Shown here: positions 1-64,000 of the stretch, piece by piece
Position numbering within the stretch: position 1 is the stretch's first letter
Layout of the letters: each line of letters opens with the position of its first letter
NCBI RefSeq assembly: GCF_013752535.1
Contig: NZ_CP058348.1
Coordinates: 2,914,001 to 2,978,000, forward strand
Source of the DNA: Bdellovibrio sp. KM01
GTDB lineage: Bacteria; Bdellovibrionota; Bdellovibrionia; Bdellovibrionales; Bdellovibrionaceae
DNA length: 64,000 nucleotides
Reading direction: 5' to 3'
Translations under genes and position numbers: made by a program
Notes under the pieces: generated by a model
The model's input: only the letters and a program-made list of their open reading frames with translations
The model's database searches: none
Told to the model about the DNA's origin: nothing

Positions 1-1443
1 TGATATCTTTAGAAGCCACTGCAGATTTGTCCATTGCCTCAAGCAAGTACTTCGTCGTCATCGCGCATTGAGCAGGGTTGTTACGAGCTACTACTGATTG
101 AAGATTTTGAACGTAGATTTTGCCAGCGGATTTCAAAGTGTTCGTGATTGGCGTCGCGCTGTAACCAGTCGTTGCCAACGAGTAGTTCACGGAACCCAAA
201 AGCTTAGCAACGTAAGAGTTAGAATCAGTTGCAACTGCCGCCAGGTTGATACCCAATTCACAGATCATTGCATCTGCCGTTGTGCTCTTAACGAAAGTTT
301 TGTCCAATTCAGATTGAGCAGAAGCTGCAGCTAGAGTCGTGTTCAACTCCAAAGCAGCTTGGCTTAGTTCGTTTTTACGAACCATCAAAGCATTCGTGTC
401 TCTAGAAACACCAGAGAATTTCACAGAGTAGTTACGAGCTACCAACATCTCTTTAGAGATCTTAGCAACTTGCTCGTCGCGACCTTTCGTCAAGAAACGG
501 TATTTTTGCTCAAGACGGATGTATTGGCATGTGTTTTCAAGAACTGCACGGCGAACCAATGGATCTTGGATCTTAGTGGAGTTTTCGTTCACGATTTTTT
601 CCATAGAACCGATAGCGCTTGTCAAAACTTGACCGCCCACGATGAATGGAATCGCTGCAGTACCACCCGTCATTGATGCTGCCATCAATGCATAGGGAGT
701 CAAACCGTTGATCATGTCGTTGATTGCCAACGCCACTTGACCACCGTTCATTTGTTGACGGCAGTTTTTGTTCATAAGGTCTGTGTTAGAGAATGAAGCT
801 GCCAAAGAGGAAGCTGCACGGATAGCGATATCCACGTTAGCTGTGATCTCTGGAACTTTTTCTTTAGGGATTTCTTCTTCAGCATGCAAGAAAGGTTGAA
901 GCTTTTCGATAGCGTCAGTGATTTTCTTGTTGTTGTCGATAACCGCTTGTTGGTTGATTTGGTTGCCAGCGCAAGAAGGAGAACTTACCGCTTGGTTCAA
1001 CGCATTTACAGCAGACAGGATGTCAGAGTAAGTTTTGTCTTCAGAGTTCGTAAATAGGTTACATTTGAAATCGTCAGCCACACCAACAGAGTCTTTAACG
1101 ATCACTGGAAGACCGTTGCCACCAGTACCGTTAGCTGTGCCTGGCAAACCTGGAACTGTGCCCGGTTGACCTGGTTGCCCTGGAGTACCTGGAACTGTCG
1201 GAAGACCTGTGCCTGGAGTTCCTGGAACTGGATTAATTTGGATTGGACCTGGAACGATGCCACCTGGTTGACCAGGGTTCGTGCCGATGCGTGGTTGAGT
1301 TGGGAATAGATCATCTACAGAAGAAGTTGTCGTTGTATTGATATCGATCGGAAAGAAACCTGAGTCGATACGTGCTGGTGCTGCGAAAGCCACCTTACAC
1401 TGAACAGCAGTGATAACTGCCAAGCCTATTCTACCCCACTTCA
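1..1443 (-). CDS. Secreted protein with Pro-Gly-rich segment (C-terminus off left edge)
   Basis: I do not recognise this family. The frame is open from the ATG at 1443 to the window edge, giving 481 visible residues. AAGGAG lies 5 bases before the ATG. The N-terminus has a signal peptide ending near VAFAAP. Residues about 55-110 are low complexity and rich in Pro and Gly, with collagen-like PGTPG and PGQPGQPG steps. The rest looks mainly helical and has scattered Cys (FKCNLF, SPSCAGN, NKNCRQQ, ENTCQYI, AMICELG), which suggests disulfides and a periplasmic or exported location. A Gly/Ala stretch (MTGGTAAIPFIVGGQ) could be a weak membrane segment. Export is well supported; function is unknown. 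Confidence 0.75.
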
Positions 1444-1602
1444 TAGGAACTCCTTTTTGTATTTGTCGTAACCCTAAAATGAACCTAGTACTGCCCCGTC
1501 GTGTACCATTTGGCGGCCATTTAAGGCACCGAATTGGTTCCAGGGGTTACGAATTTGTAGGCTTTTTAGTAAGGATGGTAAAAAGAATCAAACCTTAATT
1601 TA

Positions 1603-2439
1603 CTATTGCAAATAATTGAGGAACTTTTGACGGAGTTCACGATTGTTAACCTGAAAAAGATCGCCATGATGTCCATTGCGGACAATCCATAATTCCTTTG
1701 GATCACGCGCCGCTTCGTACATTTCGCGAGAGCTTTCAACCTCGATCACCGGATCATTTTCGCCATGAATTAAAAGCAGCGGAATGGGTGAAAACCGACC
1801 AATCGGCTCCGGCGATTGAGCATCACTTAAAAGCACATAACTCAGTGGCTGAAACAGCCAGGTCCAATAGGATCGACTTAAAACCCTTTTTCCCATCTTC
1901 TGATAGGAAGAAAAGCTACCCTCCACCACGATGTTACGAATCGCCTGATGGTCTTTAATTTTCATGGCCGTCTGCATGGCAATGATGCCACCCAAGCTTT
2001 GCCCATAAAAAATCAACGGCCGATTTTCTCGGTTGGCTTTCAACCAAGCCGCCGCAGCGACTCCCGCCTCCACCGTATTTTCCGGAGTCGGAGTGCCCGA
2101 ACTTTCACCATAACCCGGGTAATCAAAAATGAAGTAATTATACCCCTCGTTAGGCAGCCAATAGAACATCATGAAGTGTGAACTCAGATTTTCAGCATTT
2201 CCATGAAAGAACAAGATCGTGCCTTTGCTTTCTTTTTGTCGACTTGCAAAGTACCAACCATGAATGTCATCGCCTGAAGCCGTTTTGAAATGCACATCTT
2301 CATACTGCAAATTCAAACGGGCCGGATCATAGTACCTGCCTTGAGTAGGATAATATAAAAGAGACTGGCATCCGCACATAGCCAAAGCCAACGCAGTGAG
2401 GCTTAGAATTTTAAAGCACAGTCCTCTGATTTTCGTCAT
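1603..2439 (-). CDS. Alpha/beta hydrolase lipoprotein
   Basis: 278 residues from the chosen ATG, MTKIRGLC. A longer frame starts at 2475 but would put 12 residues before the signal peptide and run into the divergent gene. The N-terminus is a lipoprotein signal with lipobox LAMCGC. The core is an alpha/beta hydrolase: HGN oxyanion region (FFHGNAEN), nucleophile elbow YGQSLGG (Ser), acid in the HGENDPV segment, and the final His in NGHHGDL. This matches the BEM46/YfhR-like serine hydrolases. Likely anchored in the envelope facing the periplasm; substrate unknown. Its start codon is only 9 bases from that of corA on the other strand. Confidence 0.85.
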   Translation of the reverse strand: MTKIRGLCFKILSLTALALAMCGCQSLLYYPTQGRYYDPARLNLQYEDVHFKTASGDDIHGWYFASRQKESKGTILFFHGNAENLSSHFMMFYWLPNEGYNYFIFDYPGYGESSGTPTPENTVEAGVAAAAWLKANRENRPLIFYGQSLGGIIAMQTAMKIKDHQAIRNIVVEGSFSSYQKMGKRVLSRSYWTWLFQPLSYVLLSDAQSPEPIGRFSPIPLLLIHGENDPVIEVESSREMYEAARDPKELWIVRNGHHGDLFQVNNRELRQKFLNYLQ

Positions 2440-2448
2440 ACTTAAATC

Positions 2449-3381
2449 ATGAAACGCTTTGAACATGCCTGGCAAGATTATAAGTGGATCGATATCGAAG
2501 ACCCTAAGAAGGAAGACTTCGTAAACCTCGCAGAGGAATTAGAAATTCCCATGCAAGCGATTTCCACCTGCATGGATCCCGAACACTTGCCACGAGTGGA
2601 ATATCTTGACCATTGCACGATGATTATTTTACGCCACTTCGATAGTCGCGCACGCCCCGGCGCGGGAACTATTCAAGAGCTTTCGACGAAATTGGTTTTC
2701 TTTGTGGGGAAAAAGTATGTACTGACTTTGCACCGTACTCCCCTGCCATGCATTGAAGATAAAAAAGATAAAGTTCCCTTCGAGCAAATCACCATGTCTC
2801 AATTAATCGGACGCATTTTTGTTAAAGCCTTTCAAAGTTTTGAAGCGCCCCTGGATGAGTTGGTCGCCAAAATGGATGCAATTGAAGGCCGTATCTATGC
2901 CCTTCGCCGCAAAAGCATTTTGCGTGAGGGTTATCACGTGAAAAGACGCGCATCCGGATTTAAAAAGATTTTTAAATTCACCGAAACTGTGATCAACAGT
3001 CTGCAACAACACTCGCGCATTCATTCGCTGAACTATGATTTGGTTCGTGATCCCTTAGGACGTTTGATTTTTGATAGCGATAACATCGTCGAAGAAATCA
3101 CCGGTCTTTTGAATTTGCATCTGGCCTTGATGTCACAAAAAACCAATGAAGCTTCCTTTAAAACGAATGAGATCATGCGCATTCTGACCGTCGTTTCTAT
3201 TTTCTTCCTGCCTTTAAATTTCCTGGCGGGAGTTTACGGAATGAATTTCAAACATATGCCGGAACTGGATCACTATTATGGCTATTATACGGTCTTAGGT
3301 GCGATGGCTATTATCGCGATCGGAATCCTAGGCTGGGTATGGCACAAAGGCTGGCTTAGCAAGGACGACTTTAAACCTTAA
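2449..3381 (+). CDS. corA: CorA-family magnesium/cobalt transporter
   Basis: 310 residues, the usual length for CorA. The cytoplasmic N-terminal domain (about 1-245) begins with the typical W-IDIEDP segment. Two C-terminal membrane helices follow, and the first ends in the selectivity motif YGMNF (GMN). CorA proteins form pentameric inner-membrane Mg2+ channels. There is no Shine-Dalgarno sequence ahead of the ATG, and the divergent lipoprotein start lies 10 bases upstream, so the mRNA may be leaderless or start inside the neighbour. Family assignment is firm; ion preference is inferred. Confidence 0.93.
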   Translation: MKRFEHAWQDYKWIDIEDPKKEDFVNLAEELEIPMQAISTCMDPEHLPRVEYLDHCTMIILRHFDSRARPGAGTIQELSTKLVFFVGKKYVLTLHRTPLPCIEDKKDKVPFEQITMSQLIGRIFVKAFQSFEAPLDELVAKMDAIEGRIYALRRKSILREGYHVKRRASGFKKIFKFTETVINSLQQHSRIHSLNYDLVRDPLGRLIFDSDNIVEEITGLLNLHLALMSQKTNEASFKTNEIMRILTVVSIFFLPLNFLAGVYGMNFKHMPELDHYYGYYTVLGAMAIIAIGILGWVWHKGWLSKDDFKP

Positions 3382-3408
3382 AGATCGAACTAGTTTTTGC
3401 CAGAGTGT

Positions 3409-4224
3409 TTACGTTCTGGCGTGGGCTTGAATAAAGCTGTAATAAAAAACGGCATTAGGATCGTTGGCGACCGTGGCCATTTCTTCTTTCATGCCTTCGA
3501 CAACTTCTTTAGAAACACAGTGAGCCTTCACCAACTGATCACTCGCACTCAGTAACAACTCCGTCCAGTACTCGACGCAGTCTTTGCGCGCTTGCGGTTG
3601 ACGATTGTCTAAGAACCAAGTTTTCACTTCCGTTTGCACGTCATGAAACCCCAGCTGCATCAGGAAGTTTCCAAGTTTCGCCCCAACGAAAGGATCACCA
3701 TGCTGTTTCAGCTGATATTCATTGAAGGCCATCCAATACTTCCAAACATTCGGGGAGTACGGATCCAGGAAAAACGAAGCATTCATAACTTCGGTAATAT
3801 AAACCGGAGAGCCCGGACGAAGTACGCGCCGTACTTCTGACAAAGTACGAATTGGATCTGGTACGTGTTCCAAAATCCAACACAGAAATGCACCATCAAA
3901 AGAGTTCGCACCAAAAGACATCTTGGTGGCATCCATCTCTTTCATTTCAAAGCGCCCCGCCAAACCTGGCAAAGCTGCAAGACGATGACGTGCAGAGCTT
4001 AATTGATTGGTGCTAAGATCAATCCCCGTCAGATGCAGATCAGGAAAACGACGAAGAATGATTTCACTTTGCGCGCCAACACCACAACCGACTTCCAACA
4101 GCTGACTGACGCTGGATAAATTTACATTTTGATAGACAGTGTGCTCACCAAAGCGAGCTTGTTTGCGCAAACGCTCTTGTTCGTCTTTGCTGAATCCATG
4201 AAGATAAGGAAAATCGCCAGCCAT
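3409..4224 (-). CDS. Class I SAM-dependent methyltransferase
   Basis: 271 residues. Motif I is LLEVGCGVGAQ, followed by an acidic loop at TGIDLS. The motif IV-like segment is FDGAFLCWILEHV, and LRPGSPVYITEV forms motif V. This is the Methyltransf_11/25 fold used by small-molecule methyltransferases such as those for quinones or lipids. It lies 36 bases after the DUF429 gene on the same strand and may be the last gene of that operon. No substrate can be read from the sequence. Confidence 0.85.
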   Translation of the reverse strand: MAGDFPYLHGFSKDEQERLRKQARFGEHTVYQNVNLSSVSQLLEVGCGVGAQSEIILRRFPDLHLTGIDLSTNQLSSARHRLAALPGLAGRFEMKEMDATKMSFGANSFDGAFLCWILEHVPDPIRTLSEVRRVLRPGSPVYITEVMNASFFLDPYSPNVWKYWMAFNEYQLKQHGDPFVGAKLGNFLMQLGFHDVQTEVKTWFLDNRQPQARKDCVEYWTELLLSASDQLVKAHCVSKEVVEGMKEEMATVANDPNAVFYYSFIQAHART

Positions 4225-4260
4225 GTGCAGCCTCCTGATTCCAGAAGACTATAGCACAGA

Positions 4261-5244
4261 TTAAAATGAGTTCCACTTGATGGATGACACGGGGAATTCC
4301 ACCCAGTCTTCATTCAAGGGGAAACCCTCGGGACGTGGTTCCGTCAGCCCCTTAAAGCTTAAAAACGCCGTCAGGGCACAAATGAAGGACTCAAAAGCAT
4401 GATTGTTTTCGATCATTAATTTGACGTCCTGATCATATACGAACGCAATATTGTGGGTGCTCAAGGCATGCAGAATCGCGCGGCGACTTTCATCTCCACC
4501 AATCGCATGCTTGTGAAACAGGAGATGGCTTTTCATCACATGAAGTGAACGACCGATGCGCCATAACGACAGCTTCGGAAACACCTCGATGACTTTCATA
4601 TTCAATTTTTGTTTTAAAAACATCGCGCGCGCCAAAAGCGGCGCCATGTTCGCCCCCATCGCATGTTGCAAATGGAATGGCTCTTCGATTTCGGTCGACA
4701 AATACATTTCCACACAACGTTGCGTGTACGGAGTAAAAAGTTTGCGTGGCTTTTTCTTTTTGTGAAGCTTGCGCGTATAATCCCACATCCACTTGATATG
4801 CGGCTGATGATTGCAGGTTTCAATCTCACCGCAGCAGGGATTTCTTAACGTATTGGGCAGTTGAAACGGAACATCGAAAGCCAGCAAATCAATGCTGTTA
4901 TATTGTTCGATGATTTCATGAATTTTAAAGTCTGCAGAGTGCACTTCGTCGCTTTTAATTTTTTCAACCAGACGAGACAGAAAAACTTTATTGTGCTTGG
5001 GGTAATATTCAATAACCGACACGCAGGCTTTGTCCATTTTGCCACCGCCCAAAGAAACGCCGACAAAACGATGCACATCACCCGCATGATTTAAAGAAGC
5101 CAAAGGCGTCGTCTTAACAACAGACGAGCGAGGTTTAGCGGTTTTTTTCGCAACCTTCTTGCTCGTCTTTTTTTTGACGGCCTTACTCTTTACAGAGGGT
5201 TTACGGGCTTTGCGCCCATGACTTGGAACCCGGCTTTTTGGCAT
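4261..5244 (-). CDS. DUF429-family protein (predicted RNase H-like fold)
   Basis: 327 residues. The first ~45 are very basic (KKKTSKKVAKKTAK), a tail that could bind nucleic acid or anionic surfaces. The body from about residue 58 starts with a beta strand carrying small residues (FVGVSLGGGKMDKA) and contains DLLAFDVPFQLP, FTPYTQR and VIEVFPKLSLWRIG, matching DUF429. That family is predicted, not proven, to be a nuclease with an RNase H-like fold. Its start overlaps the end of the GHMP kinase gene by 55 bases, so the two are translationally close. Family moderately sure; role unknown. Confidence 0.7.
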   Translation of the reverse strand: MPKSRVPSHGRKARKPSVKSKAVKKKTSKKVAKKTAKPRSSVVKTTPLASLNHAGDVHRFVGVSLGGGKMDKACVSVIEYYPKHNKVFLSRLVEKIKSDEVHSADFKIHEIIEQYNSIDLLAFDVPFQLPNTLRNPCCGEIETCNHQPHIKWMWDYTRKLHKKKKPRKLFTPYTQRCVEMYLSTEIEEPFHLQHAMGANMAPLLARAMFLKQKLNMKVIEVFPKLSLWRIGRSLHVMKSHLLFHKHAIGGDESRRAILHALSTHNIAFVYDQDVKLMIENNHAFESFICALTAFLSFKGLTEPRPEGFPLNEDWVEFPVSSIKWNSF

Positions 5245-6182
5245 GCGTCTGCGACTCCTTTTTTATTCTCAGGAGGGCACCACACCAGCACGCAACCACC
5301 GCCCCCAGCTCCACAAATCTTAACAGCCTCGGCCCCATTCTGCAAAGAGAGTTCAGACAGACGGCGGATCTCAGGACTGGAAAACTCTGGAGCGAGTCTT
5401 ACACGGGCTTCGAATTCACGTTTAAATAAATTTCCGAGTTCATTCCAATTTCCGCTACGGACCGCATATTCGGTTTCAATCGCGATCACTTTCAGATCGC
5501 GCAATGCTTGAATTGTGCCAGGATCTTTTGCGACGGAATCCTTCATCACTTCAAAATTATTCAATCCAGAATGATGAGCTTTCCCCGTATAAATCAGCAT
5601 GAACTTTTCAGCCAATGGAGTTTTGGAAACATCCATCACTTCCTGCTGAATTCCATCGTATCCATAACGAAGGATATTCAATCCCCCCGAAGCCGCAGGA
5701 TAGTAATCCTGCGTTCCAGTTGGCGTATTTAAAATTTCAGCCTCGATATTGTGAGCCGAATGCACCATATGGTGAACATCACGAAACGGCTTATTGCAGA
5801 ATTGTGCAAAAGCTTTCATCAATCCAATCGTCAAACTGGAGCTACCACCCAGGCCACCGCCGACAGGGCTTTCCGAAGAAGTTTTTAAACTGAAACCCTT
5901 CGTCGGCATCCAATAGCGAAGCTGAGTTTGCAACAATATCATCTGCGGATCTGTATCGGCCAAAGCTTCCACCAAATTGGAGTACGCTTTGCGAACTTTC
6001 AAATCAGCGGATTCCAGGACTATCGTAGAGTCATCATGCGGCGTCAGTTCCACGTTGGTGTAAACGTCGATAGCAACATTCACTGTAGAGGCACCGTTGA
6101 TAAATAAATAAAGGGGCCACAAATCAAGAGTGCCCCCTGCCAAATCCACGCGTGTCGGTGATTTAACGATAATTTTCTGCAT
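5190..6182 (-). CDS. GHMP-family sugar kinase (HddA-like)
   Basis: 330 residues. GHMP kinase signatures are present: N-terminal SPTRVDLAGGTLDLWPLY, the ATP-binding loop SPVGGGLGGSSSL and the C-terminal KICGAGGGGCVLV. The closest described relatives are D-glycero-alpha-D-manno-heptose 7-phosphate kinases and related sugar kinases, which act in heptose or nucleotide-sugar supply for surface polysaccharide. The start codon overlaps the stop of the DUF4340 gene, so it belongs to the ABC/GldG operon, an unexpected partner. Kinase fold certain; sugar substrate inferred. Confidence 0.85.
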   Translation of the reverse strand: MQKIIVKSPTRVDLAGGTLDLWPLYLFINGASTVNVAIDVYTNVELTPHDDSTIVLESADLKVRKAYSNLVEALADTDPQMILLQTQLRYWMPTKGFSLKTSSESPVGGGLGGSSSLTIGLMKAFAQFCNKPFRDVHHMVHSAHNIEAEILNTPTGTQDYYPAASGGLNILRYGYDGIQQEVMDVSKTPLAEKFMLIYTGKAHHSGLNNFEVMKDSVAKDPGTIQALRDLKVIAIETEYAVRSGNWNELGNLFKREFEARVRLAPEFSSPEIRRLSELSLQNGAEAVKICGAGGGGCVLVWCPPENKKGVADACQKAGFQVMGAKPVNPL

Positions 6183-7165
6183 TACAAGCTGTCTTTCTCA
6201 TGGGCGAGTTGAGCGCCGGTTTGATCTTTACTATCTTGCTTCGGAGTGGCCCCCACTTTCAAGTCCTCAGTTTTAAGATCAATTAAATTATCCAGGGCCC
6301 CTGGTCCCATCAGCATCTGGAATCTCGGCTCTGAAACTGAGGCATAAATTCTTTTATCTGTTGCTTGCCCCACTTCCGCTTTCCATGCCTGCTCTCCCAG
6401 TTTTAAATTCAGGGTGAACAGTGGAGTTAGCGTCGGCATTTTGCCATCGACATAATTCGCAGCCCTTGCATCCGCGATATCACGGAAAAGCTGACGAACT
6501 TTTTGCTGATCAAGCTCCACCTTTTTTGAACCCGCATCCACCCACTTGCCTTCTTTCAAGGCGATTTCGACAATGCCGGATTTATTTTTTAAACGGAAAT
6601 ATTCAATGGAAGCCATTTTATGGCGCAGAAAACGGCGGTCACGAAATTCACCTACGGGCTTTTCCAGGCGGGTCGTCCAACTGTTGTTAACCACCAGGAC
6701 TCGATTTTCACCATCACGACGGGCAAAGGGATTGTTTTCAAAATTAGTTTTAGCGGAAATATGCAGAGTTGTCGATTGGCCCGCGGAGTTTGTGTACTTC
6801 ACAGATCCAGCTGGTTGATCAAGACCGAAGGACTTCCAATCGATACCGTCACCTTCCTTGACTACATCATAAACTTTTTCAGAGGACGTCATCTTGATCA
6901 AATCATCTGCAGAAGCATCGTCAGCACTGTCTTTTAAGGGCTGCTCAAGATTCCAGCCTTCCACCGAGCGTTTTAAAACAACGGATTCGCCGCCGCTTTT
7001 TAAGATTTCGATCGCGTCGATCTGATCGGTGTTCATTGTGAAAAGTTTGGCGCTGGCATTCTTTGATTCCTCAGCTTTTTTTTGCGCCAGAAAATCGTAC
7101 AAAGCATAACCACCGAACACCAAAAGACACATGACCAATATGCCGCGACCTTTGATCTTTTTCAC
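6182..7165 (-). CDS. DUF4340 membrane-anchored protein
   Basis: 327 residues with one N-terminal membrane anchor (ILVMCLLVFGGYALYDFL) and a periplasmic body of repeated beta-rich units (DAIEILKSGGESVVLKR, GWNLEQP, SVKYTNSAGQ) typical of DUF4340. In many bacteria this family follows a GldG-like gene and its ABC transporter. The start overlaps the end of the upstream GldG-like gene by 4 bases, so the two are very likely co-translated. Probably the periplasmic accessory of that ABC complex; its biochemical role is not established. Confidence 0.82.
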   Translation of the reverse strand: MKKIKGRGILVMCLLVFGGYALYDFLAQKKAEESKNASAKLFTMNTDQIDAIEILKSGGESVVLKRSVEGWNLEQPLKDSADDASADDLIKMTSSEKVYDVVKEGDGIDWKSFGLDQPAGSVKYTNSAGQSTTLHISAKTNFENNPFARRDGENRVLVVNNSWTTRLEKPVGEFRDRRFLRHKMASIEYFRLKNKSGIVEIALKEGKWVDAGSKKVELDQQKVRQLFRDIADARAANYVDGKMPTLTPLFTLNLKLGEQAWKAEVGQATDKRIYASVSEPRFQMLMGPGALDNLIDLKTEDLKVGATPKQDSKDQTGAQLAHEKDSL

Positions 7166-8697
7166 GCACTTCTCCTTCTGGAATAAAGAGTGATGCCCGC
7201 GCCCAAAAGCAGCAAAGGCAATGGAATTAAAAAGGCGAAAATGAACACTGCAAATTTAGTTTCCGTCAAAATCAACTGCGTTGCCTGCGGTTCTTTAGGA
7301 GAAATACTGATAAGGTTTTCCTCTTTTGCCAAAGACGCCAGGGAATTTAAAACCAGATCACGGTTCAAATTTTGATACAGCATTTGATTGGTCATGAAGT
7401 CCACGTCACCAGCGATGATCGCTGCAAACTTTTTAGCCTGGGGATCTGAATCCCATTGGCCGACAACTTGATCCACCAATGCAAAGCTTCCCACAGGGCC
7501 GTCTTCCTTCAGATTCATCGATTTGAAAGCCATGGATTTCGGACTTGTTCTGACCAATTCATCAATAGTCATACCTGGTGGCTCAACAACTTTTTTAAGC
7601 GCTTGAGGATGACGGAACAAGGTCACTTCGCTTTGGCCAAAGGCTTTGGTGATTTCATTCAGTGGAGAAAACACAGAGCCCATCACAGGTCCCTGATTTA
7701 TTCCTTGGCCCATCACCGTATCAACGATGTTGAACACATAGTTGTTACCAAGTTCAATACCCATTTTTCTGATCAGTTTATCCAGGTTCGCTGGGTTTTG
7801 TGATTCCAGGGCGATGAACAGGCTGCCACCGTTCTTTAAATAACCTTCCAACGCTTCCACTTCGTGAGCCAGGAAGTTTTGAATCGGTCCCGCAATCACG
7901 ATGACATCTGCATCGGCAGGAACTTTGGGTTCAGAGATCAGCGGCAACGGCTTTACGGTGTAGCGGTTACGCTCTAGCATCACCTTAAGGGCATTTAGCC
8001 CCAAACCTTCTTTGACTTCATCAAGGTTCGCTTCACCGTGACCTACGGTAAAGTAAATGGTTTTGTTTTTCTCGCGAGTTACTTTGACCAAAGAACTTGT
8101 GAATTCCTGCTCGTCAATTTTTTGCAGCAAGTTGCGACGGCCTTTGTATTCCACGAATGCGGTGCCGCTGCCTTTATCAACGCCGAAATCCTTGGCCAAA
8201 TCCGGTTGTTCGTTCACTTCAACGAAATTCAGCTGAATGCGCGGATTGATGTCCTGATACTTTTTGATCAGGTCGCGGAAGGAACGACGGTTCTCTTCGT
8301 TACCTTCAACACCTTTTTTATAGAAGAAATAAACTTTTAATTCTTCATCCAGATTTTTAACCAGCTTGATCGATTGCTCGGCCAAGGTATTTGACTGCGC
8401 TGTCGAGAAATCAAAAGTCAGATAATGTCTGACACCGATATAATTGACCACGGCCAGGACTGCCAGCATCAGGAGAATTAAAACTCCCATACTCATGCCC
8501 TCTTTCGTCGTTTTCATGGTCAGAAATTCTTTAAAGAAAGCGCGGTCTTTGACGATCCCCGCAATAAGGAAAAGAACAGCCATCCCTAAGGACAACCAGC
8601 AGAACGGAACCCACTCACCCAAAAGATAGCGAGTAATGGTCATGCAAACCAAAGAGATCCCCGCCATTAGAAATGAAATTTTACTAATTTTGCTCAT
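7162..8697 (-). CDS. GldG-like ABC transporter auxiliary protein
   Basis: 511 residues from MSKISKI. The frame extends to 8709, but GGAGAT lies 6 bases before the 8697 ATG and supports that start. The N-terminus carries three hydrophobic helices. The large extracytoplasmic domain has YFFYKKGVEGNEENR, YFTVGHGEANLD and VIVIAGP segments typical of GldG/ABC_transp_aux, and a last membrane helix lies at the C-terminus. In Bacteroidetes GldG works with GldA and GldF in gliding; homologues elsewhere have no proven role. It starts 2 bases after the permease stop. Note that predatory bdellovibrios glide, but a link here is only inference. Confidence 0.85.
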   Translation of the reverse strand: MSKISKISFLMAGISLVCMTITRYLLGEWVPFCWLSLGMAVLFLIAGIVKDRAFFKEFLTMKTTKEGMSMGVLILLMLAVLAVVNYIGVRHYLTFDFSTAQSNTLAEQSIKLVKNLDEELKVYFFYKKGVEGNEENRRSFRDLIKKYQDINPRIQLNFVEVNEQPDLAKDFGVDKGSGTAFVEYKGRRNLLQKIDEQEFTSSLVKVTREKNKTIYFTVGHGEANLDEVKEGLGLNALKVMLERNRYTVKPLPLISEPKVPADADVIVIAGPIQNFLAHEVEALEGYLKNGGSLFIALESQNPANLDKLIRKMGIELGNNYVFNIVDTVMGQGINQGPVMGSVFSPLNEITKAFGQSEVTLFRHPQALKKVVEPPGMTIDELVRTSPKSMAFKSMNLKEDGPVGSFALVDQVVGQWDSDPQAKKFAAIIAGDVDFMTNQMLYQNLNRDLVLNSLASLAKEENLISISPKEPQATQLILTETKFAVFIFAFLIPLPLLLLGAGITLYSRRRSA

Positions 8698-8699
8698 CA

Positions 8700-9473
8700 C
8701 TATCTCCAACGGGAAGATTCAACCACACGTTCAGCCAAAAAGCAGAACAACACAATCAGACTGCCAAAGAAAACCAATCCATTGGTGCGGATGGTTCCTT
8801 CAACCAGGCTCGACAAATGTGTGCTTAAGGAAACGTGTTCAAATATTTTTCGCGCAATTTCGCTATCCACAACTTCAGCACCAATACCGATAAACCAGAT
8901 CGATACATTCAAGATCACTGACATCACGTACGCAACCAGGCTGTTTTCAGTTAAAGCGGAGCAAAACAAATTCATCGCAGCGTAAACGCCACCGACGATA
9001 AAGATTCCCAGAAAAGCTACCAGCAAGGGGCCCCAGTTCAGTTTTGCCAAAGCCGCTGTTGCCAACGGATAAGTCAACGCCAAGAACACGATCCCCGCCA
9101 CAGCTCCCAAGGCGGCAAGGTATTTACCCAAGACAATCTGCAAAGAGGTCACGGGTGACGTCAAAAGCAAATCAAATGTGCGAAGCTTTTTTTCTTCAGC
9201 AAACAATTTCATCGTCAAAGCGGGTACCACGAATATCAATATCAAATTCAAGTAAGAAAGCTGACGCAAGAACACCCCGTAATGAATGTTCAATTGATTT
9301 GCCGGGATCCCCTGTTGCGCCACATAGTTCATCAAGAGCTGCGCAAAACCGTAAAGCTGCAATGGATAAATCCAGCTAAAGACCAAGCTTACTAAAAAGC
9401 AGATGATCCAATAGGTCGGGTTAAAATAAAAACCTTTCAATTCCTTTTTAAGGATGATCATTGAACCGTTCAT
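8700..9473 (-). CDS. ABC-2 type transporter permease (GldF-like)
   Basis: 257 residues with six hydrophobic segments and the typical ABC-2 start (IILKKELKGFYFNPTYWII). The internal stretch KLFAEEKKLRTFDLLLTSP is the conserved cytosolic coupling segment of GldF/NosY-type permeases. The start overlaps the stop of the ATPase gene (ATGA) and the stop is 2 bases from the GldG-like start. It should form the membrane part of the transporter with the products on either side. Substrate unknown. Confidence 0.87.
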   Translation of the reverse strand: MNGSMIILKKELKGFYFNPTYWIICFLVSLVFSWIYPLQLYGFAQLLMNYVAQQGIPANQLNIHYGVFLRQLSYLNLILIFVVPALTMKLFAEEKKLRTFDLLLTSPVTSLQIVLGKYLAALGAVAGIVFLALTYPLATAALAKLNWGPLLVAFLGIFIVGGVYAAMNLFCSALTENSLVAYVMSVILNVSIWFIGIGAEVVDSEIARKIFEHVSLSTHLSSLVEGTIRTNGLVFFGSLIVLFCFLAERVVESSRWR

Positions 9474-10408
9474 GACTCACCTCTTTCTTGACCGTAAGTG
9501 AGTTTTAAGAAGACGTCTTCCAAATCCATTTTGCTTGGAGTGAACTCCAAAAGCCCCAAGCCTTGATTCACCAGGCGCGTGGAAACTGCAGCCACGATGT
9601 CATCGCCACCGCGCACATCAATACGCCACTCTTTGTGAGAAATACCTTCATGAACCGAAACGACTTCGCGGATATCGGATAGGACGGCTTTCATATCAGG
9701 AACATCCCGGGCGACACGAACAAGCAGGTGGTTTTGCCCCTTCTCCATCGAAGCCAAATGCTGAATGCTGTCTTCAACAACGATTTTACCTTTGTTGATG
9801 ATGATGATCTTTTCACAGGTCGCCTGAACTTCGGGCAGGATGTGCGTGGAAAGAATAATTGTGTGCTGACCACGAAGAGCTTTGATCAAATCACGGATCT
9901 CGGCCACTTGCTTGGGATCAAGTCCAACGGTTGGCTCGTCCAGAATCAGAACTTCAGGATCAGACACGATGGCCTGGGCAATTCCCACACGCTGTTTGAA
10001 ACCTTTAGACAAATGTTGAATCAAACGCTTTTGAACTTCGCCCAAATTAGTTTTTTCAATCGCCAGGTCCACGGACTTTTCGATTTTGTCTTTCGGAACT
10101 TGTTTCAAGGCCGCCACATAGCGCAGATAATCTCGCACATACATGTCACTATACACAGGTGGAGTTTCCGGCAGATAACCAATGCGCTTTTTAACTTCGA
10201 TGGGATTTTCAAAAACGTCGAATCCAGCAACCGAGGCCGAGCCATGGCTTGGCGCCATAAAGCCCGTGATGATTTTCATGGTTGTGGATTTTCCAGCACC
10301 GTTCGGTCCCAAAAAGCCAACAACGTCACCCTTGTTAACTGAAAAATTCAGATGATCGATCGCTCTGCGTGGTCCGTAATCTTTGGTAAGATCTTTTACT
10401 TGAATCAT
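9470..10408 (-). CDS. ABC transporter ATP-binding protein (GldA-like)
   Basis: 312 residues. Walker A is GPNGAGKSTT, the signature is LSKGFKQRVGIAQA and Walker B is VLILDEPTVGLDP, with the switch His in STHIL. The ~80-residue C-terminal extension after the NBD is typical of the CcmA/GldA group of ABC-2 ATPases. First gene of a chain of six genes (ATPase, permease, GldG-like, DUF4340, GHMP kinase, DUF429) with overlaps or gaps of 0-2 bases, which implies one transcript. Confidence 0.92.
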   Translation of the reverse strand: MIQVKDLTKDYGPRRAIDHLNFSVNKGDVVGFLGPNGAGKSTTMKIITGFMAPSHGSASVAGFDVFENPIEVKKRIGYLPETPPVYSDMYVRDYLRYVAALKQVPKDKIEKSVDLAIEKTNLGEVQKRLIQHLSKGFKQRVGIAQAIVSDPEVLILDEPTVGLDPKQVAEIRDLIKALRGQHTIILSTHILPEVQATCEKIIIINKGKIVVEDSIQHLASMEKGQNHLLVRVARDVPDMKAVLSDIREVVSVHEGISHKEWRIDVRGGDDIVAAVSTRLVNQGLGLLEFTPSKMDLEDVFLKLTYGQERGES

Positions 10409-10448
10409 AGTGAAATTTTAGACTCCACCACGATTCAGTCAAGACTCC

Positions 10449-11705
10449 TCAAGATTGACGCAAAGAAAAATGAAAGGTCTTTTCCGAGTGATAAGTCACG
10501 CGACCCAATTTATCTCCCTTGATGGGACGAACAAATCGACACTCCACCATCACCACAGCGACTTTTTGCCCCACCATCAGTGATTTGGAAGACAAGGACT
10601 CCCTTGCGACCCAGGAAGCAACTTCTTGGATTTCAGCTTGGGAAACTTCCTGATCTCTTTGGCGATGAATAATCGCGTGTGCCCCGGGATAATCTTTTAA
10701 ATGCAGCCAGTAATCCCATGCCTTGGCTTGACGTAACAATGCCAGGTTGTCGGCAGCTGACTTTCCACAATAAGCCAGTGCGCCCGAATCTAAAGTGAAC
10801 TTTCGGCCCCTGGCATCCGCCTTATGCATTAAATCCACCAGGCCGGGCTTGGCGGATTGCTTTTCGCGATACTGGGATTTTTCTAATTTTTCAATTTCGA
10901 TGATAAGCTCTTCCAAACGTTCCCGGGCGCCGTCTTTTTTAGCGACCAGTTGTTTGGATTTTGCAAAAGCATTTTCGATATTCCAATTGATGGACTCGCG
11001 ACGATTCACGAACGATCCCAGATGCGCCGGAACTTCCAAGGTACGATGAGCAACCAGAAAATTTCCGGCCTCCTGCCACTCCAAATGCTTTTCGGCATTG
11101 ATTTGCTTTTGGATTTCGTCCAGAGCTTTGCGCTTTTTATCCAGGTCTTTTTGCTTTTGTTTTTCCCATTGCACGACAGGATCTAAAGAAGGTTTTTTAT
11201 CCTGCTTTTGTTCTGAAAGCCATTCTTCGTGCAACTCCACTAAAGAACGTGGCTCCGGAGGATTTTCCACCGGAGGTGCTTCCTTCAAATCCAAAGGCTT
11301 TTCCCACGCGATGGTTTTACCTTGAGCACGCACAATTAGATTGCATTGCTTGGGAATCAGACGAATTTCAAGCTCACACTTGAGCGTGGTGTTAGCCAAG
11401 GTCAACACTGCAACCCGTCCATATTCGGTCAGAACTTTGAAATCATGGACGTAAAGATTTTTAGCGTTGGAATTTAAGAAAAGCCCCAGTGGCTTTGGCT
11501 TTGGCCCTTTTTTGAATGGACAATGATTTTCAAAAACCAACATCATCGGTGTATTAGGAACAAGGTCCAGGATCAACCAAAACTGTGTGCGATTGTGAAA
11601 CGATAAAGCTAGCCCTCGGTCATTCGCCAGGACCTCTTGCAATTGCGCACCGTTGAGGACCTGCTCAAAGTGATTCACGAAATTGTTGAGTTCTTGTTGG
11701 GTCAT
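10449..11705 (-). CDS. NFACT/RqcH-like RNA-binding protein
   Basis: 418 residues from MTQQELNN. AGGA sits 8 bases ahead of this ATG, whereas the ATG at 11714 has no spaced SD. The N-terminal part resembles a reduced NFACT-N domain, followed by a Lys/Glu-rich coiled coil (about 180-300). The C-terminal NFACT-R (DUF814) domain shows CGKSAADNLALL, DYWLHLKDYPGAHAII and the SEKTFHF end. Relatives are RqcH (ribosome quality control, alanine tailing) and FbpA. The shortened N-terminus means a full RqcH role is not assured. It ends about 40 bases before the ABC operon and may drive it. Confidence 0.82.
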   Translation of the reverse strand: MTQQELNNFVNHFEQVLNGAQLQEVLANDRGLALSFHNRTQFWLILDLVPNTPMMLVFENHCPFKKGPKPKPLGLFLNSNAKNLYVHDFKVLTEYGRVAVLTLANTTLKCELEIRLIPKQCNLIVRAQGKTIAWEKPLDLKEAPPVENPPEPRSLVELHEEWLSEQKQDKKPSLDPVVQWEKQKQKDLDKKRKALDEIQKQINAEKHLEWQEAGNFLVAHRTLEVPAHLGSFVNRRESINWNIENAFAKSKQLVAKKDGARERLEELIIEIEKLEKSQYREKQSAKPGLVDLMHKADARGRKFTLDSGALAYCGKSAADNLALLRQAKAWDYWLHLKDYPGAHAIIHRQRDQEVSQAEIQEVASWVARESLSSKSLMVGQKVAVVMVECRFVRPIKGDKLGRVTYHSEKTFHFSLRQS

Positions 11706-11792
11706 GGCTTTCATCCTGGGTATTGTGTCATCCTTTGGGCCAAATTTCCAACTAGTACTTAGGTTCCATTATGGGGTTCCGATAATTTGTTT

Positions 11793-12062
11793 ATGAAAAA
11801 TGATGCTTTGCTAAAGATCGTCGAAACTCAACTTCAAGAAACTAAGTACATGCGCGAGAAAACGTCTGATTTTATCAATCGCGTGGTACAACTTTACACT
11901 TTGCAGTTAATGGGTCAGGGCAATATCCCTTTGGACTACATGGAAGAAGTTTTGGCCGACGTAGAAGCAGAAGCCATTGAAATGTATCGCAAGAAAACCT
12001 ATGGCTTCCTGACTTTGGAAGAATACCGCCGTCATAAATTCCGTCAGGCAGACGACAACTAG
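11793..12062 (+). CDS. Small conserved-looking hypothetical protein
   Basis: 89 residues, predicted almost wholly helical and cytosolic: no signal peptide, no Cys, charged. The segment DYMEEVLADVEAEAIEMYR looks amphipathic. I do not recognise the family. The ATG at 11793 was chosen over the TTG two codons earlier; SD is weak (GGGG lies about 18 bases upstream). A possible promoter TTTCCA-16-CATTAT precedes it. A strong terminator follows 25 bases downstream, so it is probably a single-gene transcript. Confidence 0.65.
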   Translation: MKNDALLKIVETQLQETKYMREKTSDFINRVVQLYTLQLMGQGNIPLDYMEEVLADVEAEAIEMYRKKTYGFLTLEEYRRHKFRQADDN

Positions 12063-12087
12063 TTTTTCGATATAAATCTAAATTTAT

Positions 12088-12117
12088 AAAGCCGGGCCCA
12101 CACCCCGGCTTTTTTTT
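12088..12117 (+). terminator. Rho-independent terminator
   Basis: AAAGCCGGG pairs with CCCGGCTTT across a 7-base loop and runs into an eight-T tract. It ends the small gene at 11793. Confidence 0.9.
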
Positions 12118-12119
12118 AT

Positions 12120-12549
12120 TTTTCCCAGTTCAGCCCAACTCCCCACCATCCTGGGGTATCGGTCGTGACGACGCGCCACCACCCACACACCACCCGTTTT
12201 CGGGGTATCGGTCAACCCACACCCATCGGCCTTGAAACGCCCCCACACCCCGCCAATCAAAATCAATCGAATGGGGTATCGGTCAAGTCATCAAGTCCAC
12301 TCCACCTACCCCAGCCAGCTGCAATGCTTTTGGGAGTATCCTGGGGGTATCGGTCATCCCTTACCCAACTAAATAACCACACATCCACATCCACGTCCAA
12401 TTACCGGACACTAACTTCTGTGAGAGCACACTCATCTGCGTCCGAATACTGCTTAGTTATTGCAGCTGAATTTCACGCATGACCGATACCTCCACCTCCG
12501 CCTCCGCCGCCCCGACATCCCGCCGAATCACGTACATGCGAATAAGGAG
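12120..12549 (+). repeat. C-rich array of GGGGTATCGGTC repeats upstream of RAYT gene
   Basis: This 430-base stretch has no convincing gene. It is strikingly C-rich on the + strand. It holds four exact direct copies of GGGGTATCGGTC at 12153-12164, 12202-12213, 12273-12284 and 12344-12355, spaced 49, 71 and 71 bases. One inverted near-copy (GACCGATACCTC) lies at 12481-12492. Each direct copy has an ACCC or CCCC tract 10-40 bases upstream that could pair with its GGGG, giving weak stem-loops. The position beside a RAYT gene suggests these are its recognition or REP-like elements; that link is inference. Confidence 0.7.
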
Positions 12550-13107
12550 ATGCTTTTGAAACAACAAACTTTTTCTACAATGCATACACATTGGAAATAT
12601 AGATACTGTCATGGAGGATCGTTGCGTAAATCTCTGAAGGGCCGAGGCGCACGGCCACTTTCCAGCACGGAACCGATTCATCTCGTTTTTAAAGTGAATA
12701 AATCGGCGGTTCGCGGCGGGCTGCGCAGTCCTCGGACGTTTTTTCTTATCAATAATCTGCTGAGAAAATATTCGCGCAAATTCTTCGTCCGTGTTGAGCA
12801 GCATTCTATTCAGAATGATCACATCCATATTCTTTTGCGGGGAGGTAAACGTTCGCAGATGCAGAGCTTTTTTAGAGTGTTAGCCGGGCAATTCGCGCAG
12901 AGGTTGACCGATACCTTCTGCACCAAACATGAGGGCGACAAAATTTGGAAGCATCGGCCGTTTTCTCGCGTCGTCAAAGGCCACAGGCCATACAGGATTG
13001 TTCGAGACTATATTCAGCTCAATGAATGTGAAGCCAAGGGGCGACCTTATTCAAAATCAAGATTGCGTGGATTGACTCAGGAACAGCTCATAGAGCTTTG
13101 GAACTAG
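12550..13107 (+). CDS. REP-associated tyrosine transposase (RAYT, Y1/HUH family)
   Basis: 185 residues. The Y1_Tnp fold is seen from EPIHLVFKV onward: the HUH pair is HIH (residues 91-93) within QNDHIHILL, IWKHRPFSRVV matches the family's W-x-R-F segment, and the catalytic Tyr is Y154 in VRDYIQLNE. RAYTs are single-copy, domesticated relatives of IS200/IS605 transposases that cut single-stranded REP hairpins. Start is uncertain: AAGGAG abuts the ATG at 12550, while the in-frame TTG at 12556 has ideal spacing. The first ~40 residues are basic and atypical. An IR flanking pair typical of an insertion sequence was not seen. A further GACCGATACC occurs inside the gene at 12906. Confidence 0.82.
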   Translation: MLLKQQTFSTMHTHWKYRYCHGGSLRKSLKGRGARPLSSTEPIHLVFKVNKSAVRGGLRSPRTFFLINNLLRKYSRKFFVRVEQHSIQNDHIHILLRGGKRSQMQSFFRVLAGQFAQRLTDTFCTKHEGDKIWKHRPFSRVVKGHRPYRIVRDYIQLNECEAKGRPYSKSRLRGLTQEQLIELWN

Positions 13108-13215
13108 AAGTAGCTCTTTGATTCGCTTTTGAATTGTCAGGCTCCGAAGATATTCACCTTGGACTCCCCTGAACCTGACTGCTAAGGACGAGGAACGTGA
13201 AGTTCCCGTCTGTGA

Positions 13216-14124
13216 CTATTCAACTTTCTCAATCACCGCGAAATAAAGCGGACCGAAGCCACAACGGTCGGGCATGTATGCCACACCAAACTCTGTCGCT
13301 TCTCCGCCGACACCGAGCTCAGCTGGCAACAATTTTACTTCGCCTTTTTTCTTTTTTAAAAGTTTGCGAATCACTTCATCATTTTCAGTAGGGCTGATAG
13401 AGCAAGTTGAATACACGATGCGGCCGCCAGGTTTTACAGCCAACAACGCCGCACTCAACAAAGAGTACTGACGAGTTGCCAAGTGCTCTGTGCGACGTGG
13501 ACTCCATTCGTCCTGTGCTTTGGGATTTTCTAATATATGTCGTTCGCCAGAACACGGAGCATCCAGCAAGACTCGATCAAAACTGTTCGGCTCTTTCAAA
13601 CCGAATTGCACGCCGTCTTTACCCGTAACCCACACACGATCACGCACTTGTCGCGGCACATATTGTTGGATGACTTTTTTCAAACGCTCGCGACGTTCTG
13701 GTGAAAGATCATTGCAAAAAATTTCGCCCTCTTCCGCGATGGCTTCAATCATGATCAAACTTTTTCCACCGGGTGCCGCGCACATATCCAGCAGGCGATC
13801 ACCGGGCCGAGCATCCAGGGCCCGAGCCACCATGACACTGGCTGGGTCCATCACATAAGTATCCAGCAATTCATCGGAACGACGTTCAGGATGACTGCCT
13901 TCGCCCGCGGGAATCCAAAAGCATCCTGGAAGCTGTTCCTTTATTTCAAAACTTTTCCAACGAGTTGCGGTGTCATCTTGTCTCCCAAGATTATTGACGC
14001 GCGCGACTTGTTGTTCAGAGTTTTGTAATGCCGCAAAAAGTGTGGACCAACGGTCACCATAAACTTTTTGGAAATGCAGATAAAAAGGATGTGTGGTTTG
14101 CATAGAGATCGTTTTATAGGGCAT
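13216..14124 (-). CDS. RNA m5C methyltransferase (RsmB/NSUN family)
   Basis: 302 residues from MPYKTIS, where AGAGGA lies just upstream. The frame runs back to 14298 but that part would cover the divergent gene's promoter. Signatures: the SAM loop LLDMCAAPGGKS, motif IV LLDAPCSGERH with the Cys, and motif VI YSTCSISPTEND carrying the nucleophilic Cys. Both catalytic cysteines are present. These enzymes methylate C5 of cytosine in rRNA or tRNA. It lacks the N-terminal NusB-like domain of full RsmB, so the target may differ. Confidence 0.88.
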   Translation of the reverse strand: MPYKTISMQTTHPFYLHFQKVYGDRWSTLFAALQNSEQQVARVNNLGRQDDTATRWKSFEIKEQLPGCFWIPAGEGSHPERRSDELLDTYVMDPASVMVARALDARPGDRLLDMCAAPGGKSLIMIEAIAEEGEIFCNDLSPERRERLKKVIQQYVPRQVRDRVWVTGKDGVQFGLKEPNSFDRVLLDAPCSGERHILENPKAQDEWSPRRTEHLATRQYSLLSAALLAVKPGGRIVYSTCSISPTENDEVIRKLLKKKKGEVKLLPAELGVGGEATEFGVAYMPDRCGFGPLYFAVIEKVE

Positions 14125-14248
14125 TTTCCTCTGTGCGTCATCGGAAAAGTGTCTAAATGACTCCGATTTAGTTAGGCACGCTATTCGCAATAGTGATTGC
14201 TGGAACGAAGAAATCGTCATAACGACACCACTAACAAAGGAAAAGTTC

Positions 14249-14851
14249 ATGAATAAATTTATGCTATCCCTGATCGCACTTTGCGCGTTTGCACACACTG
14301 CTCACGCAAATGATTTTGATGGTTATCAATCCGAAGAATCTGCTTACAGCCAAGAATCTGAAATGAGCCAAGACGAAGCGGCGATGATGTCTGATGACGT
14401 AGCAGCTTACGGTCGTGGTGGCGGCCGTGGTGATGGTCGCGGCCCAGGTCGCGGCGGCCCAGGTTGGGGTCGTCCTGATTACGGCCCGGGTCATGGTGGT
14501 CCTCGTCCTCGCCCATATCCTCCAGGACATGGTGGCCCAGGTCACGGTGGCCCAGGTTATCCTCCTCCAGGTCACGGCGGCCCCGGTCATGGCGGCCCAG
14601 GTTACCCTCATCCAGGCCCTGGTTACCCACCACCTCCACCACACCAACCAAGTGTTGAGTATGTTACTTGTGAATCTTATGGCAGCCGTTACAACACGTG
14701 CTACGTGAATCCATACGGTATCCGCAGAGTTTACTTGGCGAGACAAATCTCCAACACTCGTTGCGAAGCCAACAGAACTTTCGGTCTTTCTGGAAACTAT
14801 ATCTGGGTTGATCGTGGTTGCCGCGGAGTCTTCGCAGTCGAGCGCTACTAG
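14249..14851 (+). CDS. Secreted Gly/His/Pro-rich protein with DUF3011 domain
   Basis: 200 residues; AAGGAAAAG precedes the ATG. A signal peptide ends at AHAND. An acidic stretch (about 25-53) is followed by ~80 residues of GHGGPGHGGPGYPPPG-type repeats, two near-identical blocks, rich in Gly, His and Pro. The C-terminal ~60 residues match DUF3011: VTCESYGSRYNTC, RQISNTRC and IWVDRGCRGVF with four conserved Cys. DUF3011 proteins are extracytoplasmic, possibly binding sugars; this is not proven. The His-rich repeat might bind metal. Confidence 0.83.
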   Translation: MNKFMLSLIALCAFAHTAHANDFDGYQSEESAYSQESEMSQDEAAMMSDDVAAYGRGGGRGDGRGPGRGGPGWGRPDYGPGHGGPRPRPYPPGHGGPGHGGPGYPPPGHGGPGHGGPGYPHPGPGYPPPPPHQPSVEYVTCESYGSRYNTCYVNPYGIRRVYLARQISNTRCEANRTFGLSGNYIWVDRGCRGVFAVERY

Positions 14852-14914
14852 TTCAAATCTTTAATTTCAAAAGACGGCGTTCCCCACAATGTTCGTCTTG
14901 TGAAAATCCAAACA

Positions 14915-14950
14915 AGAAAGCCCCGTGCCAAAACACGGGGCTTTCTACTT
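14915..14950 (+). terminator. Rho-independent terminator
   Basis: AGAAAGCCCCGTG pairs perfectly with CACGGGGCTTTCT across a 6-base loop and is followed by a T-rich stretch. It ends the DUF3011 gene. Confidence 0.85.
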
Positions 14951-15064
14951 TTATTGCGATACTTGCATTAAAGTTCTGTCATCATATTTGCCAAATTACT
15001 TGCTCTTCATTACTTTAGATTCCATAGCGGCTCGGAGTTAACTTTGTGCGGATATGAACTGGGA

Positions 15065-17457
<2,393 letters not shown>

Positions 17458-17465
<8 letters not shown>

Positions 17466-18891
17466 TGGGGAAGGCGCAGATGAACTCTGTGCCGCGGTCT
17501 AATTCGGATTTTACAGCCACAGTGCCGCCGTGGCTTTGCATGATGTGTTTAACAATGGCTAAGCCCAAACCTGTGCCCCCGGCGTCTCTTGTACGACCTT
17601 TATCGATGCGATAGAAGCGTTCAAATAAGCGATCCAAATGTTCAGATGGGATACCAGGACCGTCGTCGATCACGCGCAGGATGATGTATTCTTTGATGTC
17701 GCGTTCCCAACGGATCTGCACAGTTTTATTGTTCGGGATGAACTTCACCGCGTTTGAAACCAAGTTGCGAAGAACCTGTTCAACTTTACGCGAATCCGCT
17801 TTGAACGGAGGAACTTCGCCCACCACACGGATAGCGATGCTTTTCTCGGCAGCCAGGACGGCCATTTCAGAAACCACGTGTTCTGAAATTTGCAGAGGAT
17901 GAATCAATTCCAATTTTAATTCTGAATTCGAAGATTCCATGGACGTCAACGACAACAAGTCATTCACCAAGTCCATCAAGCGATCAATATTGCGAGAAAC
18001 GATATTGATGAACTTACCCGCTTGCTCCGTTTGGCCGTTGTTGATGTCTTCTTTCAAAGTATCAACATAACCTTTGATCGAAGTCAGGGGCGTGCGCAAT
18101 TCGTGGGAAGCATTACCTACAAATTCGATACGGATTTGCTCGGCCCGTTTCAGCTCAGTGATATCATGGAAGATACCCACGATACCGTAAACTTCACGGG
18201 TCTTTTCATTGCGAATCGGATTGACCGATACCGAGAAAAAGCGCGGCTGGTTGTCGATCAGGGTTGGCAATTTCACGGTGAAGCGCGTGCCCTTACCTGT
18301 TTTGATCGTGGTTGCAAAACCTTCCAGAACATCCGAAGAGCGAATCGCATCCTTCAGACGCAGATTTTCAGTGGAAAGCTGTGGGCCTTTCAAAAACTGC
18401 GCTGCAAACTGAGAATTGAAGTAAAGGATTTTTTCGTCAAGGCTGACACTGACCAAGCCTTCCGACACAGAACTCATGAAAGCCTGGGATTCCTCCTGCG
18501 CTTGCAGGAAGTTCGCCTTACGACGCTTCATCTTTTTGTGGATTTTATCCAAAGCGACTTCAAGCTCTGACAGGTCATCAGCATCATCATCCAAAAGATC
18601 CTCGGCATCCGACGCCGAAAAGATCTCTCCATAGGCGCGCTTATTGGAAATACGCAAAGCTTTTAGGATGACTTTATGAATTGGACGAACAAAACGGAAA
18701 GCGATGATCAAAGACACTAAAAGACTGAACATGAAAAAGTTCAGCAGGAAGTCCGTGTACACGAAATCAGCCATACGATGTTGCGAATCCAAAGAAGCCG
18801 CAATAACAAAGGCCAAGATGTTAAAAACAACTACTTGAAAGAAGAATAACTTCCAGAAAAGACGTGACGGAAAACGGATGAAACTCTTCAT
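17458..18891 (-). CDS. phoR: Sensor histidine kinase PhoR
   Basis: 477 residues. Two N-terminal membrane helices come with a short loop, so there is no large periplasmic sensor. A linker and PAS domain (about 140-245) follow, then HisKA with the phospho-His in GNASHELRTPLTSIKGYVD, which is typical of PhoR, and HATPase with NLVSNAVKF, DDGPGIP and GGTGLGLAIVKH. It overlaps the phoB stop by 4 bases. It should phosphorylate PhoB under phosphate limitation, with PhoU as the likely inhibitor. The 3' ends of this gene and the MHYT kinase gene overlap by 8 bases. Confidence 0.92.
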
Positions 18892-19613
18892 GCCTGTTCC
18901 ATTTTCACCCGGTAGCCCACGCCACGGATGGTTTCAATGCGATCGCCCCACTCGCCCAGTTTTTTACGAAGACCGAAGACGTGAGTGTCAATCGTACGAC
19001 CGACGACACTAATGCCCTCGCCCTGAATGTTTTCAATCAGTTTTTCACGAGTCAAAACCACACCGTGGTTTTGCACCAGCGTGCCTAAAAGTTTGAATTC
19101 TGAGGGAGTCAAATGCAGAGGTTCATTTTTATAAGAGATCTCGTAGGTTTTGAAATTCATTTTCAAACCGTGGATACTGATTTCGCTGTCATCTTTGATG
19201 ACTTCTTCAGCCTTCGGACTTGCACGACGAAGCAAAGCTTTTGCGCGTGCGATCAAAACGGAAGGATTAAAGGGTTTCGTCAAATAGTCATCAGCGCCGC
19301 GCTCAAGACCCATAACGATATCCTGAGGTTCCGTCTTTGCCGTCACCATCAATACGGACGCGTTTTGATTTTTTGCTTTGATACGATCCAGAATATCGAC
19401 ACCGTGAAGACCTGGAAGCATCCAGTCCAACACGAACAATTGGTAGTTTTTGGCATTCATTTCAGCGAGGGCTTCTTCGGCAGAGGCACATTCAGTCACG
19501 CGGTAACCTTGACGTAGCAAATGCAAAGCCATCAGTTCGCGGATCTCTTGTTCGTCCTCAACCACCATCACTTGAATTGAATTTTCAGCCAAACTTGCCC
19601 CCATGTCGAACAT
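18888..19613 (-). CDS. phoB: Phosphate response regulator PhoB
   Basis: 241 residues: a receiver domain with acidic pocket VVEDEQE, phospho-Asp in FVLDWMLPG and Lys in LTKPF, then an OmpR/PhoB winged helix with LTPSEFKLL and GRTIDTHVFGLRKKL. It should bind tandem CTGTNAN repeats; a candidate pair lies ahead of phoU. The start is uncertain: the ATG at 19613 has a poor SD, while a TTG at 19592 follows GGGGG with good spacing. Either start places the 5' end over the last codons of phoU, so expression is coupled. Confidence 0.92.
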   Translation of the reverse strand: MFDMGASLAENSIQVMVVEDEQEIRELMALHLLRQGYRVTECASAEEALAEMNAKNYQLFVLDWMLPGLHGVDILDRIKAKNQNASVLMVTAKTEPQDIVMGLERGADDYLTKPFNPSVLIARAKALLRRASPKAEEVIKDDSEISIHGLKMNFKTYEISYKNEPLHLTPSEFKLLGTLVQNHGVVLTREKLIENIQGEGISVVGRTIDTHVFGLRKKLGEWGDRIETIRGVGYRVKMEQA

Positions 19614-20250
19614 CTTTACCGGTAAATGCGAAGATCACGTCTTCGGCAATATTAGTCGCATGGTCACCCAGGCGCTCCAAATTACGTGCGATCAAAATAA
19701 AATCCATACTTGCTTCAACATCGTCTGGATTGCTTTTCATATGCTTGATGGCGTCGTTGAAAACTTTATTTTTCAACGTATCGATCTCATCATCCATCAA
19801 CAAAATATTTTTTGCTTCAACAGCGTCACCACGTACAAAACAATCCAAAGAACCTTTAACCATGCGGCCTGCGATTTCAGACATTTTCTGAATATCGCCA
19901 GTTTGTGCCTGGATCGGTTTACGACCCAAATAATCTTTACCGGAATAAGAAATATTCACAGTTTGATCACCCATGCGCTCAAGGTCGTTGTTGATTTTCA
20001 ATACGGAGATAATCAAACGAAGATCTTTCGCCACGGGGCCTTGTTTGGCCAGGATGTGCATGCAGTGGTTATCGACGCGAATGTGATCTTCGTTGATGCG
20101 CTTTTCGATTTCATGAACTTCTTGAAAAGCATTTACATCACGGGAAAGCAAAGCGGCAGTGACTTGAGAGAGGGCTTTTTCAACATGACCACCCATTACC
20201 AGAATCATTTTCTTAAGGTCTTCAAGTTGAGTGTCGATGGCACGTTCCAT
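19585..20250 (-). CDS. phoU: Phosphate signalling protein PhoU
   Basis: 221 residues from MERAIDTQ, which has GGGGAATACGT upstream; the frame runs further but with no SD. All-helical, with two PhoU repeats, each ending in the metal-binding E/DxxxD pattern (NNDLERMGDQTVNI and ARNLERLGDHATNIAED). PhoU normally links the Pst phosphate transporter to PhoR. No pstSCAB genes lie in this window. First gene of phoU-phoB-phoR. Confidence 0.93.
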   Translation of the reverse strand: MERAIDTQLEDLKKMILVMGGHVEKALSQVTAALLSRDVNAFQEVHEIEKRINEDHIRVDNHCMHILAKQGPVAKDLRLIISVLKINNDLERMGDQTVNISYSGKDYLGRKPIQAQTGDIQKMSEIAGRMVKGSLDCFVRGDAVEAKNILLMDDEIDTLKNKVFNDAIKHMKSNPDDVEASMDFILIARNLERLGDHATNIAEDVIFAFTGKDVRHGGKFG

Positions 20251-20326
20251 ACGTATTCCCCGTTTGTTGGTTGTATAAAGGTTTTCAGAGTAAAAGACAC
20301 CGCTTAACACGGCTCTCAAAGCAAAA

Positions 20327-20344
20327 CTAACAGAATCTTAACAG
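20327..20344 (-). promoter_or_regulatory. Candidate Pho box ahead of phoU
   Basis: Read on the - strand: CTGTTAA, GATT, CTGTTAG. These are two 7-base direct repeats with a 4-base AT-rich spacer, the known arrangement for PhoB binding sites. It lies 77 bases upstream of the phoU start, on the same strand, which would give autoregulation. No clear -10 element at the standard distance was found. Confidence 0.65.
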
Positions 20345-20366
20345 ATCACGAAGTCGCCTGGGTCCC

Positions 20367-21425
20367 CTAGAATAGGACTTGGGCAGCTAGCTCTACTTTA
20401 GAGGCATCGCGGATGCCTTTTCCATAGTTATCAGCATACCACGTGTGATCCACAGCCAAAGCAGTTTTTACATCTTCAGTGACTTGATAAGCAAAAGACA
20501 CGATTCCCGTTTGCAGGTTTTTATCAGGCTCTCCCACCGCGGCGTCCAAATAATCATAACGAAGCATCACTTCAGATTTAGGACCCACACCGAAAATCGT
20601 GAAAGCGCTGCCCCCGAATCCATGAACCGCTTGCCCCGCCAAACTTACAACATCGACACCGTCGGCCATTTTGCCATCGGTGATGGCCCCTGCCGGATCA
20701 TGGGTGTCCAAAAGCTCGATACCGATTTTAGTTTTGCTGTCTTCAGGTTTATAAAGGAATGAGGCCTGAATACGCTCTTTCGCCGCGACTTCATCCCCGT
20801 ATTGTTCGTAAGTTCCGTGGATGTATTGCAATGTGATGGCAAAGGGATTCCAACTTGTAAAACGCAGAAACAATGCGCCCTCTTTGTGAGGTCCCGCAGA
20901 ATCCTGATCGCGACCTTCGCCATTTACCACAGACAAAGACCACTCCCCCAAATCTCCTGGGAGTTCAGACATAAAACCCGCGCCCAGGTCCGAATAAGTC
21001 TCATACTTCCATTTTTCTGTCAGACCGTAGGCGGTTTCGCCCAAAAAACGATAATTCACGTCTTCATACTGTGCTTCCAACCAAGATTGCGGCACCACCC
21101 CCATGCGCAAGGCAGAGACACCTTCAAAAATGCTAACCAAGTCCAAGTAGGCTTCACGAGTATTGACCATGAAACTTTCTGAGGTTTCGCTGCGCTTTTG
21201 TGCGCCTTCGAATGAGACGTACAAAAGATTGCCCTCTTTGAGGGGCACGCTGAAATTCAAAAGCAACGAGGGAACGCGAAATTCAGTTTCACCCGCTTCG
21301 CCTGTTGGGAGCAAATGAACCAACGCATTCAAGTCAGCCTCCCCGGAAATTTCGATATCCGTCAAAGCCCAGGCTTGCCCACAAACAAAAATACTCAACA
21401 AGGTGATAAAAAATGATTTTTTCAT
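20367..21425 (-). CDS. Outer-membrane beta-barrel porin
   Basis: 352 residues from MKKSFFIT; the longer frame adds residues before the signal peptide. The signal ends at AWALTD. The body is a series of amphipathic beta strands (GNLLYVSFEGAQKR, EVMLRYDYLDA, DVKTALAVDHTWYAD) and ends in Phe (AAQVLF), the usual outer-membrane insertion signal. Its position upstream of phoU-phoB-phoR hints at phosphate or anion uptake, as for OprP-like porins, but selectivity cannot be read from the sequence. 117 bases separate it from phoU. Divergent from ppx/gppA. Confidence 0.8.
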   Translation of the reverse strand: MKKSFFITLLSIFVCGQAWALTDIEISGEADLNALVHLLPTGEAGETEFRVPSLLLNFSVPLKEGNLLYVSFEGAQKRSETSESFMVNTREAYLDLVSIFEGVSALRMGVVPQSWLEAQYEDVNYRFLGETAYGLTEKWKYETYSDLGAGFMSELPGDLGEWSLSVVNGEGRDQDSAGPHKEGALFLRFTSWNPFAITLQYIHGTYEQYGDEVAAKERIQASFLYKPEDSKTKIGIELLDTHDPAGAITDGKMADGVDVVSLAGQAVHGFGGSAFTIFGVGPKSEVMLRYDYLDAAVGEPDKNLQTGIVSFAYQVTEDVKTALAVDHTWYADNYGKGIRDASKVELAAQVLF

Positions 21426-21476
21426 GTCTATGATGCTCGCATTTTTATATACTATTGCCAAAGGAGATCTTTAGCC

Positions 21477-22388
21477 GTGTCACGTCGAGTTTCCGCCATC
21501 GATATCGGGTCCAACGCCATTCGTATGATGGTGGCTGATATCAATGAAACAGCCCCCTTTATCCGTGTGAATAAAAAGCAGCGAGCTCCGGTTCGCCTGG
21601 GGCATGATGTATTTACGACGGGCACTATCACCCCTGAAACCATGGAAATTGCTAAAGCCACCTTTCGTCGTTTTGCTGAAACCAACGCAAAGCTGAAGGT
21701 CGAAAAATGTCGAGCCGTGGCGACCAGTGCCTGCCGCGAGGCCAAGAATAAAAAAGAATTTCTGGAAACCATTAAGAAAGTTTCCGGAATCGATATTGAG
21801 ATCATCGACGGCACCGAAGAAGGCCGCCTTATCCATTTAGCCGTCCGCAAAGAAGTCCAACTCGATAACAAGAAAACCATGCTGATCGATATCGGTGGCG
21901 GCAGTGTTGAGGTGACTTTTTCTAAGGGAGGCAAGCTTTTAGCGACTAAGTCTTTTCCGATGGGCACGGTTCGGGTGTTAGAATACTTAAGCAAACGCCG
22001 CATGAATGAAAGCCATTTAAGTATCATCATGGGCGAGTTTTTGTCAGATCTGGGACCCCACATCTATCCCAACACTGAAAATGATCCAGTTGATTTCGCG
22101 ATCGGTACCGGCGGAAACCTGGAGTGCATGGCGGAACTTAAAGTACGTTTGCTTAAAAAGACTCCCAATACATTTGTGACTCTTGCAGAGCTTGCAGAAA
22201 TCATCGCTCGTCTGAAAGCCATGTCGATTAAAGATCGCATCGATAAATTGGAGTTACGCCCCGACCGCGCTGACGTGATTATGCCCGCCTCCATGCTGGT
22301 GGAAACCATCATGCGCCAGGCAGAGGTGGAAAAAATCGTCATCCCTGCAGTGGGCCTGCGTGACGGCCTTATTTGGTCGATGGTTTAA
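21477..22388 (+). CDS. Ppx/GppA family phosphatase
   Basis: 303 residues, GTG start preceded by AAGGAG at a slightly long spacing. It has the ASKHA fold: AIDIGSNAIRMMVAD, AVATSACREAKN, EIIDGTEEGRL, LIDIGGGSVEVTF and GTGGNLECMAEL. This is the catalytic core of exopolyphosphatase or guanosine pentaphosphatase; the C-terminal HD-like domain of E. coli Ppx is absent. In this cluster with Ppk it likely degrades polyphosphate or pppGpp. 51 bases separate it from the divergent porin. Confidence 0.9.
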   Translation: MSRRVSAIDIGSNAIRMMVADINETAPFIRVNKKQRAPVRLGHDVFTTGTITPETMEIAKATFRRFAETNAKLKVEKCRAVATSACREAKNKKEFLETIKKVSGIDIEIIDGTEEGRLIHLAVRKEVQLDNKKTMLIDIGGGSVEVTFSKGGKLLATKSFPMGTVRVLEYLSKRRMNESHLSIIMGEFLSDLGPHIYPNTENDPVDFAIGTGGNLECMAELKVRLLKKTPNTFVTLAELAEIIARLKAMSIKDRIDKLELRPDRADVIMPASMLVETIMRQAEVEKIVIPAVGLRDGLIWSMV

Positions 22389-22496
22389 CACTTCCAAAAT
22401 TTAGAACACAACCTTCCAAAACATCTATTTTTCATTTTTCGCTCAGCGCGATAGATCTCTTTTCAACGACCCTCACAAACTTGAATCGGAGATCCC

Positions 22497-22928
22497 ATGA
22501 AACTAGCTATCTTTTCTATGAGTCTGTTCCTATTCTTCGCAAGCCTTGCTGAAGCAAAAACTGTTGCTGTTCAAGGTGACGCTGCTCGCTCCATCATGGA
22601 AGCTTTATACTCTGCAGGCTTCCCAGTAAAACACGTTGATGACGACCAATACGGCACAAACCCAATGACGGTGGATGTATCTAACTTAACTTGCCGCTAT
22701 TCAGCTGCTGATGGTCCCGATGAATGGATGAATGCAGTTCAGTGCTACACACAAATTGATCCAGCGGCTCGTCCAAACTCTTTGGCGCTGGCTAAAGCTT
22801 TGGCTCCGTTTGCCGCTTTCGAAGGCGCTGCAGGAAGCCGTTACCTAACTGCAAACAAAATCCAGTGCGTGCTAAACTACAATGAACGCGCCTATCAATG
22901 TCAATTAGACGTCGATGATATCGAATAG
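22497..22928 (+). CDS. Small secreted protein, four cysteines
   Basis: 143 residues; CGGAG 6 bases before the ATG. Signal peptide ends at LAEAKT. The mature part has four Cys (LTCRYS, AVQCYT, KIQCVL, YQCQLD), probably two disulfides, and a Pro/Ala-rich middle. I do not recognise the family. Single gene between ppx and the convergent sixA; no terminator hairpin is visible. Confidence 0.72.
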   Translation: MKLAIFSMSLFLFFASLAEAKTVAVQGDAARSIMEALYSAGFPVKHVDDDQYGTNPMTVDVSNLTCRYSAADGPDEWMNAVQCYTQIDPAARPNSLALAKALAPFAAFEGAAGSRYLTANKIQCVLNYNERAYQCQLDVDDIE

Positions 22929-22942
22929 TTTTTGACTCGGTT

Positions 22943-23446
22943 TCAATCGAAAATTTTCGGTGGAATGGAGTACATCAACTCTGCTCCACCGGCGTTTGCC
23001 TGAGCAAAAGATTCCAGTTCCAACGACAGCACGCCACTTTTTCTAAGATCAATAAAGCTCTCGGCCTTACCCGTTAACATATAACTTGCGAAAACACTTA
23101 AATGCGGTTCGTGGCCCACGATCATGATTTTTTTATGATTGCGCCCTTGAGTGCGAAACCATTTTAGCAAAGCCTGCGGTGGACTTTGTGGAACCATCTC
23201 TGGAATCTCGATGACTTTTTTCCCGGGATAAAATTGGGATAGAATTTGCGCGGTTTGAGCAGCCCGAGTAAACGGACTGGTCACGATCACATCAACGTCT
23301 TTGATAAAGTCCTTCATACGCATGCAAACTTTCTGCATGCGCTTACGTCCCTTCAAAGTCAGGGGACGAAACTGGTCTTCCAGTCCTTTTTTTGCAAAGT
23401 CTTCCCTTTCTTCAGCAAGGGCGTGACGGACGATGATGATTTCCAT
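22943..23446 (-). CDS. sixA: Phosphohistidine phosphatase SixA-like
   Basis: 167 residues of the histidine phosphatase superfamily: the catalytic RHA motif in IIVRHALAEER, a second Arg region (VTSPFTRAAQTAQIL) and GHEPHLS with the second His. SixA removes phosphate from His in phosphorelays or PTS proteins. It starts one base after the ppk stop, so it is co-transcribed with ppk; the pairing might reflect control of phosphate signalling. Confidence 0.87.
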   Translation of the reverse strand: MEIIIVRHALAEEREDFAKKGLEDQFRPLTLKGRKRMQKVCMRMKDFIKDVDVIVTSPFTRAAQTAQILSQFYPGKKVIEIPEMVPQSPPQALLKWFRTQGRNHKKIMIVGHEPHLSVFASYMLTGKAESFIDLRKSGVLSLELESFAQANAGGAELMYSIPPKIFD

Positions 23447-23447
23447 T

Positions 23448-25616
23448 TTACTCCGCGGTTGAATCTTCGACCAGTTTACCTCGTGTTTTCGCCAATTGCA
23501 TCAAAGTTTGATGAATGCCGATCTCATCAGTTTTAAAAGGTTTTTTCGTATAACTTCCGTCGGAATTCATCACCCACGCTTGTCGATTCTCTTTCAGATA
23601 AAACTGCAGGATTTCCCACAGTTTTTCTTTAAGACTGCGATCCAGCACAGGTACAATTGCTTCCACGCGGGCATGCAAATTACGATACATCCAGTCCGCC
23701 GAACCCAGGAAGAAGTCCCCATCAACTGGGTCTTCCTTGCCATTCCTGAAATAGAACAAACGCGAGTGCTCCAAAAAGCGACCAATGACGGAAATGACTT
23801 TGATGCGCTCACTCATCCCCGGAACACCGGGACGAAGGCAACAAAAGCCACGGACGATCATTTCGATGTCCACGCCTTTTTGTGATGCAGAATAAAGCGC
23901 AGCACCGATATCGTTCTCTTCAAAGTTATTAAACTTAGCGACGATGTTTGCCGGCTTCCCGGCTTTCGCATGGGCAGCTTCACGATCAATCAAAGTTCTG
24001 AATGTTGAAAGCATATTCACAGGCGCAATCAACAGGTGCTGATAACTGCCCTTTAAGCTGATACCCGTCAGGTAATGGAAGAAATCCACCACATCGTTCG
24101 TGATTTCTTCACGCGCCGTCAACAGCCCCAAATCCGTATAAAATCTGGAAGTCGCCACATTGTAGTTACCTGTACCGATATGAACGTAACAACGAAGTCC
24201 CTCTTGCTCCTGGCGAACCACCAAGGCAGTTTTTGCGTGAGTTTTCAACCCCACGACTCCGTACACGACGTGAACGCCGGCGTTTTCAAGCTCATTGGCC
24301 CAATAGATATTACGTTCTTCATCGAAGCGCGCTTTTAATTCCACCAGACAAACCACTTGCTTGCCTTGAGCGGCGGCGCGAATCAACGAGCGAATGAACG
24401 GACTGTTGTCACCGGTGCGGTACAACGTCATTTTAATCGCTAAAACCTTGGGGTCTTCGCTGGCAATCCGAATGAAAGTCTCCACCGAAGCAGAAAAACT
24501 TTCGAACGGATTATGGATCAATTGATCATTCGCACGAATGGCACTGAAAATCCCTGTACCCTCTTCGGCAAATGCGGGAGAGACCACCGGAATGTACGGT
24601 TCGAATTTCAATTTTGGCAGGGGCAGATCAGCAATCATACCCAAATCACCGTAATCAAGCTCACCAGGAAGTTCGTAAATGTCTTCTTCGTTCAGCTCCA
24701 ACTCTTCCATCAAGAACTTCAACATCCACATGTCTGGATTGGGTCCATGCTCCAGGCGGACGACTTCAGCAAAACGACGCTGACGAAGTTCTTCTTCGAT
24801 CGCTTCCAATAAATCTTCCGCATCCTCTTGATCCTGATCGGAATCGGCGTTGCGAGTCAGACGGAAAGCCATCGAATCGATCACTTGCATGGAAGGAAAC
24901 AGATCCGACAGATTTGCCTTGATGACTTCCTGAAGGCTGACGAAGCGATTGATGCTGGGATCAATGTCCACGCGAATCCATTGCGGCAAAACTTTGGGAA
25001 CTTTGACTCGGGCAAAAAGTTTTTCCTCGGAATTGGGATGCTTTAAAGTCACACCCAATGAAACCGAAAGATTCGAGATGAATGGGAATGGATGCCCTGG
25101 ATCCACTGACAATGGTGTGAGAACTGGAAAGACATTCTTGCTATAATATTTTTTTACGCTCTCGCGTTCTTTTTCGGAAAGATCTTTCCAGCTTAAAAGG
25201 AAAATGCCTTCATTTTCCAAAGCGGGTTTCAAAGTTTTCGTAAAGCAGCTGCCTTGATCTTTGATCATGGGCTGAACGACTTCACGAATTTCCTGAAGCT
25301 GGGCCATCGGTGTTTTACCATCCGATGACTTTGGCGAAACTCCGTAGGCCACGTGGCGTTTTAACCCGCCCACGCGTTTCATGAAAAACTCATCCAGATT
25401 CGATCCGGAAATACTTAGAAACTTAACTCTTTCCAAAAGAGGATTGTTGCTGTCTTCAGCTTCGGTCAAAACACGGCGATTGAAATTCAACCACCCGATC
25501 TCGCGACTGGTGAATAAACTTTCAGATGACAATGGATGCTCGACAACTTTGACCTTGCGAGTAGCAGCTTTTTTCTTAGACGTTCTGGTCGGCGACTTCG
25601 CCTTCGGTGTGTTCAA
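23448..25616 (-). CDS. ppk: Polyphosphate kinase Ppk1
   Basis: 722 residues from the TTG at 25616, which has a perfect AAGGAGG six bases upstream; the ATG at 25673 has no SD. A basic tail (PTRTSKKKAATRK) precedes the four Ppk domains. Conserved segments: SREIGWLNFNRRVL, DEFFMKRVGGLKRH, KARFDEERNIYWA and GLKTHAKTALV, which holds the catalytic phospho-His. Length fits Ppk1. It makes polyphosphate from ATP reversibly. Forms an operon with sixA and sits near the pho genes. Confidence 0.93.
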   Translation of the reverse strand: MNTPKAKSPTRTSKKKAATRKVKVVEHPLSSESLFTSREIGWLNFNRRVLTEAEDSNNPLLERVKFLSISGSNLDEFFMKRVGGLKRHVAYGVSPKSSDGKTPMAQLQEIREVVQPMIKDQGSCFTKTLKPALENEGIFLLSWKDLSEKERESVKKYYSKNVFPVLTPLSVDPGHPFPFISNLSVSLGVTLKHPNSEEKLFARVKVPKVLPQWIRVDIDPSINRFVSLQEVIKANLSDLFPSMQVIDSMAFRLTRNADSDQDQEDAEDLLEAIEEELRQRRFAEVVRLEHGPNPDMWMLKFLMEELELNEEDIYELPGELDYGDLGMIADLPLPKLKFEPYIPVVSPAFAEEGTGIFSAIRANDQLIHNPFESFSASVETFIRIASEDPKVLAIKMTLYRTGDNSPFIRSLIRAAAQGKQVVCLVELKARFDEERNIYWANELENAGVHVVYGVVGLKTHAKTALVVRQEQEGLRCYVHIGTGNYNVATSRFYTDLGLLTAREEITNDVVDFFHYLTGISLKGSYQHLLIAPVNMLSTFRTLIDREAAHAKAGKPANIVAKFNNFEENDIGAALYSASQKGVDIEMIVRGFCCLRPGVPGMSERIKVISVIGRFLEHSRLFYFRNGKEDPVDGDFFLGSADWMYRNLHARVEAIVPVLDRSLKEKLWEILQFYLKENRQAWVMNSDGSYTKKPFKTDEIGIHQTLMQLAKTRGKLVEDSTAE

Positions 25617-25696
25617 AGAATCCTCCTTGACTCCCTGGAGGTATATTTCACAATAAAGCATTATTTTTGGCAATGTCTTCCTAGAGGAACAACGAC

Positions 25697-26671
25697 GTGC
25701 AAAATACTCCCAAAGAATGGCAAGTTCTTAAGCAGATTCGCAATAAGGTCCAGCGTCATAATCCAAACACCGTGGTGCCTTTGGGTGATGATGGCTTTGT
25801 CTTTAAAAATTTTCCGGGTCTCTCGGTCATTGCTCAAGACATGATGGTGGAAGACGTCCATTTCCGTCTGGATTACGCCTGTGCATTTGATCTGGGACAC
25901 AAAGCCCTGGCAGTTAACTTAAGTGATCTTGCTGCCATGGGAGCACAACCCCACTTTGCACAAGTATCCCTCGCACTGCCGAAAGAAATAACCGAATCCT
26001 GGCTTGACGAATTCTATCAGGGTATGACAACGCTGGCGGATCGTTTCGGAATGGAAATCGCCGGTGGAGATCTGTGCGCTTCCCCTCGCGGAGTCATCAT
26101 CGATGTCAGCGTGCATGGATCATGCGAAAAACCTCTTACCCGGCAGGGTACTCAACCTGGAGATATCTTATTAGCCAGCGGTCCGTTGGGAATTTCAACA
26201 ACAGGGCTGCGAGCGCTTCACGAAGATCGCCGAAATGATTTTCCACAAGCCGTGGAAAGACATCTGCGCCCCATGCCGCGCTTGGATTTACTGCCAGAAC
26301 TTCGTAAGCACGCTGATAAAATTCACGCTTTGATGGATTGCAGTGATGGCTTGGTGAATGATGCTTTGATCTTGGCAAATAAACCCTACAACAATGGCCA
26401 AGCCACACCGGCTGTGGGCATTCATCTTTTCCCTGATCAATTTCCTTTGGAAGATGAAACAATTCGCATGGCTCACTTGGCGAAAGCTTACGAATATGCG
26501 CTTTGGGGGGGAGAGGATTATGAGCTTTTGCTGACTCTTTCTCCGAAGCATCGTGGGCTCTTTCCGCAATGGACAGAAGTTGGCCAGTTCACAGAAAGCC
26601 CTGGAGTCTTTTTAATTCATGGCGATGCTAAGGAAGAGATCGAGTCTTTTAAGGGCTGGAAGCATTTTTAA
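25697..26671 (+). CDS. thiL: Thiamine-monophosphate kinase ThiL
   Basis: 324 residues, GTG start with AGAGGA nine bases upstream. ThiL motifs: PLGDDGFVF, QDMMVEDVHFRLD, LSDLAAMGAQP, IAGGDLCAS, MDCSDGLVND and LWGGEDYELL. It phosphorylates thiamine monophosphate to the diphosphate cofactor, needed for example by the E1 enzyme at the right end of this window. No other thiamine genes are adjacent. Confidence 0.93.
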   Translation: MQNTPKEWQVLKQIRNKVQRHNPNTVVPLGDDGFVFKNFPGLSVIAQDMMVEDVHFRLDYACAFDLGHKALAVNLSDLAAMGAQPHFAQVSLALPKEITESWLDEFYQGMTTLADRFGMEIAGGDLCASPRGVIIDVSVHGSCEKPLTRQGTQPGDILLASGPLGISTTGLRALHEDRRNDFPQAVERHLRPMPRLDLLPELRKHADKIHALMDCSDGLVNDALILANKPYNNGQATPAVGIHLFPDQFPLEDETIRMAHLAKAYEYALWGGEDYELLLTLSPKHRGLFPQWTEVGQFTESPGVFLIHGDAKEEIESFKGWKHF

Positions 26672-26757
26672 GTCGAATAGGTTTCAGGATCATTTTGAGA
26701 CAGTATTTTTCCCGACCTTTCGTTAAGAGACCCTGCTTTTTGTCCGAATAGTTTTAC

Positions 26758-27297
26758 ATGACTTCACTCGCACGCTACCACGGCAGATCTCCCAGATTCA
26801 TTCTTCAGACTGAAGATGAAAGTATCGTGCGCGTTGCTGGCCCCAAGCAAGTTCCTTGGGAAGAAGGCACTTCCATTAAAAATGTATCGCTGACAGGTCT
26901 TGCCTTTACGGCGCCGGATGATCTGTGCCCGATTTTGGGTGAAGTGATTAAAATCCAATTCACTCCGCCCGGCTCACGCCAGATGGCGTGCTATGGAATT
27001 GTCACGCGTCTTGATAGTATTTCGAATGCGACGACTCTGGTCGGTGTGCATTTCTATAAAATGGAAATGACTCAAAGAATCGTTTTAGCTCAAGGCCTTG
27101 CTCGCCGCTTTAAAGAAAATCAAGAGCGCGGGCAAATCGATGAAATGCTGAACAAGCAACCGGGCCCGATGAGCCTCCTTCACTTCCCACAACTTATGAT
27201 GATGGGTGTGATCGCAGTTCTTTGGGGCGCGGTTATTTTTGGTGCTTTGAAATTCCAGTACGAAGATTTGTTTTCGTTCTTTACGCGTTTCTTTTAG
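26758..27297 (+). CDS. PilZ-like protein with C-terminal membrane helix
   Basis: 179 residues. The N-terminal ~120 resemble a PilZ beta barrel: a basic start (RYHGRSPRF), TSIKNVSLTGLAFTAP matching the S-x-x-G part of the motif, and LVGVHFYKM. The canonical RxxxR is only partly kept, so c-di-GMP binding is uncertain. A single hydrophobic helix near residues 148-165 anchors it in the membrane, with the domain in the cytosol. No SD is visible ahead of the ATG. Confidence 0.68.
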   Translation: MTSLARYHGRSPRFILQTEDESIVRVAGPKQVPWEEGTSIKNVSLTGLAFTAPDDLCPILGEVIKIQFTPPGSRQMACYGIVTRLDSISNATTLVGVHFYKMEMTQRIVLAQGLARRFKENQERGQIDEMLNKQPGPMSLLHFPQLMMMGVIAVLWGAVIFGALKFQYEDLFSFFTRFF

Positions 27298-27309
27298 AAG
27301 CCATTTCCG

Positions 27310-28212
27310 CTAAAAACTTTCAAACTTCTCTTTCAATCTTTTTGCAGCGAAATCGATGAACTTCTTGGTTTTCATCGGAACTTCTTTTTGCTCGGGCGAA
27401 ACCAAACTCACAGGAATTTCCTGGCCACGCAAACTGCGATACATGTGAATCAATCGTCCGGAACGAATATGCTCGGCCACGATGAATTCCGGCACCATAC
27501 CGATACCTCGGCCCTGCAACGCCATTTGGACAATCATATTTGGATTGTTCGCTGAAAACACCGGATCCACTTTCACAGACATTTTTTTACCGTCAGCCGT
27601 TCGCCACAGTTCCAATTTGTTTTGTGAGTTCAAAGATAGAAACGGCAGAGTACTTAGGTTTTCCAGGTCGTCGGCCTGACGATAGCGCTCCAAGAATCCG
27701 GGACTTGCGACCATCACGCTTTTTAAGGTTGCCACTTTTTTCACTCGCAGATTGCTGTCCTTAAGAATTCCGATACGAACCGCGACGTCAATGGATTCTT
27801 TGACCAAATCCACATAAGCCTGACTTAACATCAGCTCGAAACGAACACGTGGATGTTGCTTTGCAAAGTCAGCCAGAATGTCCGGCATTAACAGGACACC
27901 TAGATCATCGGAGGCCGTGATACGGAGCCAACCAGAAACATCTGCAACTTCCTCACTTAATTCTGCAGACAAGCTCTCCAAGCCCTCTACCAAACCGCGA
28001 GAACGCTCATAATAGGCCCGACCCGCATCGGTCAGTTGGAATTGTCTCGTCGTGCGATAAACCAGCTGGATCCCCAGGTCTCTTTCTAAGGCAGCTAATC
28101 TGCGACTGACTCGGGATTTGGGCTGATGCAGCACCTCAGCAGCTTTGGTAAAGCTCCCTGCTTGAACTAATTTAACGAAAGTGCGGATTTGATTCAGATC
28201 TAATTGTTCCAT
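27310..28212 (-). CDS. LysR-family transcriptional regulator
   Basis: 300 residues: N-terminal winged helix (IRTFVKLVQAGSFTKAAEVL, SRVSRRLAALERDLG) and a substrate-binding domain typical of the CrgA-like group. Divergent from the yceI-dioxygenase pair, so it probably controls that pair and itself. ATATA-N8-TATAT at 28211-28228, overlapping its own start codon, is a possible operator. The effector is unknown. Confidence 0.9.
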   Translation of the reverse strand: MEQLDLNQIRTFVKLVQAGSFTKAAEVLHQPKSRVSRRLAALERDLGIQLVYRTTRQFQLTDAGRAYYERSRGLVEGLESLSAELSEEVADVSGWLRITASDDLGVLLMPDILADFAKQHPRVRFELMLSQAYVDLVKESIDVAVRIGILKDSNLRVKKVATLKSVMVASPGFLERYRQADDLENLSTLPFLSLNSQNKLELWRTADGKKMSVKVDPVFSANNPNMIVQMALQGRGIGMVPEFIVAEHIRSGRLIHMYRSLRGQEIPVSLVSPEQKEVPMKTKKFIDFAAKRLKEKFESF

Positions 28213-28308
28213 ATATGCAACAGTATATCGTGAATATGTCTCCTACCGCAACACTCCTTTAGCCCCGATACTGATTAAGTCCGAAACACAATAAAAGAGG
28301 AGAACCCT

Positions 28309-28905
28309 ATGAAATTAATGACCGCTGCCTTTATTACGTTACTTAGTTCCGCTGCTTTTGCCAAAACCATCCCGGCCGGAACCTATACCATTGACTCTGC
28401 CCATTCAAAAGTTGGCTTTGAAGTTCCTCACCTGGTGATCGCTACTGTTGAAGGTCGTTTTACAAAATTCGACGGCTCTATCACAATCGATCCGAAATTG
28501 GAGAAGTCCAAAGCGAATTTGAATATCGACGTAAACAGTGTGGATACTGACAATGCTGACCGTGACGGTCACTTAAAGAGCCCTGACTTTTTCGACGTCG
28601 CGAAAAATCCTAAAATGTCTTTCGTCGTTAAAAAAGTTGTCGGCACTGCGGATGACTTGAAACTGATTGGTGATTTGACTTTAAAAGGTAAAACTAAAGA
28701 AGTGACTTTGGCAGTGAAATACCTGGGTGACGTAAACGACCCCTTCGGTAATCACAAAATCGCATTCACGGCGACTGGTAAAATCAATCGCCAGGATTAC
28801 GGTCTAAGCTGGAGTAAAGCGGTGGAAGCCGGCCCGGTTGTAGGTGACGAAATCACTCTTACAATCCGTGTTGAGGCGAACAAACCGGTTGAAAAGAAAG
28901 GTTAA
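28309..28905 (+). CDS. YceI family periplasmic protein
   Basis: 198 residues; AGAGGAG precedes the ATG. Signal peptide ends at AFAKT. YceI lipocalin-like barrel: TYTIDSAHSKVGFEVPHL, VDTDNADRDGHLKSPDFFD, LTLKGKTKEVTL and FTATGKINRQDYGL. Family members bind isoprenoid or amphiphilic lipids in the periplasm and are often induced by stress. Five bases separate it from the dioxygenase gene, so the two form an operon under LysR. Confidence 0.92.
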   Translation: MKLMTAAFITLLSSAAFAKTIPAGTYTIDSAHSKVGFEVPHLVIATVEGRFTKFDGSITIDPKLEKSKANLNIDVNSVDTDNADRDGHLKSPDFFDVAKNPKMSFVVKKVVGTADDLKLIGDLTLKGKTKEVTLAVKYLGDVNDPFGNHKIAFTATGKINRQDYGLSWSKAVEAGPVVGDEITLTIRVEANKPVEKKG

Positions 28906-28910
28906 TTTTT

Positions 28911-29684
28911 ATGAAACGCATGCCTGTGATTTTTGCTGCTCATGGCTCCCCAATGAATGCTTTGGCGAAGACTCCGTTCACGGATACTTTGTCAGCATTG
29001 GGCGAAAGCTTGCCGCATCCACAGGCAATACTTGTGGTGTCGGCCCACTGGGAAACCGAAGGAACGAAAGTTCTTTACAATGCGACACCACAAACAATCC
29101 ATGACTTTTATGGATTTCCGAAAGCCCTGTTTGACGTTCAGTACCCTGCCCGCGGTCCTTTAAGTTTGGCGCAAGCCACGCAAAAACTGATTCCGGGTTC
29201 AGAGCTAACTGAAAAATGGGGCCTGGATCACGGAACCTGGTCGGTGTTGTTACACATGTTTCCGAAAGCGGATATTCCTGTGTTTCAACTAAGCCTTGAT
29301 GTGAATGCTCCTCCCGAAAAGCACATTGAGCTGGGCCGCCATTTGCGTTCTTTGCGCGAGCAAGGAGTGCTGATCATCGGAAGTGGCAACATCGTTCACA
29401 ACCTGCGCACCATTCAATGGCGCGATCCCAACGCAAAATTCGATTGGGCGGTAGAGTTCGATGCGGGCATAAAAAAAGCTTTGGATTTACGAGACGAAAA
29501 AACCTTGGCTCAGTACATGGAAAAATTCGGCTCCGCCGCGGAACTCTCCGTTCCCTCGCCCGAACACTACTGGCCACTCTTGTACACCTTCGGTGCTTCG
29601 GACGAGCAGGATAAAATCTCCTACCCGTTTGAGGGCTTCGAAATGGGATCACTATCTATGCGCACTGTTATGTGGAGCGCGTAA
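28911..29684 (+). CDS. DODA-type extradiol ring-opening dioxygenase
   Basis: 257 residues of the LigB/YgiD family: AAHGSPMNAL with the first metal His, SAHWETEG with the second, GLDHGTWSVL, and GSGNIVHNL with a further His. The metal is normally Fe(II) or Zn(II). Relatives act on DOPA or other catechols. Translation likely follows yceI directly; its substrate here is unknown. Confidence 0.9.
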   Translation: MKRMPVIFAAHGSPMNALAKTPFTDTLSALGESLPHPQAILVVSAHWETEGTKVLYNATPQTIHDFYGFPKALFDVQYPARGPLSLAQATQKLIPGSELTEKWGLDHGTWSVLLHMFPKADIPVFQLSLDVNAPPEKHIELGRHLRSLREQGVLIIGSGNIVHNLRTIQWRDPNAKFDWAVEFDAGIKKALDLRDEKTLAQYMEKFGSAAELSVPSPEHYWPLLYTFGASDEQDKISYPFEGFEMGSLSMRTVMWSA

Positions 29685-29696
29685 GTCTAAAATAAA

Positions 29697-29732
29697 AAAG
29701 GCACAGATTTTTAAGTCTGTGCCTTTCTCATT
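29697..29732 (+). terminator. Bidirectional Rho-independent terminator
   Basis: AAAGGCACAGA pairs with TCTGTGCCTTT across 8 bases, with As before and Ts after. It ends the yceI-dioxygenase operon and may also serve the convergent ABC operon. Confidence 0.85.
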
Positions 29733-29788
29733 TTTTGACTCATTCAACGCATGCAGTTACCGCTGCGGAGGTAAAGCCGCGTCAATAC

Positions 29789-30952
29789 TTACTTTCGCCA
29801 AATCCGAATTACGAGTGGCACTTGTTTGTCTTTTTTATGTGTGACGAGTGTTTTCTCTGCGACGGAACTCAGGCGACCACTGCCTTTGGCAATTTCTTCT
29901 ATTTGAGTTTTCAACTCTGATGAAAACTCCTCTAAACCTCGAGCTCTTAAAAGACCTAATAGTTTTGAGTACGCATTCCTATCACCCAAAAGCTGCCGTA
30001 CTTCTGTTTCGTCAGTCTTCCCGCCTACTGAAGTATAGTCTTCTGAAGGATCTTTTTCATAACAAGATACGACGGTCGGAGAATCTGTCGGCTCCATTGG
30101 ACATATGCTTTCAAGCTTCCCCATAGCAGCAATCGTTTGATCCGTATTAAGTGATCCCACCCGTGACATCCAACGCACCCATTCTGATGGCGTCTTGACT
30201 TCGTCAAGTCCCGAGAAAGATGTGATTCTGATATCACTCTCTCCAAGGAAACTGAGTTGGTCATAAACACGCGCTAACGAATATGAACCCGCTGCAAGTA
30301 TAACAACGGTCAGCGAACCAATGCAGATGAGTTTCTTTCTTTTTGCCTTCGTTAAAGTCGTCAGTGCGAAGTAGTTAGTTGCGAATAGAATAATCACCAA
30401 GCTCAATTCCGCGATCATATATCCTAGAAGTCTGGAAAAATGATATACTGCCACAAGAAATGAAAAGTAGAGCGCATATCCGACAGATTTAGCAATATTT
30501 GCGGGAGATTTCGTGAGGTTTTTCGTAGCCATAACTTTCGGATCATGAATTGCTACAACACTGATAGATACCAACAGGAGAACTCCCCAAAGGATATCTA
30601 ATAAACCCCCATTGAAGATGTCATGAATAACGGAATCTTGGTCTCTCTGATGGATTAATAAAAATGTATACAGGAACACCGTATTTAATGCCAAACATCC
30701 GAATTGAATAAGAACAATTCCCGTCCAAAACTGATTGATTGTGCGGGCAGTTCTTCTCCAAAAAACAATCCAACCTTCCACTGATATGAATAACGAGCCT
30801 AAAACAAATGACAATCCAGCAGCAAAAAAACCGACGTAATTCCGTATATAAGGATCTTCTCGGAAAAAGATACCTACAATTAAGAGAACAAGCCAAATAA
30901 ACAAAACTCTTGAAATATAGCGTTTATAAAAATCGAAAAATAAATGGCGCAT
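29789..30952 (-). CDS. Polytopic membrane protein, partner of the adjacent ABC ATPase
   Basis: 387 residues. Five or six hydrophobic helices occupy residues about 15-235; a soluble region of ~150 residues follows (from SLARVYDQL), with no recognised motif. The start overlaps the ATPase stop by one base, so it is likely the permease of a two-gene ABC transporter, though no ABC-2 signature is clear. A+T content is higher than in flanking genes (sampled lines near 40% G+C), which hints at acquisition from elsewhere. Family not recognised. Confidence 0.7.
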   Translation of the reverse strand: MRHLFFDFYKRYISRVLFIWLVLLIVGIFFREDPYIRNYVGFFAAGLSFVLGSLFISVEGWIVFWRRTARTINQFWTGIVLIQFGCLALNTVFLYTFLLIHQRDQDSVIHDIFNGGLLDILWGVLLLVSISVVAIHDPKVMATKNLTKSPANIAKSVGYALYFSFLVAVYHFSRLLGYMIAELSLVIILFATNYFALTTLTKAKRKKLICIGSLTVVILAAGSYSLARVYDQLSFLGESDIRITSFSGLDEVKTPSEWVRWMSRVGSLNTDQTIAAMGKLESICPMEPTDSPTVVSCYEKDPSEDYTSVGGKTDETEVRQLLGDRNAYSKLLGLLRARGLEEFSSELKTQIEEIAKGSGRLSSVAEKTLVTHKKDKQVPLVIRIWRK

Positions 30953-31818
30953 TAAAATTGATCTCCTGCCGTGAAATAGGACTGCACATCAGAGATTGTC
31001 ACTGCACGTTGGTCCTCACTTATTCCCAGCCCCGTAACTTCATGATTTCGAGGATGCATGAATATCCATTTCCCATCCCCATTCAAACCTATTTTTTTAA
31101 CAACCGAAGAAGAAATAGAAGGTCCGATCTCTTTGGGAACTAGAAGCTTTCTGAAATGTGAATTCAACGTCTGGCTGTCGCTGGAAAAGGAAACTTTGCC
31201 ATTCTCTAAAATCGTTACGTTGGTTGCAAATCCCTGCATTTCACTGGCGATGTTCGTGCTCATCACAACGAGACAACCTCGATGCATTTCTTCATTTAGA
31301 AACTCCATCATCGTCCATCGTGAAGCTTGATCTAATACCGCAGTGATTTCATCCAAAAGATAAATTAATGGTTTCTTCGGCGCTTGAACGCAGAAAAGAG
31401 CTTTCATCTTTTGCCCGCGAGACATCCCATGAAAAGATTTCGTTGCGTCCACATCAAGAGATTTACACAGACGATCAAACAGCCCTGCGTCGTAGTCTTC
31501 ATAAAGATTTGCGTGCATCTCGCACCAATGCGAAAGCGAGTCAGAAAACGGAAGAATTTGCTCTTCAGAGATAAAGGCCATGAAATCATTCAAGCAAAGT
31601 GATGTAGAAAAAAGAGATTTATCATTAAAGGTTAATTCACCGGAATCAAACACCTCTTGCTGGGCAAGGATTCTCATGAGAGTGGATTTGCCACTTCCAT
31701 TTTTCCCCATCAATGCGATGAACTGTCCCGACTTCAAACTGAGATTGGAAATATTCAAAATGGCTTTTTTATCATACGACTTTATAAGATTCTTTACGAC
31801 GAACACTGCTTTATTCAT
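30952..31818 (-). CDS. ABC transporter ATP-binding protein
   Basis: 288 residues. Walker A GKNGSGKSTLM, signature in MSRGQKMKALF and Walker B in LIYLLDEITAVLD. The signature reads SRGQ instead of the usual SGGQ. The usual H-loop His is not clear: the position after MS is TNIASE, so hydrolysis might be altered. The C-terminal ~80 residues do not match a known regulatory domain. It makes an operon with the membrane protein that follows. AT-richer than neighbours. Confidence 0.85.
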   Translation of the reverse strand: MNKAVFVVKNLIKSYDKKAILNISNLSLKSGQFIALMGKNGSGKSTLMRILAQQEVFDSGELTFNDKSLFSTSLCLNDFMAFISEEQILPFSDSLSHWCEMHANLYEDYDAGLFDRLCKSLDVDATKSFHGMSRGQKMKALFCVQAPKKPLIYLLDEITAVLDQASRWTMMEFLNEEMHRGCLVVMSTNIASEMQGFATNVTILENGKVSFSSDSQTLNSHFRKLLVPKEIGPSISSSVVKKIGLNGDGKWIFMHPRNHEVTGLGISEDQRAVTISDVQSYFTAGDQF

Positions 31819-31902
31819 ATAGGAATGTTCGCATTAGCGTCGGTTACTGGCAGCAAAAACTGAAGCACCCAGACCAAATTTCAACATGTTTATAGCGGAA
31901 AG

Positions 31903-31933
31903 AAAAAAAGCCCGGTCTCCCGGGCTTTTTTTT
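31903..31933 (-). terminator. Bidirectional Rho-independent terminator
   Basis: AAAAAAAGCCCGG pairs with CCGGGCTTTTTTTT across a TCTC loop. It lies after the RND gene on the - strand and upstream of the ABC operon. Confidence 0.88.
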
Positions 31934-31967
31934 ACGCATCGAGTCCGTAAAGAGGACCTGGCACCTT

Positions 31968-34900
31968 TTATTCGCCGACGGCGGCGAAGGCTTGTTTGGT
32001 TTGCTCGCGGACTTTGTCGCGTTTTCTGAATCTGTCGGAGATCGAGTACGCTGCTGGCACTACGAACAAAGTCAAGATTGTGGAAACCAAAACCCCACCG
32101 ATCAAGCACAAGGCCATTGGGCGCATTGTTTCGGAACCGGCACCGGTTGCCATCGCAGAGGGAACCGCCGCGGCAATCGTTGCGATCGACGTCATCAGGA
32201 TCGGACGAAGACGAATTGGACATGCTTCCAATAATGCATTATCCGCATTCAGTGCACCACGATCACGAACGGTGTTCGTGAATTCAACCAACAAGATCGA
32301 GTTCTTTTTCACGATACCCATCAAGAGCAAGAATCCGATGGCCGAGTACATGTTCAAAGATTGGCCCGTTAACAACAAGGCAAAGAACGCACCCGAGAAA
32401 CTTAGTGGCAATGCCAACAAGATTGTCGCTGGATCGATGAACGAGTTGAATTGGGAAGCCAAGATCATGTAGGCGATCACGATACCCAAGATGAATGCTA
32501 GGAAGAAACTTTGGATCGATTCTTTGAAGGTTTTCGAAGAACCCTGCTGCTCGATCATGTAACCCGGTTCCAAAGTCTTTTTACCGATTTCCAAAATCTT
32601 ATCCATCGCTGCCTGCTGAGAAGCACCGGCTTTTAAGTTCGCAGTAATGGTAATTGCACGCTGACGATTCATACGTGAGATACTTTGCAAAGCCTTCGTC
32701 GTCTCTTGCGTTGTCACGCGAGAGATTGGAACCAAGTTCGCGCGGTTGTTTCCAATCAACAACTTTTTGATCTCAACCATCGCGTCTTCTTTATTATCCA
32801 ATTTCACTTTGATGTCGTAGCGGTGACCACCGTCAGGATACTCCCCGGCTTTCACTCCCCCGATCAAAGCATTCACCGTCGTCCCGACAGCTGCGATGCT
32901 CACACCATGTTGAGCCGCTGAAACGCGATCTGGTTTTACCTGAATTTCTGGCATACCCAAAAGGTAATTGGAATCGACGTCGACCATTAAACCGGTCTTA
33001 GTCATTTCATCCATGATCTTTTGCGAATAGCCCGCAAGCTTTTCCCAGTCAGAACCCATGACGGTAAATTCAATCGGATAACCACGACCACTTGAGAACC
33101 CACGTTGGGACATATCCATCAGTACCGGGCGCACGTCTTGGATTTTACCGAACGCCTCACGAGTCACCTGCATGAAATCAGTTTGCGTCATGCGCTTACC
33201 CGTTTTTTGATCAATCGGACGCTCTTTGAACTCTTTCATAGTGATAAACATCATCGCGGTATTGGCGTCAGAGATACCGCCACCGAAACCACCGATGCTG
33301 GCAAAGACTTGCTTTACTTCAGGGCGAGAACGCAACCACTCTTCCGCTTGCTTAACTTGACCATCTGTATAAGCAAGAGAACTTCCCACCGGCAATATTA
33401 AACGCGCCAAGAAAATGCTTTGATCTTGAGCGGGTGACATTTCTTTCACCAGGAATTTAACAGAGATAAATGACAAAGCCACGAATACCAAAGAACCGAT
33501 GATGACTTTCCAGCGCATTTGCAAAGTTTTGCGCAACCATCTTTCATAGCCCACTTTCAAAGAATCCATGAAAGCTTCAAACGCTTTACCGATTTTAGTC
33601 GTACGCTCACCGTGGTGAACGAAACCAGCACAACGCATTGGCGTGATTGTCAGGGATTCCACCAATGACAAGAACACGGCGATGGAAATTGTCACCCCGA
33701 ATTGCATCAAGAACTTACCAATGATCCCCTTCATGAACGCCACAGGAAGGAAGATCGCGATAACGGCCGCTGTTGCTGCCATTGCCGCAAAAGAAATCTC
33801 ACGCGCACCAAGAATCGCGGATTCAATCTGTCCGTGCCCTTCCTCGTTATACCTAAAGATATTTTCCAGAACCATGATGGCATCGTCGACGACGATACCG
33901 ATGGCGAGAGTCAAACCTAGCAACGTGAACGTGTTCAACGTGTATCCCAGGAAATACAAACCGATGAAGGCACCTAACAACGAAGTTGGAATAGAAAGTA
34001 AAACGTTGAATGTTGCAGACCACGACCCTAAAAACGCCCAACAAACCAAAGACGTCAAAACCACGGCCAAGATCAAGTGATGCGTCAACTCACCCACGGA
34101 TTTTTCAATGAACTGAGTACTGTCGAAGTTCACATGAATTTTCATACCTTCCGGCAGTTGCGACTGAATTTCTTCCGCTTTGGCCTTCACCGCTTTCGCG
34201 ACAGCCACGGCATTCGTACCACGCTGTTTACGAATACCTAATCCCAACGCCGGCTCGCCGTTAAAGCGAGAAATACGAGTGATGTTATCAAGACCCATGC
34301 TGACATCGGCCACTTGACCGATCTTTACCATGTTCGTGGAATCTTGAATCAAAGACCCGGCACGACGGCTGATCACGATGTTTTTAAACTCTTCGATGGT
34401 TTTTGCCTCACCCATCGTACGCACGTTGAAATTGCTTTTCTTAGTTTCAATGTAACCACCGGGAACTTCAGAGTGCTCAGACTTGATCGCATCGATCACG
34501 TCATTCACTGCAATATTATAACCCGGAAGTTTTTTAGTATTTACGAATACGCGAAGCACGGGATCCGTGTAACCACCCAGGAAAATATCACCCACGCCAT
34601 CCACTGTCGTAAAACGATCTTTCAAATAGTCGCGCGCGTATTTCATCAGGAATTCAAGGTCACCCTTGTCGTAAGTAAGTGCCAACCACAAAATGGGTTG
34701 GTCGTCGGGATTCGTTTTTGAAATGGTTGGAGCATCGACGTTGTCAGGAAGTAATCGCTGCGCACCTGAAACTTTTGCCTGAACATCTTGCAAAGCGAGA
34801 TCGATATTGCGGTCCAAACTAAATTCTACGGTAATTGTTGCAGACCCTGTTTTGCTGCTGGAAGTGATGCTTTGGACACCTTCGACTCCCATCAAAGCAC

Positions 34901-35105
34901 TTTCGATGACATCAACAACCTGAGTCTCCATTACTTCTGGAGCCGCACCATCCAAAGTTACGCTGACCGAAACTGTGGGAAAATCCACGTCAGGTAATTG
35001 GCTTAAACCCATTCTTGAAAACGAGATCAAACCGAAAATCATCAATCCAAACATTAACATCCATGCGAAGACTGGGTTCTTGATGGAAATATCCGAAATG
35101 CGCAT
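31968..35105 (-). CDS. RND-family efflux permease (AcrB-like)
   Basis: 1045 residues from MRISDISI, with AAGGAGAAGGA directly ahead. Typical AcrB/MdtB architecture: N-terminal helix (PVFAWMLMFGLMIFG), two large periplasmic loops and twelve membrane helices, including the proton-relay segment LGLTLAIGIVVDDAIMVLEN with two Asp. It should pump drugs, lipids or other small molecules using the proton gradient. An adaptor (MFP) gene is not adjacent. Divergent from a three-gene operon with a TolC-like channel. Confidence 0.93.
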   Translation of the reverse strand: MRISDISIKNPVFAWMLMFGLMIFGLISFSRMGLSQLPDVDFPTVSVSVTLDGAAPEVMETQVVDVIESALMGVEGVQSITSSSKTGSATITVEFSLDRNIDLALQDVQAKVSGAQRLLPDNVDAPTISKTNPDDQPILWLALTYDKGDLEFLMKYARDYLKDRFTTVDGVGDIFLGGYTDPVLRVFVNTKKLPGYNIAVNDVIDAIKSEHSEVPGGYIETKKSNFNVRTMGEAKTIEEFKNIVISRRAGSLIQDSTNMVKIGQVADVSMGLDNITRISRFNGEPALGLGIRKQRGTNAVAVAKAVKAKAEEIQSQLPEGMKIHVNFDSTQFIEKSVGELTHHLILAVVLTSLVCWAFLGSWSATFNVLLSIPTSLLGAFIGLYFLGYTLNTFTLLGLTLAIGIVVDDAIMVLENIFRYNEEGHGQIESAILGAREISFAAMAATAAVIAIFLPVAFMKGIIGKFLMQFGVTISIAVFLSLVESLTITPMRCAGFVHHGERTTKIGKAFEAFMDSLKVGYERWLRKTLQMRWKVIIGSLVFVALSFISVKFLVKEMSPAQDQSIFLARLILPVGSSLAYTDGQVKQAEEWLRSRPEVKQVFASIGGFGGGISDANTAMMFITMKEFKERPIDQKTGKRMTQTDFMQVTREAFGKIQDVRPVLMDMSQRGFSSGRGYPIEFTVMGSDWEKLAGYSQKIMDEMTKTGLMVDVDSNYLLGMPEIQVKPDRVSAAQHGVSIAAVGTTVNALIGGVKAGEYPDGGHRYDIKVKLDNKEDAMVEIKKLLIGNNRANLVPISRVTTQETTKALQSISRMNRQRAITITANLKAGASQQAAMDKILEIGKKTLEPGYMIEQQGSSKTFKESIQSFFLAFILGIVIAYMILASQFNSFIDPATILLALPLSFSGAFFALLLTGQSLNMYSAIGFLLLMGIVKKNSILLVEFTNTVRDRGALNADNALLEACPIRLRPILMTSIATIAAAVPSAMATGAGSETMRPMALCLIGGVLVSTILTLFVVPAAYSISDRFRKRDKVREQTKQAFAAVGE

Positions 35106-35221
35106 TCCTTCTCCTTGGAACAAAGACTCGATCAGTGTAACTCAGCACATCCTAACCAACCATGAACATCTTTCAACAAAAGATAACTCAAGACTTTGAT
35201 TTTACTCAGCCTTCATAAGGT

Positions 35222-35242
35222 CACCTAAGCAATACTTAGGTG
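35222..35242. promoter_or_regulatory. Perfect palindrome between RND and outer-membrane operons
   Basis: CACCTAAG-CAATA-CTTAGGTG, 8-base arms and 5-base spacer, no T-tract. It is 12 bases ahead of a TTGACA -35 element and about 115 bases from the RND start, so it may be an operator for one or both. No regulator gene is adjacent. Confidence 0.55.
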
Positions 35243-35254
35243 GCTAATCAGTGA

Positions 35255-35283
35255 TTGACATGACTGGTCTGGAGGACTATTTC
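35255..35283 (+). promoter_or_regulatory. Candidate promoter for the outer-membrane operon
   Basis: TTGACA is an exact -35 match; 17 bases later TATTTC is a weaker -10. The start codon at 35317 leaves about 27 bases of leader with GGAGG. Confidence 0.5.
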
Positions 35284-35316
35284 TTTTCGGCAATTGTGCC
35301 ACTTCTGGAGGCTTTC

Positions 35317-36084
35317 ATGTCGACTGCTCGTTACGCGAGTTCATTCTTGTTCGCTACTCTAACGTTCGTTTCCGCAATTGGTTGGTCCCAAGCGACTTCC
35401 ACTTCTTTAAGAGATGCTGCCCTTGCAGAAACTTCTGCCAAAGGTACAGCTCAAAAATATGCATCTGACGCGCAAACAACTGGAATGTTGGTTCTTAAAG
35501 ACCCAAAGCCAGAAATCATCACACGTCCTTGGCAATACTTCGCGGGTTTCACAGCTCAGCAATTCCAAGCTAAAGGAACAGTGACGACTGAAACTGCAGG
35601 AACATTTGATTTGAGCCAAAACGATCAAACATTCATGCCCGGCCTCACATTCGGTGTGATGACACCTGAATGGAACGTAAAAAATATTTTGATCAGCGGT
35701 GGAGTTCGTTTTGATGCTTCTATGGCGACGCAAAACTCTGCAGTGACCTTGCCTTCAGGAGCCACGATTGATGACGCACGTTTAAATACGACGATGGCTT
35801 CCGCGGGACCGGTTTTGAATATTAGCCACGCAAAAGTATCTTGGTTGGCAGTTACGTTCTCTCCGCAATACGGAAACTTGAACTACACGCAAACTTCCTC
35901 TAACGATTTTGCGCACTTCTCCAAACAAGGTTCTTACTTGGCGATGAACTATGGGTTAGACTTCCGTTTGACAAAAAAATGGTCGGTTTTCACTGAATGG
36001 TCTCAAAGAGAATTGCGTGATCAGAATCAGGAAATCGCTCTTGAAAAAGACAACTTTGAATTAGGAACTAGAGTGTCATGGTAA
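35317..36084 (+). CDS. Small outer-membrane beta-barrel protein
   Basis: 255 residues from MSTARYAS, with GGAGG five bases upstream; the frame starting at 35251 adds unlikely residues. Signal peptide ends near GWSQATS. The mature protein has alternating strands (QYFAGFTAQQFQAK, GLTFGVMTPEWNV, VSWLAVTFSPQYGNL, YLAMNYGLDFRL) and ends in Trp (TRVSW). Probably an 8- to 10-stranded barrel. It overlaps the start of the TolC-like gene by 7 bases. Function unknown. Confidence 0.73.
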   Translation: MSTARYASSFLFATLTFVSAIGWSQATSTSLRDAALAETSAKGTAQKYASDAQTTGMLVLKDPKPEIITRPWQYFAGFTAQQFQAKGTVTTETAGTFDLSQNDQTFMPGLTFGVMTPEWNVKNILISGGVRFDASMATQNSAVTLPSGATIDDARLNTTMASAGPVLNISHAKVSWLAVTFSPQYGNLNYTQTSSNDFAHFSKQGSYLAMNYGLDFRLTKKWSVFTEWSQRELRDQNQEIALEKDNFELGTRVSW

Positions 36085-37553
36085 AAAAAATCATTCTTCT
36101 TCTTTGTGCAACTTCGACTGCTTGGGCGCAACAACCTGTTGCTGCTCCTAAAGTCATCACTCTGACACAGAAAAAAGTGGCAGAGTTGGCTTTGCAGCAA
36201 GGTTACCGCACCAAAGAAGTAAACCTTCAGTATCAACAATTTAAACTTCCCTACGCTGAAACCCTGGCTAAGTACGATTGGCTTCTTAATGCAGCCACTG
36301 GTTACGAACAGGACAAGCAAGCGCAACTTTTAACGTCACCAACGATGGATCCACACAACAAGATCGAGCGCTATAACACGACGTTCTCGTTGCAAAAGCC
36401 TTTCACGACAGGAACGTTGGCAACTCTTGAACTCAGTCGTCTGTCACTAAATGCAGACTATGATACAGCAATTGCGACGCCTCCTCCGGACAACCAAACT
36501 TTGGATCGTGCCGGGATCATCCTGGAACAAGCGATCTTAGGTAATTTCTTCGGTGTGGCTGATCGTGGCACTGTGAATGCAGCAGAACAAAACTACCAGG
36601 CTTCTGAAATCCTTCGTGCGAATGATTTGGAAAACGTGGTGCTCGAAGCTGTTCGCCAGTTCTGGCAGGCTTACATCGCTCAGGAAAACTTCAGAGAAGC
36701 CGTCAGCGCTCGTGACCGCTATAAAAAACTCGTGGAGACAGTTCGCAGAAAAACTTCTTTGGGTTATTCCAATCCTGGCGACTTACCGCAAGCTCAAGCC
36801 GAACTTGAGACTCGCGAACAAACTGTGAAACTGACTTCGACAGATTACCTGGCTTCTGTCGAGAATCTTTTGACAGCGTTGGCTTTGGATCCAAAATCAG
36901 AAGTAAAATTTGAAATGAGCGCAGCGCTTCCAGCGATGCCAAGCTTGCCACCCAAAGCCACTGAAGATTTGCGCGCCATCCGTTCGCAAAAGTTGAAAGT
37001 CTCAGCAGCCGAGGAAAGCCTGTCGGCCTCCAAGTCTTTGTCCTACCCGACTTTGAATGTCGTGGGTAAAGCCTATACAACGGGCGTCGGTGAAAAATCT
37101 GAAGATTCTTATTCTGAAGTGACTGGCGGCTCCCGCCCTGATTACTACATCGGTTTGAGATTTGCTTACAACTTTGGCTCTGACATCCAAAACGAACGTA
37201 TCGTTTACAACAAATTGAATCGCGACCTGGAACAAACTCGTTTGCAACGTCAAATGGTGGAAGTCGTGGACGCGAACACACAGGCTGAGCGTAAAGCTCA
37301 AGCCGCTTACTCGATCGCCCAAAGCGCCGAGAAACAAAAAGCTTTCCGTGAAAGAGCGGTAACGGAATTGAACCGTTCCTACTCTCAAGGAAGAACTGAT
37401 ATTAATAACTTGATCATTGCTCTGAACAACTCATTTACAGCAGAGATTCAATACATCACTGCAGTAGGTAACTACCACATCGCTCTAAATGAGTGGGCAG
37501 CATCAAGAGACGAACTTATTCCTGACGAACAGCCGTCAGAAGACAAGAAATAG
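36078..37553 (+). CDS. TolC-like outer-membrane efflux channel
   Basis: 491 residues. Signal peptide ends at AWAQQP. Two OEP-type repeats of long helices: YQASEILRANDLENVVLEAV with VRQFWQAYIAQE in the first, and RAVTELNRSYSQGRTDINN in the second. This family forms the trimeric channel for RND or ABC exporters. It is probably the outer-membrane partner of the divergent RND pump. Overlaps the preceding gene and is followed after 12 bases by a lipoprotein. Confidence 0.88.
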   Translation: MVKKIILLLCATSTAWAQQPVAAPKVITLTQKKVAELALQQGYRTKEVNLQYQQFKLPYAETLAKYDWLLNAATGYEQDKQAQLLTSPTMDPHNKIERYNTTFSLQKPFTTGTLATLELSRLSLNADYDTAIATPPPDNQTLDRAGIILEQAILGNFFGVADRGTVNAAEQNYQASEILRANDLENVVLEAVRQFWQAYIAQENFREAVSARDRYKKLVETVRRKTSLGYSNPGDLPQAQAELETREQTVKLTSTDYLASVENLLTALALDPKSEVKFEMSAALPAMPSLPPKATEDLRAIRSQKLKVSAAEESLSASKSLSYPTLNVVGKAYTTGVGEKSEDSYSEVTGGSRPDYYIGLRFAYNFGSDIQNERIVYNKLNRDLEQTRLQRQMVEVVDANTQAERKAQAAYSIAQSAEKQKAFRERAVTELNRSYSQGRTDINNLIIALNNSFTAEIQYITAVGNYHIALNEWAASRDELIPDEQPSEDKK

Positions 37554-37565
37554 GCAGGGGATTTT

Positions 37566-38546
37566 ATGTTGAAGAAACTTATCTTAACTTTGAGCGTACT
37601 AAGCCTGACTGCTTGCGCGTTCAACAATGACGAGTCGAGCGCTAACAAAAGAAATAAAAAATTAGCTGAAGACAACGCTCGTGCTGCTGCGATCTTTTCC
37701 AAAGTGGAAGGCGCCTACCAAGGAAACCTGATCCGCGAGAATGGTGCAACTGAAGTTATCGAAATCAAGTTGGTTGGCCTTTCTCTGGACACGGGCAACA
37801 AGAATGACGACGGCTCCGCGATCAATCAATACCTTCAAACAGCCGTTTACACTCGCATTTCCCCATCATCTGCATCAATGACTGGCTTATCGGCCAATTA
37901 CACTGCAGAACTGGGTGCATTGACGATTACGAATCCAGATAAAAACATTAATAACGATGATGTTCATTCGATTACCGCAACTATTAAAGACGGCGTAATG
38001 ACTGGCGTGGTTGTATCCAAAGCTGGCATCATCGGTCGTATGTCTTTGAAATTCGTGATTGGCGGCTCGTCAAACGGTGGTAACGGTTCTGACGAACAGT
38101 ATTATGACCGTCTTCGCCAGAAATACGCGAAGATCTCTGGTATGTATTATGGCTGTGTGATCACAACCAAGGACATGACTCAAAGAGGTGTTCCGAACTA
38201 CAAAGCGAAAATGACCTTGTCAGTATTCGAAGAAAAAGTTGTTGGAAAAGACAAAACAACCCGTCCAACGTTGGTGGGAACATTCCTTAGAAACGACGAC
38301 TCTGAGGAATTCCTAAGAGCAGCTCTGAGCGGCGAATACCGCGATGACTTCGTACCTGCAGCCCTGACCCTTGACGGTAAGTACTCCGGCCAAACAAATG
38401 GCTATGCGACCGTATTCAAGGGAACTCTATCTGCGGATGGTGATTACGTTGCAGAATACTCCAGCAACAACTTCGGTTTAGAAGGCAAAATGTACTTCAA
38501 ACGCGGAAAAACTTACCCCGCGAAATGCGCGAATGTTTCTCGCTAG
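37566..38546 (+). CDS. Lipoprotein of unknown function
   Basis: 326 residues. Lipobox LSLTACAF with Cys at residue ~17. The mature part is a beta-rich domain with an internal repeat-like plan: GAYQGNLIREN and GMYYGCVITTKD start two similar halves, about 140 residues apart. A Gly/Asn linker (GGSSNGGNGS) separates them. I do not know the family. Third gene of the outer-membrane operon, so it may help the channel or cell-surface structure. Confidence 0.75.
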   Translation: MLKKLILTLSVLSLTACAFNNDESSANKRNKKLAEDNARAAAIFSKVEGAYQGNLIRENGATEVIEIKLVGLSLDTGNKNDDGSAINQYLQTAVYTRISPSSASMTGLSANYTAELGALTITNPDKNINNDDVHSITATIKDGVMTGVVVSKAGIIGRMSLKFVIGGSSNGGNGSDEQYYDRLRQKYAKISGMYYGCVITTKDMTQRGVPNYKAKMTLSVFEEKVVGKDKTTRPTLVGTFLRNDDSEEFLRAALSGEYRDDFVPAALTLDGKYSGQTNGYATVFKGTLSADGDYVAEYSSNNFGLEGKMYFKRGKTYPAKCANVSR

Positions 38547-38571
38547 TAGTAAAGTTTTTTAAAGGCAATAT

Positions 38572-38603
38572 AAAAACCCAGCGTAAAAAGCTGGGTTTTT
38601 TTT
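38572..38603 (+). terminator. Rho-independent terminator
   Basis: AAAAACCCAGC pairs with GCTGGGTTTTT across 7 bases and continues into Ts. It ends the three-gene outer-membrane operon. Confidence 0.9.
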
Positions 38604-38768
38604 ATCTCTGTGACGAAGCACTCCCGTGGTTTTGCTGAACTACAGCGGCCAGGATTTCTACCCCTTCATTTTGACAAAGAAGCACCAGCTTGCAGCACAG
38701 CTCCTGTCAAGTTTACTCGATTGGCATACAATGCTCGTAAGAGAAAGAATCCTTATTGAAGGACACCA

Positions 38769-39923
38769 ATGGACAAAAGCAAAGATCACCACGACAAGAG
38801 GTTAATGACTTCGGAGCTCAACTTAAACAAATTAAGTCTCCAGGTAATGAAGACCTGGGAAAAAGGCGTTCGAGATCAAGTTGAGTCAGCGGGCGAACTA
38901 TTGCGCCCCATCCTGAGAGACGCCCTCCCCCAATTTTTACGTCTGCTGGCTAAAGCTCTGGCGGAACCCAATGCCCGGGGACTGATCGAGGAAAGCTCTG
39001 CTATCGTTAAAAGGCACGCCGCCATCAGAGCCCGGGAAACCAGCTTTGGTGCATCTCATATTGTTCTGGAATTTCAGATTTTACGCCAAGCCGTGACTTA
39101 TCATTTAGAACAAGAAATGCATCTTTCAGAGCAGGACAAGCAAACCATTCAAAAGACCTTCGACGAAGCCATCCAAGAGGCGTTGATGGAGTTTTTTCAA
39201 GTTCATGCCACCATCAAGGACGAGTTCACGGCGACTCTCAGTCACGATTTGCGCAATCCCATAGGAATAGCGCAAATGTCAGCAGAAATTATTCAAGAAA
39301 TTGCTGCTGATATTGCAGACCCCAAAATCAAAAATCAGATTATAGACCTTACGGGTAGAATCACCGCGAACACCAAACGGGCCGATCGGATGCTTCAAGA
39401 TTTACTTGATGCGAGCATCTTAAGAATTGGCGAAAAGCTTCCTATCAATCTGTCCAAGCTTGATTTAGTCGCACTGGCTCACGACGTAGTGGAAGAATTA
39501 GAGCCACGTGAAAAACATCGTATAAGTGTTATTGGTGAATCTACATTTGGATTTTGGGACCACGAGGGCTTAAGACGATGTTTCGAAAATCTAATAAAAA
39601 ATGCCATTAAGTATGGCTCGCCCGACACTCCCATTACCATTCGAATAAATCGCGAAAAAGGCCATGTTTTGGCTTCCGTTCACAATGAAGGAAATCCTAT
39701 TTCCAAAAATGATTTGCGAATAATCTTTCACACCTTTGGGCGCTCGAGATCAGCCATCTCAGGCGGAGTTCAAGGTTGGGGTATAGGGCTGGCTTTGGTG
39801 CGTGCGATGACAGAATCCCTGGGCGGAACCACTCGGGTGGAAAGCTCGCCTGAATTTGGGACCACCTTCACTATGGATTTGCCTGAAGACTCCAGAAATA
39901 TTCCTGCCCCGTCGACTATTTAA
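38769..39923 (+). CDS. Soluble sensor histidine kinase, RsbRD-like N-terminus
   Basis: 384 residues with no membrane helix. The first ~150 are helical and resemble the RsbRD N-terminal sensory domain (RDALPQFLRLLAKAL, HAAIRARETSFGASHIVLEF). HisKA follows with the His in TATLSHDLRNPIG, then HATPase: NLIKNAIKYG, SVHNEGNPI and GWGIGLALVRA. No receiver domain or regulator gene is adjacent. The 3' end overlaps the convergent ABC-F gene by 4 bases. Confidence 0.87.
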   Translation: MDKSKDHHDKRLMTSELNLNKLSLQVMKTWEKGVRDQVESAGELLRPILRDALPQFLRLLAKALAEPNARGLIEESSAIVKRHAAIRARETSFGASHIVLEFQILRQAVTYHLEQEMHLSEQDKQTIQKTFDEAIQEALMEFFQVHATIKDEFTATLSHDLRNPIGIAQMSAEIIQEIAADIADPKIKNQIIDLTGRITANTKRADRMLQDLLDASILRIGEKLPINLSKLDLVALAHDVVEELEPREKHRISVIGESTFGFWDHEGLRRCFENLIKNAIKYGSPDTPITIRINREKGHVLASVHNEGNPISKNDLRIIFHTFGRSRSAISGGVQGWGIGLALVRAMTESLGGTTRVESSPEFGTTFTMDLPEDSRNIPAPSTI

Positions 39924-41719
39924 GATTTTCCTTCTAATTGCGACCAGCGATCATAGAGACGTTCGATTTCAGCCTGAAGAGTGGCGATTTCCGTATACAG
40001 CTCCTGCACTTTTTTGGCATTGCTGGATATTTCCGGTAGCAGACTTTTAGTTTGTGCATTCTGAAGCTTTTCCTCCAGAACCGCGATGTTCGCTTCCATA
40101 TTATCCAGCTCGAACTTTTCCTTGAAGCTTAGCTTTTTAGGTTTCGCTGAGGCCGCTTTCGCTTCTTGCTTTTCTTCCTGTTTTTTAGCGGCTTCGATCT
40201 CTTTTAGATCTTCAAACCACTCTTCCCATTGCAGGAATCCGGCAAAACGTTCCATGGTCATGTTGCCATCTGGATTTTTATGAAGAGCGATGATGTCTTT
40301 CGCGACCTGATCCATAAAGTAACGGTCATGGGTTACCAGAATCACGGCGCCGTTAAATTCCCGCAAAGATTCTTCCAGAACCGCCAGCGTTTGTACGTCA
40401 AGGTCATTCGTGGGCTCATCCAGAATCAAAACTTGCGCTTCATTCAACATCAATTGAGCGATACGCAGACGAGCTTGCTCCCCGCCTGACAATTTCTCTA
40501 CCGGCATATCCATTTGTTGGCGATTGAATTGGAATCGCTCCAAATAGCTGCGGGCGTATACGTAAGAACCTTGATAGTGAACGTAGTCACCATCAGGACA
40601 GATATTTTTTAAAACCGACTGCTGCGGATTCAAAGTCTCGCGATTTTGTTCAAAGTACGCGACCTTTAAATTCTCTGCGCGCTTCACTTCACCCATGTCC
40701 GGCTGTTCCTGGCCAAGCATGATGCGAATCAAAGTGGATTTACCGCTACCATTGTCTCCCAGTAAAGCCATGCGCGTTTTTGGATTTACCAAGTACGTAA
40801 AGTCCTTAAACAACAAACGGTCATCATAAGCTTTAGTGATATGCGAAAGCTCGATCAGCTTTTGTGGATTACGATCAGCATCTTTAAATTCAATTTTCAC
40901 AGTGCGATTGGCATTTTTCGCGACCAAATCAGTCACGTCATCTTTCAATGTGTGCGCGCGATCGATACGGGCTTTCTGCTTCGTTAAACGCGCTTTCGCC
41001 CCACGACGCAGCCATTCGGTTTCACGACGAAGAGTGTTCTTCATCGTCAATTCTTTGGCTTCTTGTCCCGCCATCATTAATTCTTTCGATTCCACATAGG
41101 CCGAGTAATCGCCCAAAGTCACAAACAAGTAATTTGGATTTTTAGGATCAAGATCAAAGATCTTGTTCGTCACACGTTGCAAAAACAAACGGTCATGGGT
41201 GATGATCAATGTCGCGAATTGAGCTTTGGCCAAAAATTCTTCCAGCCACATGATACTTGTCACATCCAAGTGATTCGTTGGCTCATCGAGCAACAATAGC
41301 TGCGGATTACGCACAAGTTCGCGAGCCAGCGCCACACGTTTTCTCCAACCGCCGGAAAGGTCTTCAACCAGGAATGTGTCACCGAACTGGGAAAGCTCCA
41401 AGCGAGCCATCCATTCATAAGCCGGTCCGATCACTTCGTTGTAATCGTTGTCAGCCATGATCGCATCCAGGATAGAGACGCCGGGCTCAAAAGACGGCGT
41501 TTGTTCCAGGTAACCAATCGTCAAACCCTTGTTCATGGTCACTTCACCACCGTCAGGTTTCATACGACCCGCGATGATTTTTAGAAGTGTGGATTTACCA
41601 GCCCCATTAGGTCCGACCAAACCAATGCGGTCGCCTTCATCAATCCCCAGACTGACGTTTTTAAATAGAGTTTTTCCCGCGAATGATTTTTCGAGCTTAT
41701 AGGTACTAAGTAATGGCAT
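39920..41719 (-). CDS. ABC-F family ATPase (Uup-like)
   Basis: 599 residues, two NBDs and no membrane part. Walker A: GPNGAGKST and GDNGSGKST; signatures LSGGWRKRVALA and LSGGEQARLRIA; Walker B: LLLLDEPTNHLD and VLILDEPTNDLD. A charged linker separates the domains, and a ~90-residue C-terminal coiled coil (LDNMEANIAVLEEKLQNAQ) is typical of Uup, which binds DNA or ribosomes. ABC-F proteins act on ribosomes as translation factors or resistance proteins. Confidence 0.92.
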   Translation of the reverse strand: MPLLSTYKLEKSFAGKTLFKNVSLGIDEGDRIGLVGPNGAGKSTLLKIIAGRMKPDGGEVTMNKGLTIGYLEQTPSFEPGVSILDAIMADNDYNEVIGPAYEWMARLELSQFGDTFLVEDLSGGWRKRVALARELVRNPQLLLLDEPTNHLDVTSIMWLEEFLAKAQFATLIITHDRLFLQRVTNKIFDLDPKNPNYLFVTLGDYSAYVESKELMMAGQEAKELTMKNTLRRETEWLRRGAKARLTKQKARIDRAHTLKDDVTDLVAKNANRTVKIEFKDADRNPQKLIELSHITKAYDDRLLFKDFTYLVNPKTRMALLGDNGSGKSTLIRIMLGQEQPDMGEVKRAENLKVAYFEQNRETLNPQQSVLKNICPDGDYVHYQGSYVYARSYLERFQFNRQQMDMPVEKLSGGEQARLRIAQLMLNEAQVLILDEPTNDLDVQTLAVLEESLREFNGAVILVTHDRYFMDQVAKDIIALHKNPDGNMTMERFAGFLQWEEWFEDLKEIEAAKKQEEKQEAKAASAKPKKLSFKEKFELDNMEANIAVLEEKLQNAQTKSLLPEISSNAKKVQELYTEIATLQAEIERLYDRWSQLEGKS

Positions 41720-41767
41720 GGAGCCACCCTAAGCTGAATTGCGTCAAGATTCAAGCGGGATACTGAT

Positions 41768-41893
41768 CTAACACCCCGCTCGAGCAACCAAGCCTTCACA
41801 ACGCGAAAGATTTTCCTGTGCTTCGGAGATAGTAATCCACGTGGAAATGCAAAACAGTAAAACTAGCAACCCTATCACACGTCCTGTGCGCAT
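41768..41893 (-). CDS. 41-residue secreted peptide
   Basis: AGGAGG sits four bases before the ATG, which is the strongest SD in the area and supports translation. The product has a basic start (MRTGR), a hydrophobic core (VIGLLVLLFCISTWITI) and a likely signal-peptidase site after SEA, leaving QENLSRCEGLVARAGC with two Cys that could form a disulfide. No relatives recognised. It stands between the ABC-F gene and aat on the same strand. Confidence 0.55.
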   Translation of the reverse strand: MRTGRVIGLLVLLFCISTWITISEAQENLSRCEGLVARAGC

Positions 41894-42012
41894 AGTTCCT
41901 CCTGAAACTGAGTTCTTTGCATTTATTTTGCAGAGATGTCCCCGGAAAACCAATAAGGGCGACCTGATTTTGATAATTCGCAATTATTTTAAAGGAAACT
42001 TTGCCAGCTGAC

Positions 42013-42669
42013 TCAACCGATATCCTGATGACGTTCATCGAGCATACGCAGATAATCCTCGCGGTCAATCAAGCGACCACCGAATTGAGCGACGACCGGG
42101 GTGACCATCTGCACATCAATCCATTCATGCCCAAGCTGAGTCAGGTGCTCAACCAAAAACCACAGAGCCAGTTTGGAGGCATTGGGTTTTTTATAAAACA
42201 TACTTTCACCGCTAAAAACACCTTCCACCAGGACACCGTAAATGCCGCCGATCAAAATATTGTTTTCGCGAACTTCAATGGACAAGCCAAAACCGGCTTT
42301 ATTGAATTCATGGTAGGAACGCTTCATCACCGGCAATATCCAGGTGCCGTCCTGCCCGGGACGAATTTGATTGGCGCATTCGCTCATCACATGATCAAAA
42401 TCTTTATTAACCGTGTAAGTGATCTGCGGATTTTTACGGCGAAAGCGTTCCAAACTTTCAGGCACGTGAAACTCTTTGAAAATTAAAACCCCGCGTTTTT
42501 CAGGAGAAAACCACAGCATAGGAAAGCCGACCTGGGGCCAAGGAAAAATTCCCTTGGAATATGCAGTGTACAAAGTTCCGACATCTAATTTTCCACCGAC
42601 GGCCAAAATTCCTTCGGCCATCGTATCGCGCGGATCTGGAAAATCGACTGATGAGTGGAACCTTGCCAA
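42013..42669 (-). CDS. aat: Leucyl/phenylalanyl-tRNA-protein transferase
   Basis: 218 residues. Family motifs: FPDPRDTMAEGILAVGG, AYSKGIFPW, WFSPEKRGVL, GFGLSIEV, LIGGIYGV and GESMFYKK. It adds Leu or Phe to proteins with N-terminal Arg or Lys, marking them for ClpS/ClpAP degradation. It starts 3 bases after the sugar dehydrogenase stop, so they share a transcript although their roles seem unrelated. Confidence 0.94.
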   Translation of the reverse strand: MARFHSSVDFPDPRDTMAEGILAVGGKLDVGTLYTAYSKGIFPWPQVGFPMLWFSPEKRGVLIFKEFHVPESLERFRRKNPQITYTVNKDFDHVMSECANQIRPGQDGTWILPVMKRSYHEFNKAGFGLSIEVRENNILIGGIYGVLVEGVFSGESMFYKKPNASKLALWFLVEHLTQLGHEWIDVQMVTPVVAQFGGRLIDREDYLRMLDERHQDIG

Positions 42670-42672
42670 ACT

Positions 42673-43770
42673 TTACTTTCCTTTTGCTTTATACGTCAGG
42701 CGATAGATCACTCCTGCTTTGTCGTCAGAGATCAGGACAGAACCATCTTCCATTACTTCGACATCAACCGGGCGTCCAAATACGTCGCCACCTGCTTGCA
42801 ACCAACCTTCAACCAAAGGCTTTACATTGGTGATTTTGCCATCTTTCACTTGAGCAAAGCCCACCATGTAACCTTGAGGGATCGTGCGATTCCAAGAACC
42901 GTGTTCAGCGTAAATGATACCGCCTTGGTACTCGGAAGGAAACATTTTCCCGTTATAAAAACGCATTCCCAAAGCGGCCACGTGAGCCCGCAGTTCAGCC
43001 TCAGGGGCTTTAAAAGTTTTGCAGTCCTTGCCATTGCCGAATTCTTTATCCTGAATATTTTTGCCATGGCAGAATGGGAAACCAAAATGCTCCCCCACCT
43101 TTGTCAGGTGATTGATCTCATCTGGTGGAGAATCTTCGCCGTACCAATCACGCCCGTTATCAGTAAACCATAAATCTTTGCTGACAGGATCCCAGTCAAA
43201 TCCAACCGTATTACGAACGCCTTCCGCCACAATGTCTTTCGCGGTCCCATTCACATCCACACGGTAAATGCGCCCGTACTCGGTCCCCAAATCACAGATA
43301 TTGCAGGGTGCACCCACGGGAACATAGAGTTTGCCATCCGGACCAAAGCGAATGAACTTCCAACCATGGTGAGTGTCTTTAGGAAACTTTTGCGGCAATT
43401 CACGGATGAACTTTTGCGGTCCGTTGATTTTATCTGGGATGGCGTATTCTAAAATGCGCGGCACTTCCGCAACGTAAAGCTTGCCATCTTTTACCGCGAC
43501 ACCATTCGGCGTATCCAACTTTTCCGCAAAAACCTGCGCTTTGCCGTTTTGCACCAAATAAACTTTATCTTTCGCGCGATTGCCGACAAAGAATCGCCCG
43601 CCTGGAGCTTGCGCAATCGAACGCGCATCGGGAACTATCGCCCACACGGAAATTTCGAATCCCGGTGGAAGTTTTAATCTCTCGAGTGGTAACTTTTCGG
43701 CTGCGTGCAAATTCACAGAGGCGAAAATAACGACTGCTCCGACGAGGTTTTTTGAGAACGATAACAACAT
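42673..43770 (-). CDS. PQQ-dependent sugar dehydrogenase-type beta-propeller protein
   Basis: 365 residues; AAGGAGG precedes the ATG. Signal peptide ends near NLHAAE. The body matches the soluble glucose/L-sorbosone dehydrogenase propeller: APGGRFFVGNR, GPDGKLYVPVGAPCN, GFDWDPVSKDLWFTDNGRD, YAEHGSWNR and VSGDD-like end ISDDKAGVIY. Periplasmic oxidation of sugars with PQQ is the known role. Whether this organism makes PQQ cannot be judged here. Confidence 0.85.
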   Translation of the reverse strand: MLLSFSKNLVGAVVIFASVNLHAAEKLPLERLKLPPGFEISVWAIVPDARSIAQAPGGRFFVGNRAKDKVYLVQNGKAQVFAEKLDTPNGVAVKDGKLYVAEVPRILEYAIPDKINGPQKFIRELPQKFPKDTHHGWKFIRFGPDGKLYVPVGAPCNICDLGTEYGRIYRVDVNGTAKDIVAEGVRNTVGFDWDPVSKDLWFTDNGRDWYGEDSPPDEINHLTKVGEHFGFPFCHGKNIQDKEFGNGKDCKTFKAPEAELRAHVAALGMRFYNGKMFPSEYQGGIIYAEHGSWNRTIPQGYMVGFAQVKDGKITNVKPLVEGWLQAGGDVFGRPVDVEVMEDGSVLISDDKAGVIYRLTYKAKGK

Positions 43771-43841
43771 AGATCCTCCTTAATCAAATCCGCAAAGGTT
43801 TAATCTATACGACCTCACCCACGCCGAAAAGTGGGGCTTTT

Positions 43842-45287
43842 CTATTTTTGATTATCTACACAGATGTCGCACTTACCGCAGGGAGTTTCGTGTTTATGAC
43901 CGAAGTAATGATAGATATAATTCATCCGACACTCCTTATCTTGAGTGGCCCAACGAACCATTTCTAACAATTTTGAATTTTGTGCTTTCAAAATCACCGG
44001 TCCATTTTCAGCTGCAAATTGCTCGGCTGTCGGCGCTTGGACACACAGATATGGAAATGGATCATCGGATTTTTGCAAACACCCCCAACGCTCCAAAATA
44101 CTGACGGCGGCTTCGGGACGGAAATCCCGGCGGTTGCGGAAATTCATTTGCTCTCTTAAAAAATCAAATTTTTCCTGATTTACTCGCAGGCGATTCTGCT
44201 CGATCAGATCATAAATTTTAGCAATGAATTCTGGCTCAGGATGTGACCACTTCAAAAATTCCATTTGAATGCTGACGTCATCCTGATCGTACAAAAGATG
44301 ACAGAAAGATTCCTGCCCATCTCGACCCGCGCGACCGACTTCCTGAAAATAACTTTCGAGCGCACTGGGAATTTCCGCATGCACCAGCAGGCGCACGTTG
44401 GGTTTATCAATACCCAATCCAAATGCGGGTGTTGCCAACATCAAAGGTGCTTCTTCATTGATAAAGGCTTTTTGATTACGCTTGCGATCCTGGGGCGAAA
44501 GATCACCGTGGTAAACCAGATGCTGAACTCCGGCGCGATTTAGCTCTGCTGAAATTTTACGCAACGTTTGAATCAGCGAGCAGTAAACTATGCCTGAACC
44601 CGGTTGTTGATAACGAAGTCCCACGATCGCCCGGATTTTATCATCCATGCCGTATAAATCGTGAACTCGCAAAGCCAGGTTAGGCCTTTCAATTCCTGCC
44701 GAAATAATTTCGGCGTCAGGAATATTTAATTTCGTCAGAATATCTTTTTGCACTTCCGGTGTCGCCGTTGCCGTCAACGCCAATGTCGGAGGATTTCCAA
44801 GTAATGCCCTAAACTCCCCCACTCTGGAGTAATCGGGACGGAAATCATGACCCCACTGCGAAATACAATGGGCTTCGTCCACCGCTAAAAGTTGGATTTT
44901 ACGGCCTTCGATGGCTTTTAAAAACTCAGGTTTGCGAAAACGCTCGGGCGTCACATACAGAAGTTTATAGTCGCCCTTCGCCAAACGCTCCTGGCGGCTT
45001 TCCCGCTCATCTCGCGTTAAAGCGGAGTTTAGGCAAGTGGCCGAAATCCCAAGGTCTTTGGCCTTAAACACTTGATCCTGCATCAAAGCGATCAACGGAG
45101 AAATGACGATTACTAGGCCTTCTCGGATTTTCGCAGGGAACTGAAAACAAAGGGATTTTCCCATGCCCGTGGGCATTAACGCGAGGAGGTTTTCGCCTTG
45201 CCATACTCGGCCTAAAATCGCTTCTTGTTCGCCGCGAAAAGTGCTAAATTCGAAGTTCCTAATCAGGAGATCGTGGAGGTCCATCAT
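43842..45287 (-). CDS. recQ: RecQ-family DNA helicase
   Basis: 481 residues. Superfamily 2 motifs: I MPTGMGKSLCF, II AVDEAHCISQWGHDFR, III TATATPEV, V ATPAFGLGIDKPNVR, VI QEVGRAGRDGQ. A C-terminal zinc site of four Cys is seen (KECRMNY, ETPCGKCDICV). No HRDC domain and no clear winged helix after the zinc site, so it is a short RecQ. Two consecutive ATGs start it. Divergent from fusA. Confidence 0.92.
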   Translation of the reverse strand: MMDLHDLLIRNFEFSTFRGEQEAILGRVWQGENLLALMPTGMGKSLCFQFPAKIREGLVIVISPLIALMQDQVFKAKDLGISATCLNSALTRDERESRQERLAKGDYKLLYVTPERFRKPEFLKAIEGRKIQLLAVDEAHCISQWGHDFRPDYSRVGEFRALLGNPPTLALTATATPEVQKDILTKLNIPDAEIISAGIERPNLALRVHDLYGMDDKIRAIVGLRYQQPGSGIVYCSLIQTLRKISAELNRAGVQHLVYHGDLSPQDRKRNQKAFINEEAPLMLATPAFGLGIDKPNVRLLVHAEIPSALESYFQEVGRAGRDGQESFCHLLYDQDDVSIQMEFLKWSHPEPEFIAKIYDLIEQNRLRVNQEKFDFLREQMNFRNRRDFRPEAAVSILERWGCLQKSDDPFPYLCVQAPTAEQFAAENGPVILKAQNSKLLEMVRWATQDKECRMNYIYHYFGHKHETPCGKCDICVDNQK

Positions 45288-45335
45288 GCCACCAAGCTTA
45301 CGCTAACCCAGCCTAAACAGGCACGTTCCGAGCCA

Positions 45336-45364
45336 TTGCGGTTGCGCCGTGTCAATGTTATATT
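45336..45364 (+). promoter_or_regulatory. Candidate fusA promoter
   Basis: TTGCGG, 17 bases, TATATT. It leaves a leader of about 90 bases before the fusA ATG at 45464, which has AGAAGGG upstream. Confidence 0.5.
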
Positions 45365-45463
45365 CTGGGCCCCATCATTTGCATCTATATGTAATCGATG
45401 ATAATTCGAGTACTTTCAAATTAGTAACTAAGTCTTAAACGACCAATTAAGAAGGGTAATATT

Positions 45464-47572
45464 ATGTCCAAAAAGTGGAATATTGATATGGTCAGAAACA
45501 TCGGTATCTCGGCTCACATCGACTCGGGAAAAACGACTACTTCTGAACGTATTTTGTTCTATGGAGGCCGTATCCACGCCATCCACGAAGTTCGTGGTAA
45601 AGACGGCGTTGGTGCAACAATGGATTCCATGGATCTTGAGAGAGAAAAAGGTATCACTATCCAGTCTGCGGCGACGCAAGTTCACTGGAAAGATTATACA
45701 ATCAATTTGATCGATACACCGGGGCACGTGGACTTCACAGTTGAAGTTGAACGTTCTCTTCGCGTACTTGACGGTGCGATCCTTCTTCTTTGCGGCGTTG
45801 CCGGCGTTCAATCTCAATCCATCACTGTTGACCGTCAAATGAAACGTTACAACGTTCCTCGTTTGGCATTCGTTAACAAATTGGATCGCCAAGGTGCGAA
45901 CCCATACCGTGTAACTGACGCTTTGATCGAAAAATTGCGCTTGAACGCTGTGATGATCCAAATCCCAATCGGTTTGGAAGACCAACACAGAGGTCACGTA
46001 GATTTGACTGACATGAAAGCTTACATCAACGAAGGCGATAACGGTGAAAACGTTAACGTTACTGAGATCCCACCAGATCTAGTTGAAACAGCTCAAAAAT
46101 ACCGTCAAATCATGATCGGTAAATTGGCTGACGTTGACTCTGCTATCGAAGAAAAATTCTTGATGGAAGAAGAGCCAACGACTGAAGAAATTCGTGCAGC
46201 TATCCGTAAAGGCACTATCAGCTTGAAACTAGTTCCAGTTCTTTGCGGTTCCGCATTTAAGAACAAAGGTGTTCAACGTTTGATGGATGCAGTTACTTAC
46301 TACCTTCCGTCTCCTGCTGAGAAAAAAGAGCAAGCTCTTGATCTTAACAAGAACGAAGAGAAGTTTGACTTGTTCCCAGATCCAGCGAAACCGTTGGTTG
46401 CTTTGGCGTTCAAACTTCAAGAAACTCCATTCGGTCAATTGACATACATGCGCGTTTACCAAGGTAAAATGGGCAAAGGTGATTTCATCATCAATCAAGT
46501 GAACAAGAAATCTGTTAAGATTCCTCGCTTGGTTCGTATGCACTCGGACAAAATGGAAGATATCGACGTATCTTACGCTGGTGACATCGTAGCATTGTTC
46601 GGTATCGACTGTGCTTCTGGTGACACTTTCTGTGACGACAGAATCCAGGCATCTATGCAATCTATGCACGTTCCAGATGCAGTTATCTCTTTGGCAGTTG
46701 CTCCTAAGGACAAAACTGCTGCGAATAACTTCTCTAAAGCGTTGCAAAAATTCCGTAAGGAAGACCCTACATTCCGCGTGGCTCGTGACGAGGAATCAAA
46801 TGAGACTATCATCTCTGGTATGGGTGAGTTGCACTTGGAAATCTACGTTGAGCGTATGAAACGTGAATTCAACTGTGAAGTTATCGTTGGTCAACCTCAG
46901 GTTGCTTACCGTGAGACGATTTCTGCAGCAGCTGATTACGATTACACTCACAAAAAACAAACGGGTGGTTCGGGTCAATACGCGAAGATCGTGGGTAAAA
47001 TCCTACCTCTTCCTCCACAAGAAGACGGCGCAGTCTTCAAATTCGACAACAAAGTTGTCGGTGGTCGTATCCCTAAAGAATTTATCCCTGCTGTTGAAGA
47101 GGGTTTCAAAGAGCAAACTGTTAAAGGTCCATTGATCGGCTTCCCGATCGTTGGTGTTGAAGTTCAGTTGGAAGACGGCGCATACCATGATGTCGACTCT
47201 TCTTACATGGCCTTCAAAATTGCGGCGATGGCTGCTCTTCGTGAAGTTTATCCTCAAGCGAAACCAACAGTTCTTGAGCCGATCATGAAGCTTGAAACTG
47301 TAGTTCCAGACGAATATCAAGGTTCAGCGGTTGGTCAAATCAACCAACGCCGTGGTTCTATCGTTGGTACAACTGCATTCGACGGTAACTGTGTTATCGA
47401 GGCGGAAGTTCCATTGACAGAAATGTTCGGTTACTCAACTGACCTTCGTTCTGCAACTAAAGGTAAAGGTGAGTTCTCTATGGAATTCGCGAAGTACGCT
47501 GCAGTACCTCGCAACATCCAAGAAGAGCTTGTTAAGAAATACCAAGCTAAGCGCGCAGCTGAGCAAAAGTAG
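45464..47572 (+). CDS. fusA: Elongation factor G
   Basis: 702 residues. G1 is [15 protein letters not shown]3 DTPGHVDFT and G4 NKLD; domains II-V follow, ending in [12 protein letters not shown]. The G1-G2 stretch ([29 protein letters not shown]) looks more like mitochondrial EF-G1 and the spirochaete/delta-proteobacterial (spd) EF-G1 than the common EF-G type, which has AHIDAGKTTTTER. It drives tRNA translocation. It stands alone with no str operon genes. Codon use is strongly biased, as expected for high expression. Confidence 0.94.
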
Positions 47573-47595
47573 TTCTTTCTCTTACTTAGAGATTC

Positions 47596-47630
47596 AAAGC
47601 CCTGGTGGAAACACCGGGGCTTTTTTTTTG
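47596..47630 (+). terminator. Rho-independent terminator of fusA
   Basis: AAAGCCCTGGTG pairs with CACCGGGGCTTT (one G-T) across a GAAA loop and is followed by nine Ts. Confidence 0.93.
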
Positions 47631-47662
47631 CCTTTTTTTTCGAGGGAATCGGGATCGAGTCG

Positions 47663-47790
47663 GTGCCCATTGAAGAAGGCTGTTCTTCGTGCGGCACGCC
47701 TTCCAGGCTCAACGGTGCCCGCCTTTGGCGGGTTCGCGCATCCATGCGCCACCGAGGCCGCACTACGCACAGCCTTCTTCAATGGTCCCC
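47663..47790. repeat. Multi-branched palindromic element
   Basis: Arms CCATTGAAGAAGGCTGT (47667-47683) and its perfect complement (47769-47785) enclose further pairings: GTGCGGC (47689-47695) with GCCGCAC (47757-47763), and CGGTG (47713-47717) with CACCG (47750-47754). Inside are hairpins CCCGCC-TTT-GGCGGG (47718-47732), GCGCAT-CC-ATGCGC (47736-47749) and GCCT-TCC-AGGC (47698-47708). No gene fits in it. It could be a mobile palindromic repeat or a structured RNA; no T-tract or coding capacity supports either. The rest of the 370-base gap (47791-47942) holds only a small hairpin GTTCGC-TTT-GCGAAC at 47859-47873. Confidence 0.8.
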
Positions 47791-47942
47791 GCCTCGCACG
47801 ACTTTTTCGGTAAAAAGGCAAATAAAATCCCCGGTGTTTGCGGAGATTTTGGTTCTGCGTTCGCTTTGCGAACTGCATTTGTGGTTTTGGAGATTGGGCT
47901 TCGTTCGTTCGTCGTCGGTTTTCGTAAGCGGATGCTGGAAAA

Positions 47943-48470
47943 TTAGCGGTTGGTGTTGGTGTAGAATACTTGGGTGGCGTAGCCGTTGTAGAGGCCTATG
48001 CCTAGGGATTTGTAGTTGGGGCTTAGGATGTTGTCGCGGTGGGCGGGGCTTACCATCCAGCCTGTTACTACTGATTCTGGAGTGTAGCCTTGGGCTATGT
48101 TTTCTCCGCAGCCGGATTGGATGTTGAAGCGTTTGCATCTTTGGGCGAAGGTTTCGTTTGCTCGGTCGTGACTGAGGTAGTTTTTATCGCTCATGTCTTT
48201 GGATTGTTCGTACGCCATTTCGGTGCAGGCTTGGCAATAGACTAAGGCTACGAGACCATTCGCTGCTCGTTGGGTATTTGTGGCTTTGAATACCAGGCAA
48301 GTGTTCGCATCCATGTTGTAGCAGCCATCTGCGCCGGCACTTGGGAGCGTGACCGTTCCCGAAGCCCCTTGAGAGGAATCGATCCCCAGGGCGGAGCTGG
48401 CTTCGAAGCCGCCGTTGCAGGCAGAGAGAATTAGCGTCATTGCGATGAGAGTAAGAACTTTCGTGTTCAT
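47943..48470 (-). CDS. CAP-domain (SCP/PR-1-like) lipoprotein
   Basis: 175 residues from MNTKVLTL; the frame runs on to 48590 but only this start gives a lipobox (LILSACNG). CAP/SCP motifs: FKATNTQRAANGL at the start, NYLSHDRANETF with the first His, CGENIAQGYTP, VVTGWMVSPAHRDNIL with the second His, and KSLGIGLY. Four Cys can form disulfides. CAP proteins are secreted and can bind lipids or act as proteases; the role here is unknown. Confidence 0.86.
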   Translation of the reverse strand: MNTKVLTLIAMTLILSACNGGFEASSALGIDSSQGASGTVTLPSAGADGCYNMDANTCLVFKATNTQRAANGLVALVYCQACTEMAYEQSKDMSDKNYLSHDRANETFAQRCKRFNIQSGCGENIAQGYTPESVVTGWMVSPAHRDNILSPNYKSLGIGLYNGYATQVFYTNTNR

Positions 48471-48692
48471 GAAATTAGAATATCGAAGGGACTGTTTCCC
48501 AAGTTGGAAAATCGGTCGAGTTCTCACGTTGAAACTGCTACGTCCAGAACATTGCCAATTTTCTGGAACTCCAAAGCTTTTATATTTCATTTAAAATACA
48601 AATCTCATTCTGAGACGTTTCTTGGGGTTTCAAAGCTATCAATGAAACCTAACATATTTCCGATAAGTTATCATATGCACGTACATGGATTT

Positions 48693-51600
48693 ATGAGATT
48701 GATCTCAGGGATTCTCATCCTGTTGGGAACAGCAGGATGCACCTTCGATGCAACCTTAAGGGACTTAGCATCAGTGGATCTTAATACATTGCCGGCGAAT
48801 ACTTCTGTCGCCTATCGCGACTACTACAGCAAAGTCAGTCACTTCGCCCATACTCAATCGACACTGCAAAACGGAAAAGTTCTTATCGTGGGTGGCGCTG
48901 TTGATGGCACTCGCAATGCGACGAACATTGTCGAAATTTTCGATCCGGAAACTCAGAAATGGGCCAAAGCTGCTGACCTTCCTGTAGCCGTTAATAATCA
49001 TACTTCAATAACACTGAACGACGGACGCGTGCTCGTTACGGGGGGCGCAACGACAACGACGATCCTTAGCGATGCCTACATTTACTCCCCCTCAACGAAC
49101 ACCTGGACTCAAGTTGCATCGATGTCCACAGCTCGGGTTTATCATACAGCGACTCTTTTAAGTGACGGTCGAGTTCTCATTGCGGGCGGCAGAGCGGTCA
49201 CGGGAGGAGCTGATTTAGCTTCGAGTGAAATTTACGATCCAACTGCTGACACCTGGACATCCGCTGGAAACATGCCTCGCACTCGCTCCTTTCATCAAGC
49301 GGTTCTTCTCAATAGCGGCAAAGTTTTAGTTGTCGGCGGTTCGAGCACCAACTCCCTTTACCGTGATGCCCACCTTTATAACCCGGCCACAAACTCTTGG
49401 GCTGGCACAGGAAGCTTGGCCGTTGGACGCTTATATCACACAGTCACTCTTTTGGATGACGGCCGTGCTCTTGTCATCGGTGGGATGGAAACCGCAACGA
49501 CCAGTACGACTGAGATCTATGATCCAACGACGGAGACTTTCACCACCAAGAGTGGCATGCCCGCCCCCCGCGCGTCACATGCCGTTGTAAAAGCCAATGG
49601 CTGGGTCGCTGTCGTCGGTGGTTATGATTGGAATAGCTGCGCCAATGCTTGCCCAGACATGTTTGCTTACAATCCAACTTCAGATTATTGGGTGACTTTA
49701 TCGACTACGCAAATTGCACGGTCTGAATTGACGGCGTTGCTTTATCAGTCGGCAATTTATGTTATCGGTGGCAGAACCGTGGGTGGCACGGGCACTCCTG
49801 TCACTGAAAGACTTAACGTTCAAAATCTTTTCTGGACTCAAGAAGCAAGTTTAACAACTTCAAGAAGCTTCCACTCTATGACGACCTTAAGCGATGGTAA
49901 ATTGCTGGTGGCCGGCGGCATCACCACGGTTGGTTTCAGTTATTTATCAAGCTCGGAGATTTTCGATCAGTCGACCAACACTTGGTCGGCGGGACCGACG
50001 ATGTCAACTGCCCGCGGAGAAAGTACGGCCGTTCGCCTAAACAACGGAAACGTTCTCCTTACTGGTGGATACGACGCCGGAGGCGTCATGTTCAGTTCAG
50101 ATATTTATAATCCGAGCTCGAACACCTGGAGTGCGGGTCCCGCAATGAATAGCTATCGCGCTTATCATTCAGCTACATTGCTTGCCAACGGCAACGTTCT
50201 GATCGTCGGTGGATATAATGGCGCCGCCGAAACCGCAACAACAGAGATTTACAATCCGACGACAAATACATTTACACTGGGGCCTTCTGCACCTCAAGCA
50301 ATCAGAAATCATACGGCGACCTTGCTTTCAAATGGTCACGTCATCGTAATCGGTGGCCAGGCGGGAGCAACTATCCGCACATCCGTCTATGACTATGATC
50401 CCGTGGCTAATTCTTGGTCGACAAAAACATCTGTCCCCGTTGCTCTCACCAAGCACACAGCGACATTGATTTCAGGAAAAATTGCCGTTGTGGGTGGCAT
50501 GACCACTGGCGCATCGGAACTAAATACCGTTCGTCTGTATGATCCCGCGACGGATACCTGGACGTCGCTGACTTCGATGAATCACGCCCGCTATGATCAC
50601 CAGACTGTTATTCTTCCCAGTGGAAATGTGCTGGTTGCCGGAGGCACTGGTGCTGTGAATTCCTCGGAAATATACAACGTCACGAATAACACTTGGACGA
50701 ATACATACCGGGTCCTTGCGAAAGGCCGCAGTTCATTCAAAATGACTCTGTTAAATAATGGCCGCGCTCTGGCTGTGGGGGGCCAGGTCGGTGGCACCAA
50801 TGCAGTCAGCGTTGAATCCTTTGTCGAGGATTATCAGGTTCCGCAGTGGACAATACAATTTTCTCAACCAGCTCGCTATGCTCATGCGGGTGCCTTGATG
50901 TCCAACGGTAACGTCTTCATGGCCGGAGGCGTGGATCTGAACGGTTCGATCCTGCTTAGCACCGCCATCTATGCTCCCACCACAAACAAGTGGAGCGTAG
51001 GCCCTAACTTAGCTGCCGGTCGTTTCTATCATTCTGTAACTGCCATGAAGAACGGCAAAGTTCTTATCGCCGGCGGTATGTCGCAAACGACTCCTTCGAC
51101 CCTCGCGGAAATCTATGATCCGGAGACAAACACCATTGCCACAACTCCATTACCTAATGCGCGCTTAGCACCTTCGGCAGTTTTGATGAGTGATGGTAAA
51201 GTGATGCTCTCCGGTGGTTACGATGCAACTTACTCTCCCGTAACCGCCGTCGATATCTATGATCCGTCGACAAACACATGGTTTAGTGCAGCTCCCAGAA
51301 CTGGTTCACTCTTCGACACGACGGTTGCATTGTCGGCAACAAAATATTTGGCAATAAGCCCCGTGGGCGCATCAGTTTATGATTCAACAACAAACACATG
51401 GACAGCTACAGGACCAATGAGTGTTCCCCGTGCAATCGCTACCGCGGCCGTGCTTCCGAACGGGAAAGTTTTTGCAGCTGCCGGCACTGACGCCACGGGT
51501 GCCGCCGGCACAACTGTCACTGAAATTTATGATCCAACGACAAATACCTGGTCTCAGGCAGCTCCTATGCCGGAAGCCGTAGCTTTGCAATCCGGCACCC

Positions 51601-51836
51601 TTCTTCCAAGTGGCAAAATCGTCATCATCGGCGGAGCCCGCAACGATATGTCGACCAGCGATGCTGTTTACTACTATGACCCATCTACAGATACCTGGAC
51701 GACGGGCACACCTTTAACAGACGGCAGGTACTTTCACCTCTCCATCCTATTGCCAAATGGGCGCGTCTTCGTTCATGGCGGCAGTAGCGATAAGCTGGGC
51801 GTATTGCCTTTCTGGGAGCAGGTTTTAGATTTCTAA
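48693..51836 (+). CDS. Giant Kelch-repeat lipoprotein
   Basis: 1047 residues from MRLISGILI. ATGs at 48675 and 48642 are in frame; the chosen one gives the most typical lipoprotein signal, GTAGCTF. The whole mature part is Kelch repeats of ~48 residues: vLvvGG...SSEIYDPxTNTW....M...RxxHTATLL. I count 20 full units plus one partial at the C-terminus, with a closing strand at the N-terminus: 21 blades, which would fit three seven-bladed propellers. Unit 18 is degenerate (AISPVGAS lacks GG). Kelch propellers bind proteins or sugars (galactose oxidase fold). Probably surface-exposed; possibly an adhesin, an inference. Confidence 0.85.
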   Translation: MRLISGILILLGTAGCTFDATLRDLASVDLNTLPANTSVAYRDYYSKVSHFAHTQSTLQNGKVLIVGGAVDGTRNATNIVEIFDPETQKWAKAADLPVAVNNHTSITLNDGRVLVTGGATTTTILSDAYIYSPSTNTWTQVASMSTARVYHTATLLSDGRVLIAGGRAVTGGADLASSEIYDPTADTWTSAGNMPRTRSFHQAVLLNSGKVLVVGGSSTNSLYRDAHLYNPATNSWAGTGSLAVGRLYHTVTLLDDGRALVIGGMETATTSTTEIYDPTTETFTTKSGMPAPRASHAVVKANGWVAVVGGYDWNSCANACPDMFAYNPTSDYWVTLSTTQIARSELTALLYQSAIYVIGGRTVGGTGTPVTERLNVQNLFWTQEASLTTSRSFHSMTTLSDGKLLVAGGITTVGFSYLSSSEIFDQSTNTWSAGPTMSTARGESTAVRLNNGNVLLTGGYDAGGVMFSSDIYNPSSNTWSAGPAMNSYRAYHSATLLANGNVLIVGGYNGAAETATTEIYNPTTNTFTLGPSAPQAIRNHTATLLSNGHVIVIGGQAGATIRTSVYDYDPVANSWSTKTSVPVALTKHTATLISGKIAVVGGMTTGASELNTVRLYDPATDTWTSLTSMNHARYDHQTVILPSGNVLVAGGTGAVNSSEIYNVTNNTWTNTYRVLAKGRSSFKMTLLNNGRALAVGGQVGGTNAVSVESFVEDYQVPQWTIQFSQPARYAHAGALMSNGNVFMAGGVDLNGSILLSTAIYAPTTNKWSVGPNLAAGRFYHSVTAMKNGKVLIAGGMSQTTPSTLAEIYDPETNTIATTPLPNARLAPSAVLMSDGKVMLSGGYDATYSPVTAVDIYDPSTNTWFSAAPRTGSLFDTTVALSATKYLAISPVGASVYDSTTNTWTATGPMSVPRAIATAAVLPNGKVFAAAGTDATGAAGTTVTEIYDPTTNTWSQAAPMPEAVALQSGTLLPSGKIVIIGGARNDMSTSDAVYYYDPSTDTWTTGTPLTDGRYFHLSILLPNGRVFVHGGSSDKLGVLPFWEQVLDF

Positions 51837-51841
51837 ATTAT

Positions 51842-52474
51842 TTAGTACATCAATTTCAAAGTGAGCATAGCTGATGCGATAGTTCCGGTACCCTTGGTGG
51901 TACCGGAGGATGTGGTCGTATTCAATTCTGTCGTCGAGGAACGGCCCACATATTCAATCACAAAGTGCTCTCCAATAAACCAGCCAACCCCCAACATAAT
52001 TCCCGCGCCGCCTTTGGCTTCATAACTTCCCAGGAAAGTCGTGGCTGGCCTAAAATTCACCGTGCTATAAATCAGTGCGAAGGGAAGATAAAACGAGTCC
52101 CAACGATATTCCGTTCCCATATAGATATTGTGCTGCTGGTACCTTGAAGCGGAGGAGGAGCTAAAGTTCGTTGTGCTCATTCCATTGAAAGTAACCTTCT
52201 TGAGCTCCCGCTCTGCCCCATACTCAAGCCCGCTGATAAAGCCCCAGGAATTTTTGGGTGCATACCAAATATGCAAACTAAACCCTGAAGCTCCGGAATA
52301 TTCCATGTCATAGGTTTTTTCAGCGGTGGTGCCCGAGGTGGGAGTTTCTTGATTTTTTAAATTCACCAAGAAATTGGGACTGTAACCGCCACCCACTCCG
52401 ACTTTCCAATCAGAAGATTCAGCACGCGCCCCAAGACTGACCAACAAGATCAAAACCGCAAACGTAGACTTCAC
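51842..52474 (-). CDS. Outer-membrane beta-barrel protein (OmpW/OmpA-like size)
   Basis: 210 residues. Signal peptide ends at ARAESS. Strands with alternating aromatics (WKVGVGGGYSPNFLV, GFSLHIWYAP, NIYMGTEYRWDSFYLPFALI) and a Tyr C-terminus (LKLMY) point to an eight-stranded barrel. Convergent with the Kelch gene, 5 bases apart, no terminator between them. Family not pinned down. Confidence 0.76.
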   Translation of the reverse strand: MKSTFAVLILLVSLGARAESSDWKVGVGGGYSPNFLVNLKNQETPTSGTTAEKTYDMEYSGASGFSLHIWYAPKNSWGFISGLEYGAERELKKVTFNGMSTTNFSSSSASRYQQHNIYMGTEYRWDSFYLPFALIYSTVNFRPATTFLGSYEAKGGAGIMLGVGWFIGEHFVIEYVGRSSTTELNTTTSSGTTKGTGTIASAMLTLKLMY

Positions 52475-52609
52475 AAATGACTCCTTATTGCAGCTAGATA
52501 AACAGATGTTTAGTTATGCTGACAAATGAAATGCTGAAGTCTGGGCAATGGTCTGGAAAAGTTAAACTTTGTCTCGTTTTATGCCGATGGAACCCTTGGA
52601 GAAAACATC

Positions 52610-52837
52610 ATGGATCGTGATCAACTTATCGAAGAAATCAAAAAACAGATAATGGAAGAGCTTAAGGGTGCTGCCTCCCCGCTCACCGATAAAATTTCCC
52701 CCGAACAAAAAGCCGAAATGGTGGAAATGAAAAACTCTGTGGAAAGCTCCGTAAAGGAAAATCCCTGGATGGCTATGGGTATCGCGGCGCTTGCTGGCTT
52801 TATGATTGCTCGTCTTCTTTATCGCAGGGATGACTAG
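52610..52837 (+). CDS. DUF883/ElaB-YqjD-like membrane-anchored protein
   Basis: 75 residues. The N-terminal amphipathic helix region is charged; the C-terminus KENPWMAMGIAALAGFMIARLLYRRDD-type segment (residues 48-75) is the signature of this family: Pro-Trp, a short membrane helix and a basic end. E. coli relatives anchor stationary-phase ribosomes to the membrane. It precedes the holin-like gene by 2 bases, a common pairing. Confidence 0.78.
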   Translation: MDRDQLIEEIKKQIMEELKGAASPLTDKISPEQKAEMVEMKNSVESSVKENPWMAMGIAALAGFMIARLLYRRDD

Positions 52838-52839
52838 TT

Positions 52840-53301
52840 ATGATGAAATTTATCTTGCCACTTTTGTCTTTCCTAATCGGTAACGCCAAAGGCTTTATCA
52901 AAGAACCGGCGGAAGCATTTTCGCAACAACTCGCCATGCGAGTGCGTTCGTTGACGACTTTGTTGGTGGCAGTCATTGGCTCCCTGGCTTTAGGTTGCGT
53001 GGGACTTTCGCTGTTCATCGCTTCGATCGCTTCACAATTGGACAAGAATGAAGAATTCCATGTCTCTGGTGGAATGATCGTTTATCTGTGCCTGACTGTG
53101 GTTTCGATTGGCGTTTTGATTTATTCATTAAGCAGCAAAACTTGGATGAAGAGTCTGGGTTTTGAGGAAAAACCGCCGCAAGCAGCTTCCACCGGCAAAC
53201 GCGCTTCGGGTGCTTTGGAAAATGCGGTGGCTCTTTTAGTGATGGATTATATCGACGAAAGGAAATCTCGTCGTGACGAACGTCCCCACTCTCGCGATTA
53301 A
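52840..53301 (+). CDS. Phage-holin-family (DUF1469-like) membrane protein
   Basis: 153 residues. Two membrane helices (about 46-68 and 80-102) joined by a short loop, with a soluble C-terminus (EEKPPQ). It matches the holin-X/DUF1469 group that commonly follows DUF883 genes in non-phage settings. No phage genes nearby, so a cell-envelope role is more likely than lysis. Function unproven. Confidence 0.72.
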   Translation: MMKFILPLLSFLIGNAKGFIKEPAEAFSQQLAMRVRSLTTLLVAVIGSLALGCVGLSLFIASIASQLDKNEEFHVSGGMIVYLCLTVVSIGVLIYSLSSKTWMKSLGFEEKPPQAASTGKRASGALENAVALLVMDYIDERKSRRDERPHSRD

Positions 53302-53322
53302 TTATTTCTTAAAGCACAAATA

Positions 53323-53354
53323 AAAAAGGCAGCCTCAATGAGCTGCCTTTTTAT
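53323..53354. terminator. Bidirectional Rho-independent terminator
   Basis: AAAAAGGCAGC pairs with GCTGCCTTTTT across 8 bases, A-tract before and T-tract after. It serves the holin-like operon and the convergent Gly-rich gene. Confidence 0.88.
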
Positions 53355-53371
53355 TTTATTCCGTGCGGGAA

Positions 53372-53641
53372 TTAGTAACCGTTGCCACCGTAGTAACCGC
53401 CATCTTCATCATAACCGCCGCCGTAGCCGCCACCATCGTATTGACCGTCGCCGTCTTGACGACTGCCGTCTTCGTAAGGACCATTGCCACCATAGCCACC
53501 ACCATCAAAAGAATCACCATTGCCACTGCACTCGTAAGATTCTTCTCTTGGGTCGCAACCTTCCGCGGGTTGAGCAGCGAATGCACATGTGAACGGAGCC
53601 AAGATCGCAGCCATCATCAAAGCCATAACCAGATTTTTCAT
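53372..53641 (-). CDS. Secreted Gly/Tyr/Asp-rich small protein
   Basis: 89 residues from MKNLVMAL, with GGAGG six bases ahead; the longer frame to 53749 has no SD. Signal peptide ends at AFAAQP. After two Cys (EGCDP, YECSG), residues 45-89 are low complexity: Gly, Tyr, Asp and Asn (YDGGGYGGGYDEDGG). Probably disordered, exported. No family recognised. Similar in style to the DUF3011 protein at 14249. Confidence 0.72.
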   Translation of the reverse strand: MKNLVMALMMAAILAPFTCAFAAQPAEGCDPREESYECSGNGDSFDGGGYGGNGPYEDGSRQDGDGQYDGGGYGGGYDEDGGYYGGNGY

Positions 53642-53759
53642 TCGAAACCTCCAAAATAAGAATCCCCTGCTTATCACAGGGGACACACTTGGACTAATGA
53701 AAATGTAGTGAATCTGTTGAACGGAAAAAAGCGCTGCAGAAATTCTCAAATGTTAACTA

Positions 53760-55568
53760 TTATCGGGCCGAACCATTCATAAATTCTAGAACCCGGTCGG
53801 ATAATTCACGCGAGTTGTTGATTCTTTGCACAGCACTTCCCGATTCTTCTTTGTCCGCAGCAGAAGGTTCATGGTACTTTTGCAGATAACTTTCCACTTT
53901 AGAACCAAACACATGCCAATCCACTCCGTCTTTGTCGGCACTTGGAAACTCTGTCAATACACCCATACCGCGCTTTGCATACAGACGCGAACCTTCGGTT
54001 TTAGGATTAAAGGTATAAAGTGCCTGACCACAGACAGACAAGTCACAAGAGCGATTCTCTGGAAACATGGTTTGAATGGTTTCAGCAAATACTTCGTTCA
54101 ATGCCTTTGCACGCAACTCTGCGCTCTTCGCCATGAAGAACTTCACCGGCTCAAAGATTTCTCCGGCCTTCAAATAAACTGGTTGTCTTCCGACGAACTC
54201 GCCATTCACCACGCGAGGTCCCACTTGTTGCATCGTGATGCCTTCCACAAGTGCAGGACGAGGCATTCTAAAACCTTCACCTAAGTATGCTTCCATTTTC
54301 AATAGGGGAACTTTATTCTCCCGTATCAATGACGGATCTACGATGCGATCCGATTGCGCTGTGGGATAATCGTTATAGATCGTCGAACCAAACTTACCTG
54401 TGTACTCAATCCATTTGCCAGCATCAGCATTAAAGATCTGGGCTTTTCCATAAGACGCGCGATTCAGCCCCATGGCCGCCAGCAACTCGCCAGAGTCTTT
54501 CTTGCGAACCATAACATAGTCTGTTGAGTTTAAAGTTTCCAGAACCTCAGAGAAGTCCGCCTTGATAAACGATTCACCCCAATGACGGCGTTCGACGTAT
54601 TCCGGGTAAATTTCAGAGATCAATTCGATCACCCAGCTTTTTTGCAACTCCTTACCTTTTGCAATCGCTGCCGAAGAAACTTGAGCCTTGCTTGTGAACT
54701 TGGTTCCGACCACGATCACAACCATGTCTCCACGATCATATTCTTCGCGAAAAGCAATTCGGCTCAGTCCAGTACCTGATACCGCTTCAACTGGAACTTC
54801 GGTGACACGACTTTCTTTAGTGTGACCACGCAGGCGCGCCAAACTCTCGCCCGATTTCATCTTCGCGCGATCGCTCGCGTCCCACTCTAAACGACGGCTA
54901 TCAAATATCGCGTCGTACTCGGGATAAGTTTTACCAGATTTAATCACGGCCACGATACGATCTAAGTATTTGTGCAAGGCTTGCGAATAGGCGGCTTGAT
55001 TTGGAAATTCATTTCTGCGCGGCAGATCGGGAACTTCAAACCCTCCACCCCACTCGGTTGTGCGGAAGGTGTACGGCCCCCCTTGTGGCGAGTGAGAAGA
55101 GATGTATTCATAACGAGTACTGGCGGAGGCCACCTCGGACTGAATATCTGCCTGAATATACCCAGGCAATTCATCGTTACGGCCGAGATTGGATTTCGCA
55201 AAATATTTACTTCCCATGGTGTAGAGACGACTGTCTTCACGTGGTGCTTGCACAAACTCACGAGGGATACTCCCCAGAGGCTGCACAGGAGTTTTAGCAA
55301 CTGGCATTGACTTGAGATAACCGGTCCAAGATTTTGGTGGAAATGCAGATGAATTCTCAGTGGCGTCGACAAAGATTCGACCACAGCTTTCAGCACCATG
55401 GGAGAACGATCCCCACAGCAGCACCAGAGACACTCCCATCAGGGTTCCTATGAATTGTCTAACAGCTGTATAAAGGCTGAACAATGCCACTGGTAAAAAC
55501 CTCCAAATTCGATCTAAAAACCACCTGGTTAAAAGTGGTCTTCTCCTCTTATGAAGTTCAAATGGCAT
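53760..55568 (-). CDS. Large exported protein of unknown function
   Basis: 602 residues. A basic N-terminus precedes two hydrophobic stretches; the second (IGTLMGVSLVLLWGSFSHGA) looks like a signal peptide, cleaved near SHGAES. The body has no motif I recognise; central segments (DYVMVRKKDSGELLAAMGL, RGDMVVIVVGTKF) suggest mixed alpha/beta, possibly GNAT-like, but this is weak. Two Cys near the end (SCDLSVCGQ). It starts 14 bases after the TetR-type gene, so it is probably under that regulator. Confidence 0.7.
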   Translation of the reverse strand: MPFELHKRRRPLLTRWFLDRIWRFLPVALFSLYTAVRQFIGTLMGVSLVLLWGSFSHGAESCGRIFVDATENSSAFPPKSWTGYLKSMPVAKTPVQPLGSIPREFVQAPREDSRLYTMGSKYFAKSNLGRNDELPGYIQADIQSEVASASTRYEYISSHSPQGGPYTFRTTEWGGGFEVPDLPRRNEFPNQAAYSQALHKYLDRIVAVIKSGKTYPEYDAIFDSRRLEWDASDRAKMKSGESLARLRGHTKESRVTEVPVEAVSGTGLSRIAFREEYDRGDMVVIVVGTKFTSKAQVSSAAIAKGKELQKSWVIELISEIYPEYVERRHWGESFIKADFSEVLETLNSTDYVMVRKKDSGELLAAMGLNRASYGKAQIFNADAGKWIEYTGKFGSTIYNDYPTAQSDRIVDPSLIRENKVPLLKMEAYLGEGFRMPRPALVEGITMQQVGPRVVNGEFVGRQPVYLKAGEIFEPVKFFMAKSAELRAKALNEVFAETIQTMFPENRSCDLSVCGQALYTFNPKTEGSRLYAKRGMGVLTEFPSADKDGVDWHVFGSKVESYLQKYHEPSAADKEESGSAVQRINNSRELSDRVLEFMNGSAR

Positions 55569-55582
55569 GCCCCCTCAGTGCA

Positions 55583-56239
55583 CTATTTGATAACACCTGC
55601 CACGATCATTTTGGCCGCCCTAACGGCGTCTTGCTCAACCTGTTTGTATTCTGACTTCACTCTTTCGGAACAGATTTCGATGATGGCTCCGGTGATAATT
55701 CTTTGCACTGATTTGGCAGCGAAACGCAAATCCTCAGGGTTCAATTTCTCGCGCTTGCCAGCGGAGGTCTGTAACTGAATGAAGGATACAATTCTATCCG
55801 CTCCCATGTTCGTCAGGTTCTCGTGAAGCTTGCGATAGCGTTCCTGCTGCGACGACACCATAAAGAACAAGATCCAAGCTCTTAAGTTCACAGGCTGTTC
55901 ATGAGCCCAGGCCACAGCAGAGCGTACGTATTCGGAGAACTGCACCTCGGGATCATTACTCTGGGAAAAGGCCGCAATAACAGCCGCCTGATACTGCCCG
56001 CGGATCAACTTCATGGTCGTCTCAAAAAGGGCTTCTTTATCCGGAAAATAGTGACTGACCAAACGGCGACTGGTCTTTGCTGGAATGGCCACATCATCAA
56101 AGCTGACGTGCTCATAGCTGACGGCAGAGTACGCCTTGATAGCACCTTCTAATATCTCCAGACGCCGCTTATCTGCTTTAGAAAGCTCACGAGGAAACAG
56201 TTCGGAATAGATCTGTCGCTGTGTCGATTTTTTATCCAT
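55583..56239 (-). CDS. TetR-family transcriptional regulator
   Basis: 218 residues. N-terminal helix-turn-helix region: KRRLEILEGAIKAYSAVSYEHVSFDDVA and KTSRRLVSHYFPDKEALFE, with the typical YxHFxxKExL-like end. The all-helical C-terminal half is the ligand and dimer domain. Divergent from the secreted-protein operon at 56363; the palindrome at 56304 is its likely operator. It also shares a strand with the 602-residue exported protein. Effector unknown. Confidence 0.85.
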   Translation of the reverse strand: MDKKSTQRQIYSELFPRELSKADKRRLEILEGAIKAYSAVSYEHVSFDDVAIPAKTSRRLVSHYFPDKEALFETTMKLIRGQYQAAVIAAFSQSNDPEVQFSEYVRSAVAWAHEQPVNLRAWILFFMVSSQQERYRKLHENLTNMGADRIVSFIQLQTSAGKREKLNPEDLRFAAKSVQRIITGAIIEICSERVKSEYKQVEQDAVRAAKMIVAGVIK

Positions 56240-56303
56240 ACATGAACATTCTACCCCAGGTTCACATAAAGTTCATAATTATTCCCATTTCGTGAATTTA
56301 AAA

Positions 56304-56332
56304 TTCCCAATTTGGGAAAATGAGGATATAAC
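56304..56332 (+). promoter_or_regulatory. Candidate promoter with overlapping operator palindrome
   Basis: TTCCCAA-T-TTGGGAA (56304-56318) is a perfect 7-1-7 palindrome. It overlaps the -35 position of a promoter with -10 TATAAC at 56327-56332 (17-base spacer from TTCCCA). This is how a repressor such as TetR would block transcription. Confidence 0.55.
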
Positions 56333-56362
56333 GCAATACATCAATAACCTCATGGAGTATTT

Positions 56363-56893
56363 ATGAAATTTTCTAAAATGTTGTTATCTTTAGCGATTAT
56401 ATCGTTCTCTGGCCTTGCTTCAGCTCAGTCTGAGGGCAACGGCAGCCTTCAACGTGTCCAGCTTTCTGCCTCCCTATTAAATGAAAAGGGCGAAGCGTTC
56501 TGTAATTCCCTGTGGTCCTTCAGGGTCTCCGGAAGACCTGAACTTTGTAAAGCCGTTCTCAAAATTGAAAACAGAATCATCTTGGAACTGATGAACAAAG
56601 GCCCGGGCTACGACATCCTTCGTGCTGAGTATATCGATGCCAGTGAAAAACTTTGCAGCTCATTGATCTATAATTTTGCAACTGCAAAAGCAAAGGGTTG
56701 TTGGAACGTGGCTCTTAGCAAAGTCTCGTCTTTCGATGATCTTGCTAAATCAGAAATCTCAACCGTTGACCTGCACCTGAAAGACCTTGAAGAAAAAAAA
56801 TCTGCGTACTGCCGCGCTTTGCACAGTGAAAGCTGCGTAAGCCTTCAAAACTCATTTTTACAAGTCATTACTGAACTAGCAAAAGTTAACTAA
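56363..56893 (+). CDS. Secreted protein A of a three-gene operon (paralogue of next gene)
   Basis: 176 residues. Signal peptide ends at ASAQSE. Helical mature part with seven Cys, mostly paired in sequence. Shared with the next gene are QRVQLSASLL, EAFCNSL and NKGPGYDILRA, plus a Cys-rich middle (ASEKLCSS, AKGCWNVAL). I do not recognise the family. First gene after the palindrome-overlapped promoter. Tandem duplication followed by divergence is the simplest origin. Confidence 0.75.
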   Translation: MKFSKMLLSLAIISFSGLASAQSEGNGSLQRVQLSASLLNEKGEAFCNSLWSFRVSGRPELCKAVLKIENRIILELMNKGPGYDILRAEYIDASEKLCSSLIYNFATAKAKGCWNVALSKVSSFDDLAKSEISTVDLHLKDLEEKKSAYCRALHSESCVSLQNSFLQVITELAKVN

Positions 56894-56909
56894 AAAAATT
56901 GGAGAATTT

Positions 56910-57407
56910 ATGAAAACAAGAAATATGATCCTTGGCTTCTTAGTATCCCTTTCCGCAATTTCTGCGAAAGCAGAAATCAGCAGCGTAAAACAACAACGCG
57001 TGCAACTTGTCGCCTCGTTCTTACAAGAAAAAGATATCGAGTTTTGCAATAAGCTATCCCACACCCGTGGCGTGTCGTACCTGGCTGCAGATAAATGCGT
57101 TGAATATGTGAAAGCAGAGCAAAGAACGATTAAACAGCTCTCAGCGAATGGACCTGGTTACGATATTCTTCGTTCAATTCTTTTGGATAGAGGTCTGGAA
57201 GCCTGTAAAGCTCAGTATGCAACTGATTGCTGGGAATTGATTCAAAGCAGAGTCGCAGCATTCGATGCGATTGCGGCCGCAAACTATCAAGTGATTGATA
57301 TTCTAGCCGAAAACTTCGCTTACAAAGCAGACGTTTACAGATACGGTTCGGACTTTACCCCTTCTAAAAAAGCTTTCGTTCAACTACTTACTGAAATGTC
57401 CAAATAA
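56910..57407 (+). CDS. Secreted protein B, paralogue of the preceding gene
   Basis: 165 residues; GGAG eight bases before the ATG. Signal peptide ends at ISAKAE. Aligns along its length with protein A: QQRVQLVASFL, IEFCNKL, ANGPGYDILRS and TDCWELIQSR, with Cys at matching places. 16 bases after protein A. Unknown family. Confidence 0.75.
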   Translation: MKTRNMILGFLVSLSAISAKAEISSVKQQRVQLVASFLQEKDIEFCNKLSHTRGVSYLAADKCVEYVKAEQRTIKQLSANGPGYDILRSILLDRGLEACKAQYATDCWELIQSRVAAFDAIAAANYQVIDILAENFAYKADVYRYGSDFTPSKKAFVQLLTEMSK

Positions 57408-57416
57408 GGAGAAAAA

Positions 57417-57743
57417 ATGAAAACATTAATTATGACCCTAGTTACTATGGCCATCAGCTCGTCAGCTTTCGCAGGAGCGGCAACTCATGTCAACGCCGTC
57501 GCCTGCGGGATTGCCGTGAGTGAAAACGAATTTGTTGCGGAATCACGCGCTTATTCAAATCCAGCCGACGACCAATATCTTAACAATCCAGGAATTTTGG
57601 GAACTTTGCTATTTGAACTAACAAAGTCTGAAAAATCACCTGTTCTGAAACGTGGCAATCAGTACTGTGTATGGGGCAAGTTCATTGTTCCAGCAGATGG
57701 TTCAGAGGGTTCCGTCGAACCTTACAGCGTTCAAGAAAAGTAA
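57417..57743 (+). CDS. Secreted protein C, third gene of the operon
   Basis: 108 residues; AAGGAG five bases before the ATG. Signal peptide ends at AFAGAA. Two Cys (AVACGIA, NQYCVWGK) likely pair. It is not a clear paralogue of A or B. 9 bases after protein B and closed by a terminator. Unknown function. Confidence 0.72.
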   Translation: MKTLIMTLVTMAISSSAFAGAATHVNAVACGIAVSENEFVAESRAYSNPADDQYLNNPGILGTLLFELTKSEKSPVLKRGNQYCVWGKFIVPADGSEGSVEPYSVQEK

Positions 57744-57752
57744 CAGCTCAAA

Positions 57753-57783
57753 AAAAAGCCCGGTGATAAACCGGGCTTTTTCA
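57753..57783 (+). terminator. Bidirectional Rho-independent terminator
   Basis: AAAAAGCCCGG pairs with CCGGGCTTTTT across TGATAAA. Ends the three-gene secreted operon and probably the convergent hydrolase gene. Confidence 0.9.
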
Positions 57784-57794
57784 ATCTTAAAGAA

Positions 57795-58577
57795 CTATTT
57801 AATCGGTGCGACTTCATTCAGGAAGTTCATGAAAACTTCCCAGGATCTGTGATCGGCTTTTTCATTGTAAGCGACGCCTTTACTGGGATCATTCCCAGCC
57901 TCTTTTTGCGTGAATGCGTGAACCGCGCCGGAATAAGAAATGAATTGGTAATCGACTTTGTTTTCATCCATTTCTTTCATGAACGGCATCACCTCTGGAT
58001 TCACATTTTTATCCAAGGCCCCATGGGCAATCAGCACCGGAGCTTTAAAGTTTTTTGCATCCTTTGGAGTTGGATTCGACAAACCACCATGGAAGCTGAC
58101 GAAGCCCGCAGCGGGAGCTCCTTCACGACCCAGTTCCAAAGCACCCGTTCCACCAAAGCAATAACCAATCACGACGATGTGTTTTGGATCGACCATTTTA
58201 TTTTTCTTAAGCCAGTTGAACGCCGCCATTCCGCGAGCACGATACAGTTTGCGATCATTTTTATATTGAGTTGCCAACTTGCCCGCTTCTTCCATCGTTG
58301 TCGGACGAATGCCTTTTCCATAGATATCAGCGGCTAAAACCACGTAACCTTTTTCAGCTAGCATCTGCGCGCGCATCTTTTCATTTTCAGTGATGCCCAT
58401 CCATTGATGGATAATCAAAACCGCAGGTCTCGGCGTTTTTACAGAGTCATCATAAGCGACATAACCTTCAAGAGCGGCTTTGCCTTCTTTATAATCAACA
58501 TTTTCAGTTTTAAGGGCCGCTGATGCGGAAGTGACCGTCAGAATCAGAGCGATGCTGGATATAAGTGCTTTAAACAT
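57795..58577 (-). CDS. Exported dienelactone hydrolase family protein
   Basis: 260 residues. Signal peptide ends at ASAALK. DLH triad: nucleophilic Cys in VIGYCFGGTG, Asp in HGALDKNVNP and His in GAVHAFTQ, with HQWMGI as the oxyanion region. A Cys nucleophile is usual for this family. The signal peptide makes it periplasmic, unlike the classic cytosolic enzyme. Natural substrate unknown. Confidence 0.9.
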   Translation of the reverse strand: MFKALISSIALILTVTSASAALKTENVDYKEGKAALEGYVAYDDSVKTPRPAVLIIHQWMGITENEKMRAQMLAEKGYVVLAADIYGKGIRPTTMEEAGKLATQYKNDRKLYRARGMAAFNWLKKNKMVDPKHIVVIGYCFGGTGALELGREGAPAAGFVSFHGGLSNPTPKDAKNFKAPVLIAHGALDKNVNPEVMPFMKEMDENKVDYQFISYSGAVHAFTQKEAGNDPSKGVAYNEKADHRSWEVFMNFLNEVAPIK

Positions 58578-58806
58578 TCTAAACTCCTCTTGGTATATGA
58601 CAAAAGTCTAAGTGGAACGCTTGATGAGGTCAAAAGTCACTCGCCAGCTCTGATAAAGAACACCTGAGGAATCTAGCCCTATGCGTTATAGACAGCCTCC
58701 TTCCGGCGTATGCTATTATAATCGCAATGGAATATCACAGGTTCGGCACCTATCAATTGCCAACAAAATTCTCCCCGTCATCATTCACCAACTTAGATAA
58801 ACAACT

Positions 58807-59847
58807 ATGTCGTTATTAGTCATCTTAGTCATTGTTACCTTACTTATTTCGTTCGTGTGCTCACTGTTGGAAGCGTCCCTATTGACTTCCACATCCGCTT
58901 ACATCGCCGTCTTGGTTCGCGAGAACCGCCGCAGTGCTAAACTTTTGGAACACCTGAAAGAAAACCTCGATCGTCCTATTTCGGCGATCCTGACATTGAA
59001 CACTCTTTCACACACCTTGGGTTCTGCGGCCATTGCTTACCAAGTTCAAGCGATCTATGGCGAGAAAGCCGTGACTATCGCTTCGTTCATTCTGACCTTC
59101 GCGATTTTGGTTTTGTCTGAAATCATTCCAAAATCCATTGGAGCGGCTCACTGGAAAACGTTGATTCCTTTCACGGCTTACACGATTCAATTGATGATCA
59201 TCTGCCTTTATCCTTTGGTTATTATGTCAGAATGGTTGGGACGTTTGTTTCAACGTCGCACGGAAGAACCTGAAGTGACACGTGAAGAAATTCTAATGAC
59301 CGCCGAAATGGGCGCCGAAGAAGGCAGCTTAAAAGGCAAAGAATCCAACATTATCAAAAATCTTTTGATGCTAGATAAAATCTACGTCTCTGACATCATG
59401 ACTCCCCGATCGGTATTCTTTGCATTGGAAAAAGATCTGACCGTTGAGGAAGTTTTTAACAAGTACAAACCTTTGCGTTTTTCTCGTATCCCAGTTTATC
59501 ACGGCAGTCTCGACAATATTGTGGGTATGACTTTCCGTTATAAAATCCACGAAGCCCTTTCCAACGACCTCCATGAAAAATTGGTGGGCGAGTTGGTGAC
59601 TCCGATATCTTCGATCCCGGAACGCATGACGGTTTCTCAAGTCCTGGATTATTTTATCAAAGAAAAAGAGCACATCGCTTTGGCCGTGGACGAGTACGGT
59701 ATCGTTGCCGGTCTGGTAAGCCTGGAAGACGCCGTTGAAACACTTTTGGGTGTGGAAATCGTCGATGAACTTGATTCCGTGGAAGACATGCGTAAGTTCG
59801 CTTTAGAGCAATGGCAGTTGCGCAAACAAAAACTTCGTAAGAGCTAA
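58807..59847 (+). CDS. CNNM/CorC-type membrane protein with CBS pair
   Basis: 346 residues. N-terminal DUF21/CNNM region with four hydrophobic segments (LLISFVCSLLEASLL at the start, LILSEIIPKSIGA inside), then a CBS pair: VSDIMTPRSVFFAL and LVTPISSIPERMTVSQVL. The final CorC/HlyC domain found in many relatives is absent. Members take part in Mg2+ or divalent cation efflux. A TATAAT at 58717 may be the -10; no good -35 was seen. 5 bases before cutA. Confidence 0.9.
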   Translation: MSLLVILVIVTLLISFVCSLLEASLLTSTSAYIAVLVRENRRSAKLLEHLKENLDRPISAILTLNTLSHTLGSAAIAYQVQAIYGEKAVTIASFILTFAILVLSEIIPKSIGAAHWKTLIPFTAYTIQLMIICLYPLVIMSEWLGRLFQRRTEEPEVTREEILMTAEMGAEEGSLKGKESNIIKNLLMLDKIYVSDIMTPRSVFFALEKDLTVEEVFNKYKPLRFSRIPVYHGSLDNIVGMTFRYKIHEALSNDLHEKLVGELVTPISSIPERMTVSQVLDYFIKEKEHIALAVDEYGIVAGLVSLEDAVETLLGVEIVDELDSVEDMRKFALEQWQLRKQKLRKS

Positions 59848-59852
59848 TCCCC

Positions 59853-60167
59853 ATGATCATCTATTACATTCCCTGTCCTGATCAAAAGAGTGCTGAAAAT
59901 ATCAGTCGCACTCTTTTACAGGAGAAACTTATCGGTTGTGCGAATATCATTCCCGGAATGAGTTCGATGTACTGGTGGGAGGGAAAAATAGAAACAAGCT
60001 CCGAGTATATTCTGATCCTAAAAACTCTTGAAAGCTCTGACGCAAACAAAAATTTAGAATCCCGCGTGAAAGAGCTTCATCCCTATGAAATTCCCTGTGT
60101 GATGGCTCTCCCCGTCGCATCAATCAACGATTCTTTTAAAAACTGGCTTGAACAAAGTCTTAAATAA
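59853..60167 (+). CDS. cutA: Divalent-ion tolerance protein CutA
   Basis: 104 residues, the family's length. CutA motifs: YIPCPDQKSAENISRTLL, KLIGCANIIPG and YWWEGKIETSSEYILILKT. It forms trimers and is linked to Cu tolerance, though its molecular role is unclear. Follows the CNNM gene closely, which fits a metal-related pair. Confidence 0.93.
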   Translation: MIIYYIPCPDQKSAENISRTLLQEKLIGCANIIPGMSSMYWWEGKIETSSEYILILKTLESSDANKNLESRVKELHPYEIPCVMALPVASINDSFKNWLEQSLK

Positions 60168-60189
60168 ATCCAAAGTTAACTTCCGAAGG

Positions 60190-60237
60190 TAATATCTACT
60201 CCGGCAAAGCTGGAGTGCAGACCAGCCCGGAGGAAAT
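60190..60237 (+). promoter_or_regulatory. pyrE leader with alternative pairings at the SD
   Basis: CTCCGGC (60199-60205) can pair with GCTGGAG (60209-60215) as a local hairpin with one G-T, or its CTCCGG can pair with CCGGAG (60227-60232), which covers the SD. This could switch translation; nothing proves it. Confidence 0.35.
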
Positions 60238-60756
60238 ATGACTCGTGCGGAACTCGCAAAAAAAATCTATGACGTCGCTCACTTAACGGGGGAATTTAAA
60301 CTTCGCTCCGGTCAGATTTCCAACGAGTACTTTGATAAGTACCGCTTTGAAGCACAACCTGCTTTACTTCGTGAAATTGCCAAACAAATGGTGCCGTTGA
60401 TTCCTCCAGGTACAGAGATACTTGCGGGTCTAGAAATGGGAGGCATCCCAATCGCGACAGCCTTGTCCCTTGAAACGGGCATTCCCTGCGCTTTTGTTCG
60501 CAAAGAAGCCAAAGAGTACGGCACCTGCCAGTTCGCCGAAGGCCTGGATCTTAAAGGCAAAAAAGTTTTGGTGATCGAGGATGTCGTGACAACCGGTGGC
60601 CAAGTTGTGCTTTCAACGGCGGATTTGCGCGGCATTGGCGCAAGCATCAGTCATGTGTTATGTGTGATTCACCGTGGCCCTCAATTCCCTGAGCCTAAGC
60701 TTCAGGAAATTGGCGTGACATTATCGCCGCTTTTTATGAAAGCCGATTTTAACTAA
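60238..60756 (+). CDS. pyrE: Orotate phosphoribosyltransferase
   Basis: 172 residues; CGGAGG before the ATG. Motifs: LRSGQISNEYFDKYRF, AGLEMGGIPIATALS, CAFVRKEAKEYG and the PRPP loop VLVIEDVVTTGGQ. It makes orotidine monophosphate from orotate and PRPP in pyrimidine synthesis. The length is at the short end for PyrE. It stands alone; its end overlaps the convergent solute-binding gene by 4 bases. Confidence 0.92.
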   Translation: MTRAELAKKIYDVAHLTGEFKLRSGQISNEYFDKYRFEAQPALLREIAKQMVPLIPPGTEILAGLEMGGIPIATALSLETGIPCAFVRKEAKEYGTCQFAEGLDLKGKKVLVIEDVVTTGGQVVLSTADLRGIGASISHVLCVIHRGPQFPEPKLQEIGVTLSPLFMKADFN

Positions 60757-61523
60757 AGCAAAGCTCCACCGAGAAAATCCCCACTTGTAAGTGGTGGTGA
60801 CTTGAGGGAGCGCTTTGCTCCCCAACCGAAAACGGTCTGTACCAGGTTGCGAGATGTGTCTGGCATGTCACGATTCCCAGCCAGCCACAGACTCTGCGAG
60901 AATAATTTTTTTAAAGATCGCACGGCTCGTGCTGACTTTCCCTGGGCCATAAAATTCTTTTGGGCTTCGGCCATCACCACCGGATGAGTTGCCCATATAT
61001 CAATTCTTCCAGACTGAAGTTTTCGATAGTTAGCGAGGTCCTCGGTCATGCCTTCGACTTTGGAGCTCTTCCCTGTATAGCGCAACAGCTCTTGCTCTCG
61101 GGCACTGCCACTTAAAACACCGATACGGTACTTTCTTAAATCTTTAAGATCAGTGATTTGAATATTGGAATCGACTGCGTACAACCAGCAATCGACATCG
61201 GCTAAGTGGACAATCCAATTAAATTTGTATTCTCGCTCGAACGTTCGAGTGAAAGGAAAAAACAACGCTTGAGGATTTCTTTCGACTTCCAGCAGAGCCC
61301 TTTTCCAGGGCACCCAAACGATTTCGAATTCTTTTTCTTTTCCAGATTTTTTCAGAGTGGCGGCGATCAGTTTACCAAAATCGCCCGCAAGACCATCCAA
61401 CCCATCCGCTTTTTTCACGACAGTTGGCGGCGTTTCGACTGTATATATTTGGATTTTAGAACGTCCCACCTCAGGTGAGGCCGTCGCCATGAATCCTGCA
61501 AAAACCATAATACTTAAAAACAT
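60753..61523 (-). CDS. Family-3 extracellular solute-binding protein
   Basis: 256 residues. Signal peptide ends near ATASPE. Bilobal SBP_bac_3-like fold: IYTVETPPTVV, FGKLIAATLKKSG, LLEVERNPQALFFPFTRT, YRIGVLSGSAREQ and RKLQSGRIDIWATHP. No ABC permease genes are adjacent, so it may serve a distant transporter or be a stand-alone sensor-type protein. No SD is visible. Confidence 0.78.
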   Translation of the reverse strand: MFLSIMVFAGFMATASPEVGRSKIQIYTVETPPTVVKKADGLDGLAGDFGKLIAATLKKSGKEKEFEIVWVPWKRALLEVERNPQALFFPFTRTFEREYKFNWIVHLADVDCWLYAVDSNIQITDLKDLRKYRIGVLSGSAREQELLRYTGKSSKVEGMTEDLANYRKLQSGRIDIWATHPVVMAEAQKNFMAQGKSARAVRSLKKLFSQSLWLAGNRDMPDTSRNLVQTVFGWGAKRSLKSPPLTSGDFLGGALL

Positions 61524-61559
61524 TATTTGTTTATAGCGCAGGACTCATTTGTCTACACC

Positions 61560-62399
61560 TTACTTTTCTGCAACGACGTAGGCGATCCAAGACTCACAAG
61601 ATTCACCGTGATCCACGCGAGTGAAATTACCATCACCGGAACCATCTTTAGCGGTCCCTTCCCAGTAAACGTGACTTTTTGCAAAGCCCACTTCGTGCAT
61701 GATCTCGCGAATTTCGGAAATACTCCACAAACGCCAGTCGTAAGTGAAAACCTGTTCAATTTTCTTACCACCTACGCGGAAGTGAATATGGAACACAGCA
61801 TTGTTCGTCACTGGGTCAAAGTTCGTCTGATCCCAATAGTACGTGAAATCTTTGTGCTTCATTCTGTCTTCGATAGCGTCATAGCATTGACTGCCACCGA
61901 ACACATCCACCAGGAAGATACCGTCTTTGCTCAACGTTTTATAAGCGTTCGCAAAGTAGTTTTTCAGCATCCATCTTTGTTTAAAACAGAAGTAAGAGAA
62001 GTTCATCGCAGCGATGATGTCAGCCTTTTCCAGACTAGGATCCATCACGTTGCCTTCAATAACTTTCATACGCTTTTGTTGCTCAGGTCTTAGCTTAGAC
62101 AAATAGTGAGTTTTACCGTAAGCAATCGGTTCTGGATCCAAATCCACACCAATAGATTGATGTTTCGGGTCCAACTTAATCCACTCTGTAGAAAGCGCAA
62201 ATGTACCGCAGAAGTCCTCACGGAAAATTCGCGGAGCTTTTTTCTTAAGCTCCTTGTAAGTATTGCGAATGAAAACCACATCGTTTTCAGCCGACTGCAC
62301 AGCTTTGCTGTACAGTTCGTATTTATCAAACTGAGTTTTTCCAGTTTTCTTTGAAACTTTACGACGAACTTTTTTTCTGTGACCGACTCCCTTCAACAT
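61560..62399 (-). CDS. Class I SAM-dependent methyltransferase
   Basis: 279 residues with a basic tail at the N-terminus (HRKKVRRKVSKK). SAM site: IFREDFCGTFALS with SIGVDLDPEPI, then IIAAMNFSYFCF and GIFLVDVFGGSQ. It starts 2 bases after the E1 beta stop, so it is co-transcribed with the 2-oxoacid dehydrogenase genes. Target unknown. Confidence 0.83.
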   Translation of the reverse strand: MLKGVGHRKKVRRKVSKKTGKTQFDKYELYSKAVQSAENDVVFIRNTYKELKKKAPRIFREDFCGTFALSTEWIKLDPKHQSIGVDLDPEPIAYGKTHYLSKLRPEQQKRMKVIEGNVMDPSLEKADIIAAMNFSYFCFKQRWMLKNYFANAYKTLSKDGIFLVDVFGGSQCYDAIEDRMKHKDFTYYWDQTNFDPVTNNAVFHIHFRVGGKKIEQVFTYDWRLWSISEIREIMHEVGFAKSHVYWEGTAKDGSGDGNFTRVDHGESCESWIAYVVAEK

Positions 62400-62401
62400 G
62401 A

Positions 62402-63457
62402 TTACGGAACCTCTGCAACGATTTCGCGAATCGCTGTTTCGATGTCGTGGTGTTGAGGCACAGAATTTTTTTCTAGATTTGGATGCAAACCAATACCTGG
62501 CAAGTTTTTACCTGCAAGCACTCGAGGACGCGCCATCAACGAGTAAAAGCACTCTTGAGTTGTTCTGTAAGCCAAATGCTCGCCGAAGTTCGTCACTTCA
62601 GTGTCTTCGTTCACGAACAACACACGACCTGTTTTTTCAACAGATGATTTAATCATCTGCCAGTCGTATGGATAGATCGAACGCAAATCGATCACTTCCA
62701 CCGAGATGCCCTCGTCAGCCAATTTCTTAGCGACGTCATCACACAGGTGCACCATGCGGCTGTAGGTAACGACAGTGATGTGTTGACCTTCGTGAGTGAT
62801 CTTACCTTTACCGATTGGTACGATGTACTTTTCAAGTTCAGGCCATTTCGCTTTCCAACCTTGAGAGTTTTGAACTGGCTTATCGATCATTGCTTTCAAA
62901 GTTTTTTCGTCCTCTGGCTCACCAGGGATCAACTCGTCACCTTTATGGCGCATCAAAGCTTTAGACTTCAAATAAAGAACCGGATTTGGATCTTCAATGG
63001 CTGCCAACATCAAACCGTAAGCGTCCAAAGGATTGGAAGGCATCACAATCTTCCAACCTGGCAAACGAGATGCCCAGGCGTCGAAAGAGTGAGAGTGGTA
63101 AACGGATCCAAAGATCCCTGCTCCGACCGGAGTCATCACAACCATTGGCAATTGAACTTGACCGTTTGTACACCACAAAGTGTTGCCGGCGATTTTCAAA
63201 AGATCGATCGTGTTGAAAATATAATCTGCGAACTGGATTTCAGCCACGCACTTATCACCTGTCATTGCGATACCCATCGCCATGCTGATGATACCACGCT
63301 CGTCCAGTGGAGTGTTCCAGGCTGTTTTCAAACCTTGAGTCGCCGTGAAGACGCCACCCAATGGAGCGCCCACGTCCTGACCGAAGATGTCTTTAACGCC
63401 CATGTGTTTTTCACCGTAGTGAAGGGCCATTCTGATTGCTTGAGCTACACTTGCCAT
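62402..63457 (-). CDS. 2-oxoacid dehydrogenase E1 component, beta subunit
   Basis: 351 residues from MASVAQAIRMAL; the ATG overlaps the alpha stop (TAATG). Transketolase-type beta subunit: MALHYGEKHMGVKDIFGQD, AMGIAMTGDKCVAEIQFADY, MPSNPLDAYGLMLAAI and YPYDWQMIKSSVEKTGRV. With the alpha subunit it decarboxylates pyruvate or branched 2-oxoacids using thiamine diphosphate. The E2 gene is not visible. Confidence 0.9.
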   Translation of the reverse strand: MASVAQAIRMALHYGEKHMGVKDIFGQDVGAPLGGVFTATQGLKTAWNTPLDERGIISMAMGIAMTGDKCVAEIQFADYIFNTIDLLKIAGNTLWCTNGQVQLPMVVMTPVGAGIFGSVYHSHSFDAWASRLPGWKIVMPSNPLDAYGLMLAAIEDPNPVLYLKSKALMRHKGDELIPGEPEDEKTLKAMIDKPVQNSQGWKAKWPELEKYIVPIGKGKITHEGQHITVVTYSRMVHLCDDVAKKLADEGISVEVIDLRSIYPYDWQMIKSSVEKTGRVLFVNEDTEVTNFGEHLAYRTTQECFYSLMARPRVLAGKNLPGIGLHPNLEKNSVPQHHDIETAIREIVAEVP

Positions 63458-64000
63458 TAGAATTTTCTCCAATCAGCATTTTCATTATTCACGAATACAT
63501 GATCCCAAACGGATTCAGGAGTTGGACCACCTTCACTACGAGCTTGTTCTTGCGCTTTTACGCCTTCTTCCTCGTAGATCTCCCAAATCTTTTGCGCAGC
63601 TTTTTCAGTCAAGATACCAGCAGCGATCAATTTTTCTTGGAACTTGTAAACCGGATCGAACAGATCTGTCTTACGGTTCGCACCGTCTGCAGACGAGTGA
63701 CCGTACAAACGAGTCGTTTTCACTTCCAGGAAAGACGGCTTACCCGTTTTGCGGATGTAATCCATTTCTTCCTTCAAAGCGATATATGTCTCGACAGGAT
63801 TTGTACCATCGATCACACGAGAGCGGATATTGAAAGCTTTCGCGCGGTCTGCGATATGAGTCTCACCGTGTTGACCTTCGTATGGAGTCGAAATACCGAA
63901 GCCATTGTTTTGCACAGTGATCAACACTGGCAATTCTTGGCCTTTACGAGAAGACCATACCAAGCATGTTGCAAATTCGCCCTCTGCCGTACCAGCATCA
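63457..64000 (-). CDS. 2-oxoacid dehydrogenase E1 component, alpha subunit (N-terminus off right edge)
   Basis: 181 visible residues; the frame is open to the window edge. The visible part starts DAGTAEGEFATCLVWS, part of the thiamine diphosphate binding region, then QNNGFGISTPY, then YGHSSADGANRKTD (phosphorylation-loop region) and ends ADWRKF. Branched-chain type is the closest by these motifs, though pyruvate use cannot be excluded. Operon order alpha-beta-methyltransferase. Confidence 0.9.
   Translation of the reverse strand, partial: DAGTAEGEFATCLVWSSRKGQELPVLITVQNNGFGISTPYEGQHGETHIADRAKAFNIRSRVIDGTNPVETYIALKEEMDYIRKTGKPSFLEVKTTRLYGHSSADGANRKTDLFDPVYKFQEKLIAAGILTEKAAQKIWEIYEEEGVKAQEQARSEGGPTPESVWDHVFVNNENADWRKF

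Follow-up and report, generated by a model that had tools for sequence, protein, structure and literature searches.

The model we propose for this locus is that of a RAYT/TIRYT-like element, one of eight in the genome, whose enzyme probably recognises the linear motif GGGGTAYCGGTCA, and in which copies of this motif would form inward-facing ends and, probably, autoregulatory sites. The direct basis of this model is the motif itself, its layout around the gene, its association with a single clade of transposases, the conservation as DNA of the copy lying inside the gene, the hairpins formed by inverted pairs only, and the empty sites found in relatives.

The window locus and its enzyme

The locus lies in the window, i.e. 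the whole stretch of 64,000 nucleotides that was analysed (Table 1). The earlier note had reported four exact 12-base copies of GGGGTATCGGTC upstream of a transposase gene, and these are indeed found, starting at 12153, 12202, 12273 and 12344 (49, 71 and 71 from start to start), together with the inverted near-copy on the 5' side of the gene (12481-12492, one mismatch) and the core copy within it (GGTATCGGTC, inverted, 12906-12915). Its coordinates hold; the open reading frame listed from 12460 is too long, and the inverted copy at 12481 belongs to the leader, not to the coding sequence. The most likely start is predicted to be the TTG at 12556, since the paralogs begin with MKQQTF(S) there with a similar spacing and AAGGAG stands at 12544, and it is this start that places the inverted copy in the 5' leader. 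At up to 2 mismatches, the window holds 11 matches to the motif, against a mean of 2.3 in shuffled sequences, of which 0 out of 100 reach 11. The leader copy and repeat 4 constitute a 16-nt inverted repeat that is 94% complementary. This locus has no tightly spaced inverted pair, the nearest arms being 121 nt apart, and no copy downstream of the gene, all copies being upstream or internal; both features count against the model. Neither sigma-70 promoter-like sites in the region nor Rfam families in the repeat region or the leuS leader were found. Further downstream, at 14249-14851, the window encodes a Gly/Pro/His-rich repetitive protein with a signal-peptide-like start.

Table 1. Positions of the repeats, signals and gene features at the transposase locus of the window.
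Feature	Position	Strand	Remarks
Repeat 1	12153..12165	+	GGGGTATCGGTCG, 1 mismatch to GGGGTAYCGGTCA
Repeat 2	12202..12214	+	GGGGTATCGGTCA
Repeat 3	12273..12285	+	GGGGTATCGGTCA
Repeat 4	12344..12356	+	GGGGTATCGGTCA
TTGCA, second short motif	12460..12464	+	Found upstream of most family members
Inverted leader copy	12480..12492	-	GAGGTATCGGTCA
AAGGAG, likely ribosome-binding site	12544..12549	+	From sequence; spacing as in paralogs
Y1/HUH transposase gene	12556..13107	+	183 aa; predicted TTG start; Y1_Tnp domain
HUH	12820-12828		Within transposase gene
Internal copy	12905..12917	-	AAGGTATCGGTCA; read L-T-D-T-F; variable loop between HUH and Tyr
Catalytic Tyr	13009-13011		Within transposase gene; YIQLNE

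The identification of the product as a Y1/HUH transposase is confirmed by its match to Pfam Y1_Tnp (36.6 bits for a cut-off of 23), a domain found in 22/22 family members, and by the residues H89-I-H91 and Tyr152, both histidines and the tyrosine being invariant in the 22 sequences. The AlphaFold model (pLDDT 79) matches IS608, ISDra2 and the E. coli RAYT 4er8. The protein remains below the cut-offs of the NCBIfam models REP_Tyr_transpos (RAYT; 25-27 bits versus 80) and transpos_IS200 (28 bits versus 55); the class 2 signature Y---NP (PMC6006769) is absent, the corresponding motif being YIQLNE, and the 183 residues include no long C-terminal domain. The label RAYT given by the earlier note therefore stands for a RAYT-related Y1/HUH enzyme and falls for a RAYT associated with REPs, for which the model score, the tyrosine motif and the repeat type all fail.

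Distribution of the motif and of the transposase family

In the genome of 3.96 Mb there are 20 exact copies of the 12-mer (reversed control, 0), 17 of which sit at paralogous transposase genes. When one mismatch to the 13-mer GGGGTATCGGTCA is allowed, 39 sites are found genome-wide (reversed control, 1), 29 of which, counted from their positions, belong to eight paralogous loci, namely that of the window gene, those of six full paralogs (62-77% identity of their products to the window protein) and that of one fragment (52%). The consensus GGGGTAYCGGTCA is sharply bounded; it spans 13 bp in the genus and extends to 14 bp (...CAC) elsewhere, in other genera, no conservation being detected in the flanks beyond these 13-14 bp. 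The earlier note had held that its reading would fall if the repeat occurred nowhere else; this refutation fails, since copies of the repeat mark both the paralogs and the 38 homologs. The repeats are not confined to intergenic DNA, nearly every family member having a conserved coding copy. Three exact copies lie away from the paralogous loci. Two are within long open reading frames and may be ordinary coding sequence; the third is a solo GGGGTATCGGTCA in the leuS leader (G000 C1:344482-344494, L122; also L125, L079 and L080), and it is kept, with variable bases just before it, in 4/4 related species that possess the transposase family, the comparison being that of these four species, as the leaders of other species are not alignable there. 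Dispersed solo copies are also present, between and within genes, in several family-bearing genomes. Among the matches listed in the literature search, no title on repeats or transposases corresponded to the motif strings, in line with the suggestion of the earlier note that the recognition-type element is possibly new.

The layout was analysed in 38 Bdellovibrionales homologs, retained at more than 40% identity, plus one at 34%; the named relatives are Bdellovibrionaceae, Pseudobdellovibrio, Bdellovibrio sp. qaytius and similar bins. At these 38 loci, the upstream copies are mostly in the sense orientation (67 +, 11 -), the internal ones almost always antisense (40 -, 3 +) and the downstream ones all antisense (18 -, 0 +). 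In many cases the upstream copy touches the start codon or extends over it, and several of the downstream copies provide the TGA at which the gene stops. Among 60 genomes, counts of 4-24 exact 12-mers are reached only in those that carry the family (8/60 with at least four, all eight being carriers), the others having three at most, and a similar concentration is seen in 291 genomes of the phylum. In the tree, the 38 motif carriers constitute one side of a branch supported at 100/100, and the motif is missing from 13 related Y1 genes, two of which belong to this genome. Within the carrier clade, copies of the same genus tend to cluster, so that the family seems to have undergone separate expansions in several lineages. 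In the orthologous flanks of the nearest relative, the repeats are 80% identical and the spacers 56%, a comparison for which the Fisher test treats sites as independent.

The second short motif, TTGCA, is found upstream of 29/38 members, in most cases some 20-34 bp before the proximal repeat, and its extended forms occur in 28/38 upstream regions (7.6 expected) versus 3/38 downstream regions. Judged by eye, it does not match a sigma-54 element in its spacing or in the GG element. Two other features of the flanks were observed: two copies of ACCGATACCAAA, which resembles the motif core, flank a distant paralog devoid of full repeats (L029:941-952 and 2298-2309), and a TCCA/TCTA tetranucleotide run lies inside the upstream array of L073 (G012 2770k) and is not present in the G000 ortholog.

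Empty sites were found in relatives at three loci. Relatives having the same flanking genes lack the element at the window locus, the nearest of these having 43 bp there. At the 3344k locus, one relative has an empty site, with the only nearly clean insertion joint of the set (CACAAATTTCC/CATTTGAATC); in another the locus is degraded, a deletion starting at the first repeat and the C-terminal part remaining. In a relative, the two stop codons that border the 3517k locus are 11 bp apart. No clean joints could be mapped at the 907k, 2849k and 2580k loci, owing to the divergence of the intergenic DNA. From these comparisons alone, the empty sites are either gains or losses of the element. The paralogs of this genome, with the above-mentioned degree of identity to the window protein, are mostly found at orthologous places in the nearest relative; this, like the single nearly clean joint, counts against the model, and mobility at the present time is thus only conjectural. 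At the locus orthologous to that of the window in L102 (G011 C4:157000-160500), about 1.6 kb of other DNA is present.

The internal copy and the competing explanations

Throughout the family, the internal copy encodes [V/L/M/A]-T-[D/G]-T. These residues come directly after the helix following the HUH strand, in the most length-variable stretch of the protein, which is weakly predicted in the AlphaFold model. The copy lies antisense, at most loci 360-410 bp from the proximal upstream copy. It could be regarded as a mere T-D-T protein motif with biased codons, and in the protein alignment T118 and T120 are indeed invariant. Nevertheless, the threonine codons are ACC in 75/76 cases here, versus 25% elsewhere in the same genes, and, of 143 codon columns, the two threonine columns show the highest excess of synonymous conservation (the value of the binomial codon test, which ignores relatedness, is not used as a probability). 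Furthermore, the letters TG stay fixed in 36/38 members while the preceding residue varies between V, L and M, the other two having GCG; the D/G alternation follows the T/C alternation at the Y position of the DNA motif; and two members carry two internal copies each. Codon bias or a protein-only constraint was rejected on this codon analysis, and the protein-motif explanation is barely credible. The ACC bias, the constant TG before it and the D/G residues tracking the motif lead us to conclude that the internal copy is under selection as DNA itself.

The DNA could also act through the mRNA, the leader copy pairing with the internal antisense copy and thereby blocking translation, given that sense and antisense copies share a transcript and that the leader copy adjoins or overlaps the start codon. 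The two copies show no covariation across loci (420 pairs versus 419.3 in permutations, 43% of which are as high), and a C stands opposite an A at six loci, which makes such RNA pairing highly improbable. The folding of the repeats bears on another explanation, a classical RAYT whose repeats would be the halves of REP/REPIN hairpins. In its favour, the fold of the protein is RAYT-like and inverted pairs 31-44 bp apart fold strongly at several paralogs, with stems of 13-16 bp at three paralogous loci (z -4.5 to -4.8). Against it, only inverted pairs make hairpins: a hairpin from one repeat was considered and rejected, single repeats folding no better than shuffles. They have no GTAG/GTGG foot, many loci possess direct repeats only, there are about 20 copies per genome, and the protein scores 25 bits for a RAYT cut-off of 80 and has YIQLNE for Y---NP (PMC6006769). 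The remark of the earlier note that these are not classical REPs is thus upheld by the lack of a palindrome, the unfolded single copies and the copy number, and the REP explanation appears improbable.

A more serious competitor, although in our view an unlikely one, is that a host transcription factor or silencer has its operator in the motif and thereby restrains the transposase genes and leuS, the transposase itself not recognising the motif. The binding of a host regulator would give much of the same pattern, and this counts against the element model: the motif is linear and sharply bounded like a factor site, some of its copies stand at start codons and one in the leader of leuS, and it forms tandem arrays, as operators do. 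However, high counts are found only alongside this transposase clade, and the motif does not accompany the remaining Y1 genes of these genomes; the orientation is strictly inward, downstream copies included; and an ordinary repressor needs neither internal nor downstream copies.

Proposed mechanism and related systems

In the element model that we favour, copies of the cognate site would face inward on either side of the gene for a single-domain Y1/HUH endonuclease, and this enzyme would recognise the site, the linear motif GGGGTAYCGGTCA, which in other genera is 14 bp long (...CAC). The upstream sense and downstream antisense copies would serve as sub-terminal ends and, in single-stranded DNA, opposed copies would pair into stems of 13-16 bp, the substrate for HUH cutting and joining. 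Such cutting and joining of strands would explain the spread of the whole element, the gain and loss of repeats in the arrays, and the small number of scattered solo copies. As for the antisense copy fixed within the gene, it would most simply be a second operator, the enzyme bound at the leader and internal sites limiting the expression or the processing of its own gene. We infer the binding, cutting, mobilisation and autoregulation in this scheme.

The nearest described kind, compared by description, is the TIRYT/TIRtron of Di Nocera et al. 2013 (PMC3733652). In both cases a RAYT-related Y1 gene is flanked by inverted non-REP repeats, many of which start with GGGG, and which can extend over the ends of the gene and make up small families of repeats; flanking inverted repeats unrelated to REPs are found family-wide here, the window having no downstream copy. 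The published motif GGGGWSAS, common to some but not all TIRYTs (PMC3733652), differs from GGGGTAYCGGTCA(C), since GGGGTAYCGG has only GGGGT in common with it, and the present family is distinguished by direct upstream arrays, many paralogs per genome and a fixed copy in the coding sequence. TIRYTs belong mostly to TnpA_Y1 subclass 2.1 (PMC6006769), which has a long C-terminal extension, whereas here there is none and the tyrosine motif is YIQLNE. In subclass 2.4, REPs are inserted in frame in the gene (PMC6006769), and there too recognition repeats lie between HUH and Tyr with the frame kept; those insertions are palindromic GT[AG]G REPs, whereas here a short linear motif occupies a homologous place in nearly all members, with its codons held. 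With the RAYT/TnpA_REP systems of E. coli, Pseudomonas and Stenotrophomonas, the family shares HUH and a single Tyr, the 4er8 fold, and repeats both flanking the gene and dispersed in the genome; it differs by non-palindromic repeats without a GTAG/GTGG foot, by about 20 copies versus usually more than 100, by the unreached NCBIfam RAYT cut-off and by the missing Y---NP. The IS200/IS605 elements IS608 and ISDra2 have the same catalytic fold and are the closest solved structures; here, the IS200 cut-off is not reached, and neither near-identical genomic copies nor a single-repeat hairpin is found.

In conclusion, our observations link an enzyme clade and a short recognition-type motif across genera, and the sharply bounded 13-base sequence points to a putative, as yet undescribed recognition site written into the gene's own protein. 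RAYTs and related enzymes are regarded as domesticated transposases. What do the RAYT relatives outside the REP-bearing groups recognise, and why are they kept? A tentative and still doubtful answer is that this Y1/HUH family recognises a linear site of 13-14 bp instead of a hairpin, spreads it, and carries an in-frame copy as a built-in brake. A target site held as DNA in the coding sequence of the enzyme itself would be an unusual double constraint on one stretch, and hints at the self-limitation of a mobile gene. If so, a DNA target would dictate a loop of the protein, and the brake would be an operator or a self-cutting site acting on expression or mobility.
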